Source of the DNA: Armatimonadota bacterium
GTDB taxonomy: Bacteria > Armatimonadota > Fimbriimonadia > Fimbriimonadales > Fimbriimonadaceae
Reading direction: 5' to 3'
NCBI GenBank assembly: GCA_020438215.1
Contig: JAGQUX010000009.1
Location: 1 to 64,000 of the forward strand
Length of the DNA: 64,000 nucleotides
Each line of letters begins with the position of its first letter. Position 1 is the stretch's first letter. The notes below the pieces were generated by a model. That model did no database searches. It was not told where the DNA came from and saw nothing but the letters and a program-made list of their open reading frames with translations. This document shows positions 1-64,000 of this stretch, one piece after another. Both the position numbers and the translations under genes were made by a program.

Positions 1-1065
1 ACCGCCGCGCGCTACCAAACGAGACAATGTTGCCTCCATGATCTGCGCCGTTTGTGCCGAAACAGTGTAGACCAGCGCCTCGCGGTAAACACGCTGAGCA
101 TCGTGATGGATGCTATTCGCCGCGCCGCTACTACTCGCCACACCAGCATGAGAGCATCTTGCCGCCAGATCAATAGCCCAAGCTCGCGCTTTGAGGCGCT
201 GCTCCAAAGGCAAATCCAGATTCCGGGCGGCTTCGCGGCACTCACTCAATTCTTTGTCGAGTGCTGTCCACGCGGTTTTGAGAAAGCCAGCACCGCGCCG
301 CTCATATGCCTTCCAAACAATATCCAAGCCCGCACGCGCGCACCCCAGCGCAAACCAGGCTTGGAGTGTGACATTGATCATGTCGTTGTTCTCAATCCAT
401 CCTGCTGGCTTGACAAACCCCACCAACTGGTTGGGCAGAAGCCAATTATCCAAGGTCGCTGACATTGTCCGTGGAGATTCCATTGCCGCGAGTCGCATCG
501 GACCTTCGAACTTGATACTTCCGTTATCCAACACAGTATCTATAAACGGAACAACACCAAAAACTGCACGTCCATCGGGAAGCGACGCTCCAATCAGGAA
601 ATCGCCATAAAAGTTATGCCCGGTCACCCAAGGAACTTGCCCTGTGAGTCGGTATCCATCGGGAGTTTCCTGTGCTTTGAGGATCGGCTCACCGGGTCGG
701 CGAAGCTGGCTAAATCCAATGCCAACAAGCCGCTCACCATTGCCCATCTTTGGCAAGAGCTCGGATTTCAGATCAGAATTATCGCCTTTCGCGATCATAC
801 TCACCGCGCTCTGATGCTGGGTTTGCAAGAACGCCAGCGAACCTGAATATCGTGCCACCGACTCTTGGTATTCGCGAAAAGCCATCTCATTGAGAGCAGG
901 GCCACCGTACTCCTCTGGTCGCCGCAATGCCATCAAGTCTCGCTGGCAGAGACCATCAAGTGCTACCTGAAGAGCAACTTCGTCGCCATCAATTGCATTG
1001 GCATTCGGCGCAACCTCTTGCTCGAGAAATTCTTGAGCTTTCGAAAGGATCTCCTGCTCACTCAT
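1..1065 (-). CDS. Acyl-CoA dehydrogenase-like flavoprotein (3' end outside window)
   Basis: About 355 residues are present and the reading frame is open to the window edge, so only a short C-terminal tail is missing. The fold is that of acyl-CoA dehydrogenases: an N-terminal helical domain ending in PEEYGG (residues 50-55), a central beta domain (about 111-210, including GYRLTGQVPWVTG) and a C-terminal helical domain. In the C-terminal helix, where medium-chain acyl-CoA dehydrogenase has the catalytic Glu in an EGT motif, this protein reads SAQT (about 336-339), so it may be a flavin-dependent monooxygenase-type relative or use a Glu elsewhere. The ATG at 1065 overlaps the glcE stop (ATGA), so it is translationally coupled to glcDE. 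The family is clear; the substrate is unknown. Confidence 0.85.
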   Translation of the reverse strand, partial: MSEQEILSKAQEFLEQEVAPNANAIDGDEVALQVALDGLCQRDLMALRRPEEYGGPALNEMAFREYQESVARYSGSLAFLQTQHQSAVSMIAKGDNSDLKSELLPKMGNGERLVGIGFSQLRRPGEPILKAQETPDGYRLTGQVPWVTGHNFYGDFLIGASLPDGRAVFGVVPFIDTVLDNGSIKFEGPMRLAAMESPRTMSATLDNWLLPNQLVGFVKPAGWIENNDMINVTLQAWFALGCARAGLDIVWKAYERRGAGFLKTAWTALDKELSECREAARNLDLPLEQRLKARAWAIDLAARCSHAGVASSSGAANSIHHDAQRVYREALVYTVSAQTAQIMEATLSRLVARGG

Positions 1066-1859
1066 CGCTTCCACCCCTCGGCAAATTTCATTTCGGGATC
1101 AAACACTTCCTTCATTCTCCTTTCTAAACGCCCCAAGTCAGGTGAAATCGGGCTCCTTGCCCCATTGCGGCCCATCCAGCTCGTCATTTTGCTCAGCACT
1201 TCTGGGTTTGATGACCACACATTTCCGGTTTCTCGACAAATTCGCGTTTCTGGCGGGACTTCATTCGGAATCTCGGAGAGGCGCATTCTGCCGATATAGT
1301 CCGGCCTGAACCCCAATTCTTCAAGAGAGAATACAGCGCGAGCAGGAGCTAACCTTAAGGTGATTTCTGTGATCAGGAACAGCCCGCCTCGGGAACCAAC
1401 AGCCGCCCGGTGAAGATCAAAGCCAGCGACACTCTTGACAACCTGCGCTCCGCTCACAAACTCTTCTCCACTTGCAGTAACACATTTGGTTTGGAGCACC
1501 CAATCCCGCACACTTCGCCAACGCCCTTCCCAGGCGTGAGGCAAGCCGGTGGCAACCCAGCCTCCGACAGTTCCAACACGATTTCCCAGCACTCCCCAAT
1601 CTGCTGAACCTGGGATAGTCAAACCTTGTTTTTCAACCTCTTTGACAAGCTCATCCACCGGTGTTCCTGCCTTGACCGTGACAACAAGATCATCAGGGCG
1701 ATAGTTCATTATCCCCGACCACCTTTTGGTTGATAGTCTTGGATGGCTGCTTTGAAGCACCCACTCGTGTCGGGACTCTGACCCGGCAATTTGCAAGCGG
1801 TCATGGGCGCGAATCGCCTCTTTGAATTCGGCCATGCTCTCAGGCTTGATGAAGCTCAT
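1062..1859 (-). CDS. glcE: Glycolate oxidase FAD-binding subunit GlcE-like
   Basis: This 265-residue protein has a PCMH-type FAD-binding domain (MNYRPDDLVVTVKAGTPVDE near residue 50, then GNRVGTVGGWVATG) and is the small flavoprotein partner of GlcD in glycolate or D-2-hydroxyacid oxidation. I chose the ATG at 1859 because it overlaps the glcD stop as ATGA and is preceded by GGGGTGG; an in-frame ATG at 1877 is the alternative. The protein is short compared with E. coli GlcE (about 350 residues). The Fe-S subunit gene glcF, normally adjacent, is absent; the next gene is an acyl-CoA-dehydrogenase homologue. Family assignment is good, exact substrate uncertain. Confidence 0.82.
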   Translation of the reverse strand: MSFIKPESMAEFKEAIRAHDRLQIAGSESRHEWVLQSSHPRLSTKRWSGIMNYRPDDLVVTVKAGTPVDELVKEVEKQGLTIPGSADWGVLGNRVGTVGGWVATGLPHAWEGRWRSVRDWVLQTKCVTASGEEFVSGAQVVKSVAGFDLHRAAVGSRGGLFLITEITLRLAPARAVFSLEELGFRPDYIGRMRLSEIPNEVPPETRICRETGNVWSSNPEVLSKMTSWMGRNGARSPISPDLGRLERRMKEVFDPEMKFAEGWKR

Positions 1860-3277
1860 GTTGCCACCCCGCGCCATCGCACTTTGTGTTCAATACACCC
1901 CTTTGCATCGGGGATCATTTTGCATGGATTGCACAGCTCGCCCGCACCAAAAACGTCGCGGACTTTGCCTTGCCAATGGAGAGATTCCGCATCAAATTGC
2001 TTGTTCAAAAGCGATGATTTCTCCACTCCAACACCATGCTCACCCGTCACTGACCCACCGAGATCGATACACTTTTGAATCACTTCCTCTCCAGCCGCGA
2101 CGACAGAATCAATCTTTCCAGACTCACGCTCATCAAAGCAAAAAATCGGGTGTAGATTGCCATCCCCGGCATGGAAGATATTCCCAACAATCAACCCATG
2201 CTTCTCGGCAACACCAAAGACAACCTCGAGCATCTCCGGGAGTTTGGAAGGAGGGATCACTCCATCATGCGTGACGACGGTTGGAGAAATCCGCCCGAGC
2301 GCGCCAATTCCTTTCTTACGTGCCTTCCAAAGCTCTGCCCGCTCAATTTCATTTTGAGCAATCCGCACATCGATAGCGGAATCCACCATTTGGATAATCT
2401 CTTCCATTTCCTGCCGAGCAACCTCTGGCTGGCCATCACATTCAACGAGCAACATCGCCTCCATTCCATCAGGATATTCCAGCCCAAATGCATCCCGAAC
2501 CGCGTGAATTACATTGCGATCCATCATTTCTAGTGCCGCGGGGAACACCCCAGATTTGACAATCGTCGAAACCGCTTCGCTTGCCGCTCGAATTGAGCCA
2601 AAGGAGATCAGAGCCGTTTCTACCGCCACGGGGTTTGGGGTCAGCCGCACCCAAGCCTCGGTCACCACCCCGAGCGTGCCTTCCGAGCCGATCACGAGCG
2701 AGAGGACATCGTATCCCGGAGGCATCCCATCCGGCCCGCCGATTGTCAACACTTCACCCCCACTTACAACGATCCTCACTCCCAAAACATGCTGGGTCGT
2801 CACTCCGTATTTGAGGGTGTGAGGCCCGCCACTGTTCTCCGCGATGTTCCCGCCAATCGTGGAGACAGACTGACTACTCGGATCCGGAGCAAAGTGTAAA
2901 CCATATGGTTGAGCAGCCTTGGTCAATCGCAGATTCACCGTTCCTGATTGAACATGCGCCCACCGATCGGCTGGACTCATCTCTAAAATCGAGGTCATTC
3001 GCTTAGTGCTGATCACAACACCGCCCAACGCCGGCATGGCCCCACCGCTCAGCCCTGTTCCTGCTCCGCGTGGCGTGAATGGCACCTGGTTTCCGCCACA
3101 CCACTTGACGATTTGGGCCACCTCTTCCGTCGTTTCAGGGAGCACAACAGCGGTCGGCGGAAACTTTTCAACCGTATAAGCATCGTGCTCATACGCTCGT
3201 TTCACCGCCGATCCTGTCAAAACCCTATCCGGATCAATCAGGCGTCCGAGTTCTGCCACCATTTGTGACTCTTCCAT
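1856..3277 (-). CDS. glcD: FAD-linked oxidase, glycolate oxidase subunit GlcD
   Basis: This 473-residue flavoprotein oxidises glycolate, D-lactate or a related 2-hydroxyacid. The N-terminal FAD-binding domain shows PRGAGTGLSGGAMP and GGNIAENSGGPHTLKYG. The C-terminal FAD-oxidase domain has HAGDGNLHP, a conserved His region of this family, and SVTGEHGVG. The ATG at 3277 was chosen because GGAGAG lies 5 bases upstream; longer in-frame starts would run into the divergent tmk gene. It is first in a tightly coupled run with glcE and an acyl-CoA-dehydrogenase-like gene. Family certain; substrate inferred. Confidence 0.9.
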   Translation of the reverse strand: MEESQMVAELGRLIDPDRVLTGSAVKRAYEHDAYTVEKFPPTAVVLPETTEEVAQIVKWCGGNQVPFTPRGAGTGLSGGAMPALGGVVISTKRMTSILEMSPADRWAHVQSGTVNLRLTKAAQPYGLHFAPDPSSQSVSTIGGNIAENSGGPHTLKYGVTTQHVLGVRIVVSGGEVLTIGGPDGMPPGYDVLSLVIGSEGTLGVVTEAWVRLTPNPVAVETALISFGSIRAASEAVSTIVKSGVFPAALEMMDRNVIHAVRDAFGLEYPDGMEAMLLVECDGQPEVARQEMEEIIQMVDSAIDVRIAQNEIERAELWKARKKGIGALGRISPTVVTHDGVIPPSKLPEMLEVVFGVAEKHGLIVGNIFHAGDGNLHPIFCFDERESGKIDSVVAAGEEVIQKCIDLGGSVTGEHGVGVEKSSLLNKQFDAESLHWQGKVRDVFGAGELCNPCKMIPDAKGCIEHKVRWRGVAT

Positions 3278-3305
3278 CGCGTCTCTCCAGTGTATCCTTG
3301 CAAGC

Positions 3306-3902
3306 GTGTTCATCACATTCGAAGGTCCAGAAGGAGCAGGAAAAAGCACTCTCATTCGTTCACTAGCTAGTGAGCTGGAATCCCTGGGCCATGATGTCCT
3401 TACCACTCGTGAGCCAGGAGCCGGGGAGTTTGGGCAAGCAATTCGAAGCCTCCTTTTGCATGGCGATGACCTTCCCGCAACCAGCGAAGTCTTTCTTTTT
3501 CTCGCTGACCGCTCTCACCATATGGTGAAAATAATCCAACCGGCCCTGAATGAAGATAGAGTGGTTCTCTGTGACCGTCATGCAGAATCCACCATCGTAT
3601 ATCAAGGCTACGCTCGTGGATTGGATGTTGAGTTACTCCGCAAAATGAACCTGATGGCGACCGGAAATGTGCGCCCCGACCTCATCTTTCTCCTCGATCT
3701 CCCGGTCGAAGTGGGGCTTAGCCGCATCGAAAACAAAGACCGCCTTGACTCAGAGCCAATCGAATTTCACCAAAAGGTTCGTGATGGCTTCCTCGCGGAA
3801 CGAGAGCGGGAACCAAGTCGCTGGCACAAAATCGACGCCACTCAGGCTCCGCAAGCAATCCTTACGGAAGCACTCGGAGAAATAAAGAAGCGGCTCAAGT
3901 AA
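3306..3902 (+). CDS. tmk: Thymidylate kinase
   Basis: This 198-residue kinase phosphorylates dTMP to dTDP in DNA precursor synthesis. It has the P-loop GPEGAGKST (residues 7-15), the substrate-binding DRHAEST motif near residue 95 and a LID region rich in Arg and Glu. Length is normal for the family. The start is GTG at 3306, because the conserved MFITFEGPEG begins there; there is no clear Shine-Dalgarno sequence. It is divergent from glcD with only 28 bases between start codons, so both promoters must share or overlap this short space. The stop codon lies inside a terminator-like hairpin. Confidence 0.95.
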   Translation: MFITFEGPEGAGKSTLIRSLASELESLGHDVLTTREPGAGEFGQAIRSLLLHGDDLPATSEVFLFLADRSHHMVKIIQPALNEDRVVLCDRHAESTIVYQGYARGLDVELLRKMNLMATGNVRPDLIFLLDLPVEVGLSRIENKDRLDSEPIEFHQKVRDGFLAEREREPSRWHKIDATQAPQAILTEALGEIKKRLK

Positions 3903-3918
3903 AAACTCGAGCCGCTTC
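3887..3918 (-). terminator. Terminator hairpin for the mreBCD-gdhA operon
   Basis: GAAGCGGCTC and GAGCCGCTTC form a perfect 10-bp stem around a 12-base loop. Read on the minus strand, the stem is followed by a T-rich stretch (CTTTATTTC), fitting intrinsic termination downstream of gdhA. The tmk stop codon lies in the loop, so it may serve both convergent genes. Confidence 0.6.
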
Positions 3919-3946
3919 GTAACAGGAAACAACGAAAGTTGTAAGC

Positions 3947-5197
3947 CTACGGGAAGATTCCGCGCATGATCGTCGCATCAGCGACACGTTTGACACCAAT
4001 AATCATGGCCGCGGTGCGCATATCCGTATTGTGCTCGCGCATAACATGAGCGACTTCACCATAAGCCCGCCGCATGATCTTTGAGAGCTTGTCGTTGACT
4101 TCGTTTTCTTCCCAGAAGAAGTTTTGAAGGTCTTGCACCCACTCGAAATAGCTAGTAACAACCCCACCCGCATTGGCGAGGATGTCCGGAACAACCAGAA
4201 TCCCTTTCTCGTGCATGATCTTGTCGGCTTCGGGTGTCGTCGGACCGTTCGCCCCTTCAACAACCAGCTTAGCTTTGACCTTGTCTGCATTTTCAGCGGT
4301 TAGCTGAGCAGAAATCGCCGCCGGGATCAAGATATCGCAATCAAGTTCTAGAAGTTCCGAGTTGGAGACCTTTTCGCAATCCTTGTAGTTTTGGATACCA
4401 CCATCAACGCCGGTGTACTTTTCGTAAAGTTCGTTGATCGGAAGTCCGTTCGGATTATAAATCCCGCCGCTTGCATCAGAGACGCCCACAACGATGGCAC
4501 CTTCGCGCTCTGCAAGGCGAGCAGCCACCGAACCGACATTTCCAAAGCCTTGAACAACCACGCGTGAACCTTCAAAGTTCAGATTCATGTTGTGGCAAGC
4601 TTCGATTGCGCAGACGATAACACCGCGACCGGTTGCTTCCACGCGACCTTCAGAGCCGCCGAGTTCAATCGGCTTACCAGTGACAACGCCCGGAACGGTG
4701 TAACCGCACTGCATGGAAAGCGTATCCATGAACCAGCCCATCACCTGTGCGTTGGTTCCGATATCGGGAGCAGGAATATCGCTTCGCTCTCCCACGATGA
4801 TATTGAGTTCGGATGCGAAGCGCCGAGTGAGCTTTTCAATTTCGCGCTTGCTCAGTTCTTTGACATTGACTTTGACGCCGCCCTTTGCCCCGCCGTAAGG
4901 AATATTGACGACGGAACACTTCCAGGTCATCCACATAGCAAGAGCTGTGGTTTCGTCAAGGTCGACGTCGGGGTGATAACGAAGGCCACCCTTGGTTGGT
5001 CCACGGCTAGGATTGTGTTGTACGCGATAACCTTCGTAAACAACAACTTCACCGCTGTCCATCACGACCGGGAAGTTCACAGTGACGGCTCGTTTTGGTC
5101 GTGCCAGTACCGCAACCAGTCCGTCATCCAAATCTAAATAGCGAGCCGAATTGTAGAGCTGTTGGCGCGCCATTTCCAAAACGTTGTATTCGCTCAT
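3947..5197 (-). CDS. gdhA: Glutamate dehydrogenase (Glu/Leu/Phe/Val family)
   Basis: This 416-residue enzyme converts glutamate and NAD(P) reversibly to 2-oxoglutarate and ammonia. The N-terminal dimerisation/substrate domain has GPTKGGLR (Lys69), Lys93, the catalytic Lys105 in YGGAKGG and Asp145 in IPAPDIGTN. The C-terminal Rossmann domain has VQGFGNVGS. Length matches hexameric bacterial enzymes. It starts 8 bases after mreD ends, so it appears to be the last gene of the mreBCD transcript, an unusual context. Cofactor preference cannot be settled by eye. Confidence 0.94.
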   Translation of the reverse strand: MSEYNVLEMARQQLYNSARYLDLDDGLVAVLARPKRAVTVNFPVVMDSGEVVVYEGYRVQHNPSRGPTKGGLRYHPDVDLDETTALAMWMTWKCSVVNIPYGGAKGGVKVNVKELSKREIEKLTRRFASELNIIVGERSDIPAPDIGTNAQVMGWFMDTLSMQCGYTVPGVVTGKPIELGGSEGRVEATGRGVIVCAIEACHNMNLNFEGSRVVVQGFGNVGSVAARLAEREGAIVVGVSDASGGIYNPNGLPINELYEKYTGVDGGIQNYKDCEKVSNSELLELDCDILIPAAISAQLTAENADKVKAKLVVEGANGPTTPEADKIMHEKGILVVPDILANAGGVVTSYFEWVQDLQNFFWEENEVNDKLSKIMRRAYGEVAHVMREHNTDMRTAAMIIGVKRVADATIMRGIFP

Positions 5198-5205
5198 TGT
5201 TTCCT

Positions 5206-5682
5206 TTAGACCACCTTTGGTCGTACCACCCGTCGCAACAGTGCGAAAACCGGGATCGCAATGGCTCCGTTCAAGAGAGCCTCTAAGATTGTAACCTTTA
5301 GAAAGACTCCAATGCCGCTAGGTGGGGCTAGAAACATAAGAATCAGTTGTCCTACCAGGGTTCCCGCCGCAACAAGACCCGCTGCTGCTCGAATTCCCGG
5401 CTCCATTTGCGAAGTCATTCCGAGGGCGTATCCGACGACCGTTCGGCTCAAAATGTAGTGAGTCAAAGTTGCGCCGGATATTCCCCCGATCAACATGCCA
5501 CTGACGAATCCTGCCAAAGCCCCTTGTCCAGGTCGCACCAAAACGGCAAGTGAATACGCCACGACCAGCAAGAGATCAGGGTGCGCACCCCAAATATCGA
5601 TCCGTGGCATTGCCGAGAACTGCAGCACACCGGCCAGAAAGAAGAGTAGCCCGCAAACAATGATGGAAGTGAACTGCCTCAT
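5206..5682 (-). CDS. mreD: Rod-shape determining protein MreD
   Basis: This 158-residue, very hydrophobic protein has about five predicted membrane helices, the pattern of MreD, an inner-membrane part of the elongasome that links MreB to cell-wall synthesis. The family diverges quickly, so the call rests on size, hydrophobicity and position directly after mreC. Its ATG overlaps the mreC stop as ATGA. Confidence 0.85.
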   Translation of the reverse strand: MRQFTSIIVCGLLFFLAGVLQFSAMPRIDIWGAHPDLLLVVAYSLAVLVRPGQGALAGFVSGMLIGGISGATLTHYILSRTVVGYALGMTSQMEPGIRAAAGLVAAGTLVGQLILMFLAPPSGIGVFLKVTILEALLNGAIAIPVFALLRRVVRPKVV

Positions 5683-6488
5683 TTCAGCACCGCCACTTCG
5701 GTGCCTAGCCCGAGTTTTGCCGAAGGGAGAATTGTCGCGCGATATTCCCCGAATTGTTCGTCTTCGAAAAACTCCGTGACCGTACCGACCTTGATCCCGC
5801 GCGGAATGTTCTCCGAATACCCGGTCGTGATAACATCTGAGCCCGGTGCGATTGATCCAGCAGGAAGATCCATGCTCAGCCGGCGCGGGCCGATACCGTG
5901 CACCATCCCAGGGATGTTTTGTCCATCTGATTGCACAAGCCCGCCAATTTGAACTGATTTCGAAGTGATCAGAATGACTTGCGAAGACTTCTCATCTACG
6001 GTGCTAATCACACCTAGGAGCCCATCGACCGTCACAACGGCGAGATTTTGCTTGAGGCCCTTATCCGCCCCAGCAGAGATGGTGATGCGATTATCGTAAG
6101 GAACATGGCCAATAACGTCGGCATACACCGCTGTTCGCCCTTTGGGATCAAGATGAACCGTTTTGCGCAGGCGATCCAGCTCCACGGCAAAACGCTCGCT
6201 TGATTCCATGTACTGATTGACAGCATGGAGCTGGTCTTTCAAACGCTGGTTTTCTTCTCGAAGGCTCTTTGCATCGCGCACCCCGGAGGCAAAATCAGAA
6301 GAAGCATCAAAAAATGAATCGATGCGGCTGGATGCAGGCAGCAAGAGAGATTGAACAAGGTTGGAAACTGGGTCGAGGCGTCCTTGTGCCCGAGCTCGGT
6401 TCTGAAACGTGCCGATACCGAACCCGAGGATGATCAAAACGATCAGCGCAATCCAATCGCGCTTCGGTTTATCGTTTAGCCTCTCGAT
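5679..6488 (-). CDS. mreC: Rod-shape determining protein MreC (probable ATC start)
   Basis: MreC is a bitopic membrane protein whose periplasmic part scaffolds the elongasome. The body is typical: a membrane helix, a coiled coil (about 65-105) and two beta domains (VIGHVPYDNRITISAG onward). The only in-frame ATG/GTG/TTG near the 5' end is TTG at 6437, which would cut the membrane helix in half. The frame stays open upstream and encodes NDKPKRDW before the helix, a basic anchor as expected. An in-frame ATC at 6488-6486 has GGAG 5 bases upstream, inside the mreB 3' end. I therefore propose ATC initiation, giving 269 residues and an 11-base overlap with mreB. The family is certain; the start is inference. 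Confidence 0.82.
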   Translation of the reverse strand: MERLNDKPKRDWIALIVLIILGFGIGTFQNRARAQGRLDPVSNLVQSLLLPASSRIDSFFDASSDFASGVRDAKSLREENQRLKDQLHAVNQYMESSERFAVELDRLRKTVHLDPKGRTAVYADVIGHVPYDNRITISAGADKGLKQNLAVVTVDGLLGVISTVDEKSSQVILITSKSVQIGGLVQSDGQNIPGMVHGIGPRRLSMDLPAGSIAPGSDVITTGYSENIPRGIKVGTVTEFFEDEQFGEYRATILPSAKLGLGTEVAVLK

Positions 6489-7540
6489 GCTTTCTCCAAC
6501 ATACGGCGGATTGCCGGACTTTCATTGATCATATCCAACATCCGTCCTGTGCCAATCGCGACGCAACTGAGCGGATCACGCGCAATCACAACCGGCATTC
6601 CGGTTTGCTCTTCCAAGAGCAAGTCCAAACCTCTGATTAACGCACCACCGCCAGCAATGACGATGCCGTTGTTCATACAGTCAGCCGCCAACTCAGGAGG
6701 GGTCGCTTCCAGAGTCAATTTGACTGCTTCAACAATCTCCATGATCGGCTCACTGATCGCCTCACGGATTTCTTCGCTTGTGACCTCGATACTACGCGGC
6801 AAACCAGAAACGAGATCTCGCCCCTTGAGCGACATCGTCATTTCTTGTTCAAGCGGGTAAGCAGAGCCGATTGCCATTTTGGTTTGCTCCGCTGTTCGTT
6901 CTCCGATGAACAAGTTGTAGGCCCGCCGAATGTACGCTGCGATCGCATCGTCGATCTCATCGCCTGCCGTACGAATGGAGCGAGAGTGAACAATCCCAGC
7001 GAGCGAAATGACGGCAACTTCGGTTGTCCCCCCGCCAATATCAACAATCATCGATCCGATTGGCTCTTCAATGGGAAGTCCGGCCCCGATGGCGGCGGCC
7101 ATTGGTTCTTCGATCACATAAGCCTTGTTTGCACCTGATTTGGCGCAGGCGTCCAAAACCGCATCGCGCTCAACTTCCGTGACACCGCTCGGGATACCGA
7201 CGACGACAGTCGTGTAGAGACTCACACCCGATTTCGCCTTTTTGACGAATTGGCGAATCATTTCTAGCGTTTGATCGAAGTCCGCAATGACGCCATCGCG
7301 CAGTGGTCGAATTGCGATGATATTGGCAGGGGTTCGACCAAGCATCCGCTTGGCTTCTTCGCCAACGGTAAGAACTTTGCCTTTATCTTTATCGACAGCA
7401 ACAACGCTTGGCTCGCGGATGGTGATACCTTTTCCCGCCACATAAACAAGGGTGTTCGCGGTACCAAGATCGATACCGATATTCTGGGTGAATTGCTTTC
7501 TAAACCAGCGAACCCAAGGTGGTGGTGCGGAGTCTGTCAC
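6476..7540 (-). CDS. mreB: Rod-shape determining protein MreB
   Basis: This 354-residue actin homologue polymerises under the inner membrane and directs lateral wall growth. It has the phosphate-1 motif IGIDLGTANTLVY, a phosphate-2 region DIGGGTTEVAVIS and the adenosine motif GGGALIRGLD. The N-terminus PPWVRWFRKQF looks like the amphipathic membrane-binding helix found in Gram-negative MreB. The start is GTG at 7540, without an evident Shine-Dalgarno sequence. A terminator lies just upstream, so the operon promoter must be in a very short interval (7541-7613). Confidence 0.96.
   Translation of the reverse strand: MTDSAPPPWVRWFRKQFTQNIGIDLGTANTLVYVAGKGITIREPSVVAVDKDKGKVLTVGEEAKRMLGRTPANIIAIRPLRDGVIADFDQTLEMIRQFVKKAKSGVSLYTTVVVGIPSGVTEVERDAVLDACAKSGANKAYVIEEPMAAAIGAGLPIEEPIGSMIVDIGGGTTEVAVISLAGIVHSRSIRTAGDEIDDAIAAYIRRAYNLFIGERTAEQTKMAIGSAYPLEQEMTMSLKGRDLVSGLPRSIEVTSEEIREAISEPIMEIVEAVKLTLEATPPELAADCMNNGIVIAGGGALIRGLDLLLEEQTGMPVVIARDPLSCVAIGTGRMLDMINESPAIRRMLEKASRG
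6486..6497 (-). promoter_or_regulatory. Ribosome binding site and ATC start of mreC
   Basis: On the minus strand GGAG (plus 6494-6497), a 5-base spacer and ATC (6486-6488) lie in the mreC frame, within the last codons of mreB. No canonical start codon allows a full N-terminal membrane helix. Confidence 0.5.
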
Positions 7541-7558
7541 GAGTTGTAAATAAACCTG

Positions 7559-7588
7559 AAAAGGCCCCCCGACTCATGCCGGTGGGCC
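7559..7588 (-). terminator. Intrinsic terminator after the 93-residue membrane protein gene
   Basis: GGCCCACCG and CGGGGGGCC (minus strand) pair with a single mismatch around an 8-base loop and are followed by TTTT. It separates the upstream genes from mreB. Confidence 0.7.
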
Positions 7589-7613
7589 CAAATCTGAAAT
7601 AGGTACCGGAAGC

Positions 7614-7895
7614 TTAGAGGCTACCGCGGCTACCTTGAGTGCGGCCAGCCGGTGCAACCAGAGGCGCACCCGGTGCGCGTTGACCACCAGCTGCTCCACC
7701 ACCACCAGCACTAGCGCCGGGAAGCGAGTTCGCGTAGACGACTGCTCCTGGAGGGGTTTGCACTTCAGTAACGTCCACCGTTGTTGGTGGGGTCAGGGTT
7801 GCTGGTTTCGGTGCTTGGACAGCGAAAACAATGATCGAAATGACCGCGACAAGGATGGCGGCAATCGATACGATGATATCGGTCTGGTTCTTCAA
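7614..7895 (-). CDS. Small membrane-anchored Gly/Ala/Pro-rich protein
   Basis: This 93-residue protein has one N-terminal membrane helix (about residues 7-27) followed by a low-complexity tail rich in Pro, Gly and Ala (LPGASAGGGGAAGG and similar). The TTG start at 7895 is well supported by GAGGAG about 6 bases upstream. It follows purH and ends in a strong terminator. I do not recognise a family; the tail would lie outside the cytoplasm if the helix is a signal anchor. Confidence 0.6.
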   Translation of the reverse strand: MKNQTDIIVSIAAILVAVISIIVFAVQAPKPATLTPPTTVDVTEVQTPPGAVVYANSLPGASAGGGGAAGGQRAPGAPLVAPAGRTQGSRGSL

Positions 7896-7972
7896 ATTCG
7901 ACTCCTCAATTCCGGATACTCGAGAATGTGCTTATTGTAGCAGGTTCTGCTTCTCAATTGCTTGGACGCAAC

Positions 7973-9505
7973 TTAGTGCCGAAAATGTCTCACTCCTGTG
8001 AAAATCATTGCGATTCCGAGTTCATTCGCCTTTTCAATCACATCCTGATCTTTCTTACTGCCGCCCGGTTGGATCACACATTTGATTCCTGCCGCCGCCG
8101 CTGTCTCGATCGAATCAGGGAACGGGAAGAACGCATCGCTTGCAAGAGCAGATTCTTTCGTATGTTCCCCGGCTTGCTCAATTGCAAGCCGAACTGACTG
8201 AACTCGGTTCATTTGACCGGCACCAACTCCATAGAGTCGATCTTTGCCCGCCAACACAATCGCATTTGATTTCACGTGAGGAACAATCCGCCACGCCATG
8301 CGCAAAGCACTCCATTCATCTTCGGTTGGTTGACGCTCGGTCACAACCTTCCAGTTTTCGGTCGGCTCTTCATCAGAATCCTGAATCAACATCCCGCCAC
8401 GGATCGTGCGGAGCGTCAGATTCGGTTCATTGGGCGGAAGCGGCGCTTCAAGCAACCGCACATCTTGCCCCCAGCCAGAGCGAGTCTTGAAAATTTCAAG
8501 CGCTTCTTCCGAAAATCTTGTTCCAATGACAACTTCGAGGAAGTTGCCCTTTTCGGTCATTGCTTCCGCAGCGGCGACATCAACCACCCCATGAAAAGCC
8601 GCAATCCCACCAAACGCTGAAATCGGATCAGATTGCTTCGCCGTGCGGTAGCTATCGCCTAAGTCTGCACCCGTTGCCGCACCGCAAGGGTTCCCGTGCT
8701 TGATAATCGCGCATGAGCCTTCGGGCAAATCGGCAACAAGCTCCCAAGCCGCATCGGAATCTAGGAAGTTGTTGTAGCTCAGCTCCTTGCCCCAGAGTTG
8801 TTTGGCTTGCGCGATCCCCGGCGCACCAAGCGGATCAACATACAAAGCCGCGCGCTGGTGCGGATTCTCGCCGTAGCGCATGGTCATGGATCGGCGCAAA
8901 CCGAGTGTGTCAGTTTCATGGAAGAGTTCATCTGAACTTATTCCGCTGAGGTATCGCGCGATCATGCTGTCGTAAAACGCGGTGTGCCGGAACGCTTTCG
9001 CGGCAAGCCCTTGCCGCTTTTCACTCAGCGAGCCTGCATCCCAAGCCTCAACTACGGAACCGTAATCAGACGGATCGACAACTACCGCAACATTCGCAAA
9101 ATTCTTTGCCGTCGCGCGAACCATTGCCGGCCCACCAATATCTATTGATTCCACCGCATCGTCTAGCGAGTGTTCGCCGCTGACCGTCTTCTCGAACGCG
9201 TAAAGGTTGACGGCAATAATATCAAATCCTTCGATGCCCGCTTCCGCCATTTGCGCTACATGGGAATCTTTTCGGCGATCCCCCAGCAAGCCTCCGTGCA
9301 CTTTCGGATGCAAGGTTTTGACGCGACCATCCAGCATCTCTGGAAAGCCAGTAACTTCCGCAACATCCTTGACTGTGAGGCCAGCATCGCGGAGGGCTTT
9401 GGCGGTTCCGCCAGTAGAAATGAGTTCAAATCCGCGATCAGCAAGTGCGCGACCAAATTCCGCCAGACCAGATTTATCTGTGACGCTCAGGAGGGCTCGG
9501 GGCAT
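7973..9505 (-). CDS. purH: Bifunctional AICAR formyltransferase/IMP cyclohydrolase
   Basis: PurH carries out the last two steps of IMP synthesis. The N-terminal cyclohydrolase domain (about 1-145) shows LLSVTDKSG and the HPKVHGGLL motif. The C-terminal formyltransferase domain includes the catalytic KHGNPCG motif (Lys269, His270) and the FPFPDSIETAAAAGI region near the end. At 510 residues the length is standard. It starts 5 bases after the upstream Ig-domain gene. purS and purQ are far away in this window, so purine genes are dispersed. Confidence 0.97.
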   Translation of the reverse strand: MPRALLSVTDKSGLAEFGRALADRGFELISTGGTAKALRDAGLTVKDVAEVTGFPEMLDGRVKTLHPKVHGGLLGDRRKDSHVAQMAEAGIEGFDIIAVNLYAFEKTVSGEHSLDDAVESIDIGGPAMVRATAKNFANVAVVVDPSDYGSVVEAWDAGSLSEKRQGLAAKAFRHTAFYDSMIARYLSGISSDELFHETDTLGLRRSMTMRYGENPHQRAALYVDPLGAPGIAQAKQLWGKELSYNNFLDSDAAWELVADLPEGSCAIIKHGNPCGAATGADLGDSYRTAKQSDPISAFGGIAAFHGVVDVAAAEAMTEKGNFLEVVIGTRFSEEALEIFKTRSGWGQDVRLLEAPLPPNEPNLTLRTIRGGMLIQDSDEEPTENWKVVTERQPTEDEWSALRMAWRIVPHVKSNAIVLAGKDRLYGVGAGQMNRVQSVRLAIEQAGEHTKESALASDAFFPFPDSIETAAAAGIKCVIQPGGSKKDQDVIEKANELGIAMIFTGVRHFRH

Positions 9506-9510
9506 GCCCC

Positions 9511-11172
9511 TTAGTTTCCTATGCTGGTCGTTGCTGGCCTGGGACGACGGGGCGCATTGCCACCATCACGGTCGTCATTGACCGTACGCCCACCGCCAGA
9601 ACCTCCGCCCGGAGGATCAAGGGGAGGAGGAGTAACTCCTCCACCGCCTGTCGTCGGCTCCGCCACTGGCTCTTCCTTCAGCTTGACGCTCACTGTCTTT
9701 GTGGCCGTCAAGCCATCAATGTCGTAGGCAGTCAGTGTGAATTCCGTATCTTGGATAATCTGGATATCGCGGCGACCGTTCTGATCAAGCTCTATCGTTT
9801 GGCCATTATAAGAAAGCTCCAAGCGAAATGCGCCAGCGGTTTGCCAACTAATTGTCACCAAACCAGACAGGGGATCAACTTCTAATGGATCAGCCGAGAA
9901 TTTCACAATTTTCGCCGCCGTGAGTTTCTCAAACTCCACTTTGATTTCGCGCCGGACGACTTTACCTTCGGCGTTCGTAGCGATCAACGTATAGGTTTGC
10001 GTTCCCGGGCTATTTGGAGAAGTGACCTGAATTGAACTCGATTTCGGATCCATTGTTCCGATTGGTTCCAGAGTCAAGCGAGTGACCGCGTCATTGACTC
10101 GGAAGCGAATGGTGAACTGTTCGCCGCACTTGACTTTGCTCGGTCCAGAAAGGTCTTCAATCTTCGGATCAGGCACTTGTTCGGGAACATTCACTTTCAG
10201 CTCGCCTTCTCGAGGGCTGCTCTGTCGTTTACCGGAGAGTGCATAAACAGCAACCCCAAAAGTGCCGGCTTCATCAGGCTGGAATGTGAATTCGCCGCTG
10301 TCCGGTTGGTTCTCTATCGTTCTTTTCCCGATGATCAGCGTCACGGAATCGGCATGGGATGTTCGCCAAACAATCTTCACTGGGTCGTTCACCATCACCG
10401 ATGACGGGTTAATGCTGAGTGCATTCACCACCGGTGCCTTTGGAATAGTAACAATCCAAAAAGTGAGTAGCAGAAAAGCGAAAACAATGACTCCCAGCAA
10501 ACCTGGGGAAACGAGCGGGCGTTGCTCCACCTGCGCCTGAACAGATGCTGCCACCGCAGGATTTTCAATGTTGCGGGCACTCAGCGTGATGGGGTGCAGA
10601 CGTGTGCTGGAAAACCACATCTTCTGCATTGCGGTGACGCCTACTCCCACCTTGACTTGCCCACCCGGAGGAAGCACCACTTGGTCGCGATCAAATTCAA
10701 AAACAAACTCGTCGTCGGTGTCGGTCGCAAAAAGCTGCAAGCTTTGCTCCACGTTGCCGAGGTTCATCACCGTAAGAGTGAACGTGTTCTCCGGCTTAGC
10801 TCCCGAGATCGTGATGCGGCGCGGGTCGGCATCCACGCTCAAGTGATGGAACGGTTTGATTTCCAAAACACCCTGTGCTGTCTTGGAATCTCCGCTTTCT
10901 AGCGAACGGATTTTGGTGACAAACGGATAGTCACCGGCACTGCTATCGCTTTCCCGCGCGGGCTTCAGGAAGAACCTTTCGACAATGGTTTCGCCGGGCT
11001 CGACGCGGAAGCTAGGAGTCGGGATCGCCGACCATTGAGGGTCAAGACCTTCTACCGAAAGCTCGAAGTGATCAGATGTTTCTCCTGAATTGGTGACTTC
11101 CACCGCCACCGCTACCGAAGAGCCTGGCTCAACGGTGAAGGTATCAGACTCCAGCTTCACGGAGAAACTCAT
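9511..11172 (-). CDS. Membrane protein with Ig-like domains on both sides of one helix
   Basis: The protein has 553 residues. The first 215 residues contain two beta-sandwich regions of the kind found in NEW3/CARDB-like domains (VEPGSSVAVAVEVTNSG; VMNLGNVEQSLQLFA). One membrane helix lies at about 222-243, followed by further Ig-like segments (about 250-480) and a low-complexity tail rich in Gly, Pro and Arg. There is no N-terminal signal peptide, so which half is outside is unclear. It lies between rpoN and purH on the same strand. Function unknown. Confidence 0.7.
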   Translation of the reverse strand: MSFSVKLESDTFTVEPGSSVAVAVEVTNSGETSDHFELSVEGLDPQWSAIPTPSFRVEPGETIVERFFLKPARESDSSAGDYPFVTKIRSLESGDSKTAQGVLEIKPFHHLSVDADPRRITISGAKPENTFTLTVMNLGNVEQSLQLFATDTDDEFVFEFDRDQVVLPPGGQVKVGVGVTAMQKMWFSSTRLHPITLSARNIENPAVAASVQAQVEQRPLVSPGLLGVIVFAFLLLTFWIVTIPKAPVVNALSINPSSVMVNDPVKIVWRTSHADSVTLIIGKRTIENQPDSGEFTFQPDEAGTFGVAVYALSGKRQSSPREGELKVNVPEQVPDPKIEDLSGPSKVKCGEQFTIRFRVNDAVTRLTLEPIGTMDPKSSSIQVTSPNSPGTQTYTLIATNAEGKVVRREIKVEFEKLTAAKIVKFSADPLEVDPLSGLVTISWQTAGAFRLELSYNGQTIELDQNGRRDIQIIQDTEFTLTAYDIDGLTATKTVSVKLKEEPVAEPTTGGGGVTPPPLDPPGGGSGGGRTVNDDRDGGNAPRRPRPATTSIGN

Positions 11173-11224
11173 ACTGGCAATTTTAGCAAATCACCAGCGG
11201 AATACCTGAACACAATTCGCGAAA

Positions 11225-12610
11225 CTAGCCTGTCTTGCGTAATCGGCTCGAAAGGAGCTTATTGCGATCTCGGTACTTGTTCACCGTGCGGCGAGCGATT
11301 TTCACGCCTTTTTCCGCCAGCATCGCCGCAATGCGCTCATCGCTCAATGGATTATCTGGGTTCTCGGTTTCCAGAATCTCTTCGATCATCTTTTGAACAC
11401 GAAGCGCAGGCTTGAAGAACACTTCAAACGGCACAACTTCTTCATTGGCAAGCTGGATGAACTTGCCCGAAGTCGCACGGCTGATCGTGCTTTCGTGGAC
11501 ACCCAGTTCCTTCGCAATCTGTGAGCGGGTCATCGGGAGGAGGAACTTGTATTCCCCGGTTTTGACAAAACCGCTCTGATTCTCAACCAGATATTTCCCA
11601 AGCCGAGCAAGCTGCTGGCGACGCTGCGTCAACGCATCTAGGAATCGCCCGGCGCGATCCATGAACTCATTGATGTGTCGTTTTTCCGCCGCATCCGCGG
11701 TGGATTTTTCTGCGAGTACCTTCTTGCGATCTTCATATGCGCGGCTCACCCGCAGGTTGATGGTGGAAGGCCCAGGAACTTCGACAATCCAACCAATCTC
11801 ATCCAGAGTGATGATCACATCCGGCTTGGCGGGAATTGGTTTATCGCTCGCCTTCGTGGTTTTTGCCCGCGAAAATGTCTCGCCCGGGAACGGATTCAGA
11901 CTCAAAATTTCTTCGAAAGCCGCTTCGATCAGTTCTTCTTCCGCTTCGTAAGTTTTGGCGAGAGCTTTCTTATTACGAGAAACAAGCTCATCCCAATTCC
12001 GCTTAAGGATCAATCGCGCGAGACGCTCTTCATCGCTCTGCGCATCACGGAGTTGCAGAATCAAGCAGTCACGAAGATCTTCTGCCCCAACTCCAGCCGG
12101 CTCACATTCTCGAAGCTCTTGCCAGACCATTTCGGCATCTTCCAGCGCAACATCGCAATCAAGCGCAGCATCTTCGACCGTGCAGGTGAGATATCCACGA
12201 TCATTGACCGAGCCAATCAAGTAGATCGCGACTTCCCATAGCTCCGCAGGAACAACAGGACGGAGCTGGGCCATAAGATGATCCCACAGCGAATCGTCGC
12301 AACTAGCAAAATCCAACCAATCAAGGTTGTCGCTACTGTCTTGAGGGAGGGAACGCTTCGCTTCATAGTTTTCACTCGTCGGTTTCAATTCCGCCGGTGC
12401 GATGGCCTTGAGGATTTCCTCTGTCATCAGCGGCTCTTCGTAGTCATCAATTCGTTCGAGAGCTGGATTTTCGATAAGCTCCGACTCAATCGTTTTCTCT
12501 AACTCGAATTGACTCATCTGCAAGAGCTGCGAACCCAGGACGATCTTTGGATCGACCTTCAAATTCGCTGATTGCTTGATGCCAGTTGATTGCCTCAGTC
12601 CTTGACGCAC
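11225..12610 (-). CDS. rpoN: RNA polymerase sigma-54 factor
   Basis: RpoN recognises -24/-12 promoters and needs an enhancer-binding ATPase. The Gln-rich activator region I is at the N-terminus (GSQLLQMSQFELEKTIESEL). The DNA-binding HTH is LGVHESTISRATSGK, and the RpoN box ARRTVNKYR is at about 439-447. I chose GTG at 12610, preceded by AGGG at 8 bases, because the resulting MRQGLRQS matches the usual MKQSLQ-type N-terminus; an in-frame TTG at 12664 is the alternative. No sigma-54 activator gene is in the window. Confidence 0.93.
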   Translation of the reverse strand: MRQGLRQSTGIKQSANLKVDPKIVLGSQLLQMSQFELEKTIESELIENPALERIDDYEEPLMTEEILKAIAPAELKPTSENYEAKRSLPQDSSDNLDWLDFASCDDSLWDHLMAQLRPVVPAELWEVAIYLIGSVNDRGYLTCTVEDAALDCDVALEDAEMVWQELRECEPAGVGAEDLRDCLILQLRDAQSDEERLARLILKRNWDELVSRNKKALAKTYEAEEELIEAAFEEILSLNPFPGETFSRAKTTKASDKPIPAKPDVIITLDEIGWIVEVPGPSTINLRVSRAYEDRKKVLAEKSTADAAEKRHINEFMDRAGRFLDALTQRRQQLARLGKYLVENQSGFVKTGEYKFLLPMTRSQIAKELGVHESTISRATSGKFIQLANEEVVPFEVFFKPALRVQKMIEEILETENPDNPLSDERIAAMLAEKGVKIARRTVNKYRDRNKLLSSRLRKTG

Positions 12611-12738
12611 TTCTCTTTCCCTGCCCCTCGTGGGCCACTTGATGTTTGTATTGGCTAGATTCAATCCAAGTCACACGCGAGGAAATGCTGGGTTTTTTTG
12701 GTTTGGGTCGGATTGGCACGGGATGCCAAACTGATTCT

Positions 12739-13329
12739 ATGTTCACGGGCCTTGTTCAAGCAGTGGGAACCCTCAGACAGACGGGCGCACGCCTGGTTCT
12801 GGATGCTCCCAATGCCTGGACTGGTGAACCTTTTCAGCATGGAGAGAGCATCGCCGTAAACGGTGTGTGCTTGACGCTTGTCGATCAATCGGATGGGTTA
12901 GCGTTTGACCTCTCCGAAGAAACTCTGGAGCGAACAACCCTGGGTTCTTTACCAGCGGGCGCACAAGTCAACTTGGAGCGCGCCCTTCGGATGGGAGATC
13001 GGCTTGGGGGGCACATTGTGCAGGGTCATGTTGATGAAGTGGGCAAGGTCACGCGGATTGAAAAGTCAGGTGAGGGCTGGGTGTTTGGCTTCCAATGCTC
13101 CGATGGATCGGCAAAGTTCTTAGCGGATAAAGGCTCGGTAACGGTGGATGGGATTTCGCTGACGGTTGTTCAACCAAACGGTTCGGAGTTCTCTGTTGCC
13201 GTGATTCCGCATACTTTTTCGGCAACGAATTTGAGCGGGTTGAGTGTCGGAGATTCGGTGAACCTAGAGTTTGATGTGCTGGCGAAGCATGTGGATCGAC
13301 TAATGAGCTTTCGCCCGCAATTAGACTAG
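12739..13329 (+). CDS. ribE: Riboflavin synthase alpha subunit
   Basis: This 196-residue enzyme converts two 6,7-dimethyl-8-ribityllumazine molecules to riboflavin. It begins with the invariant MFTGLVQ and has two lumazine-binding repeats. The first shows ESIAVNGVCLTLV and GGHIVQGHVD. The second shows GSVTVDGISLTVV and a C-terminal AKHVDRL. The conserved N-terminus fixes the ATG at 12739. It is divergent from rpoN with 128 bases between. No other rib gene or FMN riboswitch is visible nearby. Confidence 0.95.
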   Translation: MFTGLVQAVGTLRQTGARLVLDAPNAWTGEPFQHGESIAVNGVCLTLVDQSDGLAFDLSEETLERTTLGSLPAGAQVNLERALRMGDRLGGHIVQGHVDEVGKVTRIEKSGEGWVFGFQCSDGSAKFLADKGSVTVDGISLTVVQPNGSEFSVAVIPHTFSATNLSGLSVGDSVNLEFDVLAKHVDRLMSFRPQLD

Positions 13330-13563
13330 TTCCCAAACGCCCTTGTCACATGATTCTGCAGGCTTTAAAACTCCTTCCTTCCTCAAGCGTGTAGCAGCCC
13401 ACCGCATATCATACTGCCATGTGTACTTTAGACTCGTCGCAGCTTGTATCTCAACGAGGTGATTATCCCAAATATGTTTGGCTACTTGTGTCAGATGAGC
13501 CTTACCATTGTGGACGACCAGTGCTTCAAGCACAAATGTCTTGAGATTGTCTCGTATAAGCAT
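13321..13563 (-). CDS. Small winged-helix-like protein (Mrr N-terminal-like)
   Basis: This 80-residue protein has the pattern of a winged-helix domain: an N-terminal helix LKTFVLEALVVHNGKAHLTQ, then HIWDN, then WQYDMRWAATRLRKEGVL and a closing WELV. This arrangement resembles the N-terminal domain of Mrr-type restriction proteins, but no nuclease domain follows. The start is ATG at 13563, with no clear Shine-Dalgarno sequence. Its end overlaps the ribE end by 9 bases. DNA binding is inferred; the function is unknown. Confidence 0.6.
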   Translation of the reverse strand: MLIRDNLKTFVLEALVVHNGKAHLTQVAKHIWDNHLVEIQAATSLKYTWQYDMRWAATRLRKEGVLKPAESCDKGVWELV

Positions 13564-13600
13564 TTCAATAGAAGTTTACAATCTGCAAGAAGAGAAGATA

Positions 13601-13686
13601 TGGTGCGCGGGAAAGGACTCGAACCTTCACGCTTTGTGGGCACTACCACCTCAAGGTAGCGTGTCTACCAATTCCACCACCCGCGC
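13601..13686 (-). tRNA. tRNA-Leu (anticodon GAG)
   Basis: The 86 bases fold as a class II tRNA. The acceptor stem is GCGCGGG/CCCGCGC, followed by discriminator A and an encoded CCA (plus 13601-13603). The anticodon stem is CTACC/GGTAG with loop TTGAGGT, giving anticodon GAG (plus 13650-13652), which reads CUC/CUU leucine codons. The T arm carries TTCGAGT. The long variable arm confirms the Leu type, although its own pairing is weak. Confidence 0.95.
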
Positions 13687-13745
13687 GAACCAGGAGCCTA
13701 TGATACCAAACCCGAGCCGGGGAAGCATACAGGTCCCTGCCAAAT

Positions 13746-14921
13746 TCAGTCAGTCATAGCCGCATCAATCTGCGAGTTGCCCTTTGCCCATTCGCTGGGC
13801 ATCTCTGCACCTGCTTCACGGAGTAATCGAATCACTTGGACATTGCGAGTGCGATCTCGAGCGACAGTGAGTCCGTTATGGCACGCCCATTGGATCGGAG
13901 TTGCCTTGAAATTTCGCTCTTGAACGTTCAAATCCGCTCCTGATTCAATCAGAAACTGCACGCACTCCACCTGTGCTCCCCACGAGGCCCAATGGAGCGC
14001 CGTTTCTCCCCATCCGCCTTTTGCATTTACCGGACAACCACTCGCGAAAACGCTCTTTAGGCGATCAATACGGCCTTCCTGGGCGAGAGCGGGGACAAGC
14101 GTCTGATCTAGGAATGACCAGGTCACCGGGGAGACCTTTTCTCCTGCCATCGCCCTCCCAATCTGGCGATCATGTTCGGTGACGTCGCTCATATCCAACT
14201 GATCTTCGACATTTGTAAGTGTCTCCATCGCGCCGCGCCGCACAAGATGACGTCCTACCGAATACCCCTCTTGTGAGCGAACGCTGGTATCCACTCCCGC
14301 TCGGAACAACGGCTCCAAGTAATCCCAGTCACGGTAATGCCGGATGACGTGGTGAATGATCGGTTCTCCCCCAACATTCTCGTTGGGATCAGCACCATGT
14401 TCCACCATAAGGTGAATCAATTTAGGATTCGGGAAATCTGCCCCATGCTTGATCCCGTTGGTTTTTTCATTCTTCGCTCCACCTTCTAGCAAGACACGCA
14501 TGCAATCCTCAGAAACCGCCTCACAGGAGTGATAAATTGACTCTCCATCATCTGGATTCGCACCCGCGTCGAGGAGAATCTTGGTCATTTCTGGGTCATG
14601 GAGCACCCCGCTAGCACCATACAAAACTGATAGTGGTTCATCCAAACCGTTTGGGTGAATATAGAAAGCGTTAGGATCGGCACCTAATTCCAGCAAATAC
14701 TTCAAGGCATCTGCGGGATCTTTCTTTTCGCACTTAGAAAAGCATAGATAGTGGATTGGCCCCCAACCACTTTCACCAAATGGTTCAATGCTTTGTACAA
14801 GAGCCTTGACGCGGTCAAGGTCAGCTACGGCGCACCAGTAGCGGGGATCATCCCCCGGATCACCCTGGAAAGGTTCCGCCCAATAGTCTCTTGCGCTTTC
14901 AAGCCACTGATCTAAATTCAT
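13746..14921 (-). CDS. Ankyrin-repeat protein
   Basis: This 391-residue protein is made mostly of ankyrin-type repeats. Clear examples are ADALKYLLELGADPNAF, MTKILLDAGANPD, LIHLMVEHGADPNEN and, best, GETALHWASWGAQVECVQFLIESGADLNV. There is no signal peptide or membrane helix, so it is probably a cytoplasmic binding protein. I chose ATG at 14921; a TTG at 14939 lies in the T-tract of the cheW terminator and is unlikely. No partner is evident. Confidence 0.85.
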   Translation of the reverse strand: MNLDQWLESARDYWAEPFQGDPGDDPRYWCAVADLDRVKALVQSIEPFGESGWGPIHYLCFSKCEKKDPADALKYLLELGADPNAFYIHPNGLDEPLSVLYGASGVLHDPEMTKILLDAGANPDDGESIYHSCEAVSEDCMRVLLEGGAKNEKTNGIKHGADFPNPKLIHLMVEHGADPNENVGGEPIIHHVIRHYRDWDYLEPLFRAGVDTSVRSQEGYSVGRHLVRRGAMETLTNVEDQLDMSDVTEHDRQIGRAMAGEKVSPVTWSFLDQTLVPALAQEGRIDRLKSVFASGCPVNAKGGWGETALHWASWGAQVECVQFLIESGADLNVQERNFKATPIQWACHNGLTVARDRTRNVQVIRLLREAGAEMPSEWAKGNSQIDAAMTD

Positions 14922-14937
14922 AGGCTCATAATACGAC

Positions 14938-14967
14938 AAAAATCGGAGGCTAAAACTAGCCTCCGAT
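14938..14967 (-). terminator. Intrinsic terminator of cheW
   Basis: A perfect 11-bp stem (ATCGGAGGCTA/TAGCCTCCGAT) with a 4-base loop is followed on the minus strand by TTTTTG. It lies 22 bases beyond the cheW stop codon. Confidence 0.9.
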
Positions 14968-14988
14968 CTCTACTTGAAAAGCCAAGTG

Positions 14989-15459
14989 CTACGCGGCAGC
15001 GGCAAGCTGCTGATCTGCAGCTTTCGCAACGCGCTTTGCCAAATCCTTCGGCAAAACCTGATCGGGTGAGAGCATCACCACCAGTTTGTCTTCACGCTGA
15101 CCAACCGAAGCAAAATAGTCGTCATCACTATCCAGCAGCAAGTCAGGACTCGGCTGGATTTCATCTTCTGAAAATTCATAGATCCCATCAACCCCATCAA
15201 CACGAAGTCCAACACGTTGGCCTGCGGACATTGCCACAACCATCACCCCGGCGGCTTCGTGAGCCGGCATTCCAAATCGCGTTCGCATATCCACTGCTGG
15301 GATAACCGAGCCGCGCAGATCAAAGACGCCCAACATTGCGGTTGGCGAACCTGGAATCTTCGTTGGAGATTGATCTTCCAGAATTCGCTCAACTGCCTCA
15401 ATGGGTAGTCCGTAAAGTTCATTGTTCAGTTGAAAGACGACAAATTTGTGATCAGCCAT
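14989..15459 (-). CDS. cheW: Chemotaxis coupling protein CheW-like
   Basis: This 156-residue CheW domain normally links receptors to the CheA kinase. It shows FVVFQLNNELYGLPIEAVER, the IPGSP segment, GVFDLRGSVIPAVDMRTRFG and GLRVDGVDGIYEF, followed by an Ala-rich tail. GAAGGTG lies before the ATG. It stands alone: no CheA, receptor or flagellar gene is in the window, so it could serve taxis or another signalling array. It ends at a strong terminator. Confidence 0.9.
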   Translation of the reverse strand: MADHKFVVFQLNNELYGLPIEAVERILEDQSPTKIPGSPTAMLGVFDLRGSVIPAVDMRTRFGMPAHEAAGVMVVAMSAGQRVGLRVDGVDGIYEFSEDEIQPSPDLLLDSDDDYFASVGQREDKLVVMLSPDQVLPKDLAKRVAKAADQQLAAAA

Positions 15460-15545
15460 GAAACACCTTCAACGATTTGATTCCATCTGACGTCTGGAAA
15501 TATGCCGGTAACTTTCACGGAAAGAAGGAATAATAGGCCAACCCC

Positions 15546-16613
15546 ATGATTTCAGCCATTTTGACCCTCCTCGCATCCCAAGCGGATGGATCCGCACAGG
15601 AGCGACTTTTGAACTTTTATCGCAACACGAATGAGTTCACCGTGGGAGTCCGAGCTCGAGATGAAAGCGGCACTGTTCGGGAGGTCAGCTGGTATCTCAA
15701 ACGCCCGAATCGCCAAAGCTTCCAATTGAATTCCGGACTATTGAAGTTTGGCTACAATCAAAGTCACGAGGCAATTCTCGCATTCGATCATCGCGATGCA
15801 AGCTATGTGGAATATGGCCCCACGGACGGGTTTAGCTCAGCGCCTCCGGGAACCGCCATTTCGTTCTTTTATCCTTCCGATCTGCTCCAACTGATCACTG
15901 GTGCATTGGATAACACTGAATTCAAACCTATCCCGAAAATGAATACATATCGCGGAGAGTTTGAAGCCGTCCGCACTCAATATCGAGCAGGGCAAGGCGT
16001 AATTCAGGTCGATTTCGCTGTTGATGACCTCGGTCAGGTCGTCAAGCTCATTTCTCGAGATGCGGCGCTTCCCGCTCAATTACAAGAAGTGTACGAATTC
16101 ACCCCGTTTGATCGATCGCCAAAGCAAATGGGCAACCTGGCGGCTATTCCCAACGGCTATATGCCTGATATCTTGCCAATCCGCTCTGCGCCTCTGGTTC
16201 CGGGAGCAAAGCCGCCTTATAGTGAATGGCAAAATGCTCGAACAGGCAAGTCGGATAACGTTCAGCGTCTTCGCGGAACGAAAAACACAATCGTTCTCTT
16301 CTCCAGCCCAGAATGCAAGATCAGCCCGAAGCTCCGCACCGATCTCCTCAAACTCCAAAGTGAGCTTGGCAAACACAATGCTGAAATCATAGAAGTCAGC
16401 ATCGGAAAAGCCAAACCGAAGGGCGAAGGTAAGCACCCGCTTTACTGGGATGAATCAGGCGAGATCGAAAAGAAATGGGGCATCCCAGTCACGCCTTACG
16501 TTTATATCACTTCCAAAAAGGGATACATCGCTCGTGCGTGGGCAGGATATGCGGATTCCGAATTCAGCAGAATGAAGAAAACCGTTCTTGGATTCTACGA
16601 AAACGAAGAATAA
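15546..16613 (+). CDS. Secreted protein with LolA-like part and thioredoxin fold lacking CxxC
   Basis: The protein has 355 residues. A short hydrophobic N-terminus (about 1-14) may be a signal peptide. Residues about 18-190 look like a beta-rich LolA/DUF2092-type domain (EVSWYLKRPNRQSFQLNSG). The C-terminal 110 residues follow a thioredoxin or TlpA-like pattern: TIVLFSSPECKIS with one Cys (257) instead of CxxC, then WGIPVTPYVYI with the cis-Pro. A redox role through a dithiol is therefore unlikely. It is divergent from cheW. Function not recognised. Confidence 0.7.
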   Translation: MISAILTLLASQADGSAQERLLNFYRNTNEFTVGVRARDESGTVREVSWYLKRPNRQSFQLNSGLLKFGYNQSHEAILAFDHRDASYVEYGPTDGFSSAPPGTAISFFYPSDLLQLITGALDNTEFKPIPKMNTYRGEFEAVRTQYRAGQGVIQVDFAVDDLGQVVKLISRDAALPAQLQEVYEFTPFDRSPKQMGNLAAIPNGYMPDILPIRSAPLVPGAKPPYSEWQNARTGKSDNVQRLRGTKNTIVLFSSPECKISPKLRTDLLKLQSELGKHNAEIIEVSIGKAKPKGEGKHPLYWDESGEIEKKWGIPVTPYVYITSKKGYIARAWAGYADSEFSRMKKTVLGFYENEE

Positions 16614-17030
16614 CTACGCCTTCAAAACGCGCTCGGCGAGAATCAACGCGACAAAATCATCTACTGGATCGCGTGGAGTGCGTAGTGTAGATGGAATGAA
16701 CTTCCAAAGCCCTTTTCTAGGGTGATACTGCCAATATCGTTCCCGCGCTTGCATTGTGGTGTCTTTTTCATCCACGACCAAAATGCCGAGCCCTGGGAGT
16801 TTGTCTCGCAACTCCTCTACAATTGGGCGTGACCGAGTGCCATTACCAATGACGAGAAGATGAATTTCGTCTTCTTCTCGAGCGGATTCAATGCGTTCAA
16901 CCAAGTTGTCGGTGGAAACGATGGATTTCCAGATTAAATCCAATTCGCCCGCGCCATCACGACGAACCAGGGCCATTCCACATTTGGAACTACCCGGATC
17001 GATAGCAAGGACGATTTTTTCTCCCAACAT
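16614..17030 (-). CDS. RuvX/YqgF-like RNase H-fold protein
   Basis: This 138-residue protein has the RNase H-like fold of RuvX/YqgF resolvases, which act on Holliday junctions or process pre-16S rRNA. Features are VLAIDPGSSKCGMALV with Asp11, the VVDEKDTT segment (family DExxTT) and a C-terminal DDFVALILAERVL carrying acidic residues. It starts 7 bases after the DUF3084 gene and is last in the lpt operon. It is convergent with the thioredoxin-fold gene with no gap. It could be a second, non-canonical paralogue of RuvX. Confidence 0.75.
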   Translation of the reverse strand: MLGEKIVLAIDPGSSKCGMALVRRDGAGELDLIWKSIVSTDNLVERIESAREEDEIHLLVIGNGTRSRPIVEELRDKLPGLGILVVDEKDTTMQARERYWQYHPRKGLWKFIPSTLRTPRDPVDDFVALILAERVLKA

Positions 17031-17037
17031 AACTGGT

Positions 17038-18543
17038 TTATGGACGCAAGCGGAAGGTCAAACGGAGTTCATCCGCCGCACGCGTTTCCCGCTCAGCAAG
17101 TAATTGTAGTCGAATTGGGCGATTTGCTTCCTTGACCCGGTCAACCATCTGCAATACCGTCTCTCGATTCAACTCGCCGAGTGGGTTTGGTTTACCTATA
17201 GCAGGAATCATGCCTTTTTCCACCGCAGTCTTGGTGAGATTGGCAGAAAGTGTGTCGAGGATCTGATCTGCGATCTGGCTATCGGTCAATCGGCCATCCA
17301 CTTGCACCTCAATCACCATGTCGCCTTCTTGGTAGACGATGGGGTTGGGAAGAACGAAAACAGAAATCGGAATCTCCTCTAGCTTGAATCCGTTTGCGAG
17401 TGTTCTCAGCAAAATTACTTGTTCGAAGTTTTTGCCGGAAAGTTGCCGAAGGGCGCGCTCAGTAATCTGCTCCGGATTGAGTCCCTGGAACGGCCGAATG
17501 ACGGCAAATCTTCCCGCAGCACCATTTTGGCGGGCATCGTCTTCTGCTCGCTCAACGGCGGCGGCAAAGTAGTTCTGCGCCTCGGCCAAATTCAGGCGAT
17601 CGCCGACCGAAAGGCGAGCAAGCTCATCACCGATGTTGTAGATAAGTGGTTGCAAGCGAGATTGGTCAACCATGTTTCGCAGGGCATCTCGAGCATTTCT
17701 CAGCTGCTCCACATCCGCATTGAGGGATGAAAGTTGCTTCTGGGCCGCTTCCAAATCCGCGCGATTCTGATTCTGCTGTTTTTCAAACGTTTCATTCAGT
17801 CGCTGATATGCGGAATTGAGCTCGCTATATGCTGTTTCCAGCCCATCTACCTTTGTGGTTGATTCATTTACGCGAGCCTCTAGGTCAATATTTAGGTTTT
17901 CAAGCTCAAGATTTCGCGTTTGCAGAAGCTTGTTGTCCCCTTCCAGTCGCCCAGACTCCCGTATTTGCCGATCAATTTGTGCTTGCAAATTTTTTGATTG
18001 GGCCGCGAGCGCCTTCACCTCATCCGAGGACTTCTTGAGTTCCTTGGTGTACCGTTGAACATCTCGCGCCAGCATCCCCGCTTGATCACGGAGCTTCTTG
18101 GCTTCCACCGCCGCACGAGCTGAATCTTTCCGTGCCGCATCCAGATCAATCTGAACCGTTTTGAGTTCGTTTTGGCTAGAAGCCAAGCTCTCATTCGAGG
18201 CCGTAAGTTTGCCTTCTGAATCTGTCAGTCGCTTCTCAATATCCGTGCGTTGAGCTTTCGCATCGGTCAGTTCCTGCTGAACCTTTACCAGTTCAGCGCG
18301 CGCCTTGTCCCCTTCCAGAATCCAAACTCGAACTGGCTCCACTGCGGCAAACAAGACTCCAATCGTCACCAAGGTGCCAATCATGCCCGCAATGAAGGTG
18401 CCGAGCGCGGCGGTGTGTTTCGGGCGGAGACGTTTGAATGAAAGACGCTTCTTCCCTAGTCGACGGCCAATAAGGTCACCCAGGTAGGCAACTACGCCGC
18501 CTACCAGAACCATCGCCGCGATAAAGAAGATGCTAACGCCCAT
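17038..18543 (-). CDS. DUF3084 coiled-coil membrane protein
   Basis: This 501-residue protein has two N-terminal membrane helices (about 4-24 and 45-70) separated by a basic loop (GRRLGKKRLSFKRLRPKH). A long coiled coil follows at about 80-280, then a globular C-terminal domain. The architecture and the loop match the DUF3084 family, known from cyanobacteria and some other diderms and of unknown function. It starts immediately after lptF, which suggests a role in envelope biogenesis. Confidence 0.8.
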   Translation of the reverse strand: MGVSIFFIAAMVLVGGVVAYLGDLIGRRLGKKRLSFKRLRPKHTAALGTFIAGMIGTLVTIGVLFAAVEPVRVWILEGDKARAELVKVQQELTDAKAQRTDIEKRLTDSEGKLTASNESLASSQNELKTVQIDLDAARKDSARAAVEAKKLRDQAGMLARDVQRYTKELKKSSDEVKALAAQSKNLQAQIDRQIRESGRLEGDNKLLQTRNLELENLNIDLEARVNESTTKVDGLETAYSELNSAYQRLNETFEKQQNQNRADLEAAQKQLSSLNADVEQLRNARDALRNMVDQSRLQPLIYNIGDELARLSVGDRLNLAEAQNYFAAAVERAEDDARQNGAAGRFAVIRPFQGLNPEQITERALRQLSGKNFEQVILLRTLANGFKLEEIPISVFVLPNPIVYQEGDMVIEVQVDGRLTDSQIADQILDTLSANLTKTAVEKGMIPAIGKPNPLGELNRETVLQMVDRVKEANRPIRLQLLAERETRAADELRLTFRLRP

Positions 18544-19650
18544 CTACGAAATATTCTTCCTCCGAATCAAGTAGACCGAGACGACAATCCCTATGACAAT
18601 TGGCATAAAGCTCGCCGTCCAGCTGGGGATTGCGCCGCCCTGCGCCATGATCCCCATCACGTTCCCGATGAGAAAGTAGCCAAAGATAATCAACACCGAC
18701 TGCCAGAAGCCAGTCGCGTTTCCAGCACGGTGATTACGAATTCCGAGCGGTGCCCCCACTAACCCAAAGACGAACGCGGCCAGTGGAACGGAGAACTTAT
18801 TGTAAAAACCGTACTCCAGGTTGTAAATCTGCTTCCATTGTGGCTCCGGCTCAGCACGCATTTTTTTGATCTGCTCGGCGGTTTCCTTTGAGCTAAATGT
18901 ATCGAGATCACGCAGATCACGAGCCAGGAAATCTTCGGGGCGGGCTTCATCTACGGCATCGGGCCAAAACCCATCCGGAGATTCGATGATCGAACCATCT
19001 TTCACCATGATGACTTTGCTACTCCCCGACGCCTGCCACTCTTCCAAATCGGTGAACTGAAGCTTATCAATAAGCAAGAAATACTCGGGATTCCCTTCGC
19101 CGTTGTAGCCAACAATGGTCACGCCAGTGAGCTCCCGCTCCAAGATATCAAAGTTTTTGGCCATGAGTTGGCCAACCATCTTGCCCTCTTCCATCAGAGG
19201 AATGCTTGTTGCTTTAGTGCCTTGCGTACTGAGCTGCTTAGCGATCTCAGATTTGAGCGCCGTTGCTTGAGTTGCCGCCGCCGGAACTAAGAAATCGGTC
19301 ATCCAGTACGCAACCAGCGAAACCACCAAACCAAAAACTCCGACCGGAATAATGATCCGCGGCACGCTCACACCCCCAGCGCGTAGAGCGACGATCTCGC
19401 TATCTCCGCTCAGCCGCCCAAATGCAAGGAGAGTTCCGAGCAACATCGCCATTGAGAATGTCTTCGCCATGACGCCCGGAGTCAAATACATCGCAACCTT
19501 GAAAACGGTGAATGGAGCAACTCCTTTCGCCAGGTAGTCGGTGAGTTGAAAAAGGAACGAACCAGCCATGATGAGGACTGTAAAAATCGCCACCCCGAAA
19601 GCCCAGGGCCCGAACAGTTCTCCCAAAATCAGCCGGTCGATGCGCTTCAT
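18544..19650 (-). CDS. lptF: LPS export permease LptF/LptG family
   Basis: This 368-residue YjgP/YjgQ-family permease has three N-terminal membrane helices (about 10-105), a periplasmic jellyroll domain (about 115-270) and three C-terminal helices. In Lpt systems it extracts lipopolysaccharide or a similar glycolipid together with LptB. It is coupled to lptB by a 4-base overlap. Only one permease gene is present here, so it either forms a homodimer or pairs with a distant paralogue; whether it is F or G is not decidable by eye. Confidence 0.9.
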   Translation of the reverse strand: MKRIDRLILGELFGPWAFGVAIFTVLIMAGSFLFQLTDYLAKGVAPFTVFKVAMYLTPGVMAKTFSMAMLLGTLLAFGRLSGDSEIVALRAGGVSVPRIIIPVGVFGLVVSLVAYWMTDFLVPAAATQATALKSEIAKQLSTQGTKATSIPLMEEGKMVGQLMAKNFDILERELTGVTIVGYNGEGNPEYFLLIDKLQFTDLEEWQASGSSKVIMVKDGSIIESPDGFWPDAVDEARPEDFLARDLRDLDTFSSKETAEQIKKMRAEPEPQWKQIYNLEYGFYNKFSVPLAAFVFGLVGAPLGIRNHRAGNATGFWQSVLIIFGYFLIGNVMGIMAQGGAIPSWTASFMPIVIGIVVSVYLIRRKNIS

Positions 19651-20405
19651 TCGCTCTCTTGCTCCGACTTGCCTTTTGGCTTATTGATGAAATCGTATCC
19701 CTGCCCGAGATAGAACTTCTTCACCAAATCATTACTTCGAATGGCATCTTGGTCGCCCTCAGCAATGATCTTGCCTTCCACCAAAATGTAATTCCGATCG
19801 GTGATATTCAAAGTTGCATCCACGTTGTGGTCAGTGATCAGGATACCGATCCCCTGATTCCGGAGTTTGCGGATGATCCCTTGTAGTTCTTCAATCGTCA
19901 CCGGGTCAATGCCGGTGAAGGGCTCGTCAAGCAGAATAAAGTGTGGCTCGGTAGCAAGGGCACGGGCAATCTCAACACGCCGACGCTCGCCACCGCTCAA
20001 GACGCCAGCCGTGCGATCAAGAATCTGAGTGATATGCAGTTCTTCTGCCAGCTCATCAATCTTGTCCTGGATTTGCTTTTTCGACTGCTTTTGGAGTTCC
20101 AGAACGAGCTTGATATTGTCTGCCACCGAAATCCGGCGGAAGACACTGGTTTCTTGAGCAAGATAGCCAATCCCTGCCCGGGCACGGATGTGCATCGGCC
20201 AAGCGGTGATTTCTTTCTCATCAAACTGAACTTTGCCCTGATCAGGCTTCACCAAACCAGTAACCATATAAAACGTCGTGGTTTTTCCCGCCCCGTTCGG
20301 GCCAAGCAAGCCAACAATCTCACCGGTTGAGATGTCGAACGACACGTCATCGACAACCGCACGGCCCTTGTACTTCTTGACTAAATTCGTACTCGTGATC
20401 TTCAA
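19647..20405 (-). CDS. lptB: LPS export ATPase LptB
   Basis: This 252-residue ABC ATPase powers LPS extraction from the inner membrane. It has Walker A GPNGAGKTT (35-43), the signature LSGGERRR (136-143), Walker B FILLDEP (156-162) and the LptB-like ITDHNVDATLNITDR switch region. It overlaps lptA-like and lptF by 4 bases on each side, so the four lpt genes are translationally coupled. Confidence 0.95.
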   Translation of the reverse strand: MKITSTNLVKKYKGRAVVDDVSFDISTGEIVGLLGPNGAGKTTTFYMVTGLVKPDQGKVQFDEKEITAWPMHIRARAGIGYLAQETSVFRRISVADNIKLVLELQKQSKKQIQDKIDELAEELHITQILDRTAGVLSGGERRRVEIARALATEPHFILLDEPFTGIDPVTIEELQGIIRKLRNQGIGILITDHNVDATLNITDRNYILVEGKIIAEGDQDAIRSNDLVKKFYLGQGYDFINKPKGKSEQESE

Positions 20406-21490
20406 ACGGAGCCACCCCCTTTCTTGGGATTCACATCGAGTTGTGCCCCGCCCTTGAGTTCGTAGCCCAGCACTTTCATCTCCGAATTGAGATAGATCAC
20501 GATGGTTTCCGCCGCCCCAGAACCGGAGTAGCTCGGCCCGGGAGTCATTTGCATATCCACGTTGCCCTTCACGGTCAGAGTCGCGGTGAGGTCGGCCCAG
20601 CCCGCGCTCTTAGTTTTCAAAATGGCTTGCTTTTCTGCCGAAGAAAGTTTGTCGAAGAGCATGGAATCGCTCTCAACATCCAGCTCGGTAGTATCGCCAG
20701 ACTTGGTCTGCTTGACGTTCGCCTTGACGCGGCCCTTCAGATTGGCAGCAAGAAGCGGCATTTTCGCGGCTTTGCCCCCGGTGAGGCTCTCTGTAGTGAT
20801 GGTTCCACTGGATGCGGTCAAATGTATCTTGGAAGTCGTTCCTCCATCAGAAACTTGTGAATCCATGGTGAATCCAGCACCGAGCGTAAATAGAGTGCTC
20901 GATCCCTGCTCCCTCATCGTGATGCGGCTACCAGTCAAGGAGCGTTTTGAGGAGCCAGAATCCGATCGGACAAAAACGTTGCCGATCAAGTCAGCAACCT
21001 GAATCTTCCTGTCCCCGCTACTTTCTACTAGTTGAACAGAACCAGAATTTGCCTTAAGTTCCTCAGAATTATCGCTGGAAGTCACGGTGAATGCGCCCGG
21101 GAGAGTTACTTTGGATCCCTTTCGGTCTGCATTCTCGCCAATTTGAATCTGCTCTGATGAAATGGTACGGCTTCCTCGAACAACTTTCACGCCACCAGAT
21201 AATGTCGCTTCATCTAGATAAGCACCGCCTTTGGCGGTCACCATCTTGCCCTTGATCCGGCTGGATTGGAATGTAATGCCTTGCGTATCGCTCTTGCCTT
21301 TGATCGGCGATCCTTCCAGATCAAATCTCACCGCATTGCCATCAAAACTCTGAACGTAAATCTTGTCGATTTCCGTGATCGCAAATTCGCCGCCTTGACT
21401 CTTCAAAGACGGCTTTTGCCGTTGCTGACCGACGGCAACAAAGCTCGTTGCCGCAACCAAACTCAAAACCCAAATCCATCGACTCTTCAT
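20402..21490 (-). CDS. LptA/OstA-like periplasmic protein
   Basis: This 362-residue protein has a signal peptide (MKSRWIWVLSLVAATSFVAVG) and repeated short beta segments typical of the OstA/LptA jellyroll, for example GGAYLDEATLSGGVKVVRGS and GRVKANVKQTKSGDTTELD. In the Lpt bridge this fold carries LPS across the periplasm. It is about twice as long as E. coli LptA, so it may hold two jellyroll units. Its position between lptC-like and lptB supports the role. Confidence 0.82.
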   Translation of the reverse strand: MKSRWIWVLSLVAATSFVAVGQQRQKPSLKSQGGEFAITEIDKIYVQSFDGNAVRFDLEGSPIKGKSDTQGITFQSSRIKGKMVTAKGGAYLDEATLSGGVKVVRGSRTISSEQIQIGENADRKGSKVTLPGAFTVTSSDNSEELKANSGSVQLVESSGDRKIQVADLIGNVFVRSDSGSSKRSLTGSRITMREQGSSTLFTLGAGFTMDSQVSDGGTTSKIHLTASSGTITTESLTGGKAAKMPLLAANLKGRVKANVKQTKSGDTTELDVESDSMLFDKLSSAEKQAILKTKSAGWADLTATLTVKGNVDMQMTPGPSYSGSGAAETIVIYLNSEMKVLGYELKGGAQLDVNPKKGGGSV

Positions 21491-22056
21491 TTCTTTTGAA
21501 ACTTCTCCGGTGAGCCTAGCTCACTCAAATCGGGCGATGCCCATAAAACGTCACTTGGCCCGAAAGACCAATTCGCTCCCTGGATCGTCACGCTTCCTTC
21601 GGCGGCAAACAGCTTCCGATCCTCCATCCACCGAATCGTATCCGCATTCAAGGCTAAGTCCCGCTCCATTGACTTCACTTTGGCTTTGGTGAGAACAAGG
21701 CGTTTGTTTTCACTGTCTGCTTTGCCTTCTTCTGCCTCGAACTGACTGACTTCCTTGCCCTCATCAAAGAGCGAACCGGTGACCCCATTCAAAAATGCTT
21801 CCTGGCTCCCATCCTCAATTCCCACCCGAGAACTCTCCGCATTGATCTCAAATGCTACTGAACCATCATCGCGCTTCATCGTGATGGTGACTTCGCCAGA
21901 ATTCACAACTCGGCGACCAGCGGCTTCTTCCGCCATCTTCGAGCCAACGCCCTTTACGGCGGAGCTGGCACCGTCGGCTTTTCCGCCCTTGTTTCCACCA
22001 GAAAAACATCCGGTAAGGGCAAGACAAATCACGAGGAAGAAAGCGGTATTTCGGAT
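21487..22056 (-). CDS. LptC-like lipoprotein (probable ATC start)
   Basis: The protein has 189 residues if started at ATC (22056-22054). It then begins with a complete lipoprotein signal peptide, RNTAFFLVICLALTGC, with the lipidated Cys at 17. The strong Shine-Dalgarno sequence AGGAGG sits 8 bases before this ATC. The first canonical start, GTG at 22032, leaves only eight residues before the Cys, too few for export. The rest is an LptC-type beta-jellyroll (VTITMKRDDGSVAFEINAES, LTKAKVKSMERDLALNADTI). It overlaps rlmN by 28 bases and lptA-like by 4. Confidence 0.8.
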   Translation of the reverse strand: MRNTAFFLVICLALTGCFSGGNKGGKADGASSAVKGVGSKMAEEAAGRRVVNSGEVTITMKRDDGSVAFEINAESSRVGIEDGSQEAFLNGVTGSLFDEGKEVSQFEAEEGKADSENKRLVLTKAKVKSMERDLALNADTIRWMEDRKLFAAEGSVTIQGANWSFGPSDVLWASPDLSELGSPEKFQKK

Positions 22057-23105
22057 GTCCTATCCCTCCTTGCAAATCGTCCTTGATGCATACCAGCTAG
22101 CTGACCGCAGGCGGCGGCAATATCATGCCCCCGCTCAACTCGCTCAGTCACGTTCACCCCTTTGGATTCCAGCACGCGCCGAAAGGCTTTCACTCTTTCT
22201 CTTTCAGGACGTTTGAATCCGTGTCCCGTGTCAACCCAATTGAACGGAATGAGGTTAATAACGTTTGGAACCCCTTTCACAAGCTGCGCTAACTCTGCCG
22301 CTTGTTGCTCATCATCGTTCACGCGGTCAATGAGCAGATATTCAAAAGTGACCTTCCGACCAGTAGCACGGTGATAATCCTTCATCGTGCCAACAACTTC
22401 TTCCACGGGCCACTTGTGATTCACTGGCATCAAACGGTCGCGCACTTCGTCGCGGGGAGAGTGGAGCGACAGGGCCAGGTGAATCGGGAGTTTTTCTTTC
22501 GCCAATTGCTTGATCTGCGGCACGAGCCCAACAGTTGAAATCGTCATATGGCGATAGCTCAGCCCAACCTCTTCATGGAGAATTCTGAGGGCTTTCAGCA
22601 CCTGATCCAGGTTCAAAAGCGGCTCTCCCATCCCCATCATCACGATGTGACCGATCCGTTTGGGAGAAAGCGATTGGAGAAGCAGGTATTGCCCCACGAT
22701 CTCGCTGGCATCGAGATTCCGGTCAAAGCCACCCATTCCTGTTGCACAGAAAGTGCATCCCATTGGGCAACCCACTTGACTAGAAACACAGCAGCTCACG
22801 CGATCTTCGTAAGGGAGCAGAACGCATTCGTAAACCTGCTCATCCCCGTTATGAACAAGGAGCTTATCCACGTTATCCGTTGAGCGTTTATGGTCGGCAA
22901 CACAAAGCGGATTGACGACATATTGCTCGGCTAGCTTTTCCCGAAACGCTTTGGGGAGATCAAGCATTTGATCAAAGTCGCTAACCGCTTTGGCATAAAT
23001 CCAATTCGCAAGTTGCTTCCCGCGATAGCCAGGCTCACCCAGCTCCTGCACGACGGCCTGAAGCTCGGTCGTTGTCATCCCGATCAACGGCCTGCGCGAG
23101 GTCAT
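22029..23105 (-). CDS. rlmN: Dual-specificity 23S rRNA/tRNA adenine-C2 methyltransferase
   Basis: RlmN is a radical-SAM enzyme that methylates A2503 of 23S rRNA and A37 of some tRNAs. The cluster motif is CPMGCTFC (Cys113, 117, 120). MGMGEPLLN, TISTVGL and LALSLHSP are typical, and the C-terminal GHDIAAACGQLAG carries the catalytic Cys. At 358 residues it has the expected length. It heads the lpt operon and is divergent from an RlmI-like gene by 95 bases. Confidence 0.96.
   Translation of the reverse strand: MTSRRPLIGMTTTELQAVVQELGEPGYRGKQLANWIYAKAVSDFDQMLDLPKAFREKLAEQYVVNPLCVADHKRSTDNVDKLLVHNGDEQVYECVLLPYEDRVSCCVSSQVGCPMGCTFCATGMGGFDRNLDASEIVGQYLLLQSLSPKRIGHIVMMGMGEPLLNLDQVLKALRILHEEVGLSYRHMTISTVGLVPQIKQLAKEKLPIHLALSLHSPRDEVRDRLMPVNHKWPVEEVVGTMKDYHRATGRKVTFEYLLIDRVNDDEQQAAELAQLVKGVPNVINLIPFNWVDTGHGFKRPERERVKAFRRVLESKGVNVTERVERGHDIAAACGQLAGMHQGRFARRDRTSEIPLSSS
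22054..22070 (-). promoter_or_regulatory. Strong ribosome binding site followed by ATC start of lptC-like gene
   Basis: On the minus strand AGGAGG (plus 22065-22070), an 8-base spacer and ATC (22054-22056) lie within the 3' end of rlmN. No ATG, GTG or TTG is suitably placed in that frame. Confidence 0.6.
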
Positions 23106-23200
23106 TTTCTAACCAGCAAGTTTACCGTCCGAACCTGAATTCAACTTGGGCGCACTTTGTCCCGAGCCTGGTTCGTTCCGCGCGGTACGTTGCAGGGATT

Positions 23201-24376
23201 ATGGAAATCCAAGGGCAAGTGACACTTAAGCACGGTCGCGCCAAGAAAATTCGCAATCAATACCCTTGGGTTCAGCGTGGAGAACTGCATCGAAAGGAGA
23301 ATGTCGAGGACGGCGTTCTCACTCGCGTTCTTGATGCCAAGCAAGATTTTCTTGCCATCGGAACCTACAATGGCAAATCCCGCTTTCCAGTTCGAATTCT
23401 CACGCTGAAAGATGAGCCAATCACCGAGGAGTTTTTCGTTCGGCGGTTTCGCGAGTCCATCCCCGCACGCGAATCTCTGAAAAGAATCACTGATTCCTGG
23501 CGAGTGGTTTTTTCCGAAGCAGATCGACTCCCCGGCCTGATCATTGACCAGTTCAACGGACACTTTGTGGTTCAGGTGCGCTCGCTGGCGATGGAGAACC
23601 TTAAATCACTTTGGCTTCCTGCTCTCATCGCCGTATTTCAACCCAAATCAATCTACGAGAAGTCAGAAATGGCAGGGCGGAAGGAAGAAGGGCTTGATTC
23701 CCGCGTCGAGCACCTGCATGGTTCGACTCCCGATGTTGTTGAAATGTCGGAACATGGGATGAACCTGCTTGTCCCGATTGCTGAGGGGTTGAAGACTGGT
23801 TTCTATCTTGATCAACGCAACACACGCCACGACTTTGCGCAGTTCGTCAGGCCTGGCGAAACGGTGCTGGATACCTTCTGCTACACGGGTGGGTTCTCAC
23901 TTGCAGCGACCAGGGCGGGAGCGAAGTGCACGGGTGTTGATATCCTTCCCATCGCGCTGGACACGGCCCGAGAAAACGCGCGCCGTAATAATCTAGAAAT
24001 CCCGTTCATCGAGGCGAATGCTTTTGAGTATCTCGAAGCGGGAGTGGATGGTCTTGGCCCATTCGATCACATCATTCTTGATCCGCCCGCTATCGCCAAA
24101 ACATCAGAAAAGAGGGACGCGCTGAAATGGGCGATCTGGAAGCTGGTTTATCATGCCTTGCCCAACCTGAAACCGGGCGGAATGCTGATGGTTTGCAACT
24201 GCTCGTATCAGCTCACCTGGCAATCCACAATTGAGGCTTGTCGGATCGCGGCATCCGATAAAGGCACAACACTCAACTTAGAGAGGCTGACGTTTCAGGA
24301 TATTGATCACCCAGCACCGATTCACTTCCCTGAGAGCTTGTACTTGAAGTGTTTGTGGTTGAGAAAGGGGCGCTAA
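23201..24376 (+). CDS. RlmI/RlmK-family class I rRNA methyltransferase
   Basis: This 391-residue SAM-dependent methyltransferase has an N-terminal PUA-like domain (VTLKHGRAKKIRNQYPWVQR) and a Rossmann domain with motif I DTFCYTGGFSLAA, motif IV LDPPAIAK and a Cys-containing NCSYQLT, fitting 5-methylcytosine chemistry. ATG at 23201 is preceded by AGGG and begins the conserved region. It is convergent with the mscS gene (4-base overlap). The family is clear; the target base is not proven. Confidence 0.88.
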   Translation: MEIQGQVTLKHGRAKKIRNQYPWVQRGELHRKENVEDGVLTRVLDAKQDFLAIGTYNGKSRFPVRILTLKDEPITEEFFVRRFRESIPARESLKRITDSWRVVFSEADRLPGLIIDQFNGHFVVQVRSLAMENLKSLWLPALIAVFQPKSIYEKSEMAGRKEEGLDSRVEHLHGSTPDVVEMSEHGMNLLVPIAEGLKTGFYLDQRNTRHDFAQFVRPGETVLDTFCYTGGFSLAATRAGAKCTGVDILPIALDTARENARRNNLEIPFIEANAFEYLEAGVDGLGPFDHIILDPPAIAKTSEKRDALKWAIWKLVYHALPNLKPGGMLMVCNCSYQLTWQSTIEACRIAASDKGTTLNLERLTFQDIDHPAPIHFPESLYLKCLWLRKGR

Positions 24377-25227
24377 TCAACGTCTTCTGAAGTCGCGGCA
24401 ACATTGATGATCGTTCGAGTTGGGTAAGGCACGGAGAGCTTTGCATCCGTCAACGCTTTCATCACTGCTTGCATCACTTTCGCCTTCACCAATCGACCGT
24501 CGTATTCTGACAAGTTCACAAAGAAGTAAAGAGTCAAATCAATTGAACTTTGCCCAAACTGTGTGGCAACAACCAGCGGCCCCGGATCATCCATAACTTC
24601 TTCAATGCTCAAAGTCGCTTCCGTTAAAAGGGATTGTGTCGCTTCAAGGTCAGCCTCGTAAGGAATCCCGACTGAGGCTTCAAGGCGGCGAATACTATTT
24701 GCGGTCACAACTCGAACATCTTCTTTGAAGAGTCGTGCGCATGGCATCAAAACAACTTCTCGGTTGAACTCCTGAATCGTTGCCGCGCGAGCACCAATTT
24801 CAGTAACCGTGCCCCTAGTTCCACCAATCTCGATGACATCGCCGACTTTGAAGGGGCGCGCGATCATCAAATATAAGCCAGCAATGAAGTTTTCTAAGAT
24901 TTCCTTGAAGGCAAATCCGATCGCAACAGAGCCTAAGCCCAAGCTGCCAACAAGCGTCCCAAACTCAAAACCGGGGACGGAAACGGATGCCGCCAGCAGC
25001 AAACCAAGCAAGAAAACTGCAAAAAATGCAATGCGACCAATGAGGAGGCGACCGGTCAGCTCCGCGCCGACTCGCTCTGCCGCCTTTTGTGCTGCTTTTC
25101 GCACCCATCGGGCAACTAACCAAAACAGAACGAGTAAGATTAATCCGGCAACCACACCCGGCAATCGCAAGATTGCCGCATTCACCATTTTTTGGATATC
25201 TTCCTGCAACTGATTGGCTTCTAGCAT
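24373..25227 (-). CDS. Small-conductance mechanosensitive channel (MscS family)
   Basis: This 284-residue protein has three membrane helices. The pore helix contains GSLGLGSVAIGFAFKEILENFIAG, and the beta domain starts PFKVGDVIEIGGTRGTVTEIG, both diagnostic of MscS. It releases solutes on hypo-osmotic shock. Its ATG shares one base with the stop of the preceding gene (TAATG). Confidence 0.93.
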   Translation of the reverse strand: MLEANQLQEDIQKMVNAAILRLPGVVAGLILLVLFWLVARWVRKAAQKAAERVGAELTGRLLIGRIAFFAVFLLGLLLAASVSVPGFEFGTLVGSLGLGSVAIGFAFKEILENFIAGLYLMIARPFKVGDVIEIGGTRGTVTEIGARAATIQEFNREVVLMPCARLFKEDVRVVTANSIRRLEASVGIPYEADLEATQSLLTEATLSIEEVMDDPGPLVVATQFGQSSIDLTLYFFVNLSEYDGRLVKAKVMQAVMKALTDAKLSVPYPTRTIINVAATSEDVD

Positions 25228-25685
25228 TACTTCCTATTCTCCACACACCAGCGCAAGAGGGTCAAAAACTCCTCCTTTTGGAGATACAAACGACCTTCAT
25301 TTTTGCCCTGAGAGTACTCCACCAGCTCCCGAGGGTCGAATGTGATGAGATCACGAACTGGATGATCCACCGCTCGGCGATACCAGTACTTTGAATTGAA
25401 CGCATCCCCCTCAAACCGATGAATGATGGCGTGCCACCAGCTCCCTGTTGCCGACTCATCCGATTGACAGATGAGGTGAGCCGTTTCCCAATCCCCCGCA
25501 TAGAGCCACAACCCTGCCCGAACCCCCGGGCAATCTTTGCGCTCCTCCGCAAGTTGCTTGACGATCTCAATTGCGCGGCGATCTTCGCCTGGCATTTCCC
25601 AAGAATCAAATACAGCTTCCGCGTTCCGGGCACGGCTTAGCTCGGGGAATGCTTCGGAAAACCACTCATCGAGCATGAGCTTCAT
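25227..25685 (-). CDS. Conserved hypothetical protein with WHAIIHRxEGD motif
   Basis: This 152-residue, probably soluble protein has a conserved core: GLWLYAGDWETAHLIC followed by WWHAIIHRFEGDAFNSKYWY and HPVRDL. I have the impression that this WHAxxHRxEGD...YWY pattern recurs in uncharacterised bacterial proteins, but I cannot name a function. It sits between sufD (1-base gap) and mscS (1-base overlap) and is probably co-transcribed with both. Confidence 0.7.
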   Translation of the reverse strand: MKLMLDEWFSEAFPELSRARNAEAVFDSWEMPGEDRRAIEIVKQLAEERKDCPGVRAGLWLYAGDWETAHLICQSDESATGSWWHAIIHRFEGDAFNSKYWYRRAVDHPVRDLITFDPRELVEYSQGKNEGRLYLQKEEFLTLLRWCVENRK

Positions 25686-25686
25686 C

Positions 25687-26988
25687 CTATAGAATCGCGA
25701 GCTTGTCGAATAGCCGCTTTTCTAAGTTATCGCGCACGGTGTCGTCCGAGATCAACTCAAGAACCTCGGCAGCAAAGGCGTAAACCAGAATCGCCTCGGC
25801 CTTATCCTTAGTCACACCGCGAGATCGCAAGTAGAACATCGGTTCTTCTTCAAGCTGACCCACTGTTGCGCCGTGCGTACACTTCACGTCATCGGCAAAA
25901 ATTTCTAGCTGAGGCTTGGAGTTGATCGTCGCCGTTGGGCTAAGGAGCAGGGCTTGGTTGGTTTGCTCAGCGTCGGTCTTCTGTGCGTCTTGATGAACAA
26001 AAATCTTGCCATTGAACACAACCGTCGCCTTGTCATCAATGATCTGCTTGTAGATTTCGTAAGAATTGCAGTTCGGCAGAGCATGATCCAGTCGCGTGTG
26101 GTTGTCTAGCAACTGTTCCCCACGAGCCACGACAACCCCATCCAACCGCGTAACAACATGTTCGCCACCCAGCCAGATGTTTTGATCCAGGCGACCAATT
26201 TTTGCACCGAACGCCACGTTATAGCTGCGGTACTCCGAGTTCTCGACTTGCTTGATCTCCCAAAGCCCGATATGGAAATTGGTTGTTGCTTCATCTTGAA
26301 CGCGGACATGCTCAATATTCGCATACCGTGCAGTGAAAACCTCGGTCACTGGCAGAGTCAAGCAGGTGCTATTCCCATCGGTGACATAACGCTCAACGAT
26401 CTTGCCGCTGGCATTCTCACCCGCCACGATGAGTGTGCGTGGCACGACGACCATTTCTTCGCCAGAAGAAACGTGGATCACTTCGATCACATGCTCAACT
26501 GCGGCTCCATCTTTGAAGCAAATGAACAGGCCGTCATCGAATAGAGCGGTGTTGAGGGCGGCAAAAGTGTGTTCTTCAATCCGGGCTACTTGACCAAGGT
26601 GCGCTTGCACTAACTCTTCGTGCTCAATCCAAGCATCACGAAGTGAACAGGCGATCAATCCGGTCTGAGCCGGCACTTCGCTCAGGTTCCGGTCAAAGCG
26701 ACCGTTCACCATCACAATGCGAATTGGGCTACCGCTCAGGCTGCCAAAGTCTTGATCGAATACAGCGGGGCCACCTTCAGCAACGGTGTAGTCCACGCGG
26801 GCAACATCACGGAGTGGGGTGTACTTCCACTCTTCATTTTTGGGGGTAGGGATGCCGTGCTCGCGATGGATTTTCAACCCTTTTGTACGGAGATCCCGGA
26901 GCCAAGCCGGGCCATCACCAGACCGCTTTTCGGCCATCGCAAGCACTTGCGACTGCTCGATTTCGTAAGTCATCAAAATGTTGCTCAT
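25687..26988 (-). CDS. sufD: Fe-S cluster assembly protein SufD
   Basis: This 433-residue scaffold partner in the SufBCD complex has the N-terminal EEWKYTPLRDV motif. The beta-helix core shows NIWLGGEHVVTRLDG, and the C-terminus has KCTHGATVGQL and FYLRSRGV, all conserved in SufB/SufD. The ATG at 26988 was chosen because longer starts would lie inside sufC. It lies 7 bases after sufC. sufB is not adjacent. Confidence 0.94.
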   Translation of the reverse strand: MSNILMTYEIEQSQVLAMAEKRSGDGPAWLRDLRTKGLKIHREHGIPTPKNEEWKYTPLRDVARVDYTVAEGGPAVFDQDFGSLSGSPIRIVMVNGRFDRNLSEVPAQTGLIACSLRDAWIEHEELVQAHLGQVARIEEHTFAALNTALFDDGLFICFKDGAAVEHVIEVIHVSSGEEMVVVPRTLIVAGENASGKIVERYVTDGNSTCLTLPVTEVFTARYANIEHVRVQDEATTNFHIGLWEIKQVENSEYRSYNVAFGAKIGRLDQNIWLGGEHVVTRLDGVVVARGEQLLDNHTRLDHALPNCNSYEIYKQIIDDKATVVFNGKIFVHQDAQKTDAEQTNQALLLSPTATINSKPQLEIFADDVKCTHGATVGQLEEEPMFYLRSRGVTKDKAEAILVYAFAAEVLELISDDTVRDNLEKRLFDKLAIL

Positions 26989-26995
26989 TCTGCTC

Positions 26996-27763
26996 TTACT
27001 GGGTAGCTCCAGCAAACTCTTCTTCCAGCCAACCGTAGCCTTTTTCTTCCAATTCCAAAGCGAGTGATTTGTCGCCGCTCTTGACAATCTTCCCGCCCAT
27101 CAAAATGTGAACGTAGTCGGGAACGATGTAATTCAACAGTCGCTGGTAGTGGGTGACCACCACAAACATCCGATCAGGGGATCGAAGAGCGTTCACGCCA
27201 TCGGCAACGGTCTTAAGGGCATCAATATCCAATCCAGAGTCCGTTTCATCCAGAACGCATAGTCGAGGCTCAAGAACCGCCATTTGGAAGATCTCGTTAC
27301 GCTTCTTCTCACCACCAGAGAAGCCTTCATTCACTGAGCGAGTGAGAAGATCTTGAGGAAGCTTGAGCAGATCAATTTTCTCGCGGATGAACTTCATGAA
27401 CTCCATCGAGCCGAGTTCTTCTTCACCATTTGCTTGTCGCTTTGCGTTGAGGGCCGCACGCAGGAAGTAAGTGTTGCTCACGCCAGGAATCTCAACCGGA
27501 TACTGAAAAGCCATGAAAACACCCGCATGGGCGCGATCTTCGACTTCCATCTCCAGCATATCTGCACCATCCAAGGTGACCGACCCATCAGTGACTTCGT
27601 AGGTTTCCCGGCCCGCCAGTACGTTCGCGAAAGTCGATTTTCCACTTCCGTTCGGGCCCATAATCGCGTGGACTTCGCCTGGCTTTACAGTGAGATTGAT
27701 TCCGCGCAGAATCTGCTTTTCTTCCTCGGCAACAACTGCATGCAAATTTTTGACTTCAAGCAT
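26996..27763 (-). CDS. sufC: Fe-S cluster assembly ATPase SufC
   Basis: This 255-residue ABC-type ATPase of the SUF system has Walker A GPNGSGKS (36-43), the SufC signature SGGEKKRNEIFQM and Walker B LCVLDETDSGLD. The LDETDSGLD form distinguishes SufC from transport ATPases. It is first of sufC-sufD; the usual upstream sufB is replaced by glyS. Confidence 0.96.
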   Translation of the reverse strand: MLEVKNLHAVVAEEEKQILRGINLTVKPGEVHAIMGPNGSGKSTFANVLAGRETYEVTDGSVTLDGADMLEMEVEDRAHAGVFMAFQYPVEIPGVSNTYFLRAALNAKRQANGEEELGSMEFMKFIREKIDLLKLPQDLLTRSVNEGFSGGEKKRNEIFQMAVLEPRLCVLDETDSGLDIDALKTVADGVNALRSPDRMFVVVTHYQRLLNYIVPDYVHILMGGKIVKSGDKSLALELEEKGYGWLEEEFAGATQ

Positions 27764-27820
27764 AGTGATAACCCCATTCTACGACCTTTTTTGAACCTAG
27801 TCGCGGGCAAATGGGACGAT

Positions 27821-27840
27821 ACTGCACTTTTGAGTGCAGT
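27821..27840 (-). terminator. Hairpin between glyS and sufC
   Basis: ACTGCACT and AGTGCAGT form a perfect 8-bp stem around TTTG, 15 bases after the glyS stop. Flanking ATGGG/CCCAT can extend it beyond an internal loop. No T-run follows, so termination is only likely. Confidence 0.45.
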
Positions 27841-27855
27841 TTGGCCCATGTGAAT

Positions 27856-29853
27856 CTAACCTTCTTGAACGATTCGTGAGAAATCACCGGTTCTGAGGAT
27901 GATTTGCTCCACCTGCGCTAACAATCCTAGATTCGCGGCCCGAACAGACTCATCTTCATCCATCACCATCGTGGCTTCAAAGAAATCATGAATCGGCTTT
28001 TCGAGCTGTTTGAGGTCATCCGTATTCTGAATCGCATCAGCGAGTGCTTTGCCTTCGCTGGTTTTCAAACTTGAAGAATCGAAACTCTCTGGAATCAAAA
28101 TGCCTTTGCCTCGTGCCGAGGAAAGGATGTTCAGTGGTCGCGTGAGGGTTTGAACCAGTTTTTCGTCCTCTGCTAGTTTCGCTAGGGCCTCACATCGTGC
28201 CTTGACCGCCCGCGGAGACAAGACAATCTCCGGACTCCGATCCGCTAACGCCGCATCCAGAATGTCATGTCGGACATTGCCCATCATGGATTCGTAGCGA
28301 CCTTCAAAAATCTCAACTACCTTATCCAAGGCATATGACACTTCTTGGTTTGCGTAGCGGTCATGCGCTTTCACCAAAAGGTGAGAATAGTTGTCGCCAA
28401 GATCATCACGACCCCAAGCCGCTTCGATCAAAAGTGTCACTGCACGGCGTAATCCGAACGGATCACTTGACCCCTTGGGCACCAAGCCCAGCCCGAGGAA
28501 GCCGACCAGCTTATCCACCTGATCGCAGATCAAAAGCCCAACCCCAAGCGGGTGATTCAGGTTCAAAGCAGCTTTCAAATTGTATTGCGTGGCGATGGCT
28601 CCGGCAACACGTTCCGGCATCCCCTCACGACGCGCATAATCCCCGCCGACGACTCCCTGGAGGCTACTGAGCTCATTCACCAAGCCAGTGCTCAGGTCAG
28701 CTTTGGCGTACAAGCCTGCTTGCTTTGCATCGGATTCACAATCTGCAAAATTACACCATTTGGTGAATTCCGCCATCAAATCAGCCAACCGATCGGCGCG
28801 CTCGCGGATCGTGCCGAGCTTATCTTGGAACAACATCCGCTCGGTCTGAGCAAGAAACTCATCCATGTTGGAACGCTGGTCTTCTTCAAAAAAGAACTGG
28901 GCATCGTTGAACCGGGCATTCAAAACCCACTCGTTCCCCGCCTTGACTGTTGCTTCATCACCACTATTCCGGATCGACACAAACTTGTTGGTGATCTCCC
29001 CGCTCGGTGTTCGCACAGGGAAGAACCGCTCGTGTTTTGCCATCGCCGTCACCAAAACCGGATCTGGCAAGTTCAAATAGTCTTCGGAGAATTCGCCTTG
29101 ATGCGCGGTCGGCCATTCGGTGAGGAAGGTGTTTTCATCCACAAGAGCTTCTGGCAAATCCGGCACCCCGGTCGAAACCATCATCGCTTCTTCCCGGATT
29201 CGCCCTTCGCGCACAACCGGATCAGGCTCAACATTCCGTTCTCGCAAGCCGTCAATCAATTCATCCCAAGTCTTTGCTTCGAATTCTGCAGGTGCATCAA
29301 ACCGGTGCCCTCGGCTCTTGAGGCCACTTTGAACACCACCAACCTCGAAAGGAACGCAAGCCCCATCAAGTGAAGCTAAAAACCACTTGATTGGCCGGGC
29401 AAAACGCATCTTTCCGCCGCCCCAGCGCATTGTCTTCGCAAAAGTCAGTGACTGCACCGCGCCCGGAAGCACTTCTTGCAGAACCTCCATCGCTGATTTG
29501 CCCGCAACCGATTTAGTCACCCAAACATACTCTTCGCGCCGTTCCACTTGGCTGGGATCAACGCCCTGACCCCGGCAAAATCCTTCCAAAGCCTTGGTGG
29601 GATTTCCATCCCCATCAAATGCCGCTTGGAGCGATGGTCCGCGCTGTTCAACCTGCAAATCCTCCTGCCGATCTTGAATGCCATTGATCCCGATAATGAG
29701 GCGGCGCGGTGTCCCCAGGCTCTGGCTGGACTCAAAACTCAGGCGTGCTTCGGTCAAGCCCTCGCCAGTGAGTCGCTCTAAATCCTCATAAGCCTTGCGG
29801 ACAAAACTCGCTGGCAACTCCTCGCAGCCTAGTTCAAAAAGCAGGTTCGGCAT
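27856..29853 (-). CDS. glyS: Glycyl-tRNA synthetase beta subunit
   Basis: This 665-residue subunit belongs to the alpha2beta2 glycyl-tRNA synthetase. It starts with the conserved LLFELGCEELPASFV, contains FAKTMRWGGGKMRFARPIKW and HERFFPVR, and ends in a DALR-type anticodon-binding region. The alpha subunit gene glyQ, usually adjacent, is not in the window. Confidence 0.96.
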   Translation of the reverse strand: MPNLLFELGCEELPASFVRKAYEDLERLTGEGLTEARLSFESSQSLGTPRRLIIGINGIQDRQEDLQVEQRGPSLQAAFDGDGNPTKALEGFCRGQGVDPSQVERREEYVWVTKSVAGKSAMEVLQEVLPGAVQSLTFAKTMRWGGGKMRFARPIKWFLASLDGACVPFEVGGVQSGLKSRGHRFDAPAEFEAKTWDELIDGLRERNVEPDPVVREGRIREEAMMVSTGVPDLPEALVDENTFLTEWPTAHQGEFSEDYLNLPDPVLVTAMAKHERFFPVRTPSGEITNKFVSIRNSGDEATVKAGNEWVLNARFNDAQFFFEEDQRSNMDEFLAQTERMLFQDKLGTIRERADRLADLMAEFTKWCNFADCESDAKQAGLYAKADLSTGLVNELSSLQGVVGGDYARREGMPERVAGAIATQYNLKAALNLNHPLGVGLLICDQVDKLVGFLGLGLVPKGSSDPFGLRRAVTLLIEAAWGRDDLGDNYSHLLVKAHDRYANQEVSYALDKVVEIFEGRYESMMGNVRHDILDAALADRSPEIVLSPRAVKARCEALAKLAEDEKLVQTLTRPLNILSSARGKGILIPESFDSSSLKTSEGKALADAIQNTDDLKQLEKPIHDFFEATMVMDEDESVRAANLGLLAQVEQIILRTGDFSRIVQEG

Positions 29854-29892
29854 GAAGATTTGAGTTTACCGTTCCAAATTCTGGTTCTTTGG

Positions 29893-29922
29893 TGTGACCT
29901 GAGCCGTCTAGTCCAGTAGAAT
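29893..29922 (+). promoter_or_regulatory. Possible promoter of the small outer-membrane protein gene
   Basis: TGTGAC (29893-29898) and TAGAAT (29917-29922) are separated by 18 bases, upstream of the ATG at 29981. The match to a housekeeping promoter is weak. Confidence 0.25.
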
Positions 29923-29980
29923 GGGGAGGTGCCTAACTCGGTTTGGGCATGAACCATCTGTTTTTCCGGAAAAAAACACT

Positions 29981-30487
29981 ATGAAGAAATTGACTGTACT
30001 GGCTGCCCTGGGCGTCGCTGCAATCAGCAGTGCTCAAGGGAATCTCTTGGAAGAGCCAACCAACATCGCTTTCCGACTCGGTTATGTCTACCCAGTCGAC
30101 GCAACCATGCGCAATATCTCCCCGAGCTACCTCGGCATTGGTATTGACATCTACCCAGAAGGTTTCAACCTGATGAGCGAAGGCGAAAGCTACATCTCCA
30201 TCGACTGGTTCGGCAAGTCCGGCTCCGGTGCGAAGGGTAACGCTTTCCCGGTGATGATCAACAACAAGGTTTATAGCGATTCCGGTTACGGCCGATCCTA
30301 CTTCTTCTACGGCCTCGGCGTGGTCTTTGCTGACCTCACCAACTCAGATGTTGTTCTGGGTGCACGCGCAGGCTACGGTAAGGAACTGGGCGAAAACCTG
30401 TTCGGTGAACTCAGCTTCACCTACAGCGATTCCGCTGGCGGCGCACGCGCAACCGCTCTCGGTTTCCACCTCGGCTACCGATTCTAA
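29981..30487 (+). CDS. Small outer-membrane beta-barrel-like protein
   Basis: This 168-residue protein has a clear signal peptide (MKKLTVLAALGVAAISSAQG). Alternating hydrophobic strands rich in Tyr, Phe and Gly follow (FRLGYVYPVD, RSYFFYGLGVVFA, VVLGARAGYG), and it ends FHLGYRF with a terminal Phe, as outer-membrane barrels do. It probably forms an 8-stranded barrel. The ATG at 29981 was chosen to place the signal peptide first. A strong terminator follows. Function unknown. Confidence 0.75.
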   Translation: MKKLTVLAALGVAAISSAQGNLLEEPTNIAFRLGYVYPVDATMRNISPSYLGIGIDIYPEGFNLMSEGESYISIDWFGKSGSGAKGNAFPVMINNKVYSDSGYGRSYFFYGLGVVFADLTNSDVVLGARAGYGKELGENLFGELSFTYSDSAGGARATALGFHLGYRF

Positions 30488-30507
30488 ATTCGGTTCGCTG
30501 ATAAACC

Positions 30508-30541
30508 AAACGCCCGAGGCTCATTGAGCTTCGGGCGTTAT
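30508..30541. terminator. Bidirectional terminator between OMP and proteasome genes
   Basis: AACGCCCGA(G)GCTC and GAGC(T)TCGGGCGTT pair over 14 positions, one of them G-T, around a 3-base loop. T-rich sequence (ATTTGTTT) follows on the plus strand and TTTGG on the minus strand. It lies between convergent genes. Confidence 0.85.
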
Positions 30542-30559
30542 TTGTTTCAGAGCAGTGAA

Positions 30560-31291
30560 CTAACTCAAAGCCTTTTTCGCGATCTTTTCCAATTCTTTCT
30601 CAGCGAGCCGCTCCACTCCATCCCGAGTGAGCAAAACCACCGAAGGAAGCCGTCGTTGGAACCCACCCGTCGCGGAATCCAAAGACGATGCGATATCCAG
30701 CATCACCAGCGCATCCAGCAGCACATCATCGCGCTTGCGCTTGTTCCACGGCCCTTTGGTGCGGCTCAAATATTCAAACACACCTCGTATCCGCTCAGAG
30801 CCTGAACCAGCTGTCGCGTAATCCATCCCTGGGAAGCGTGCTCCGGCGGCATCAAAGAAATGCACGCTGAACTCTTCATCCTTGGGGTCATAGACCGCCG
30901 CAATCGGGAGGAAAATGCCTCCGTTCATCGCCGCTTCCATATTCCCGGCGAGAGCCTTGCTGATCTCCATCAGCTTGCCCTCCGTCGAAATCTGGAATTG
31001 ATTCAGCCGCTCGTAATACTTGAAAGCGTGCTTGAGATAGCGGCACACTTCAATGGAGCGGGCGTACGCCCCGCTGATCGCCACAACCGTTTGGTCGTCA
31101 AGAACCTCAATCTTCTCCGCTTCTTCGTACATGATGAGGTTGCCCATTGTGGCGCGCCGGTCGGCGAGGATCACAATGCCATCTTTATAGCGGAGAGCCA
31201 GAACAGTTGTCCCGTGAACAACCTGTTCATCATCGTGATGAGGGCTGGATTTGAAGTCAACCAGCTCAGAAAACTGCCTTGCCATGACCAA
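30560..31291 (-). CDS. prcB: Proteasome beta subunit
   Basis: This 243-residue 20S proteasome beta subunit has a 27-residue propeptide ending VVHG before the catalytic Thr28 (TTVLALRYKDG). The mature enzyme has the catalytic partners Asp in LADRRAT and Lys60, equivalent to Lys33. It forms the proteolytic ring. The TTG start at 31291 is 5 bases from GGAG in the upstream UBact gene; ATG at 31285 is an alternative. No alpha subunit or ring ATPase is in the window. It follows UBact and the Dop/PafA gene in one operon. Confidence 0.93.
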   Translation of the reverse strand: MVMARQFSELVDFKSSPHHDDEQVVHGTTVLALRYKDGIVILADRRATMGNLIMYEEAEKIEVLDDQTVVAISGAYARSIEVCRYLKHAFKYYERLNQFQISTEGKLMEISKALAGNMEAAMNGGIFLPIAAVYDPKDEEFSVHFFDAAGARFPGMDYATAGSGSERIRGVFEYLSRTKGPWNKRKRDDVLLDALVMLDIASSLDSATGGFQRRLPSVVLLTRDGVERLAEKELEKIAKKALS

Positions 31292-31477
31292 TTATTCTCC
31301 CGAGCGCTGGCGGTACTTCTTCGCCTGGTCGGGGTCAACCTTTTTCATCCGTTTCAGAAGCTCGTTTGGCGCACTGGGGCGATCAACATCGGGCTTGGAT
31401 GGCCCAGAATCATCACCTAGCTTGCGTTGCGGCTCGGCTTCACGGCGTCGGACGGGTCTCTCGGCGGAAAAAATCAT
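31292..31477 (-). CDS. Ubiquitin-like protein tag UBact (Pup-like)
   Basis: This 61-residue, highly charged and probably disordered protein contains GPSKPDV, the conserved ELLKRMKKVDPDQAKKYRQR segment and a C-terminal Ser-Gly-Glu, the pattern of UBact, the Pup-like modifier of several diderm phyla. The terminal Glu means it could be ligated to target lysines without prior deamidation. The ATG overlaps the dop stop (ATGA) and prcB follows directly. Context and C-terminus make this a confident call despite the short length. Confidence 0.9.
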   Translation of the reverse strand: MIFSAERPVRRREAEPQRKLGDDSGPSKPDVDRPSAPNELLKRMKKVDPDQAKKYRQRSGE

Positions 31478-32952
31478 GCTTGCTCCTTGATGCACTGACA
31501 AAACTCTGCAAATGATTCTACGCGTCTTAGCCCCTCGTCGTACCGGATTTCTGGTCGCAATTTGATTTCTTCGGTGGTTTGTTGGTTCAAATCGGGTCGC
31601 ACAACCAGAGAAGTCCAGCTTGCCGTGACCAGATGCTCTTTCCATTTGCTCACTGCAAGCGATCGTACTAACGCTCGCGAATCTAAGTCATCTCCCCTCA
31701 GACAGGCTTCGACTTGTGCATCGCTGGGAAGGGCATCAACAAAACCACCCTCTGCCAATCCGGCAAAGAGTTGATCTTCTCCCGAAACCTGGTGGTATTC
31801 CAAGTCGAGTGACTGCATGTGCGGATCATGCCAACTCAGCCCCTCGGATTCCCGGAACTGATCCAGTAGCCAATACTTTGCCGCCCAGTCCACTTTGGAC
31901 TTGAACCACTCAAAGTTACTCTTGCGAGCTTCCAAAAGCTGTTGGCATTCACTCAAATGCTCACGAGATTCTTCATCCAAATCAAGCTCACTTCCCGCAT
32001 CCAGATACGATTCCGCCACCGATCTCGCCGTTACGAGCCCTTCCTCAGTTTCAATCCGCCCATCTCCCTCCAAATCTCGCGATGTCAACTTGAACGAACG
32101 GACAGGATCGGAGACACGCCATAGAGGTGCTTTGCCCTCAAGCAATAGCCGGATGGCAAGCTGAACAAGAAACAGCCTTCGCGCAGTGCAACTCGGCATC
32201 AAATTCGCGTCGCAAGTGATGACGTGCATCCTCCGCCATTGCTGCGAATCAGAGTGGGGCTCATCACGAGTGTTGAAGATCGGGCGACGAGAAAGCGTCT
32301 CCAAATTGACCGCTTCCTCGAAGAAATCAGCCCTCTGAGAAAGCTGAAATCTCACTGGCCCTCCGGATTCACTCCCCACCTTGCCGGCTCCAGTCAAGAA
32401 TTGTCGGGCAATCAGCATCGGAGTGATCGCCTGGATCAACTCATCAATAGGAATGTCTCGGGGCACCAGAAAGTTATCATGAGTGCCATAACTTGCACCA
32501 GAGTAGTCGGTGTTGTTCTTGTAAACGGCAACCTCACGACCCGTTTCTGCCGCATACGCTTCCGCCGCCCGGCAGACCACTGTTTGCCCCGCATAGTCAT
32601 GCAGAGCCGCTTGATTCGGGCTGAAACACTCCGGCGTTGAGTATTCGGGGTGCCCGTGATCGTTATAGAACCTCGCCCCATTGGGCAGAACCCAATCCGA
32701 CCTTTCATCTTCGGCAGATGTCCTCTGGCGCCCGCGATCGTACTCGGCATCGCGACGATCATAGGCAAGCTGCGAAACCTGGAAGCCCCGCATATCCGAA
32801 CGCGGACTTTCATACCTGTAATCCCAACCAGAATAGCCTTCGTCCGGATAACTCCGAACGAAGGCTATTGCATCGTCTGCCTGATTTTTAACTGTCCGAC
32901 CCTCAACTGTAAAACCGTATTCGGTTTCCGTTCCGATGAGGATCGGAATCAT
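31474..32952 (-). CDS. Pup/UBact ligase or deamidase (Dop/PafA family)
   Basis: This 492-residue enzyme of the carboxylate-amine ligase fold attaches or removes the UBact tag. It shows the ATP-binding start ILIGTETEYGF, NGARFYNDHGHPEYSTPE, YKNNTDYSGASYGTHDNFL and NTRDEPHSDSQQWRRMHVI. An insertion before NGARFY (about 50-85) and the DHxHPEYS form lean towards Dop, but since the tag ends in Glu a ligase role is needed somewhere; only one family member is present here. The ATG at 32952 begins the conserved domain, 4 bases after a lipoprotein gene. Confidence 0.9.
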   Translation of the reverse strand: MIPILIGTETEYGFTVEGRTVKNQADDAIAFVRSYPDEGYSGWDYRYESPRSDMRGFQVSQLAYDRRDAEYDRGRQRTSAEDERSDWVLPNGARFYNDHGHPEYSTPECFSPNQAALHDYAGQTVVCRAAEAYAAETGREVAVYKNNTDYSGASYGTHDNFLVPRDIPIDELIQAITPMLIARQFLTGAGKVGSESGGPVRFQLSQRADFFEEAVNLETLSRRPIFNTRDEPHSDSQQWRRMHVITCDANLMPSCTARRLFLVQLAIRLLLEGKAPLWRVSDPVRSFKLTSRDLEGDGRIETEEGLVTARSVAESYLDAGSELDLDEESREHLSECQQLLEARKSNFEWFKSKVDWAAKYWLLDQFRESEGLSWHDPHMQSLDLEYHQVSGEDQLFAGLAEGGFVDALPSDAQVEACLRGDDLDSRALVRSLAVSKWKEHLVTASWTSLVVRPDLNQQTTEEIKLRPEIRYDEGLRRVESFAEFCQCIKEQA

Positions 32953-32956
32953 CACA

Positions 32957-34255
32957 TTATCGGTAGACCGCGAAGGAGCCGCTGGACGGGAATGGGAATC
33001 CTGTCGGCACGGTGGAGATGGTGAAGTCACCATCTTTTGGTACGCCACCAACCATTGTGAAGTTGTTCAAAGTACCAACGGCTTTATTGTTTTCGGTGCG
33101 GTTGTCTAGCTGATCGACTGACCAGAGTTCAACTGTGCCGCTGTTACCAGAGTAGGTTGCTCGGCCGAACCAGACTGCTGTCGGCGCGGAGAGCGGGCCG
33201 TTCATAGCCACAACCATGTGTTGACCGGAAGGATTCGTCGTCGGGAAGATCACCATGGTGAAATCGCCTGCGGCGGTCACTCGGCTGGTGAGCGGGAACC
33301 AAGACCCTTGAAGGGCGGTCACGCGTGCACCGGATGCCGGTGGTGCGCTCGGATCGTCTTCCAGCACTGTCCAGGAACCTGGCGAGTTGATAAACGAACC
33401 CGGGTTATTTGGATCTGGAAGCGGAATACCATTGTTGATGGTGCCGCTATCGATGAAGAAGCTGCTAATGATGTCGAGTGAACCGTCGGTTCCGCGACCG
33501 TTTGCAATACCGTAAGCATCGCCGGATACAACCAGTTCATTTGCCGAAGAAGCATTTGCCATAGTCGGTCGGTCTGCAGTTGCAAGTGCGGAAAGATTGA
33601 TTGTCACCAAATCGCTAAGCGATGCTGGGATTGGGCCAGCAACATCAATTGAGTTTTCGGTATCAAAAATCGCTTGATTGAACTCAGGAAGGTTCGTCGT
33701 CGTGTTGAAGAACAACGAAGCATCGCTGAGATAAATCGGCAATGACACCTGACGACCAGGAACAAGCGGAACGATAACCGGCTGAGTTGGGAGAGCGAAA
33801 GTGCCTTCCCAATCCAAAGTGATCGCACCAACATTATCTTCGGTTCGAAGATTCTTGACTGTGGCCGCAAAGTCGGTGAAGATATCTGGAGATGAACCTT
33901 CTGACCATTGGAATGTGTTGACAGTAAAGCCATCGAGCTTGACGTCAAAGCCATCCAAACCAGTTGGGAGATCAGACGGAATTTGGGTTACCGGAGGAAT
34001 GCGCAAATTGACATAGTCCAATTTCGCATAGGTTGATCCAATACCGCGACGCGCTTGACCAGAAAGGAACAAGACACGGATATCTGTCAATGTTGAAGGC
34101 AGGTTAACACTGGGGACTTCCCGAGTCACACCAGTTGTACCGGTAGTGCCACCGGCTGTCGAACCTGATCCTGAAGTTGTCGTAATTCCACCGTTACCGC
34201 CGGCACATCCGACGACCACGGCACCAGCTACAAATGCTATCCACCAATTCCTCAA
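32957..34255 (-). CDS. Lipoprotein of unknown function upstream of dop/UBact/prcB
   Basis: This 432-residue protein has a lipoprotein signal peptide (RNWWIAFVAGAVVVGC, Cys17), a Gly/Thr/Ser linker (about 20-45) and a beta-rich body with no motif I recognise. It would be anchored on the periplasmic face of a membrane or exposed on the surface. Its stop is only 4 bases before the dop-family ATG, so the two are probably co-transcribed, although the products would lie in different compartments. Confidence 0.75.
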   Translation of the reverse strand: MRNWWIAFVAGAVVVGCAGGNGGITTTSGSGSTAGGTTGTTGVTREVPSVNLPSTLTDIRVLFLSGQARRGIGSTYAKLDYVNLRIPPVTQIPSDLPTGLDGFDVKLDGFTVNTFQWSEGSSPDIFTDFAATVKNLRTEDNVGAITLDWEGTFALPTQPVIVPLVPGRQVSLPIYLSDASLFFNTTTNLPEFNQAIFDTENSIDVAGPIPASLSDLVTINLSALATADRPTMANASSANELVVSGDAYGIANGRGTDGSLDIISSFFIDSGTINNGIPLPDPNNPGSFINSPGSWTVLEDDPSAPPASGARVTALQGSWFPLTSRVTAAGDFTMVIFPTTNPSGQHMVVAMNGPLSAPTAVWFGRATYSGNSGTVELWSVDQLDNRTENNKAVGTLNNFTMVGGVPKDGDFTISTVPTGFPFPSSGSFAVYR

Positions 34256-34422
34256 GGCAAACTCCTGTTCACGAACGGCGACAAGAATACACTAGTTTTC
34301 CCCTCTAGGTCAAAAGTTTCGAGGAGAAACCAGAAAGTTTCTTGCGCAAGTACGCGAATAGACTACAGATTCTGACGCAATTCCGCCCGGGAATCGTTCA
34401 AATCAGGCGATTTGGCGAGGAT

Positions 34423-35289
34423 TTAGCCTAAACGAGAGCACTGTGAAAGAATTTTGCTGCTTTCATTGGCGAGCTGATTCAGATCGTTATCATCAAATCC
34501 CAGGTTCTTGAAGTAGCCCTGTGGAAGCTCTGGTGCAAGATTTCCAATCCCCATCGAGCATCCCATCTGGTGCGCCAGGTGATCTCCGAGCTGCACCGCG
34601 AGAGTGAGCGGATCAAGCAAATCAGTGGCCCCGTGGTGGTTGGCAACAGAATCAGAGATAAAGGACGGAAACTGCAAGGCTTGGAGAAAATAGTCTCCCA
34701 CCTCGCAGTGATCCATCCCGATTTGCTCTTTTTCTAGTGCGTGGAGCTGTTTCGTTGTTCCCCCAAGAAACTCCGGCATCCGTTGATAGACTGGTGGTAG
34801 TGCGTTCGCCATCACCAAGATGCCGATGTTGTGATACAGCCCGCAAAGGGCAAAGCGCATTTCGACTCCATCCGCTTTCTTTTTTGCATAGTGTCGGCAA
34901 ACATGTGCCGTCACCAAAGCGTGAGCCATAAATTGATCGACAGGGAGCTGAGACTGCTCAAGATAAGACTTGGCGACGGCATGGAGCCCACCGCAACAAG
35001 CGGCAAACCAAGACGTTCCAGCATCTAATACGCGGAATGCGTCGGCGACTCGCGCGAATTCAATATCACATTCAACAAATGCGCTGGTTGCCAACCCTTT
35101 GAGCGTAGATGACTCCCATTTCTCATCCATTGCGACAAGCCGAGCAAGCATGGTGGGGGCCATGTCCTCCGTTCCGATTACCGAAGCGAGTCTATTAAGC
35201 ATCGCGGCGACTTGACGTTTCTCAAGTGCCCGTAGTGCGAGCGACCTCAGGGTCACTCCGGTGGATAGTGTGATTGGTTCGGCGGACAT
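34423..35289 (-). CDS. HDOD-domain protein
   Basis: This 288-residue protein has the HDOD pattern: a helical N-terminal part, then LVTAHVCRHYAKKK, LCGLYHNIGILVMA and VANHHGATDLLDPLTLAVQLGDHLA. The metal-binding His/Asp set of true HD hydrolases is incomplete, as usual for HDOD, so it is probably a regulatory rather than catalytic domain. ATG at 35289 has AGGGG upstream; longer starts lack support. Role unknown, possibly signalling. Confidence 0.8.
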   Translation of the reverse strand: MSAEPITLSTGVTLRSLALRALEKRQVAAMLNRLASVIGTEDMAPTMLARLVAMDEKWESSTLKGLATSAFVECDIEFARVADAFRVLDAGTSWFAACCGGLHAVAKSYLEQSQLPVDQFMAHALVTAHVCRHYAKKKADGVEMRFALCGLYHNIGILVMANALPPVYQRMPEFLGGTTKQLHALEKEQIGMDHCEVGDYFLQALQFPSFISDSVANHHGATDLLDPLTLAVQLGDHLAHQMGCSMGIGNLAPELPQGYFKNLGFDDNDLNQLANESSKILSQCSRLG

Positions 35290-35347
35290 TGTTCCCCTTT
35301 CCAAGACTAATTCTCGGAGGCAATTAATCCGCACCTGTTCTTTCGAA

Positions 35348-35375
35348 TTGTCAAAGTTTTCACAAAAAATATAAT
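35348..35375 (+). promoter_or_regulatory. Predicted sigma-70-type promoter of yceD-plsX-fabH
   Basis: TTGTCA (35348-35353) and a perfect TATAAT (35370-35375) are 16 bases apart, about 50 bases before the first ATG. This is among the best housekeeping promoter matches seen in the window. Confidence 0.6.
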
Positions 35376-35426
35376 CACGACGATTGAGTGCAGAATGGGC
35401 CGTATTTTCCCCGCTGGTAGACTCAA

Positions 35427-35963
35427 ATGACTATGAAAAGTGACGGTCTAGTCGACTTCAATGAGGCTGTCCAAAACCCCGGAAAAAAGCTCAATTTTCC
35501 TGTCCATACCGAGCTTGAATCCGAAGAGGATATTGACCTTCTTGAACCTATTTCGGGAGAGTTGAACGGTGTTTCCACCGGGAACATCCTCCTCATCAGC
35601 GGAAAATTCAAAACAAAGCTCGTCACCGAATGCGCTCGCTGCGGCGAACCCATTGAACTTGAGTTTGAGTTTTCTATGAGCGACGAATTCGATGTTGAGG
35701 GTGTCCCCAGTTGCTATGGCTCGGATGGCTATGCCGAAGTCGTTCAAGATGAGCCTCAACCTATTTTCAAGAAGAACGCGCTCATTCTTGATAGCTATGT
35801 TCGGCAAGGATTGCTGATCAATATGCCAACTCAGTTGCTTTGCTCCGGAAGCTGGGAAATTCCGTGCCCCAATCAATCAGAGAGTCATACTGAAGCTCTG
35901 AATGCAAAAGGTCACCCCGCGATGATGCAGTTGGAAAAATTCCGGAGTCAGGATAAAGCGTGA
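35427..35963 (+). CDS. YceD/DUF177 family protein
   Basis: This 178-residue protein belongs to the DUF177 (YceD) family, linked to 23S rRNA processing or ribosome assembly. It shows ISGKFKTKLVTECARCGEPIEL and a later Cys pair (LLCSGSWEIPCPNQ), the likely zinc-binding cysteines. Normally yceD is followed by rpmF (ribosomal protein L32) and plsX; here plsX starts at once with a 4-base overlap (GTGA) and rpmF is missing. Confidence 0.88.
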   Translation: MTMKSDGLVDFNEAVQNPGKKLNFPVHTELESEEDIDLLEPISGELNGVSTGNILLISGKFKTKLVTECARCGEPIELEFEFSMSDEFDVEGVPSCYGSDGYAEVVQDEPQPIFKKNALILDSYVRQGLLINMPTQLLCSGSWEIPCPNQSESHTEALNAKGHPAMMQLEKFRSQDKA

Positions 35964-36961
35964 AGATTGCCGTAGATGCAATGGGGGGCGACTATGCTCC
36001 CGGCCCGATTGTTATCGGAGCCTGCCAAGCCGCTACCGAGATCAAAGGCGAAATTATCCTCGTCGGCGATGAAAATGAAATCGCGAAAGTAACGCCTCCT
36101 GCTGGATTACCGAAAAACGTCAGCGTCCGCCATTGCACCGAAGTCATTGGTATGGATGAAAAGCCGACCGAGGCAATCCGCAAAAAGAAAGATTCGAGCC
36201 TCGTAGTTGCGGCACGACTCGTCAAAGAAGGCGAAGCTGATGCCCTTGTCAGTGCAGGTAATACCGGAGCTGCAACCGCTGCCTCACTGATCGCATGGCG
36301 ACAAATCCCCGGGATTCATCGCCCCGCAATCGCCACCGTTTTCCCGACCAAACACGGTCGATTCCTCCTGCTTGATGCGGGTGCTTCCCCAGATGTTGAG
36401 CCTCACCATATGGTTGAATTTGCCCACATGGGGATTGCTTACGCGCAACGCGTGATGGGCAAAAAGAATGCAACCGCCCATCTCCTCAACATTGGCGAAG
36501 AGCCAGGCAAAGGAAACCAGTTTGCCAAGACTGCCTACGAACTCCTCTCCCAAGAAAGTTGGTTCGCCGGAAACATCGAAGGAAAAGATCTTTTCCGCAA
36601 GAAAATTGATGTCGTCGTCTGTGATGCCTTCGTGGGAAATATCCTGCTCAAAGCCTGTGAAGGTGTTGCCGAATTCATCCTGGATGAAATCAAGGGGTCT
36701 GTACCAGGGTGGCCAGCCCGAGCACTATTCCTCCCTATGCGCGGCGCACTGCGACCGCTCAAACAAAAGATGGATTACGCCGAATATGGCGGATCACCCC
36801 TCCTCGGGCTCAACGGAATTTGTATAATCGGACACGGGCGTAGTAATGCACGCGCCATCCATAATGCTGTGCTCAATGCCGCGCATAGTGTTGAAGCCAA
36901 GCTGGTCTCTACGATTCAAGAATCTGTGGCCCATCTCGGCGAAAAGGTTACGACTTCATGA
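35960..36961 (+). CDS. plsX: Phosphate acyltransferase PlsX
   Basis: This 333-residue enzyme makes acyl-phosphate from acyl-ACP for phospholipid synthesis. It starts with the conserved VDAMGGDYAP and contains SAGNTGA and the late GLNGICIIGHGRS. The start is GTG overlapping the yceD stop, and the stop overlaps the fabH ATG. Confidence 0.96.
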   Translation: MKIAVDAMGGDYAPGPIVIGACQAATEIKGEIILVGDENEIAKVTPPAGLPKNVSVRHCTEVIGMDEKPTEAIRKKKDSSLVVAARLVKEGEADALVSAGNTGAATAASLIAWRQIPGIHRPAIATVFPTKHGRFLLLDAGASPDVEPHHMVEFAHMGIAYAQRVMGKKNATAHLLNIGEEPGKGNQFAKTAYELLSQESWFAGNIEGKDLFRKKIDVVVCDAFVGNILLKACEGVAEFILDEIKGSVPGWPARALFLPMRGALRPLKQKMDYAEYGGSPLLGLNGICIIGHGRSNARAIHNAVLNAAHSVEAKLVSTIQESVAHLGEKVTTS

Positions 36962-37944
36962 ATCCACGCGCAGTCATCCAAGGAATCGGGCACTCAGTCC
37001 CCGCCAAAGTCTTGACAAATCTAGACTTGGAAAAGCTGGTGGACACCACCGACGAGTGGATTACTCAACGCACGGGGATCAAGGAACGACGCATTTGTGG
37101 GCCAGATGAAGCCGCCAGTGACTTGACTATCGCCGCGGCAAAAGAAGCGCTTGCTGATGCGAGTATGGATCCGATGGATCTCGATCTCATCATCGTCGCC
37201 ACCGTCACGGGCGACTACCCATTTCCATCAACTTCCTGCATGGTTCAGGATGCACTAGGAGCAAAGCGAGCTGGCTCTTTCGATCTGGGAGCAGCCTGCG
37301 CTGGGTTCATTTATGCAACCTCTACAGCGAGCGCAATGATCGAAAGTGGACAATGCAAGAACATCATGGTTCTCGGCGTCGATGTCCTTTCCAAGTTTGT
37401 CGATTTCACCGATCGCTCAACTTGCATCCTATTCGGGGATGCGGCGGCGGGCGTCATCCTTTCCGCCGAAGAAAACACGGATCGAGGCGTACTGAAAACC
37501 GTTCTCCTTTCGGATGGCTCTGGCGGGAAACATATCATCCGACAAGCCGGTGGTTCTCGAAACCCATCCGTAACCGAAGGTCCAGATGCAGTCCGCAACT
37601 CGATTTTCATGAACGGCGCGGAGACTTACCGCTTCGCAGTGGGGGCCCTCGGAGATGCGTGCTGTAAGGTACTGGATGAAGCTGGGCTTACCCCCGCTGA
37701 TATCGACCTTTTTGTTCCTCACCAGGCTAACATTCGAATTATTGAAAGTGCGGCGAACCGCCTCGGCTTACCGGAAGAAAAAGTGTTCATCAACATCCAC
37801 AAATACGGAAACACATCGGCAGGCTCCATCCCGCTTGGGCTATACGAAGCCAGCAAACAGGGTCGCCTCAAGAAAGGGGATGTCGTGATGACCGTTGGAT
37901 TTGGTGCCGGTCTCGTTTGGGGCGCAAACCTGATCCGCTGGTAG
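36958..37944 (+). CDS. fabH: Beta-ketoacyl-ACP synthase III
   Basis: FabH condenses an acyl-CoA with malonyl-ACP to start fatty acid synthesis. The catalytic triad is Cys114 (GAACAGFIYA), His255 (VPHQANIRI) and Asn285 (GNTSAGSIP). The N-terminal WITQRTGIKERR is typical. Length is 328 residues. It is the last gene of the yceD-plsX-fabH operon and convergent with a VOC-family gene. Confidence 0.96.
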   Translation: MNPRAVIQGIGHSVPAKVLTNLDLEKLVDTTDEWITQRTGIKERRICGPDEAASDLTIAAAKEALADASMDPMDLDLIIVATVTGDYPFPSTSCMVQDALGAKRAGSFDLGAACAGFIYATSTASAMIESGQCKNIMVLGVDVLSKFVDFTDRSTCILFGDAAAGVILSAEENTDRGVLKTVLLSDGSGGKHIIRQAGGSRNPSVTEGPDAVRNSIFMNGAETYRFAVGALGDACCKVLDEAGLTPADIDLFVPHQANIRIIESAANRLGLPEEKVFINIHKYGNTSAGSIPLGLYEASKQGRLKKGDVVMTVGFGAGLVWGANLIRW

Positions 37945-37948
37945 GAGC

Positions 37949-38353
37949 TTATTCGGCTTCTTTCGCCTGAATCCAGCGACCATCCGGGTCTTGGAATGCG
38001 ATCAGTTCAGGATTTTCTTCACTGGTTAGAATTTCTACGTCTAATTCGCTCAGTTTATCTTCCAGCGACATAAGGTCGTCGACATACAACACAAAGGAAC
38101 TCCCAGACGTAGGTGCCAATGTGGGTTTTGGCGGCTCACCGGGACGAAGGAGAATTTCCAACTCATCGAGCCGCATCCAGACAAAGGTCTCGTCCTGGAC
38201 TGTCACGAATTCAAAGCCGAGCACATCAACGTAAAACGCATAGGTCTTGAAACAGTCTCGACAAAAGAATTCAAGATGTCCCAGCTTCATTCCTCTCACT
38301 ATTGGGTTCAGCCTCGCGCTAAGTTCCCCTATTTGCGAAGAATTGAGTTTCAC
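37949..38353 (-). CDS. VOC-fold (glyoxalase/bleomycin-resistance-like) protein 1
   Basis: This 134-residue protein has the two beta-alpha-beta-beta-beta units of the vicinal oxygen chelate fold: GHLEFFCRDCFKTYAFYVDVLGFEFV and, later, SFVLYVDDLMSLEDKLSELDVEI ending FQDPDGRWIQ. The start is GTG at 38353, which overlaps the upstream stop (TAGTG) and has GAGG before it. It resembles the protein at 38673-39008, so the two look like paralogues. The substrate is unknown. Confidence 0.75.
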   Translation of the reverse strand: MKLNSSQIGELSARLNPIVRGMKLGHLEFFCRDCFKTYAFYVDVLGFEFVTVQDETFVWMRLDELEILLRPGEPPKPTLAPTSGSSFVLYVDDLMSLEDKLSELDVEILTSEENPELIAFQDPDGRWIQAKEAE

Positions 38354-38565
38354 TATGCCTCTAAAGCAGGAAAACCCTCATCTAAGGTGAGACAGAGCTC
38401 AGATTTCAGCAAAAATCCTTTGTATTCGGAGATTTGAACAGAGGAAAGCTCTGGCCGTGCCAGCAAGCGTGAAAGCACACCGTGCAGCTCTTCCGCTTCT
38501 GACAATGTCAACTGAATATCAACATCGTTCAGATTGCGCCCTGTGGAATAATCTCGAATCGTCAT
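38353..38565 (-). CDS. Small hypothetical protein
   Basis: This 70-residue protein is mainly helical, with DVDIQLTLSEAEELHGVLSRLL at residues 15-36, and ends QISEYKGFLLKSELCLTL. It has no signal peptide or recognisable motif. ATG at 38565 has AGGA upstream. Coupling by TAGTG overlap to VOC protein 1 argues that it is real and works with it. Function unknown. Confidence 0.6.
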   Translation of the reverse strand: MTIRDYSTGRNLNDVDIQLTLSEAEELHGVLSRLLARPELSSVQISEYKGFLLKSELCLTLDEGFPALEA

Positions 38566-38672
38566 TTTCCTGCCCCATTTCCAGATTTCTTATCCCGATT
38601 TACTGGACTTCATATCTATCAGGTTCCGTAATTGAATAAGAACCGGACTTAATGACTGAAACGCTCGGATAT

Positions 38673-39008
38673 CTAGCAGGGTTCAACGATGTGGATCCAA
38701 CGGCGATCAGGATCTTGAACTAATATGCCTGGGGGATCAGCATCATCAAACTGGTGAGGGATTTCCATTTCTTTCAAAGAAATGAGCAAAGCTGGGCGAT
38801 TTGAAGCTAAAAGTACAAGTGCCGTACGCGTGCACTCGTACGGGCCAGGTTGCTTCTGTCGACCTTGTTTCAAGGTCAAGCAAATAGTTCCAAGGCTCAG
38901 TTGAATAGTGTCGTCTTCCTCAACTGACGCAAATCCTAGCACGTTCAAATAAAAGTCACGAGTGTCATGGACATCCGCGCAAAAAAGCTCGATGGTTCCG
39001 AGCCGCAT
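38673..39008 (-). CDS. VOC-fold protein 2
   Basis: This 111-residue VOC-fold protein starts LGTIELFCADVHDTRDFYLNV and ends GILVQDPDRRWIHIVEP, matching the pattern of the protein at 37949-38353 (LGHLEFFCRD...DPDGRWIQ). The ATG at 39008 starts the conserved fold; a longer frame upstream would cross the dehydrogenase terminator. The first metal-ligand position differs from protein 1 (Thr-Ile instead of His-Leu), so metal binding may differ. Function unknown. Confidence 0.7.
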   Translation of the reverse strand: MRLGTIELFCADVHDTRDFYLNVLGFASVEEDDTIQLSLGTICLTLKQGRQKQPGPYECTRTALVLLASNRPALLISLKEMEIPHQFDDADPPGILVQDPDRRWIHIVEPC

Positions 39009-39046
39009 GATTTTTGTTATACCGAAAAGTTGTTGAAAATACAAGA

Positions 39047-39078
39047 AATGTCTCCCGGACAATTGTCTGGGAGACATT
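39047..39078 (-). terminator. Terminator of the LDH/MDH-family gene
   Basis: AATGTCTCCC and GGGAGACATT form a 10-bp stem; the inner GACAATTGTC can pair further after a mismatch. T-rich sequence follows on the minus strand. It lies 20 bases beyond the dehydrogenase stop. Confidence 0.7.
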
Positions 39079-39098
39079 CACTATAGGTTCAGTTCAAC

Positions 39099-40028
39099 TT
39101 ACTGAGATTTGACAAGAGCGTACGTTTCTTTCAGCGCTTCGCCGCTCTTTTGGAGCAGTTCGCGCTCTTTGTCGCTGACTGCCGGCTCAAATACATTGAC
39201 CACACCGTTGCGACCAACGACTGTCGGCATAGATAGCGAGATGTCGCTGATGCCAAAGATGCCGTTTTGAGCAGAAGAAACTGGGAGGAGCTTTCCGTTG
39301 TTCAGGGCAATTGCTTCCACGACTTCTTTGATGGAAACGCCAACTGCGCGACCCGCACCGCCCTTTTGAGCGATAACGGTAGCACCGGATTTCTTGGTTT
39401 TGTCGAACAGTTCGTCGCCGAGTTCTTGCGAGAAACCAGGGATCGAAGCCATGTGCACACCATTGATGGTTGCGGAGCTCCAGATTGGCACCATCGAATC
39501 GCCGTGCTCACCTAGGATCAATGCCTTCACATCGTATGCGCCCACCTTGAAGTGGTCAGCCATAAGAGATCGGAATCGAGCCGTATCAAGAACGGTTCCC
39601 AAACCAAGGACTTGCTTCGCTGGGAGAATGCCGGTTTCCACGGTCAGGTGGGTGAGGATGTCAACCGGGTTAGAGACAACCAGGATGGTTGCGCCATCAG
39701 CTAGCTTGACCTTCTTGAGCTCTTCCAGAATCCCTTTGAACAAGCCAACGTTTCTGTTGATCAAATCCAGGCGGCTTTCGTCCGGCTTGCGTCGCAGACC
39801 AGCGGTAATCACAACGCAGTCGCTGTTTTCGACAACGCCATAGTCACCGCTAGTAAAGACTTGGTTGTTGAGCAGACTAGCGCCGTGTCGCAGGTCGAGG
39901 GCTTCGCCAGCAGCGAGATCTTGGTTGACGTCGTTCAGAGCAATTTCGCGAACGATTCCGCCGAGTTGAAGGGCAAATGCGGCATCCGATCCAACGCGAC
40001 CACCGCCACCGATAATGCTAACTTTCAT
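39099..40028 (-). CDS. L-lactate/malate dehydrogenase family (probable malate dehydrogenase)
   Basis: This 309-residue NAD-dependent 2-hydroxyacid dehydrogenase has the Rossmann motif IGGGGRVGSD, an Asp after the second strand (LNDVN) fitting NAD, and the catalytic His in LGEHGDSMVPIWS. The specificity loop GLRRKPDESRLDL has Arg where malate enzymes have Arg and lactate enzymes Gln, which favours malate. EHGDS is, however, lactate-dehydrogenase-like. It most likely belongs to the LDH-like malate dehydrogenases. Confidence 0.88.
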   Translation of the reverse strand: MKVSIIGGGGRVGSDAAFALQLGGIVREIALNDVNQDLAAGEALDLRHGASLLNNQVFTSGDYGVVENSDCVVITAGLRRKPDESRLDLINRNVGLFKGILEELKKVKLADGATILVVSNPVDILTHLTVETGILPAKQVLGLGTVLDTARFRSLMADHFKVGAYDVKALILGEHGDSMVPIWSSATINGVHMASIPGFSQELGDELFDKTKKSGATVIAQKGGAGRAVGVSIKEVVEAIALNNGKLLPVSSAQNGIFGISDISLSMPTVVGRNGVVNVFEPAVSDKERELLQKSGEALKETYALVKSQ

Positions 40029-40108
40029 AATACGAACTCTTGCCTCAAATGAGGCTTGATTTCATTATGGGAACAGGTTCGGGGCAACGCTCGGGACAGA
40101 TGAGACGA

Positions 40109-40960
40109 TTAGCGCAAATCCCAAAGATAGCTACCGGAATCAATAATCGCGCCGGACCATTGATTGCCGACTTCACAACCACGCTTGACAGATTCCATCG
40201 AGACTCGCGCCATATGACCATCCGCAAAAGCGATGTTCACCTTTGGCGAGAACCAAGGATACAAGCCCCCATTGACTTCAACTTTGCCGTCTTCCCAATC
40301 CAAATTACCGCGGTAAATGTCGTCATCGGGGATGCCGTTCAAACCGAAAGTATCGATAGAATTCCGGCCTTCGTACCGACAAGGCGGAATGATGAGATAA
40401 TTTCCGCCACCCCTTGGCTGACCATCCTCAATCTCCCAGGCGGACTCTCCAAAGAGAATGGTCTTGGAAACATTTTCAATATCGGTTGAGCTTCTCGGTC
40501 GTGAAGTCCAGGAGCCCTGCTTGTAAATCGGGGAGAGATATACAAAGTTGAACCCAACATTCGAACGCATGGAGGCCAAATAGAACCGCGTGATCGAATC
40601 ACCAAGAGTGATATCCGGATCAAAAAGCGTGAAGTTCTGCGGGCGCGTTTGGTCAACTGGGCATTGGTAAAGATCAAAATCGCGGGTGTAAGGAAGAACG
40701 CTCTGTACCCAAGTTCGATCCACGCGCGAATCCTCAACATCCGGGTTATATCGAGCCAATGCAAACCGGTCGTCGTAATCGATTTGGTAAAGCTGCATCC
40801 CTATGGTGGATTGCCGCATCTTGTCAGTCCAAGAAACGCGCAACGCTTCTCGCCGCGACACAGAAAGTGTCGGGAAGAGGAGTGCCACCAGAATGGCTAT
40901 GATCACCATCACGATCAAAACTTCGATCAAAGTGAAACCGCGCTTTTGATGCTTCTTCAC
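40109..40960 (-). CDS. Prepilin-type N-terminal protein (DUF1559-like pseudopilin)
   Basis: This 283-residue protein starts with a type IV prepilin leader: basic MKKHQKR, cleavage before GFTLIEV, then a hydrophobic helix VLIVMVIIAILVALLFP. The body is large for a pilin and ends with the VNIAFADGHMARVS element common in the pseudopilin-like proteins abundant in Armatimonadota and Planctomycetes. It would be processed by a prepilin peptidase. No pilus assembly gene is adjacent. Confidence 0.85.
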   Translation of the reverse strand: MKKHQKRGFTLIEVLIVMVIIAILVALLFPTLSVSRREALRVSWTDKMRQSTIGMQLYQIDYDDRFALARYNPDVEDSRVDRTWVQSVLPYTRDFDLYQCPVDQTRPQNFTLFDPDITLGDSITRFYLASMRSNVGFNFVYLSPIYKQGSWTSRPRSSTDIENVSKTILFGESAWEIEDGQPRGGGNYLIIPPCRYEGRNSIDTFGLNGIPDDDIYRGNLDWEDGKVEVNGGLYPWFSPKVNIAFADGHMARVSMESVKRGCEVGNQWSGAIIDSGSYLWDLR

Positions 40961-40992
40961 GGAAATTCGCCCAACTTTTTGGGCCCAATCTC

Positions 40993-41775
40993 CTAAATTA
41001 TATCACGCCAACCGGTTCCCCAAGTGAAAGCACGCAATTGTCCAACGGTGCGGAATCCAAGTGTCTCGTACCATTCAATCAGCGGGCCATGGCATTGAAG
41101 CACAACCGGAACCCCCAATGCAGTTGCCTGAGTTTGCACTTCGCGCACGAGCGAACTCCCCATTCCTTTATGCCGAAACTGCGGGCTGACACACAAGTTG
41201 TATAAGCCAACTGAATTCGGAGTACGTGACATCATCACCCCGCCCAAAAACGCACCAATCTCGTCCCGCACCGAGATCAAGCGGTGAGTAGAGCGGGCCG
41301 TCGCCTCGGCAATCTCGGCTCGGATGGATTGCGGAGTTCTCACAAAAAACTGATCGGCCATGAATCGCGCCATCTCTCGGCGAGGAACAAGCCCCTCCAT
41401 CACCTGACCGAACTCTTCGTACTCAACACCATCTGGCTCCCAGATCATCTGGCTGAGCGTCTGCCGCACCATGAATCCAGCCTGAATCAACCTCTCGGAA
41501 AGGTCGGTTGGGCGATCACCATCGGTCACGAAAATCCAAAACCCGGGCCAGTGATGACTCAGATCAGCAATCTCTTCTGCTAACCCATGTACGGGATGGC
41601 TCGCCTCAAATCGAGCCGCAAAGTTACAGAACGACAGGCTGGATGGGCCACGGACAACAACGTAATCCGACCGCCACTCAATTTCACTTTGAGGGACGGC
41701 TCTCGCCAGCTCTAGATATGTTTCGATAACATTTTCTCGAGCGGCAAGATGCGGGCTCAGAATACGGTGCTCCAA
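40993..41775 (-). CDS. GNAT-family N-acetyltransferase
   Basis: This 260-residue protein has a C-terminal GNAT domain (about 125-255). It includes VGLYNLCVSPQFRHKGMGSS, the acetyl-CoA-binding loop, and IEWYETLGFRTVGQ. The N-terminal half is not recognised but is probably a divergent GNAT-like unit. The TTG start at 41775 overlaps the hydrolase end by 19 bases and has GGAG just upstream. The substrate is unknown. Confidence 0.82.
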   Translation of the reverse strand: MEHRILSPHLAARENVIETYLELARAVPQSEIEWRSDYVVVRGPSSLSFCNFAARFEASHPVHGLAEEIADLSHHWPGFWIFVTDGDRPTDLSERLIQAGFMVRQTLSQMIWEPDGVEYEEFGQVMEGLVPRREMARFMADQFFVRTPQSIRAEIAEATARSTHRLISVRDEIGAFLGGVMMSRTPNSVGLYNLCVSPQFRHKGMGSSLVREVQTQATALGVPVVLQCHGPLIEWYETLGFRTVGQLRAFTWGTGWRDII

Positions 41776-42965
41776 AACACTCCAAACGTTGTTTTTTGTG
41801 GTGTGAACATCGCCCCTACCGATATCCCACGGTCAAGCTCTGAACCCAGGAAAGCTCTCGGCCCACGCGGGGAGAACAGGATCGAACCAAACGCCTTGTT
41901 TCCTTCTAGCCGCCAGACATCCAGCCCGGCGAGAACCTGCATCCCATCTTCAGGATTGAGACCAACACCTACCCGAATGGTGGGAGCGTAGAACGTTTTG
42001 GGAGCATCAAAGCTCTTACCCGTGAACTCACTTTGGAAGAAGGAGGAGACATTCCGAACTAGTCCACGCTTCACCAAGAAACCGCCGTAGTGTCCAGTCT
42101 CTAACCAAAGAGTCTGGTGTGGGCCGATGGCATCTTCCAAACGATCCGTTGCCGATAGCGGCACGACTTCATCATGGCGCGCCCGGACTATGTAGATTGG
42201 GCGAGGATCGCTGGGTGAAAGGTACGTCAGGGGTTCAACCTCTTTCAGTGCCTCCCGCAAAGATTCCTCGGTGTAGCCTTTTCTTCGGAACTGCTCGCGT
42301 TGCTCTGCCACTTTATTGGAATGGAAGATGATATGTGCCATATCCACCCCGGCGAGCAAAAACGCACCATATTTGAACCTGGGCTCGATCCCAAACGCCA
42401 TTGTTGAGACAATTCCACCCAAACTCGTACCGGTCAACCCAAGGCGATTCATATCCAACTCGGGCCGGGTTTCCATCCAGTCCACCGTCCGGCGGATATC
42501 AGAGACGGTTTGCGCCATCTTCTGCTTCATATCCTCGACATCGGCCTGGATCATCAGTTCACCACTGCGATAGCCTTCAGGTGTTCGAGAGAGGTGATAT
42601 GGCATCGGCATGATGACGCTGGCAATACCTTTCGTCGCGAGAATCTCAGCAAATTCTTCTTCCAAAGTGGAATCTGTTGCCCCCCAATAGTGAAGGAGTA
42701 AGACGACCGGAACCTTGCCAATGCGATTTGTTGGCACGTACACCTGAAGTCGAACGTCGTTATTCTCAGGATATTGCGAGGGCCGGGCCGTCGGAAACGA
42801 CATCCAGTACCTTGCGTAATACTCTGTCTGAGCGGCAGGTCGCCACTGACCAAATTCGATTTTCTCTGGGGGATCAAGTAACCCTTGAGCCCAGGTCAGT
42901 GATGATACGGTTGCCGCTAGCAAACCGGTTATGAACAGTCTCGCAATGGTCGTCAGCTTCGGCAT
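41757..42965 (-). CDS. Secreted alpha/beta-hydrolase
   Basis: This 402-residue protein has a signal peptide (PKLTTIARLFITGLLAATVS, cleaved after WAQ). It carries an alpha/beta-hydrolase core: VVLLLHYWGA (oxyanion strand), the nucleophile elbow GLTGTSLGG, VRARHDEVVP with an acidic residue, and a late His in ETGHYGG. A beta-rich tail of about 90 residues follows. ATG at 42965 starts the signal peptide. The 5' end overlaps the divergent solenoid gene. The substrate, an ester or acetyl group, is unknown. Confidence 0.85.
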   Translation of the reverse strand: MPKLTTIARLFITGLLAATVSSLTWAQGLLDPPEKIEFGQWRPAAQTEYYARYWMSFPTARPSQYPENNDVRLQVYVPTNRIGKVPVVLLLHYWGATDSTLEEEFAEILATKGIASVIMPMPYHLSRTPEGYRSGELMIQADVEDMKQKMAQTVSDIRRTVDWMETRPELDMNRLGLTGTSLGGIVSTMAFGIEPRFKYGAFLLAGVDMAHIIFHSNKVAEQREQFRRKGYTEESLREALKEVEPLTYLSPSDPRPIYIVRARHDEVVPLSATDRLEDAIGPHQTLWLETGHYGGFLVKRGLVRNVSSFFQSEFTGKSFDAPKTFYAPTIRVGVGLNPEDGMQVLAGLDVWRLEGNKAFGSILFSPRGPRAFLGSELDRGISVGAMFTPQKTTFGVFWSTVF

Positions 42966-44922
42966 GCTCGCTTCTCTGAATGCGTCCAGTTTAGACAATG
43001 CAGCCGATAATGCCCTCGGGGAAATGGGCCTGAAGCGGAGCACCGCTCAGTTCGATAAATCGATCTCGGATTTCTATCGGAATGGTTTATTTCGATCACC
43101 ATTTTATGAGGCCTGTTTTTCTGACGTTTGGCGAACCCCTTACCTACTCGAGGTCACGCAAGAAGAACTCACCTTTGCCAATCAACAACCCCATAAGACG
43201 ATTTCGCTCGCTTCCCGTCTCACAGATTCAGGCGTTCGTCGCGATCTCTTGGGTGACCCTGCCGGTATCGCCGCCCAAAACACCACTGATAAGAACTCCT
43301 TCCGTGTTGCCCTAGAACGCATGAAACAACGCGGGCTCATCACCACCGATATCCCTCCCACCGACTCAATCCCGCTAGAAGTGCAGTCTGCCGCGGCTGT
43401 TGTTCTTCAAGTCATGATGGACTCCGAACCGTACCGGGAGGCCGCGTTCGCTGAAGTTCAAGAAATGTCTGATACATTCAAGCGGGCTATCACCACCGAT
43501 CCAGATGTTGCCAACCCAGTGATGGAGCGGCGAAGCCGTCGCGAAATCGAAAACATGGACCTGGCTCCGCTTTATGCCGGTGCGCAAGACATTGCCGCTG
43601 CCGTTCAGGTTGCTACCACTCGCGTAACAACTCTCGAAGGGGGTTCGTTTATGTGGCGACTCACCACCGCACTCGGCGACATTGTGCTTTCCAGCGGTTC
43701 GGACAACATGTACGTCGATCAGAAAATCTTGCTGTGCATTGATCTCAGCGGGAAAGACACCTACATCAACTGCCCAACGAACCAAACGGTGAACCAATGG
43801 CTCAGCGTTGTGATTGATCGTTCTGGCGATGACAAGTATCTTTCCAGCAGTGGGTTCGAGGGCAAGACCGTAGCGGAAGCCACAACCCGAAAAGCTCAAC
43901 GCGGGCTACCTGGCCCCGGCTCGGCAACCATGGGATACACATTCCTCATTGATATGGAGGGCAACGACCTGTATCGCTCCGCACGCTCTTCTTTTGGATC
44001 GGCGACGTTTGGAGTTGCATTTATGCGAGATTCCGGCGGCGATGACATCTACGATGTGTACGGCGAGAGCCTCGGCTACGGCAAATTCGGCATCGGCATC
44101 CTTGAAGATGTGGAGGGCAAGGACATCTACACCGGATTCACCCAATGCCAAGGGATCGGGATGCCTGGCGGCGTTGGCTTGCTCATTGACCAATCTGGGG
44201 ATGACACCTATCTTGCTGATGACACCGTCATTGACTTCCCTAGTGCGCAATCTGCCGAACACAACGTCAGCATGGCGCAGGGAGCGGGCTATGGTCGCCG
44301 CATGGATTATGTCGATGGTCGCTCCATCGCTGGTGGAATCGGGATGCTAATCGACACTCGTGGCAATGACTCCTACACCTGTGGCGTCTTTGGGCAGGGC
44401 ACCGGATACTGGATGGGCGTTGGTGTCCTCACCGATAAAGACGGTAACGACAAATACACCGGTCAGTGGTATGTGCAGGGAGCGGCGGCTCACTTTGGCA
44501 TCGGCTACTTGCAAGATCGCGCTGGCAAAGACGAGTACACCGCCTATATGAACATGGCGCAAGGTGCGGGGCACGACTTCTCGGTGGGCTACCTCATCGA
44601 CGAATCTGGAGACGATCTTTATCTCGGTACTTCGCTATCGTTGGGGGCAGGCAATGCAAACGGAATCGGCATTTTCTTCGACCTGGATGGGGCTGACACT
44701 TACACGGCAAAAGGGAATGACTGTTTTGGTCGTGCGCGAGCCAATACAGATGGTTCGCTCCGGTCAAAAGCGTTCTCCCTTGGGTTCTTTTATGATGGTG
44801 GCGGCCGCGACACCTATCCCGCTGGCTACGACTGGATTGACAACGCAAAACGCTCGGTGGGATACGCAACCAAAAACGATCGTCCCGAAGACTCTGCCTT
44901 GGGAATCTTCTACGACCGATAA
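42931..44922 (+). CDS. Secreted Asp/Gly-repeat solenoid protein
   Basis: This 663-residue protein has a weak N-terminal signal-like segment (about 1-20), a helical region (about 30-250) and about ten repeats of roughly 31 residues. The repeat core is IDxxGDDxY followed by Gly-rich GxGxGxG strands (LIDQSGDDTYLAD, LTDKDGNDKYTG, LIDESGDDLYLG). The Asp/Gly turns recall calcium-binding RTX-like turns. The repeats predict a beta-solenoid. The start is uncertain: ATG at 42931, 42946 or 42964. Function unknown. Confidence 0.75.
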   Translation: MNSLAMVVSFGMLASLNASSLDNAADNALGEMGLKRSTAQFDKSISDFYRNGLFRSPFYEACFSDVWRTPYLLEVTQEELTFANQQPHKTISLASRLTDSGVRRDLLGDPAGIAAQNTTDKNSFRVALERMKQRGLITTDIPPTDSIPLEVQSAAAVVLQVMMDSEPYREAAFAEVQEMSDTFKRAITTDPDVANPVMERRSRREIENMDLAPLYAGAQDIAAAVQVATTRVTTLEGGSFMWRLTTALGDIVLSSGSDNMYVDQKILLCIDLSGKDTYINCPTNQTVNQWLSVVIDRSGDDKYLSSSGFEGKTVAEATTRKAQRGLPGPGSATMGYTFLIDMEGNDLYRSARSSFGSATFGVAFMRDSGGDDIYDVYGESLGYGKFGIGILEDVEGKDIYTGFTQCQGIGMPGGVGLLIDQSGDDTYLADDTVIDFPSAQSAEHNVSMAQGAGYGRRMDYVDGRSIAGGIGMLIDTRGNDSYTCGVFGQGTGYWMGVGVLTDKDGNDKYTGQWYVQGAAAHFGIGYLQDRAGKDEYTAYMNMAQGAGHDFSVGYLIDESGDDLYLGTSLSLGAGNANGIGIFFDLDGADTYTAKGNDCFGRARANTDGSLRSKAFSLGFFYDGGGRDTYPAGYDWIDNAKRSVGYATKNDRPEDSALGIFYDR

Positions 44923-44964
44923 CTGTTGGTCTTGCCTATGACGGGAGTAACATAACCGGCGCGC

Positions 44965-45651
44965 ATGATCCCAATTCGCGACAACATCGTCAGCCGGGAA
45001 AAGCCGATTTTGGTCTACACCCTCATCGGTCTTTTGGTGCTGATTTACTTCTGGGATCGTGGTGGCGGGCTCAGTGGGCCGAGTATCGCTTTTGCCGACC
45101 TCACCTTCCGTCCACGCGAAGTCATCAAGGGGTTCACTTCACTGGGCGACCCGATGGCATTCGCGAAGATTTTTACGAGCATGTTTCTGCACGGGAACCT
45201 GGCTCACCTCATCGGGAATATCCTGTTCCTTTGGGCGTTCGGCCCGAATGTCGAGCGAGCCATTGGCGGAATGCGATTTGCGCTCTACTACCTTTTCTGG
45301 GGAATTCTCGCCGCCGGAGCCCACATCTTCGTTGATCCCGCTTCCATGACCCCAGTTCTAGGAGCATCAGGAGCAATCGGCGGAGTTTTGGGAGCGTATT
45401 TCCTTCTCTTCCCGGGGAGCCGTGTCTCGGTTGTGATTCCGCCGCTGTTTTTCCTGCCGTTTCAGGTCGCAAGCTGGGTGCTCTTGGGAGGCTGGTTCCT
45501 CTTTCAGATATTTCTCCCCCAACAAGGGGTGGCAAACTGGGCCCATGCGGGGGGCTTCCTGGCAGGAATGCTCACAATTCTGATGCTTGGTGGACGAAAG
45601 AAAGTCCTTGCTGGGCGTGACTTCAAAGAACTTGAGGATGACGATGACTAA
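44965..45651 (+). CDS. Rhomboid-family intramembrane serine protease
   Basis: This 228-residue protein has about six membrane helices, with HGNLAHLIGN (His76, His81, Asn85), the catalytic Ser135 in GASGAIGG and His194 in WAHAGGF, so the dyad is intact. Such proteases cleave membrane-anchored substrates within the bilayer. The DUF5693 gene starts inside its last codons, suggesting coupling and a possible role in processing envelope proteins of this locus. Confidence 0.92.
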   Translation: MIPIRDNIVSREKPILVYTLIGLLVLIYFWDRGGGLSGPSIAFADLTFRPREVIKGFTSLGDPMAFAKIFTSMFLHGNLAHLIGNILFLWAFGPNVERAIGGMRFALYYLFWGILAAGAHIFVDPASMTPVLGASGAIGGVLGAYFLLFPGSRVSVVIPPLFFLPFQVASWVLLGGWFLFQIFLPQQGVANWAHAGGFLAGMLTILMLGGRKKVLAGRDFKELEDDDD

Positions 45652-47458
45652 ACCACCGATTTGGGTCTGGATATGTATGGCTGGGCTGGCGATTGCAAGC
45701 CTCATCGGAATCTCGTATCGCTACAAAGTCGAGAAGTCGAATCGCGCCGTTGGAATTGTTGTCGAAGCGCAGACCGTTGCCGATCTGAACCCCTCCATTA
45801 GCATCCAGGAGAAGTGGCAACTTCTGAAAGAAGCTGGTGTCACCGGGGTGGTCATCAACGAGGAGTATCTCGGCGAGTGGTATGGCAATAAAGTCACCAC
45901 CAACCAAGTTTCCGGCATCACCAGCATTGATTCCCGCAATGTACTCCCCGGAGAGCTTGCGCGCATCGAAGATTCTCTCAAAGCATACGGCATCAGCTAT
46001 GGACGCGCGGCAGAAGGTGGATTTCTGGTCACCGCATCAGAAAGCAGCCTCAAACGGCTCTCTCTCGGCCTGCCGACAAACCAGCTTCCTCCTCCAGAAC
46101 TAGAACTAGACATAGTTTCGCGCTTCTCCAACTCAGAGTTACTGACAAAAGAGGCAATGGCCTGGCTCGTTTCCACCGCCAAATCACAAGGGTCGGAGTA
46201 TTTCCTTCCGCTTGGCGATGCCGTTCCTGGGGCAGCTAAACACATTGACGATTTCATCGAAATTCTGAGCGCTAACCAAGTCAAGTATCTCGAAGCGGAA
46301 TTCACCAAAACCGTCGGAGAATCCGGCGTCAAAGCCAAACACCCAGAAATGGTGATTCGTCTCCATGCCGCGCAGTCAGCTGAGCTAATCCGTATGGGCA
46401 AGGCCGCCGTTGTGGAGCGATACGCCAAAGCCGCCCGCGAACGAAACATGCGGATGCTTCTCGTTCGCCCAATGGACGTTTCGGATGGAATCGAAGGATT
46501 TGCCGGGTTGGTCAGCTCCATCAAAAACGCAGTGATCAAAGATGGAGGCGGAGTCAAAAGTCCAAGACCATTTGACAACCCTGGACGCCCCAGCTGGATT
46601 CCGATCTTGATCGCCGTTTTCCTTGCTCCGATTCTGTTCTGGGTAGGAACGGCACTGTTTTCAGGTGGATTGGGCAAGCTCGCCGGATTGGCCGGAGCTC
46701 TTGCAGGGTTACTCCCTGCCCACCCCTCTTTTATCGGGTTGGGAGCACTCGCCGGCTCAATTGGAGTTCTCTTGGTCGGATATATGTGGCTTCTTAGCCA
46801 AGAGAAGATCAAGCCGCTGATCGGATACCTTGTTGTTTCAGTAAGCAGCATCGTTGCAGGGCTCCAGGTGGCTGGGTTGATGGTCGGGCAACAGTACATG
46901 ATCCAAGCGGCAATCTTCCCAGGAGTCAAAGCACAAACGTTCCTGCCGATTTTCATCATCGCCTACCTTTGCCTTGCCAAATTCACTCCGATCAAAGATT
47001 TTCTCAAGACACCGGTTCAGTGGGGCACAGCGTTCGGAACACTTTTCGTCTTGATAGCTCTGCAGTTCATGATGTCGCGCACGGGCAACGATAACCCGGC
47101 GGGTGTCAGCGGCCTCGAGCTTCAGTTCCGCGACCTGCTTGATGCTCTGCTTCCTGCCCGACCACGCACCAAAGAATTCATGATCGGGCACCCTGCCTTA
47201 GTGGTTGGCCTCGGGCTTCTTGCTGGAAGCGTTGAGAAACCCAAGTGGCGCGGAATTGGGCTTGCCTTCCTTGCTTTTTCCGTGATTGGTCAAACCAGTG
47301 TCACCAACACAATGTGCCATTTGCATACCCCCGTCGAACTCAGTCTCATGCGAGTCGTCATTGGTCATGTCTTCGGTGGTATTCTCGGACTTCTTGGTTT
47401 GGGATTGATTAAATCTTTGTTGCCACGCTTATTTGAGGGAAAAACGGGCAGTGTCTAA
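45644..47458 (+). CDS. DUF5693 membrane protein
   Basis: This 604-residue protein has one N-terminal membrane helix, an extracytoplasmic domain (about 30-315; VEAQTVADLNPSISIQEKWQ, LLVRPMDVSDG) and a C-terminal block of roughly eight membrane helices. The architecture and its place directly before csaB match DUF5693, a family of unknown function. ATG at 45644 has GAGG 6 bases upstream and overlaps the rhomboid end. It is a candidate transporter or enzyme for the pyruvylated polymer, by association only. Confidence 0.82.
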   Translation: MTKPPIWVWICMAGLAIASLIGISYRYKVEKSNRAVGIVVEAQTVADLNPSISIQEKWQLLKEAGVTGVVINEEYLGEWYGNKVTTNQVSGITSIDSRNVLPGELARIEDSLKAYGISYGRAAEGGFLVTASESSLKRLSLGLPTNQLPPPELELDIVSRFSNSELLTKEAMAWLVSTAKSQGSEYFLPLGDAVPGAAKHIDDFIEILSANQVKYLEAEFTKTVGESGVKAKHPEMVIRLHAAQSAELIRMGKAAVVERYAKAARERNMRMLLVRPMDVSDGIEGFAGLVSSIKNAVIKDGGGVKSPRPFDNPGRPSWIPILIAVFLAPILFWVGTALFSGGLGKLAGLAGALAGLLPAHPSFIGLGALAGSIGVLLVGYMWLLSQEKIKPLIGYLVVSVSSIVAGLQVAGLMVGQQYMIQAAIFPGVKAQTFLPIFIIAYLCLAKFTPIKDFLKTPVQWGTAFGTLFVLIALQFMMSRTGNDNPAGVSGLELQFRDLLDALLPARPRTKEFMIGHPALVVGLGLLAGSVEKPKWRGIGLAFLAFSVIGQTSVTNTMCHLHTPVELSLMRVVIGHVFGGILGLLGLGLIKSLLPRLFEGKTGSV

Positions 47459-48515
47459 GTTATTACTTGCCGGCTATTTTGGGTCTGGGAATCTCGGCGA
47501 TGATGCCATTCTTCTGGGCTTTGCTCGGGGTATTGAGCCCCATGGTCACGAATTCAAAGTTGTTGCGGGGAGCGCAGAGCGACTCATGCGCAATTACGGG
47601 CTAATCGGAATTTCAAAGACTGAAATGGATCGCGTTAAAACAGCGATCAAAGAGTGTGATGCCTTGGTCTTCCCCGGCGGGAGCATTTTCCAAGATGTGA
47701 CGAGCGTCCGCAGCGTTGCTTACTACAGCAATTTGGTCAAGCTCGCTAAGAAAGAAAACAAGAAGGTGATCATGCTAGGTCAAGGGATTGGGCCACTCAA
47801 TCGCTTTATCGGCAAGAGCATGGCGGTGAGCGCATTCAACTCGTGCGATGCCATCGCCGTACGCGATCCCCAATCCATCAACACGCTTCGCTCGCTTGGC
47901 GTCAAGGTCAACCCTCAGCTCACCGCTGACACTGCATTCCTGCTTCAAAAACCAGAACTGAAAGAAGAATCATCCAGCTTTGGTGTTGCCGGGATGAAAA
48001 CCATCGGCATTTCTATGCGCCCTTTTGGGAAAGAAAAGGAAACGATGGCGATCTTCACAGAGCTCATCAAAAAGCTACACGGGGCGGGATACGTGCCCAC
48101 GATGGTCAATCTGGATGAAACGGAAGATCAACCGCTCGTCACCAAAATGGCGAAAACATACGGCGGAAAACTTCCGGAATTGCGCGGTGTCAATCATCCA
48201 ATTCAGCTGATGGAGCGACTGTCACGGATGGAAGCCATTATCGGGATGCGGCTTCACTCGGGAATTCTTGCTTCGATCGTGGGTGTTCCTCCGTATTTGC
48301 TCTCATATGACCCCAAAGTAAGCGCATTTGCGAACGTCATGGGCTTCTCAACCCCTCTTCCCATGGAAGGGATCACCGCCGACCGAATTTTCAATGGCTT
48401 CCAGACTTTCATCAAAGATCGAGACCGAATTGCGGAAAGCATCGTCAAGCGAAGCGAAGAGCAGAGAAAGCTTTCTCAAGGGAACATTGACCTGCTCAAT
48501 CAGACCCTTGGCTAA
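47451..48515 (+). CDS. csaB: Polysaccharide pyruvyl transferase CsaB
   Basis: This 354-residue enzyme adds ketal-linked pyruvate to a cell-envelope polysaccharide, the modification recognised by SLH domains. It starts LLLAGYFGSGNLGDDAILL and has LVFPGGSIFQDVTS, VIMLGQGIGPL and IIGMRLHSGILAS, all family hallmarks. GTG at 47451 overlaps the DUF5693 stop by 8 bases; a TTG at 47433 is possible. No SLH protein is in the window. Confidence 0.92.
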   Translation: MSKLLLAGYFGSGNLGDDAILLGFARGIEPHGHEFKVVAGSAERLMRNYGLIGISKTEMDRVKTAIKECDALVFPGGSIFQDVTSVRSVAYYSNLVKLAKKENKKVIMLGQGIGPLNRFIGKSMAVSAFNSCDAIAVRDPQSINTLRSLGVKVNPQLTADTAFLLQKPELKEESSSFGVAGMKTIGISMRPFGKEKETMAIFTELIKKLHGAGYVPTMVNLDETEDQPLVTKMAKTYGGKLPELRGVNHPIQLMERLSRMEAIIGMRLHSGILASIVGVPPYLLSYDPKVSAFANVMGFSTPLPMEGITADRIFNGFQTFIKDRDRIAESIVKRSEEQRKLSQGNIDLLNQTLG

Positions 48516-51045
48516 GCCGCTCACCTACGCGTTTCTTGCGTTGGGGATCGCTGTCTCGGCTCCAAGCCATGCCGAGAGCAAAACCGTTCAGTTCCTTTCC
48601 GATAAAGTTCTGAAGCGAATCAAGATTACAGGGTATCGAAGGCTGGGTTATCACATGAACTCAGTCACTGGCGACCGAGATGCATTCAACCAAACCAACT
48701 ACGGCGGGCTCGGCGGAAACCGCTTTACCGATCTTGGCGTGATCCGCGTGGAAGGTCGCAAGGTTGGCGGTTACCTCGATTTCGATTTCAATATCCAAGA
48801 CAGTCGTTTCCAAGACCCCCAAGGTGAGAAGTTCACCGTCGCCGTTGATGAGGGCAAGTGGAACGGTCGTCTTGGAGATATTCGCGGTCAGCTTCAAAAC
48901 ACGAACCGATTTGCCCGTGTGAACAACACCCTCCGCGGAGTTTCGCTCGCTTATGCCTCAAAAGGGTTTGATGCGCGAGTCATTGCCAGCGAGGCGCGGG
49001 GACAAGCACGTACTGTCACCATCCAGGGCACAAACTCATCCGGTCCGTACTACCTGCAAAGTAGCCAAATCATACGCGGCTCAGAACGAGTGGAAGTTGA
49101 TGGCGTTCCCCAGGTCTTCGGGCAGGACTACACGATCGACTACGAAATCGGTTCCATCACATTTATGAACCGGGTGACCCTTGCCGGCAAGATCATCCCC
49201 CCGACAAGCTCTATCGTTGTCACCTATGAATCGTTCAACTTCAATGGTTCAGCAGGACGAATTGAAGGGGTTGGGCTGAGTTACAACTTCGGTAAATCGG
49301 GGAAGGTTGGATTCACCGGCATCCGCCAGATGGGGAACGGCACCAATCAGCAATCCACGCGTACCGAATTCTTCCAGGGATTTGGTGCACCATCAACGCC
49401 CTACTTCCTGCAATTTGAGCCGCTCCTTACCCAGCCGATCATCATCCGTGTTGACGGCGTCATCCAAACCGAAGGGCTGGATTACCGCTTTGACACAGGC
49501 AACCCGGCGATCTTCTACTTCAACCGCTTCATGCCTGCCGCCAGCGATATCCAGGTGGTTTACACGCCTAAACCCACCGCTGACGTCCAGGGTGACCGCG
49601 AAACGATTGGTATTGACTACACTTTGCCACTTGGGAATAACGGAAACCTACTCCTTTCCCATGCAACAGGACGCCTCACGAATACTTTGAACCCATCCAG
49701 CGGATCGGCAAAGGCGGCCGAACTCCGATACGGAAGCGGACCATTCACCCTCATCGCTGGAGTGCGCGATGTACCCGACGGATTTGTCTCCATCGAGAGC
49801 ACTTCGTTCAACCGAAACGAGAAGGGACACAACTTTGACCTTGAATATAAACCCGAAAACGGCCAAATTTTTGGCATACGACAAAGCAACTACAGCATCG
49901 CTCAGCGGACAGTTTCTGGCTCCACCACTAATATCACTCGCTCTCGATTTGCCCGTGCGGAAGCCAGCTACACCCTTCTTGGCGAGGCAAACAAAGGTTG
50001 GCCGATCTCTCTGACGGCAAGCCGAAACCAAGCTCGTACCGCGTCCAATGAGTCGGATATCGACACGATCTCGCTCGGCACCAACCGCGTATTCGGCAAG
50101 TTGAACACACGACTTTCAGCAGAAAAGCAGTCGGTGACGGGCACGACATCCGCAAACCTCTTTAGTTGGGTTCTAGGGGCGGACTATACATCCAGTAATG
50201 TGTGGAGCTTCAGCACAGAACTCGGACTGAGCCAAGTTGCCGCCAATGGCGAAAATGGCACCGGTCACGATATCAGCTTCACCTCCCGCTATCGCCCCAG
50301 CGACAGTTTCAACGTTCGCCTTCAGCTCGCCGATTCTGATGCGGGGCGGGTCAGTTCGATCTCAGGATTCAACAATGGATTTGGCACCGGATATAACGGC
50401 AACGGATTCACCAGCGGTGCCGTTAGCCCAACTACGAACGCCGCCGCCGCCGGACGCCTTATGCGTCTCAGCGGGGACTGGCAAGTTGATGACCGCCTTG
50501 CTCTTATTGGCTCGGCTACGCTATTCCGATCAACCGGGAATATCACCTCCAACAGTGAAACCCGTGCGCTCAGCGGTGGAATCGACTACGATCTGGGCGG
50601 ACGAACTCGTCTTTCCGGCACTTTGGATTTGAGTGACACACGGTTCATTGGCTCCGGGGTTCGATCTTCGGCAACAACGCTCAATATGTTCCTCAACGGG
50701 AGCCCTGCGGGCCGATTCTCGTACCGTACTGGTGTGTCGGCTCTGGTTTCCGGTGGAGATAGCCAGTTCAAGCAAGATGCCCTCACCTTCGAAGCGGATA
50801 TGAACTATAGCCTTGCCCCACGGCACTCACTCAATTTCAGCTTCAATTCGGGGCAAGTGACCGGTTATTTGCCACAGGATGACCTGGACATGGCTCTCAC
50901 CTATCAATATCAGATTTGGGAGTCGCTGGCCCTCAACGTTGGCTACCGATTCCGTGATGTCAAGAACCGTGACATCAACTTGACCAGCGGCGCATATCGC
51001 TCCCAAGGGCTCGATATCGTGCTGGCCTTCAACTTTTTCCGCTAG
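48487..51045 (+). CDS. Large outer-membrane beta-barrel protein
   Basis: This 852-residue protein has a signal peptide (TCSIRPLAKPLTYAFLALG..., cleaved after SHA). A beta-rich N-terminal part contains two copies of a small domain (SERVEVDGVPQVFGQDYTID; IIIRVDGVIQTEGLDYRFD). About 450 residues of amphipathic strands follow, ending AFNFFR, as expected for an outer-membrane barrel. TTG at 48487 is preceded by AAGGG and overlaps csaB by 29 bases. It is a good candidate for a structure that needs the CsaB-modified polymer. Family not recognised. Confidence 0.75.
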   Translation: MTCSIRPLAKPLTYAFLALGIAVSAPSHAESKTVQFLSDKVLKRIKITGYRRLGYHMNSVTGDRDAFNQTNYGGLGGNRFTDLGVIRVEGRKVGGYLDFDFNIQDSRFQDPQGEKFTVAVDEGKWNGRLGDIRGQLQNTNRFARVNNTLRGVSLAYASKGFDARVIASEARGQARTVTIQGTNSSGPYYLQSSQIIRGSERVEVDGVPQVFGQDYTIDYEIGSITFMNRVTLAGKIIPPTSSIVVTYESFNFNGSAGRIEGVGLSYNFGKSGKVGFTGIRQMGNGTNQQSTRTEFFQGFGAPSTPYFLQFEPLLTQPIIIRVDGVIQTEGLDYRFDTGNPAIFYFNRFMPAASDIQVVYTPKPTADVQGDRETIGIDYTLPLGNNGNLLLSHATGRLTNTLNPSSGSAKAAELRYGSGPFTLIAGVRDVPDGFVSIESTSFNRNEKGHNFDLEYKPENGQIFGIRQSNYSIAQRTVSGSTTNITRSRFARAEASYTLLGEANKGWPISLTASRNQARTASNESDIDTISLGTNRVFGKLNTRLSAEKQSVTGTTSANLFSWVLGADYTSSNVWSFSTELGLSQVAANGENGTGHDISFTSRYRPSDSFNVRLQLADSDAGRVSSISGFNNGFGTGYNGNGFTSGAVSPTTNAAAAGRLMRLSGDWQVDDRLALIGSATLFRSTGNITSNSETRALSGGIDYDLGGRTRLSGTLDLSDTRFIGSGVRSSATTLNMFLNGSPAGRFSYRTGVSALVSGGDSQFKQDALTFEADMNYSLAPRHSLNFSFNSGQVTGYLPQDDLDMALTYQYQIWESLALNVGYRFRDVKNRDINLTSGAYRSQGLDIVLAFNFFR

Positions 51046-51054
51046 GATCTATTC

Positions 51055-51090
51055 GTAACTCTCAGGAGGAAATATCCGTTAAAGAGTTAC
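51055..51090 (+). promoter_or_regulatory. Inverted repeat enclosing an AGGAGG
   Basis: GTAACTCT (51055-51062) and AGAGTTAC (51083-51090) can pair around a 20-base loop containing AGGAGG. It is located between the barrel gene and the next lipoprotein gene (ATG 51106). No T-run follows, so an RNA regulatory hairpin is more likely than a terminator. Confidence 0.35.
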
Positions 51091-51105
51091 CAGGAAGACT
51101 GAGAA

Positions 51106-52404
51106 ATGAAATTATTGAATTGGATTGCAGTTGGACTCTCGGCTTTCGCCCTTTGGGGTTGTGTCGATACTGTTCCCCGTACGTCGTCGATTACCGGCAA
51201 CGTCCTCGACCTAGATGGCCAACCCGTGCGAGACGCGACTGTGCGTGCTGGCGGATTGACCACCCAAACATCCGCAAACGGAGCTTATTCCTTCAATTCG
51301 CTGCCGAACGGGCAAGTGGAAGTGGTTGCTGAGATTTTCAAAAATGGTCAGCAGTTCCGGGGACGAACCAATGTTCTCAACTTCGAGAACGATAAAAACG
51401 GCTCTGTCAGCATCGTTGTTGTCCCAACGAACCAGTCAGCAACTTTAACCGGGATCGTCCGCGACCGCGATGGCTTTATGCTGGAAGGAGCATCGGTGTT
51501 CGTTTACAACGGCTCTGGTGCCAGCCACCGCGCCTTCACCAACCTGAATGGTCGATTTACTATCCGTGATCTTGCTGCTGGATACACATACGCGGTCAGC
51601 GCAAGTGGTCAAGGTTATCGGAGCGACCAAACCACTTTCCAGCTCAACACCAACGAGACCCGCAACCTCGATTTCATTCTTGATAATCCCGGGTTGCCAA
51701 CTCTCGATCCTCCGCAGAACATCGGTGTCACCTCGCTTGTTTCTCACCCAGACGCAACGCGGGCCGTCGGCAAAAACGAAGCCATCGAAAACGTGATGCG
51801 GCTTTTTGACGGCAAAGACCGCAAGTTCATCAGCCGTTCTCGCGACGTTCGCACGGACATCAATGTCGAAGTGGAACTGTTCTGGGATGAGCAAATCTTC
51901 CCCGATCAATTTGGCTACGGCATCTACCGCGCGGCTTCGGCAACGGGTGCACTCAGCGGTGTGGACTTCTACTTCGAGCCTCTGGCTCCGTACTATGTTG
52001 ATGGCGGCTTGAACCCGTTCAGCACATACAGCTACGCACTCACAACCATCTCAACTCTGTACCCCGACTTCCAAAATCAGACGGAATCGTCACTGAGTTC
52101 ACGGATAGTTGTCGATACGCTCGGCTTGCTGAACGTCAACGACGTTCCCCTCACCGGGCCGATTACATTCTCGTGGCAGGGCGGTTCGGGTGCCGACAAC
52201 TACGTTGTCTTCGTATTTGATGAATTCCCCTCGATTGGTGTCGATTCTCTCTGGAATAACGCCAACAACCGCACGGTTGGACTGAGCCAGGTCTATAACG
52301 GCCCATCGCTTCAAGCTGGTCGAACATACTACTACCTGGTTCTTGGGCTAGCGAATGGCGATGAGAGCCGAACGATTAGCCAAATTGGAACGTTCATTCC
52401 TTAG
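51106..52404 (+). CDS. Lipoprotein with two carboxypeptidase-regulatory-like domains
   Basis: This 432-residue protein has a lipoprotein signal peptide with lipobox LWGC (Cys19). Two carboxypeptidase-regulatory-like beta domains follow (SSITGNVLDLDGQPVRDATV, residues about 27-105; LTGIVRDRDGFMLEGASVFV, about 110-190). The C-terminal region (about 205-430) is fibronectin-III-like. It is probably a surface or periplasmic structural protein. It follows the barrel gene by 60 bases. Confidence 0.78.
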   Translation: MKLLNWIAVGLSAFALWGCVDTVPRTSSITGNVLDLDGQPVRDATVRAGGLTTQTSANGAYSFNSLPNGQVEVVAEIFKNGQQFRGRTNVLNFENDKNGSVSIVVVPTNQSATLTGIVRDRDGFMLEGASVFVYNGSGASHRAFTNLNGRFTIRDLAAGYTYAVSASGQGYRSDQTTFQLNTNETRNLDFILDNPGLPTLDPPQNIGVTSLVSHPDATRAVGKNEAIENVMRLFDGKDRKFISRSRDVRTDINVEVELFWDEQIFPDQFGYGIYRAASATGALSGVDFYFEPLAPYYVDGGLNPFSTYSYALTTISTLYPDFQNQTESSLSSRIVVDTLGLLNVNDVPLTGPITFSWQGGSGADNYVVFVFDEFPSIGVDSLWNNANNRTVGLSQVYNGPSLQAGRTYYYLVLGLANGDESRTISQIGTFIP

Positions 52405-52420
52405 AGGTTTTCAAACAAGC

Positions 52421-55126
52421 ATGGGATTGAGATTCATGAGGGCGGCAATCGCCGCCCTTACTACTTTGGGAGTGATGTGCGTGGCATCCGCGCACACGCT
52501 CACGGTTGAGATTGGTCAGTCACGCGGCGACCAACTCGACGACTATCTGGACGCGGTTGCGCGGAACTATAACTTCCGCCTTGCGAAGCTTAGCGACAAG
52601 ATGCGCGAGCTTCGTGGTGATACGGCAACCTTCTCGATGCCGCTTCGTATCGTTCTCACTCAAAACGGTGTTCCTCTCCCTGTGCGACCTCAGGGCCGCG
52701 CCGTCGGATCTCTCATCCCAACATTTGATGCCACGGGCGCCCGCGCCTTCCCCAGCGAATACCGCACCTACCTCGAATCTGTTTTCACTGCTGCCGAACC
52801 AGCGATGAATGCCACATTTGGGATGCCAAGCTTAGGCGGAATCGTCCACGTCCGGAACTACGACGCGGACATCCAAGCTCGCCTCGCTGTCAGCGGCGGC
52901 TACTACATCCCGAATGGACCAGATGGTCCAGAAATCCGATTCCCTGTCTATCAAAGCTCAACCAGCGCGGGAATCAACTACGTTCACACTCTTTTGCTGG
53001 CTTATCTCGGTACTAAGGCGTACATCCACGATGCCTACAACGAAGGATTTGTTCGCGCGGCAACCATGCAGGTCGCCCGTACCCCAGGCTCAATTCCAAG
53101 CTCAACTTCCGATGTTATCGAATCCACGCTCGACAACCTCTACGATGTCAGCACATTCTATGATTGGAGCAACCAACCAGGGATCGGAGCTAAGCAGTTC
53201 ATTGCTCCAAACCTACTGAACCAGCCACTTCCCCTTGGCGGAAGCACTGGCGGCATTTTCCTACTCCGTATGCAGATGGCGGGAACCGCTTGGGCAAAAG
53301 TTCTTGTTCAATATCCCGGTTTCATTGCTCAGATGAACTCCTTCCAGTATGCGAACTTTGGTTCGTATAACACGGAGGCTCAGCTCAATGCCCTTGGTCA
53401 GTTCGTGATCAACGGTCTTGCTGGCTCCGGTAGCGCGACCGTCGAAGGTCTGTCCTACACCGACTGGGTGAAGCGTCAGCGCATCCTGGATATGCGCGGA
53501 AACGGCGGCGTAAAGGTCGTTCCGCAAGCATTCCCCATTGATCCAACGCCTGCCTCCAACGATTACGGCGTATTTGGTATCGTCCTGAACGCTTTCCAAA
53601 GCGACCCGATCGGCAACGAAACCCTGCTCGCCGGACAATCTTTCCCGATCTTCTGGCGCGATGACTTCAACCGATTCTTCACCAGCGCGCAAGATGACAT
53701 CATCAGCGTTGCCGATGGCTACGGATCTATCGTCCCGAACTTTCCCGAAGAGTCAGCCGATAACCGCCCGTACCGAGTGACTATCGACTTGCCGTATGAA
53801 GGCAAACTCGCTCGCCTTACTTTGCCCGCTGGGGCAATCGCTACGGGCACAAATCCGACGCCAAACACCTTCTACGGAACTCTTGTTGGATTCCCAGTTT
53901 TGGCAACCGGAAATTACGTGGTTCGTCTCACTTATGGAGCGACAACGGTGGATTTCTCCGCCGCGAGAAACGCTTTCGGAGGCACTCCGCTAGTCGGCAA
54001 CTTTGATAACGCGCAGACGATCACCGTTCAAGTCATTAGCCAAGCCGGTGTAGTGATGAGCCGCACGGTGAACAAAGGCAAAGGGGCACTGGCCCTCGAA
54101 ATTCGCCACCCGGACAGCTTCACAAGTCACGTCTTTAGCCGACCAGGCGAACTCCGCACGGTCGCCATCCCGCTCGAGCCATTTCGTCCCAATGCGGCTG
54201 ACATTCTTGGTCTGACCGACGATCAAACGCTCACTGCTCGCTACGACCCCACGCTCGGTCGATACATCTTCTATCCCGATGAAGGTGAGTTTGAAGAAGG
54301 GCTCGGCTACTTCGTCCGTGGCACATCGCAAAGCGGTGTTCTGGTGGAGGGGACAACTTCTCCTCGCACCCCGATCGCGGTCGCGCTCAAACCAGGCTGG
54401 AACCTCGTTTCCAACCCATCGCCTGGTTCAAGCCTGCCGCAAGTGATTACGGGAACATCTTCCCCGCAATCGTGGAGCTCTGCTCTTGGCACCGTAATCG
54501 GAACAACCTTTTTCCAATTCAACCGCGACCCGGTGAACCCCGATCTCGGCACACTCCTTTCCGCATCCACTTTCGAGACCGCCAAGGCGTACTTCGTGCG
54601 CGTGCTTGATCCGAATGGCGCGGTTCTCGTTTTTGGAACACTGAGTAGCTCCGCTCCTCAGGCCAGCCGAGCCGCCATTAGTGTCGGCAACGCCCTCGCC
54701 GCGCGCGCTGTCTCTCGAAGCCGAACTCAACTCGGAAGCTGGATGTCCCAAGTGCAGATGTCAAGCGACCTTGGCCACTTCTGCGCTTGCGAAATTGGAC
54801 AAGCTCCTGGTGCGTTGCGCGGATTCACAGATCGTGAAGATTCTCTTCTTGCTCCTGGGCCAGGCGGAACTCAAATTGTCGTCACGGACTTCGGGCCGCT
54901 TTACCGCGATATCCGGCGAGTAGGTGATCGAGAAACGTTCCAAATCACCGCTGTTGGCTTGATTCCGGGTCAGTGGTACACATTCCGCGCCTCGAATATG
55001 CTGGGCAATACCAGAATGCAAATCCGCCCTGTCGGAAGTGCCCGTGGCGGAGATATTGGCTCGGGTGGCGCATATCGCTTCCGTGCGACAGCCACCAAGC
55101 AAGTCTTTGAGGTGACCCCACGATGA
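52421..55126 (+). CDS. Large secreted protein of unknown function
   Basis: This 901-residue protein has a signal peptide (GLRFMRAAIAALTTLGVMC, cleaved near ASAH). The N-terminal 400 residues contain many Tyr and aromatic residues and resemble a helical, possibly enzyme-like domain (INYVHTLLLAYLGTKAYIHDAYNEGF) without a motif I know. Beta-rich domains follow, with the stress-free loop motif PGWNLVSNP at about 685. It lies between two lipoprotein genes and overlaps the second by 4 bases. ATG at 52421 was preferred; 52436 is possible. Confidence 0.7.
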   Translation: MGLRFMRAAIAALTTLGVMCVASAHTLTVEIGQSRGDQLDDYLDAVARNYNFRLAKLSDKMRELRGDTATFSMPLRIVLTQNGVPLPVRPQGRAVGSLIPTFDATGARAFPSEYRTYLESVFTAAEPAMNATFGMPSLGGIVHVRNYDADIQARLAVSGGYYIPNGPDGPEIRFPVYQSSTSAGINYVHTLLLAYLGTKAYIHDAYNEGFVRAATMQVARTPGSIPSSTSDVIESTLDNLYDVSTFYDWSNQPGIGAKQFIAPNLLNQPLPLGGSTGGIFLLRMQMAGTAWAKVLVQYPGFIAQMNSFQYANFGSYNTEAQLNALGQFVINGLAGSGSATVEGLSYTDWVKRQRILDMRGNGGVKVVPQAFPIDPTPASNDYGVFGIVLNAFQSDPIGNETLLAGQSFPIFWRDDFNRFFTSAQDDIISVADGYGSIVPNFPEESADNRPYRVTIDLPYEGKLARLTLPAGAIATGTNPTPNTFYGTLVGFPVLATGNYVVRLTYGATTVDFSAARNAFGGTPLVGNFDNAQTITVQVISQAGVVMSRTVNKGKGALALEIRHPDSFTSHVFSRPGELRTVAIPLEPFRPNAADILGLTDDQTLTARYDPTLGRYIFYPDEGEFEEGLGYFVRGTSQSGVLVEGTTSPRTPIAVALKPGWNLVSNPSPGSSLPQVITGTSSPQSWSSALGTVIGTTFFQFNRDPVNPDLGTLLSASTFETAKAYFVRVLDPNGAVLVFGTLSSSAPQASRAAISVGNALAARAVSRSRTQLGSWMSQVQMSSDLGHFCACEIGQAPGALRGFTDREDSLLAPGPGGTQIVVTDFGPLYRDIRRVGDRETFQITAVGLIPGQWYTFRASNMLGNTRMQIRPVGSARGGDIGSGGAYRFRATATKQVFEVTPR

Positions 55127-56010
55127 CAACTCAACGGACGAAAGCGTTCTTTCCATGGTTTCTTCTTGTCATGCTCCTCATCGCGCTGGGGTGCGGGGGA
55201 GGCGGTGGTGGCACGGTCACGAATTACAATCTCAGCGGGTTCGTGATCAATATCGAAACCGGTTCTGACCCAGATCCCGTGGCAACCGTGCGCGTCGGCG
55301 AAAACGCTGTCCTTACCGATTCCACCGATGGGTTTTTCAATATCCTGGTTCCACCCAACACGACTTCGCTGACGGTCACTTACACTCCGACTGGCGGAAG
55401 CCCGATTGTTCGTTCGTTCAGTTTTGCTGGCATCACTGCCGATACTGATCTCGGCGACCTCTTTGTTGGGCCTGAAGAAGTCACCCTCACGGGGACGGTC
55501 CAGGACTCCACGACAAATCAAGGACTCTCTGGAGTCACTTTGAAAATTGCCGGGCGGCAAGCAATCAGCGCTTCCGATGGATCGTTCTCAATCCCAGGCG
55601 TTGCGTATTCCAGCAACACGCAAACGGTTTTCTTTGGACTGCAAGGTATCGCCACCAAAACCAACTACTTTCAAGCCAATTTCAGCCCGACCTCCACACC
55701 CGTGAACGGAATAGTGGGCATCGGAACGATCTCCATGACGCCAGTGGGAGGCACTACGCCTCCACCTCTCCCGACGAATGTGAACGGTTCCACTACCCCC
55801 GCGAACGCGGCTATTGGTGGCACAGTTGAAATTCTCAGTGGAACCACCGTTATCCGAACAACCATCATTGATGGACTCGGACAGTTCAAAGTTTGGCTCC
55901 CGGCTGGGACGTATACGGCCCGGGTTACATCCTCGGGGGCATCTGGAACGTCTAACTTTACGGTCACCAATGTCAACAGCCAAATCTCGATCACTGTCCC
56001 CGTCAGCTAA
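55123..56010 (+). CDS. Lipoprotein with carboxypeptidase-regulatory-like domains
   Basis: This 295-residue protein has a lipoprotein signal (FFPWFLLVMLLIALGC, Cys24) and a poly-Gly stretch directly after. Three beta-sandwich segments follow, of the carboxypeptidase-regulatory type (YNLSGFVINIETGSDPDPVA, VTLTGTVQDSTTNQGLSGVT, GQFKVWLPAGTYTARVTSS). It is coupled by ATGA to the 901-residue protein gene. Probably a surface structural protein; function unknown. Confidence 0.75.
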   Translation: MTTQRTKAFFPWFLLVMLLIALGCGGGGGGTVTNYNLSGFVINIETGSDPDPVATVRVGENAVLTDSTDGFFNILVPPNTTSLTVTYTPTGGSPIVRSFSFAGITADTDLGDLFVGPEEVTLTGTVQDSTTNQGLSGVTLKIAGRQAISASDGSFSIPGVAYSSNTQTVFFGLQGIATKTNYFQANFSPTSTPVNGIVGIGTISMTPVGGTTPPPLPTNVNGSTTPANAAIGGTVEILSGTTVIRTTIIDGLGQFKVWLPAGTYTARVTSSGASGTSNFTVTNVNSQISITVPVS

Positions 56011-57397
56011 ATCGCAAGCCACGAACTTACTTGCATTTGCTGGATTGGTGGGCGTTATTGCGGCCGTCTACGCGGGCGTCAGCATGATCATGCGCCAAGA
56101 CCCGATGGCAGCTTATCGAGATACAGGAGAACCTCGCAACCGCGAAGGCATTGTAATGAAAGGCTTCGAGATTCGCACTTATCAGGGCGAAACTCTTCAA
56201 GTCGCGGCGGATGTTGATAAGGCAATCGTTCAAGATGACCGCACCCAAGTGACGCTTGAAGGCATCAGTGATGGACGATTCATTACCGATGACGGTGACA
56301 CCTTTGGCTTTGAAGTCACGAAAGCGGTCTACGGGCGAGTCAGCAAAGCGTTTGTTGTGGAAGATGGCGTCCGCATCACGAACGAAGATTTGGACTTAAA
56401 AGCCGAAGGATTCGTTTATGATCACCTGACTGAGCAAGTCCAGATCAAAGGGCCAGTCGAAGGCATTGTCAATGGCGGCACCATGAAAGCCGAAAACGTC
56501 GTCATTGATCTCAACGCAGGTGAACTCCGCACCGACAAGATGGCTTGGGTCGGCAAGCTAGAACTCCAGAACGGCAAGCTCTCCACCTGGAAAATTGACG
56601 TCGGTAAGTTCAAATACAAAGATGGCATCGGCACATGGACAGATGCTCGAGGACAAGATGACGACATGATCATCCGTTGCAAAACGATGACTTACGACAA
56701 GAAAAATGAGATCATCACGGCGGAAGGCGATGTCAAGTACTTCGGTATCGACGCCAATGTCTCCTGCGATAAGGCGGTCATTGAGCGCAATATCGGTCGC
56801 GCAATTTTAACTTCTAACACTCGGGTTTCGATGCTTGTGAAACCGGAAGATCAATCCACACCGAAAGAATCGGAAATCCCGCCGCTCACCCCGTTCGTCC
56901 CCGATGAAATCAAGGGAAGTCGTCCGGCGGCTCCTCGGACAAACACTCAAGAGAGCCCGGTTCGCAAAACCGACAATTTGCGGCAATACCCAACCGTAAT
57001 CGAAGCGGGCAAGGTGGATTACTACTACAAAGAAGGTCAGCGGCGGGCAACTGTTACTGGTTCACCTTGGGCGCGGCAACAACTTGGTGCTACTGACTGG
57101 CGAACTATATCTTGCCATTCCGCGCAATACGATGGCGAGCGAGAAAAGCTCACATTGAAGTCAAAGGCAGACAATGTCCGCGATGTGCGAATGCGCAACT
57201 CTGTCGGGGATGACCTCATGGCGTTCTATCTCATCGTCAGCACCAAAAAGGATGATGACGAAATGGAAGGCGAAGGCGTGATGGGCACGCTCATCTATGA
57301 AGAAGAGCAAGGTGGCGGTGGTTCAACCGGAGGCGGAACAGGATCCACAACCAGCGGCGGACTTCCGACCATCAACGGCCCCATCGGTCGCGGTTAG
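55970..57397 (+). CDS. LptC/OstA-like membrane-anchored protein
   Basis: This 475-residue protein has a basic N-terminus, one membrane helix (about 20-40) and a long repeat of short beta strands as in LptC/LptA jellyrolls (FVYDHLTEQVQIKGPVEGI, EIITAEGDVKYFGIDANVSC). An acidic, Gly-rich tail follows. It is probably anchored in the inner membrane with a periplasmic bridge-like domain. It overlaps the previous gene by 41 bases and is far from the main lpt operon, so it may serve a second lipid or glycolipid export path. Confidence 0.72.
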   Translation: MSTAKSRSLSPSAKSQATNLLAFAGLVGVIAAVYAGVSMIMRQDPMAAYRDTGEPRNREGIVMKGFEIRTYQGETLQVAADVDKAIVQDDRTQVTLEGISDGRFITDDGDTFGFEVTKAVYGRVSKAFVVEDGVRITNEDLDLKAEGFVYDHLTEQVQIKGPVEGIVNGGTMKAENVVIDLNAGELRTDKMAWVGKLELQNGKLSTWKIDVGKFKYKDGIGTWTDARGQDDDMIIRCKTMTYDKKNEIITAEGDVKYFGIDANVSCDKAVIERNIGRAILTSNTRVSMLVKPEDQSTPKESEIPPLTPFVPDEIKGSRPAAPRTNTQESPVRKTDNLRQYPTVIEAGKVDYYYKEGQRRATVTGSPWARQQLGATDWRTISCHSAQYDGEREKLTLKSKADNVRDVRMRNSVGDDLMAFYLIVSTKKDDDEMEGEGVMGTLIYEEEQGGGGSTGGGTGSTTSGGLPTINGPIGRG

Positions 57398-57954
57398 AGT
57401 TCGCCTTTGATCCCGAGCGCCTCAGAATTTCCACGCATCGCCGTAATCAAATTGTTGATGTGATCATTCAGCGGCAACTCAATCAGTTCTGCCCCAGAGT
57501 AGACATCCTCTCGATTCACACCCGCTGCGAAGTTGAGTGTTTTTAGCTTCTTGGTCACGCTCTTTGCTTCCAAGTCATGAACTGATTTGCTGGGGCGGAC
57601 ATAGCAACATGCAGTAATGAACCCACTTAGTTCATCGCAAGCGAACAGGTGTTTTTCCAGCGGCGATTCTGGCTCAACACCGGTTTTGGGAGCGTAGTGG
57701 GTGGCAATTGCACGGATAATCACCGGATCAGTGCCTCTCTCTTCCAGCCACTTCATCCCCCAAATCGGGTGTTCATCGGGGTGCTTTTCGTAATCAAAAT
57801 CATGAAGCAAACCGCAGACTCCCCACAGCTCAATATCTTCGCCGAGTTTCTCGGCATACCACCGCATACAGGTTTCCACTCCCAGCATATGCTTGCGGAG
57901 GGACTCGCTTTCGGTGAACTCACAAACTATCTGCCAAGCTACTTCTCGATTCAT
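57394..57954 (-). CDS. HD-domain phosphohydrolase-like protein
   Basis: This 186-residue protein has an intact HD metal site: His22 (LRKHMLGVE), His51-Asp52 (GLLHDFDYE) and a further His in AIATHYAPK. Such proteins hydrolyse phosphates of nucleotides or second messengers. It starts 4 bases after the AlbA_2-domain gene and its end overlaps the convergent OstA-like gene by 4 bases. The substrate is unknown. Confidence 0.82.
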   Translation of the reverse strand: MNREVAWQIVCEFTESESLRKHMLGVETCMRWYAEKLGEDIELWGVCGLLHDFDYEKHPDEHPIWGMKWLEERGTDPVIIRAIATHYAPKTGVEPESPLEKHLFACDELSGFITACCYVRPSKSVHDLEAKSVTKKLKTLNFAAGVNREDVYSGAELIELPLNDHINNLITAMRGNSEALGIKGEL

Positions 57955-57958
57955 GGCT

Positions 57959-59212
57959 CTAGTTTGCCGAATTTTCGATGCGATCCAGCACGAATTGGTC
58001 TCGATGGCGACCGGTGAGGTTCAAAGTACGGTTGCCATCTCGCACGCAAAGCTCCTCGCTCGGGGGCTCTTCTTTCTTGCCGGGGCGGATGAGGTAAGTC
58101 ACTTGTTGATGAAGCGGCTTGACTTCCACTAAGCAAAGGGTTTTGCCCTCTTTTTGCGGGAAGCTGATATTGACTGAATTCAGTGGAATCGGATCAACGT
58201 GCCACTTGATCGCCTCGCGAATCTTCCCTTCAAAAGTATCTTCTTTCGCTTCATCCTTAAGGTTGAAAAACTCCTCTTCCAGTCCAAGGATCGCGCCGTC
58301 ATCCTGCACTCCGATCCACACACGACCCCCATCTGAATTCAGAAAGGCGACAATCGCACGAAGAACATTGAACTTCAAATCGCCGACTTTTTGTTGTCGA
58401 CGCCGATCCCATTCCCAACTTGCTTTGAATTCCGTCGTCGCATTTTCGGTTGAGATTTCAAATCGATCGAAGAGCACATTCCCCGGCAAAATCCCGATGT
58501 TCACAATATGATGGATGTCTGGCCAAGGGGCAGAATTCGCACGCAGATGTTCCAGAGCAATCCGGAAACGAATCGCTTCAGCACAGAGATCGTCGGCGCA
58601 AAAAATATTCCACTTGCTCCAATCCTTCCCCGACTCTAGCGCTAATCGCACCCACTCTCCAACTCGAATTCCTGATCCCGCGTTGGGTTCAATCACTGGA
58701 TCCATTTCCGGGATTGCGCAAGAGTGCACTTCCCCTTCTCCCATGAACTCGGCTTGAAGTTGGGAGATCACAATAGGATCAGCAACCGGAATTTTGAGAA
58801 CGGAATTCCAAAACTCATTTGGCGGCGGGAACGGCAATGTATCCGATTCGCTGGTTGCGAGCAAAACCGGGCCGAGATATTCCGTCGACCCCACCGCTCG
58901 GTTCAACAAACTCCGAACACGACCAGATTTTGTGCTCGTCGCTTGCGACAGCAAGATATGAACCATTTGGTGGAAGCAATAAGGATGATCCTTTGCTCGC
59001 CAACGATTGACCAACCCAGAAACAAGCATTGATCCCTGAATATGATCAATCCCTTTCAGGAAGAGAACGCGCAGTGCCCAAAAGCGCAGGAGTTCAACCC
59101 GTTTCTCAAGTGGGAGTTTAACCTTCCAATTCCGCGCAAAGAGATCACACTGCTCAGAAAACTGTCTGAGCAGTGGATCCACTTTGGCGGTCGCTTCGCG
59201 CTCCCCTAACAT
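57959..59212 (-). CDS. Methyltransferase-remnant/AlbA_2 (Schlafen) fusion protein
   Basis: This 417-residue protein has a helical N-terminus (1-125). Residues about 165-252 resemble the SAM-binding half of N6-adenine DNA methyltransferases: EPNAGSG (175-181) for motif I and FCADDLCAEAIRFRIALEHL (204-223) for the next strand, but the catalytic NPPY motif is absent. Residues about 258-400 form an AlbA_2/Schlafen domain (TEFKASWEWD, NSDGGRVWIGVQDDGAILGL). I do not know this combination. It starts 10 bases after the S9 peptidase gene. Confidence 0.72.
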   Translation of the reverse strand: MLGEREATAKVDPLLRQFSEQCDLFARNWKVKLPLEKRVELLRFWALRVLFLKGIDHIQGSMLVSGLVNRWRAKDHPYCFHQMVHILLSQATSTKSGRVRSLLNRAVGSTEYLGPVLLATSESDTLPFPPPNEFWNSVLKIPVADPIVISQLQAEFMGEGEVHSCAIPEMDPVIEPNAGSGIRVGEWVRLALESGKDWSKWNIFCADDLCAEAIRFRIALEHLRANSAPWPDIHHIVNIGILPGNVLFDRFEISTENATTEFKASWEWDRRRQQKVGDLKFNVLRAIVAFLNSDGGRVWIGVQDDGAILGLEEEFFNLKDEAKEDTFEGKIREAIKWHVDPIPLNSVNISFPQKEGKTLCLVEVKPLHQQVTYLIRPGKKEEPPSEELCVRDGNRTLNLTGRHRDQFVLDRIENSAN

Positions 59213-59222
59213 CTATTAAAGA

Positions 59223-61217
59223 TTATAGATACTTCTTCCACCAATTGACAATTTCTTTTAGTCGGTGTATGCGAAGATCGCTTGGTCCGTTGCGGCTCAT
59301 TCCGTGACTGGTTGAGTCTGGATAACGGACAAATCGGCTGGGGATCCCTTGCATCTGCAATGCGTGGAAAACTTGTTCTCCCTGCTCCACATTACATCGC
59401 AGATCACCAACCGAGTGAATGATTAAAGTTGGTGTTGTAACCTTATCAAAGTAAGCGATTGGAGATTGCCGCCACATTTCTCTGATCTTTTCAATATCAC
59501 CCCAAGCGTAGCCACCGAAGTATTCATCATGAGCTAGCGGGAAGTCCGAGTTTCCGGCCATGCTTACCCAGTTGGAAACACAACGGTCTGTGATCGCCGC
59601 TTTGTAATCTTGAGAATGTCCAATCGCCCAGTTCGTCATGTAACCACCGTAGCTACCACCCATGATTCCAATTCGCGTTTCATCGATGTCATGGTCAAAC
59701 TGCATCCACTTAGTCACAGCATGAATGTCATCCCAATCTACAGAACCCCAGTTTTGGAAGATGCCACAACAAAATTCCTCGCCATATCCCTTCGATCCGC
59801 GCGGATTGCTGAATACGACTGTGTTGCCTTGGGCGCAAAGTAACTGGAATTCGTGGAAGAACCCAACTCCATACTGCGTGTGCGGGCCGCCATGGACTTC
59901 CAGGATCCCGGGTGTTTTGCCTCCACTTGATGGGCGCATCACCCAAGCGTGAACCTTCTTGTCATTTGTCGAATCCACCCAAATCTCTTCTGGCTTAATC
60001 AGTTCTAGCTCATCTAAAAGCTCGCGGTTGTGATCGGTGAGAACTTTGAATTCGCCGTTTTCAAAAACGCCAACGTCATTGGGGCGTTGCCAGTCGGCAT
60101 AGGTCACTGCTTGACGCTTTCCATCATTACTCAATGAACAAGGAGCCAGAAGATGCCAGCCGCTCGTCAGAACCTTGACTTCTCCAGTGGCAACATCAAA
60201 TTCACCGATTTGAATTTCGCCATGCCAAGCAATCGTCACGCGGATGGATTTCCCGTCCGGCATCCATTCCATGCACTCTCCGCCACCTGCGCCGACATCG
60301 CTCAATGTCGCGGCCTGCAAACAGTAATCAGCGGAATCGGAGATACATCGCTGCTCGCCGCCGGAAACTGGGCTGACATAGAGCCTTGTGTTCCGGTCTC
60401 CCCAAACATGGTCTTGCTCTGTATCGCCGAAATACGCCACAAATTCACCACATGGTGAAACTGATGGCGACCCCTTAGAGCCTTTTTCTAGTCCAGGAAG
60501 CATCGATGCATTGCCATCAAGGTCAACTCGGTAAAGCTGCTCATTCGGCTTTTCGCGCATCGGATGATCTTCGGCACTATGAGCAACAATCAGCCCGCTA
60601 GAATCTTTCAACCAATCGAAGGAATAGAAATCCAGGCGACTCGGGCCGTAAAGCTCATTCGCTTCTCCGGTTTGGACATTCACCAGCCAAATTGCGTATC
60701 GCTGATTCCCAAAGTAGCCATCCCCATCCAAGCGATACCAAATGTCATCAATTTCCACTGGCGGGGTACTCAGGCCATTGCCCTTGCGCTCCTCAGATGC
60801 CTTTTGTGTCCAAGCAGCGTGAGTCGGACGGAATCGGAAAGCAATCCACTTTGAGTCCGGTGACCATGCCAATGAGTCGACTGAACCTTCTGGCAAATCA
60901 GTCAACTTTGTGGCTTCGCCGGGGACATCCATCGGAAGCAAATAAATTTGCGCCATCTTGTCCTCCCGACCAGAGATAAAAGCGATGCGACCACCACAAG
61001 GAGACCAACGTCCATTCGCGCAACTCGAATCCCCTTGCGTTAGCTTTCGCCATTTACCCTTATCGACATCAGCAAGATGAAGATGGCTGATTTTTTTATT
61101 CTTGTCGTTGTCCGCTGCTAGCGAGTACAAAACATGGCCCCCACAAGGAGACATCTGAACGTCACTGACCACTTTGATGCGGGCGATATCTTCTGGGCGC
61201 ACAGGCCGTTTACTCAT
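59223..61217 (-). CDS. S9-family prolyl oligopeptidase-like peptidase
   Basis: This 664-residue enzyme has an N-terminal beta-propeller (about 15-400, repeated WSPDSKWIAF-type blades) and a C-terminal alpha/beta-hydrolase domain. The triad is Ser522 (GGSYGGYM), Asp605 (SVGDLRCNV) and His638 (STSHGMSRNG). It resembles S9C acylaminoacyl-peptidases. There is no signal peptide, so it is probably cytoplasmic peptide recycling. It is divergent from the FlaR-like kinase by 43 bases. Confidence 0.92.
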   Translation of the reverse strand: MSKRPVRPEDIARIKVVSDVQMSPCGGHVLYSLAADNDKNKKISHLHLADVDKGKWRKLTQGDSSCANGRWSPCGGRIAFISGREDKMAQIYLLPMDVPGEATKLTDLPEGSVDSLAWSPDSKWIAFRFRPTHAAWTQKASEERKGNGLSTPPVEIDDIWYRLDGDGYFGNQRYAIWLVNVQTGEANELYGPSRLDFYSFDWLKDSSGLIVAHSAEDHPMREKPNEQLYRVDLDGNASMLPGLEKGSKGSPSVSPCGEFVAYFGDTEQDHVWGDRNTRLYVSPVSGGEQRCISDSADYCLQAATLSDVGAGGGECMEWMPDGKSIRVTIAWHGEIQIGEFDVATGEVKVLTSGWHLLAPCSLSNDGKRQAVTYADWQRPNDVGVFENGEFKVLTDHNRELLDELELIKPEEIWVDSTNDKKVHAWVMRPSSGGKTPGILEVHGGPHTQYGVGFFHEFQLLCAQGNTVVFSNPRGSKGYGEEFCCGIFQNWGSVDWDDIHAVTKWMQFDHDIDETRIGIMGGSYGGYMTNWAIGHSQDYKAAITDRCVSNWVSMAGNSDFPLAHDEYFGGYAWGDIEKIREMWRQSPIAYFDKVTTPTLIIHSVGDLRCNVEQGEQVFHALQMQGIPSRFVRYPDSTSHGMSRNGPSDLRIHRLKEIVNWWKKYL

Positions 61218-61260
61218 GCGGCAGATTCTACGTCATCCCGAGTCAGGTAAACCCGAATTC

Positions 61261-61803
61261 ATGGAGCTCGGGCGGAGAATTCAAATCAAAGGAAGCTCCG
61301 GAAGCGGGAAATCGACCTTTGCCAAACGCCTGAGCGAGATCACTGGCATCCCCTACTACGAAGGCGATACGATCTATTGGCGAGCCAATTGGACAGCCCC
61401 TACAAACGAAGAATTTGCTGATCGCTTGGACAAAGCTCTCTCTGGTGAAGAGTGGATCTTTGACGGTAACTACGGCTCCCAGTCTGAGTTTTTTAGTCAG
61501 CGGGTAGAGACAGTGATCATCCTCAATTACTCCTTTTGGCTGATCATGAAGCGGCTATTGCGTCGATCCATTCGCGATGTCTCTAGTAAGAAGATGATGT
61601 ACGGGCACTCTCAACAAACATTTCGCGCTGCCTTCACGGGAAAGATGGGGCTGATCCCCTACACCATCCGCACCTTTCGAAGGCGTTTACGGCAATACGA
61701 TGAACTCGATGCCAACCCGGGTCATATCCAGGTGATCCGATTCCGACACCCTTGCGAGGCGGATAAGTTCCTCACTGACCTGCAGAACTCAGTGCCAAAA
61801 TAG
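61261..61803 (+). CDS. FlaR/adenylate-kinase-like P-loop protein
   Basis: This 180-residue nucleotide-kinase-like protein has a P-loop at the start (GSSGSGKST) and then LSEITGIPYYEGDTIYW and WIFDGNYGS, the pattern of the FlaR/topology-modulation group of small kinases. The substrate is unknown. ATG at 61261 was chosen so that the P-loop strand follows directly and the gene does not overlap the divergent peptidase. Confidence 0.82.
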   Translation: MELGRRIQIKGSSGSGKSTFAKRLSEITGIPYYEGDTIYWRANWTAPTNEEFADRLDKALSGEEWIFDGNYGSQSEFFSQRVETVIILNYSFWLIMKRLLRRSIRDVSSKKMMYGHSQQTFRAAFTGKMGLIPYTIRTFRRRLRQYDELDANPGHIQVIRFRHPCEADKFLTDLQNSVPK

Positions 61804-61807
61804 AGCT

Positions 61808-62041
61808 GTGGTCACCGTCCGAGTCAGCATCAATTTGAAACCGTCACTTCTCGATTCCGCCGGCAGAACGGTGGCGAGTTCCCTCCGCGATCTCGACTTC
61901 TCTGAAGTGCAAGATGCCCGTATTGGCAAAACTGTCACTCTCCAAATGGAGAAGTACGACGAAGCTCGCGTGAAGTCGATGTGCGACAAGCTTCTCGCCA
62001 ACCCTGTGATTGAGGACTACACGTTCGAGGTCATCGAATGA
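61808..62041 (+). CDS. purS: Phosphoribosylformylglycinamidine synthase subunit PurS
   Basis: This 77-residue subunit bridges PurL and PurQ in the three-part FGAM synthase. It shows VTVRVSINLKPSLLDSAGRT, VQDARIGKTVTLQ and the C-terminal NPVIEDYTFEV, all typical. The start is GTG at 61808. Its end overlaps purQ by 4 bases. purL is not in the window. Confidence 0.93.
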   Translation: MVTVRVSINLKPSLLDSAGRTVASSLRDLDFSEVQDARIGKTVTLQMEKYDEARVKSMCDKLLANPVIEDYTFEVIE

Positions 62042-62733
62042 AGGTCGCCCTTGTTCGGTTTCCCGGTGCGAACTGCGAACAAGACGGTTTCCATGCGCTG
62101 AATGATGACCTCGGCATTACCGCAGAATACGTTTGGCACGCCCAGGGCAGTCTGGATGGCTACGATGCTGTGTTCCTCCCTGGTGGGTTTACATACGGCG
62201 ACTATCTGCGGTGCGGAGCCATTGCCGCCCGCGCTAACATCATGAGCGAGGTCATCAGGTTTGCCAACGAGGGACGACCGGTTTTCGGCCCATGTAACGG
62301 CTTTCAGGTGCTTTGCGAGGCGGGCCTTCTCCCTGGTGCGTTGATGCAAAACGAATCCGAGCGATTCCGCTGCGAAAACGTCTTGCTCAAAGCTGTGAAC
62401 CGATCCTCTCCGTGGACGAGAAATGCTGATCAAATCGTTTCGATCCCCATTGCTCACGGCGAAGGTCGCTACGTTTGCGATGACGACACCCTGAAAATGA
62501 TCCACGATCTGAACTTGGTCGCATTTCAGTACGTCAATGCATCAGGCGAACTGAGTGAAGACGCAAACCCGAACGGATCAATCGAAAACATCGCTGGCCT
62601 CGTGAACAAGCGCGGAAACGTGCTCGGAATGATGCCTCACCCCGAGCGAGCAACGAAAAAATCGCTGGGTGGCGACGATGGCCTGGTGATTTTGCGGGCT
62701 TTTGCTGAAAGTTTTGAGCTTGTGACCACCTAA
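62038..62733 (+). CDS. purQ: Phosphoribosylformylglycinamidine synthase glutaminase PurQ
   Basis: This 231-residue class I glutamine amidotransferase feeds ammonia to PurL. It has the N-terminal FPGANCEQD, the nucleophile Cys86 in GPCNGFQVL, and the His/Glu pair in MMPHPERA near the end. It is the partner of the overlapping purS. Confidence 0.96.
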   Translation: MKVALVRFPGANCEQDGFHALNDDLGITAEYVWHAQGSLDGYDAVFLPGGFTYGDYLRCGAIAARANIMSEVIRFANEGRPVFGPCNGFQVLCEAGLLPGALMQNESERFRCENVLLKAVNRSSPWTRNADQIVSIPIAHGEGRYVCDDDTLKMIHDLNLVAFQYVNASGELSEDANPNGSIENIAGLVNKRGNVLGMMPHPERATKKSLGGDDGLVILRAFAESFELVTT

Positions 62734-62752
62734 GGTCATTTCAGTTTTCGCC

Positions 62753-62758
62753 TATAAT
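62753..62758 (+). promoter_or_regulatory. -10 box upstream of the NlpC/P60 gene
   Basis: A perfect TATAAT lies 10 bases before the GTG at 62769, so transcription would begin within a few bases of the start codon. No good -35 box is seen. The position also argues against an ATG at 62757, which overlaps it. Confidence 0.4.
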
Positions 62759-62768
62759 GGAGATTGTG

Positions 62769-63503
62769 GTGAGGATTACAACCGTTATCCTATCAATATT
62801 GACTTTGGCCAGCGTTGCTTTTGCCCAAGAAAAGCGCGTGGTGGGTGTGTTGGGCCAATCGATTGAGCCGACAGAGATTCGCGTCAATATGGATTCAAAA
62901 GCGCGTGTGCTTTCGCGCGTCCAATCGTATCAGTATCTTGTTTTGAACAAGACGAAATACGACGCTTGGTATTCCGTTCTACTCATCAACGGCAAGACTG
63001 GCTATATCAAATCCGAAATGGTCGTCCAACTCCCGTATAACGTGGAGATGCCGGTTCGCCAAGTTCAGCAGATGACATCCCGCTCGGGATCAACTCGCAA
63101 GCCCGCCAACGCCGGCACCAATGTTGATTCCATGCTGGAATACAGTTTCAACTTTATTGGTACGCCGTACAAATGGGGCGGCAACGATCTAGAAAGAGGG
63201 ATTGACTGCTCAGGATTCGTGCAACAGCTTTACGGAGGGATTGGAGTCAACCTTCCCCGCACAGCCGCCGAGCAAGCAAAAGTTGGTCAGCCAATTGAGC
63301 GACTAGAAAATCTCCAGAAAGGTGATCGCCTGTACTTCTGGGATAAGAAACGCGGCAAGATCGGTCACACAGGCATCTTCCTTGGCTTCTTCCAAGATGG
63401 AGGCGCGTATTTTATCCATAGCTCTAGTAACAATAAGGGCGTGGATGTGGATGACCTCCGGGTCGAAAAGTGGCGCAATATGCTCGTCGCCGCACGACGA
63501 TAA
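62769..63503 (+). CDS. Secreted NlpC/P60 cell-wall hydrolase
   Basis: This 244-residue protein has a signal peptide (RITTVILSILTLASVAFA), an SH3-like region (about 25-90) and a C-terminal NlpC/P60 domain. The catalytic Cys147 is in GIDCSGFVQ, with His200 (GHTGIF) and His217 (FIHSSS). It cleaves peptide stems of peptidoglycan. GTG at 62769 gives a proper signal peptide and has GGAG 6 bases upstream. A hairpin terminator follows. Confidence 0.9.
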   Translation: MRITTVILSILTLASVAFAQEKRVVGVLGQSIEPTEIRVNMDSKARVLSRVQSYQYLVLNKTKYDAWYSVLLINGKTGYIKSEMVVQLPYNVEMPVRQVQQMTSRSGSTRKPANAGTNVDSMLEYSFNFIGTPYKWGGNDLERGIDCSGFVQQLYGGIGVNLPRTAAEQAKVGQPIERLENLQKGDRLYFWDKKRGKIGHTGIFLGFFQDGGAYFIHSSSNNKGVDVDDLRVEKWRNMLVAARR

Positions 63504-63521
63504 ATCAAGTTTGATTTCGTG

Positions 63522-63550
63522 GAAAATCCACCACTCAGTGGTGGATTTTC
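63522..63550. terminator. Terminator after the NlpC/P60 gene
   Basis: GAAAATCCACCAC and GTGGTGGATTTTC form a perfect 13-bp stem with a 3-base loop; the 3' arm ends in TTTTC, followed by TCATTT. It lies 18 bases beyond the stop codon. Confidence 0.75.
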
Positions 63551-63577
63551 TCATTTGCCAGGTATCATTTTGATGCC

Positions 63578-64000
63578 ATGGAAGGCCTAGTTCAGCGAAA
63601 CATCGCTCCTTTTTTACAAGATGCATGCGCCGATACTCCAGTTGTTGTTGTCCACGGGCCTCGCCAATGTGGAAAGTCCACTCTCGTCAAAGATGTCCTT
63701 AATCTCGAGTACGTCACACTGGACGACAACCTCGCTCTTGATGCCGCACTCAACACCCCTGGTTCATTTCTTGGTGCATATCCGAACGGGTGCATTATTG
63801 ATGAAGTCCAGCGCGCCCCACAGATTTCTCGCTCTATCAAAGCGGCGGTTGATAAAAATCGCAAGCCTGGAATGTTCGTGCTGACCGGCTCAGCAAATGT
63901 TCTCGTTCTGCCTAAGCTCAGCGACTCGCTTGCCGGGCGAATGGAAGTGGTGCCCCTCTGGCCCTTCTCCGTTGGGGAGCGGCGCGGTTTGCGGGAGGAT
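63578..64000 (+). CDS. AAA ATPase with DUF4143-type architecture (partial)
   Basis: The first 141 residues are present and the gene runs off the window. The P-loop is VVHGPRQCGKSTL (about residues 24-36), Walker B is CIIDEVQRAP and sensor 1 is MFVLTGSAN, followed by SLAGRMEVVPLWPFSVGE. This is the pattern of the AAA_14/DUF4143 ATPases, common accessory genes of unclear function, often on variable chromosomal sites. The ATG at 63578 begins the usual N-terminal part (LVQRNIAPFL). Confidence 0.85.
   Translation, partial: MEGLVQRNIAPFLQDACADTPVVVVHGPRQCGKSTLVKDVLNLEYVTLDDNLALDAALNTPGSFLGAYPNGCIIDEVQRAPQISRSIKAAVDKNRKPGMFVLTGSANVLVLPKLSDSLAGRMEVVPLWPFSVGERRGLRED

Follow-up and report, generated by a model that had tools for sequence, protein, structure and literature searches.

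Three genes of a UBact-proteasome system lie side by side in the window, by which the whole stretch of 64,000 nucleotides that was analysed is meant. They are read from the minus strand in the order dop, UBact, prcB, and a lipoprotein-like gene lies upstream of dop.

32957-34255, minus strand: lipoprotein-like gene; about 33 loci of the family to which the window belongs have a homologue immediately upstream of dop
31474-32952, minus strand: dop (PF03136 423 bits; Dop profile TIGR03688 354 bits versus PafA profile TIGR03686 246 bits; Dop-loop, catalytic residues and AlphaFold model)
31292-31477, minus strand: UBact tag of 61 aa (NF033388 77.1 bits, PF20513 81.4 bits; C-terminal Ser-Gly-Glu)
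30560-31285, minus strand: prcB, 20S proteasome beta subunit with propeptide (TIGR03690 129 bits, PF00227 79.5 bits; active-site residues)

The gene calls and coordinates that the preliminary description gave for dop, UBact and prcB are correct. The coupling of the three genes in that order also stands, as the dop stop and the UBact start overlap in a 4-base ATGA and the gap between the UBact stop and the prcB ATG is 6 bases. Alternative start codons are possible for dop (GTG at 32955) and for prcB (TTG at 31291). The tag does end in Ser-Gly-Glu as described; its C-terminus is RQRSGE with GAA as the last codon, and it exceeds the curated cut-offs of both tag models (35 bits for NF033388 and 27.8 bits for PF20513). 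The predicted role of the tag is covalent attachment to lysines. In the PrcB sequence Thr1, Asp17 and Lys33 are present after a removable propeptide. The lipoprotein-like gene ends 1-2 bases before dop, and no Pfam family matched it. Both plsX and glyS likewise remain close to the dop cluster, so the link between the lipoprotein gene and dop may be mere synteny; the gene is probably a conserved neighbour rather than an established component of the UBact system.

The enzyme encoded in the window is a Dop. A Dop-like insertion and a DHxHPEYS motif had been pointed out in it, and both are present: the insertion is a Dop-loop with a Trp equivalent to W47 and the sequence DMRGF (DxRGF), and the motif reads DHGHPEYS. 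The residues E8, E10, Y92, D94, E99, H155, R227 and H241, in the numbering defined for A. cellulolyticus Dop, are all identical in the window enzyme. In A. cellulolyticus Dop, R227 contacts the catalytic phosphate (PMC8599861). A search of PDB sequences gave 1e-75 for Dop versus 2e-46 for PafA, and Dop structures are also the best match to the AlphaFold model (mean pLDDT 91), in which the alpha-loop is without a helix, as in Dop. The TIGR03688 score is below the equivalog cut-off of 492 bits, which was set for Pup enzymes. Since this model describes the Pup enzyme, the window enzyme is called Dop-type and not a Pup depupylase; it is predicted to act as a UBact remover or deamidase.

The preliminary description also spoke of a single Dop/PafA enzyme, of the beta subunit only, and of no alpha subunit or ATPase gene. 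These statements hold for the window but not for the genome (G000), which comprises 2.64 Mb in 119 contigs, is 99.4% complete and carries the window on contig C119. The genome search that had been proposed found all three kinds of partner: a second PF03136 (Dop/PafA) homologue at C53:72668-74035 (1.2e-127 in the genome-wide family search), prcA at C24:27438-27893 and an ARC/Mpa-type ATPase at C64:67236-68735. The protein from C24 belongs to the bacterial alpha subunits (TIGR03691 2e-15, under the model cut-off), and its nearest PDB sequences are M. tuberculosis PrcA. A beta subunit with Thr1, Asp17 and Lys33 and an alpha subunit, as expected for a bacterial 20S core, are thus encoded in the same genome, and prcA on C24 rules out a proteasome made of beta subunits only. 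In the ATPase the OB domains PF17758 and PF16450 and the AAA domain PF00004 score above cut-off, and TIGR03689 scores below it (456 versus 504.75 bits). One UBact gene is found in the genome, and the Pup tag family PF05639 has no match there. All six UBact-proteasome components are therefore in the window's genome.

The suggestion that one enzyme both ligates and removes the tag beside a beta-only proteasome falls because pafA, prcA and the ATPase are present in the same genome, and the alternative offered with it, a PafA partner elsewhere, is borne out by the PafA-type gene on C53. It had been stated in advance that pafA and prcA elsewhere would take away the novelty of the locus, and this is what was found. 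A tempting but false claim is thereby removed.

The C53 enzyme is of the PafA type and is a putative UBact ligase. It has no Dop-loop, it has a VGSHxEYATAEC motif and a C-terminal DW...DPF, and it keeps the catalytic Asp together with every other active-site residue checked. Comparison of loci and the tree both make it an orthologue of the pafA found in the operons of other families. Its profile scores are nearly equal (305.7 bits for PafA versus 295.4 bits for Dop), and the former lies below the TIGR03686 equivalog cut-off of 551.3 bits, in a model that describes the Pup ligase. For L171, a close homologue of the C53 enzyme, a fold search gave about equal matches to Dop and PafA structures, and the alpha-loop, for which a helix would be expected in a PafA, is not predicted to be helical, at modest confidence (pLDDT about 66-73). 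UBact occurs in 150 of the 251 genomes of the phylum, many of the genomes compared being drafts. A Dop/PafA homologue accompanies it in all 150, and comparison of two lists gave at least two homologues in 145; the five genomes without a second one are mostly fragmented assemblies. This co-occurrence and the orthology to operon pafA rule out that the C53 enzyme is an unrelated member of the family. Two or three Dop/PafA homologues each were also found in G005, G006 and G081, which have no UBact match; G005 additionally has no ARC-like ATPase and a single proteasome-family match.

The C53 enzyme differs from C. glutamicum PafA at the substrate-docking positions. Docking in the latter is the task of R137, R207 and R218, and in the R207A variant pupylation of FabD is abolished while that of free lysine is largely intact (PMC10465538). 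The corresponding residues in the C53 enzyme are Met, Lys and His. An alignment of 172 enzymes shows all three arginines in each Pup-PafA, in the UBact-PafAs from Latescibacterota, Poribacteria, Nitrospinota and Verrucomicrobiota and also in the Dops, except for three Armatimonadota Dops without R218. The triad is lost and the loop lengthened in all Armatimonadota PafAs examined, the C53 PafA (L001:1414-2889) included. In these enzymes and in the Bipolaricaulota-labelled L175, NTRDEP is replaced by NPK or NPR (NPKWEH in the C53 enzyme), R137 and R218 have been lost, and the segment before the motif is longer. R137 is the least certain column of the alignment because other arginines lie nearby in the lengthened loop, and most of the insertion is at very low confidence in the L171 model. 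This phylum-wide loss of the PafA docking arginines looks new and may have functional meaning. How a ligase without them chooses its lysines is a question that can now be tested.

A phylogeny of the window enzyme against Dop and PafA had been suggested as a means of settling the roles. It succeeds for the C53 enzyme, which groups as the orthologue of operon pafA, but gives no significant pattern for the split between Dop and PafA. In the trees, whose reference sequences came from PDB alignments as printed and lack their ends, the Dop and PafA of UBact systems fall together, as do those of Pup systems, a grouping by tag and not by function (SH-aLRT 96 for the quick tree and 87/89 under the mixture model). 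Such a grouping would be expected if Dop and PafA had arisen twice, once by duplication in the Pup lineage and once in the UBact lineage; labour would then have been divided twice, and the labels of the Pup enzymes would not be strictly transferable. This history is unlikely, though it fares better than the other alternatives considered below. Holding PafA as one clade costs 9.4 log-likelihood units and is not rejected (p-AU 0.327). In both tag systems the Dop-loop is confined to Dops, and the motifs GSHxEYATxEC and DW...DPF are confined to PafAs. Because these loops and motifs are common to both, one duplication is favoured, perhaps blurred by adaptation of both enzymes to the same tag.

Taken together, a complete UBact-proteasome system of ordinary plan is very probably present, with three of its six genes in the window and their partners dispersed over the genome; the enzymatic roles are assigned by homology. 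By this assignment the C53 PafA-type enzyme would join the side chain of the C-terminal Glu of UBact to target lysines. The C64 ATPase would recognise the tagged proteins, unfold them and feed them to a 20S core composed of PrcB from the window and PrcA from C24. The window Dop would remove UBact, to which deamidation of the tag would be added in sister species whose tags end in Gln.

Gene content rules out a genome with a single, bifunctional enzyme. It could still be argued that the window enzyme both attaches and removes UBact while the C53 homologue does something else, and the atypical features of the latter, namely the lost docking arginines, the change of NTRDEP to NPKWEH and the ambiguous profile scores, would fit such a view. 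It is nevertheless very improbable, for the C53 enzyme keeps its catalytic residues, is orthologous to the pafA of the UBact operons in other families, and accompanies UBact in all well-assembled genomes that have the tag. The window enzyme, in turn, has the Dop-loop and the Dop alpha-loop, which are tied to removal and not to ligation (PMC7947786; PMC8599861).

The dispersal of the partner genes is explained by the history of the operon. In other families the basic order is arc-dop-UBact-prcB-prcA-pafA, with the ATPase sometimes elsewhere (20 cluster regions). Within the window's taxonomic order, one family retains dop-UBact-prcB-prcA with or without pafA, and in another UBact has only dop beside it or stands by itself. 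In the window's family dop-UBact-prcB is all that stays together and pafA is found alone elsewhere (16 of 16 loci examined), and nearly all UBact-bearing near relatives have prcA and one ARC-type ATPase. The ancestral operon arc-dop-UBact-prcB-prcA-pafA was dispersed in the window's family, leaving dop-UBact-prcB, and it is for this reason that the partner genes seemed to be missing from the window. Others who annotate genomes of this family could be misled by the same dispersal.

Other arrangements were seen as well. In G222, UBact is without a nearby dop or prcB (loci L108 and L130) and pafA adjoins dop on another contig, the operon having broken up there by another route. G166 and G168, two reduced genomes of 1.5 Mb in the window's family, have neither UBact nor either of the two Dop/PafA enzymes. 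Some Poribacteria genomes have the UBact system and others the Pup system (loci L180, L182-L185 and L189 versus L191, L195, L201, L209, L219 and L231). The least probable reading is that the cluster in the window is a decaying remnant of a system that the family is losing and whose parts no longer cooperate; the broken operon, the two small genomes just named, the long branch of the window Dop and the change of its HEN motif to HDN speak for it, but every component has an intact open frame and its catalytic residues, and the family as a whole keeps both the dop-UBact-prcB cluster and the pafA, prcA and ARC genes that lie apart from it.

A second unusual feature of the complete, dispersed system concerns its ATPase. 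The GQYL motif is reported to be required in mycobacteria (PMC12288473, PMC8755798). The C64 ATPase ends in ARKTII and so carries no C-terminal motif of the GQYL/HbYX type. None of the UBact-linked ATPases examined, L005:1396-3051 included, has a penultimate Tyr or Phe. Two aliphatic terminal residues are found in 15 of 19 and 17 of 17 ATPases in two partly overlapping Armatimonadota sets and in 12 of 12 from named UBact-bearing loci, versus a [YF]x ending in 38 of 41 from loci without a UBact gene. The lysine of the alpha subunit that is expected to bind the ATPase C-terminus is apparently kept. This tyrosine-less, mostly aliphatic tail looks new too, and may bear on function; no paper describing such a C-terminus or the altered ligase in UBact systems was found in the open-access literature. 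It is conceivable, at somewhat less than even chances, that the UBact systems of Armatimonadota follow a Pup-like cycle in which two contact surfaces have been rebuilt: the ligase would pick its substrates without the arginine triad, and the ATPase, as in UBact systems at large, would dock to the 20S core and open it by a terminal, mostly aliphatic residue pair in place of the tyrosine motif. The opening of the 20S gate without the tyrosine motif can now be tested, and the altered ligase surface and the ATPase tail are the parts of the system that are worth the attention of specialists.

The occurrence of a Glu-ended tag beside a Dop, which had been regarded as odd, turns out to be common. Of 103 distinct tags from the phylum, 57 have Gln as the last residue and all of the other 46 have Glu. 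The codons involved, GAA/GAG and CAA/CAG, are one base apart, and the ending has switched at least 24 times on the Dop+PrcB tree, at least 19 switches being forced by the starred branches. The genus of the window itself has both endings, Glu in G000 and G058 and Gln in G026, G109, G138, G154 and G170. Glu-ended Pups are likewise common according to a review, in which depupylation is then the main task of Dop (PMC12288473). The frequent switching and the role of Dop as tag remover explain why the two are found together. That a Glu-ended tag frees Dop from constraint was rejected: the median log ratio of Dop to prcB tip branches is -0.03 in Glu lineages versus 0.12 in Gln lineages (Mann-Whitney p 0.009, kinship ignored). 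Measured against prcB, Dop shows no faster evolution in lineages with a Glu-ended tag and so is not decaying there. What purpose Dop serves when the tag already ends in Glu is a further question that has become testable, and the switches among close relatives are a natural experiment on it.

The UBact-proteasome system was reportedly described by Lehmann et al. in 2017 (doi 10.1016/j.bbrc.2017.01.037). The present system is like it in its tag family, its Dop and PafA homologues, its proteasome subunits and its ATPase, and other families of the phylum have the same operon order. It is unlike it in that the genes are dispersed in the window's family, only dop-UBact-prcB being together. With the Pup-proteasome systems of Actinomycetota and Nitrospirota it shares the enzyme families, the gene order arc-dop-tag-prcB-prcA-pafA and the occurrence of both Glu- and Gln-ended tags. 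However, the tag belongs to another family, the ATPase of Pup systems ends in GQYL or GHYL whereas that of UBact systems has an aliphatic end, and Pup PafA keeps the docking arginines that Armatimonadota PafA is without. Pupylation in C. glutamicum (PafA structures 4b0t/4bjr) is similar in that Dop and PafA are both kept and the catalytic residues of PafA are the same. The 20S core is absent from C. glutamicum (PMC12288473), whereas both the alpha and the beta subunit are encoded in the window's genome.
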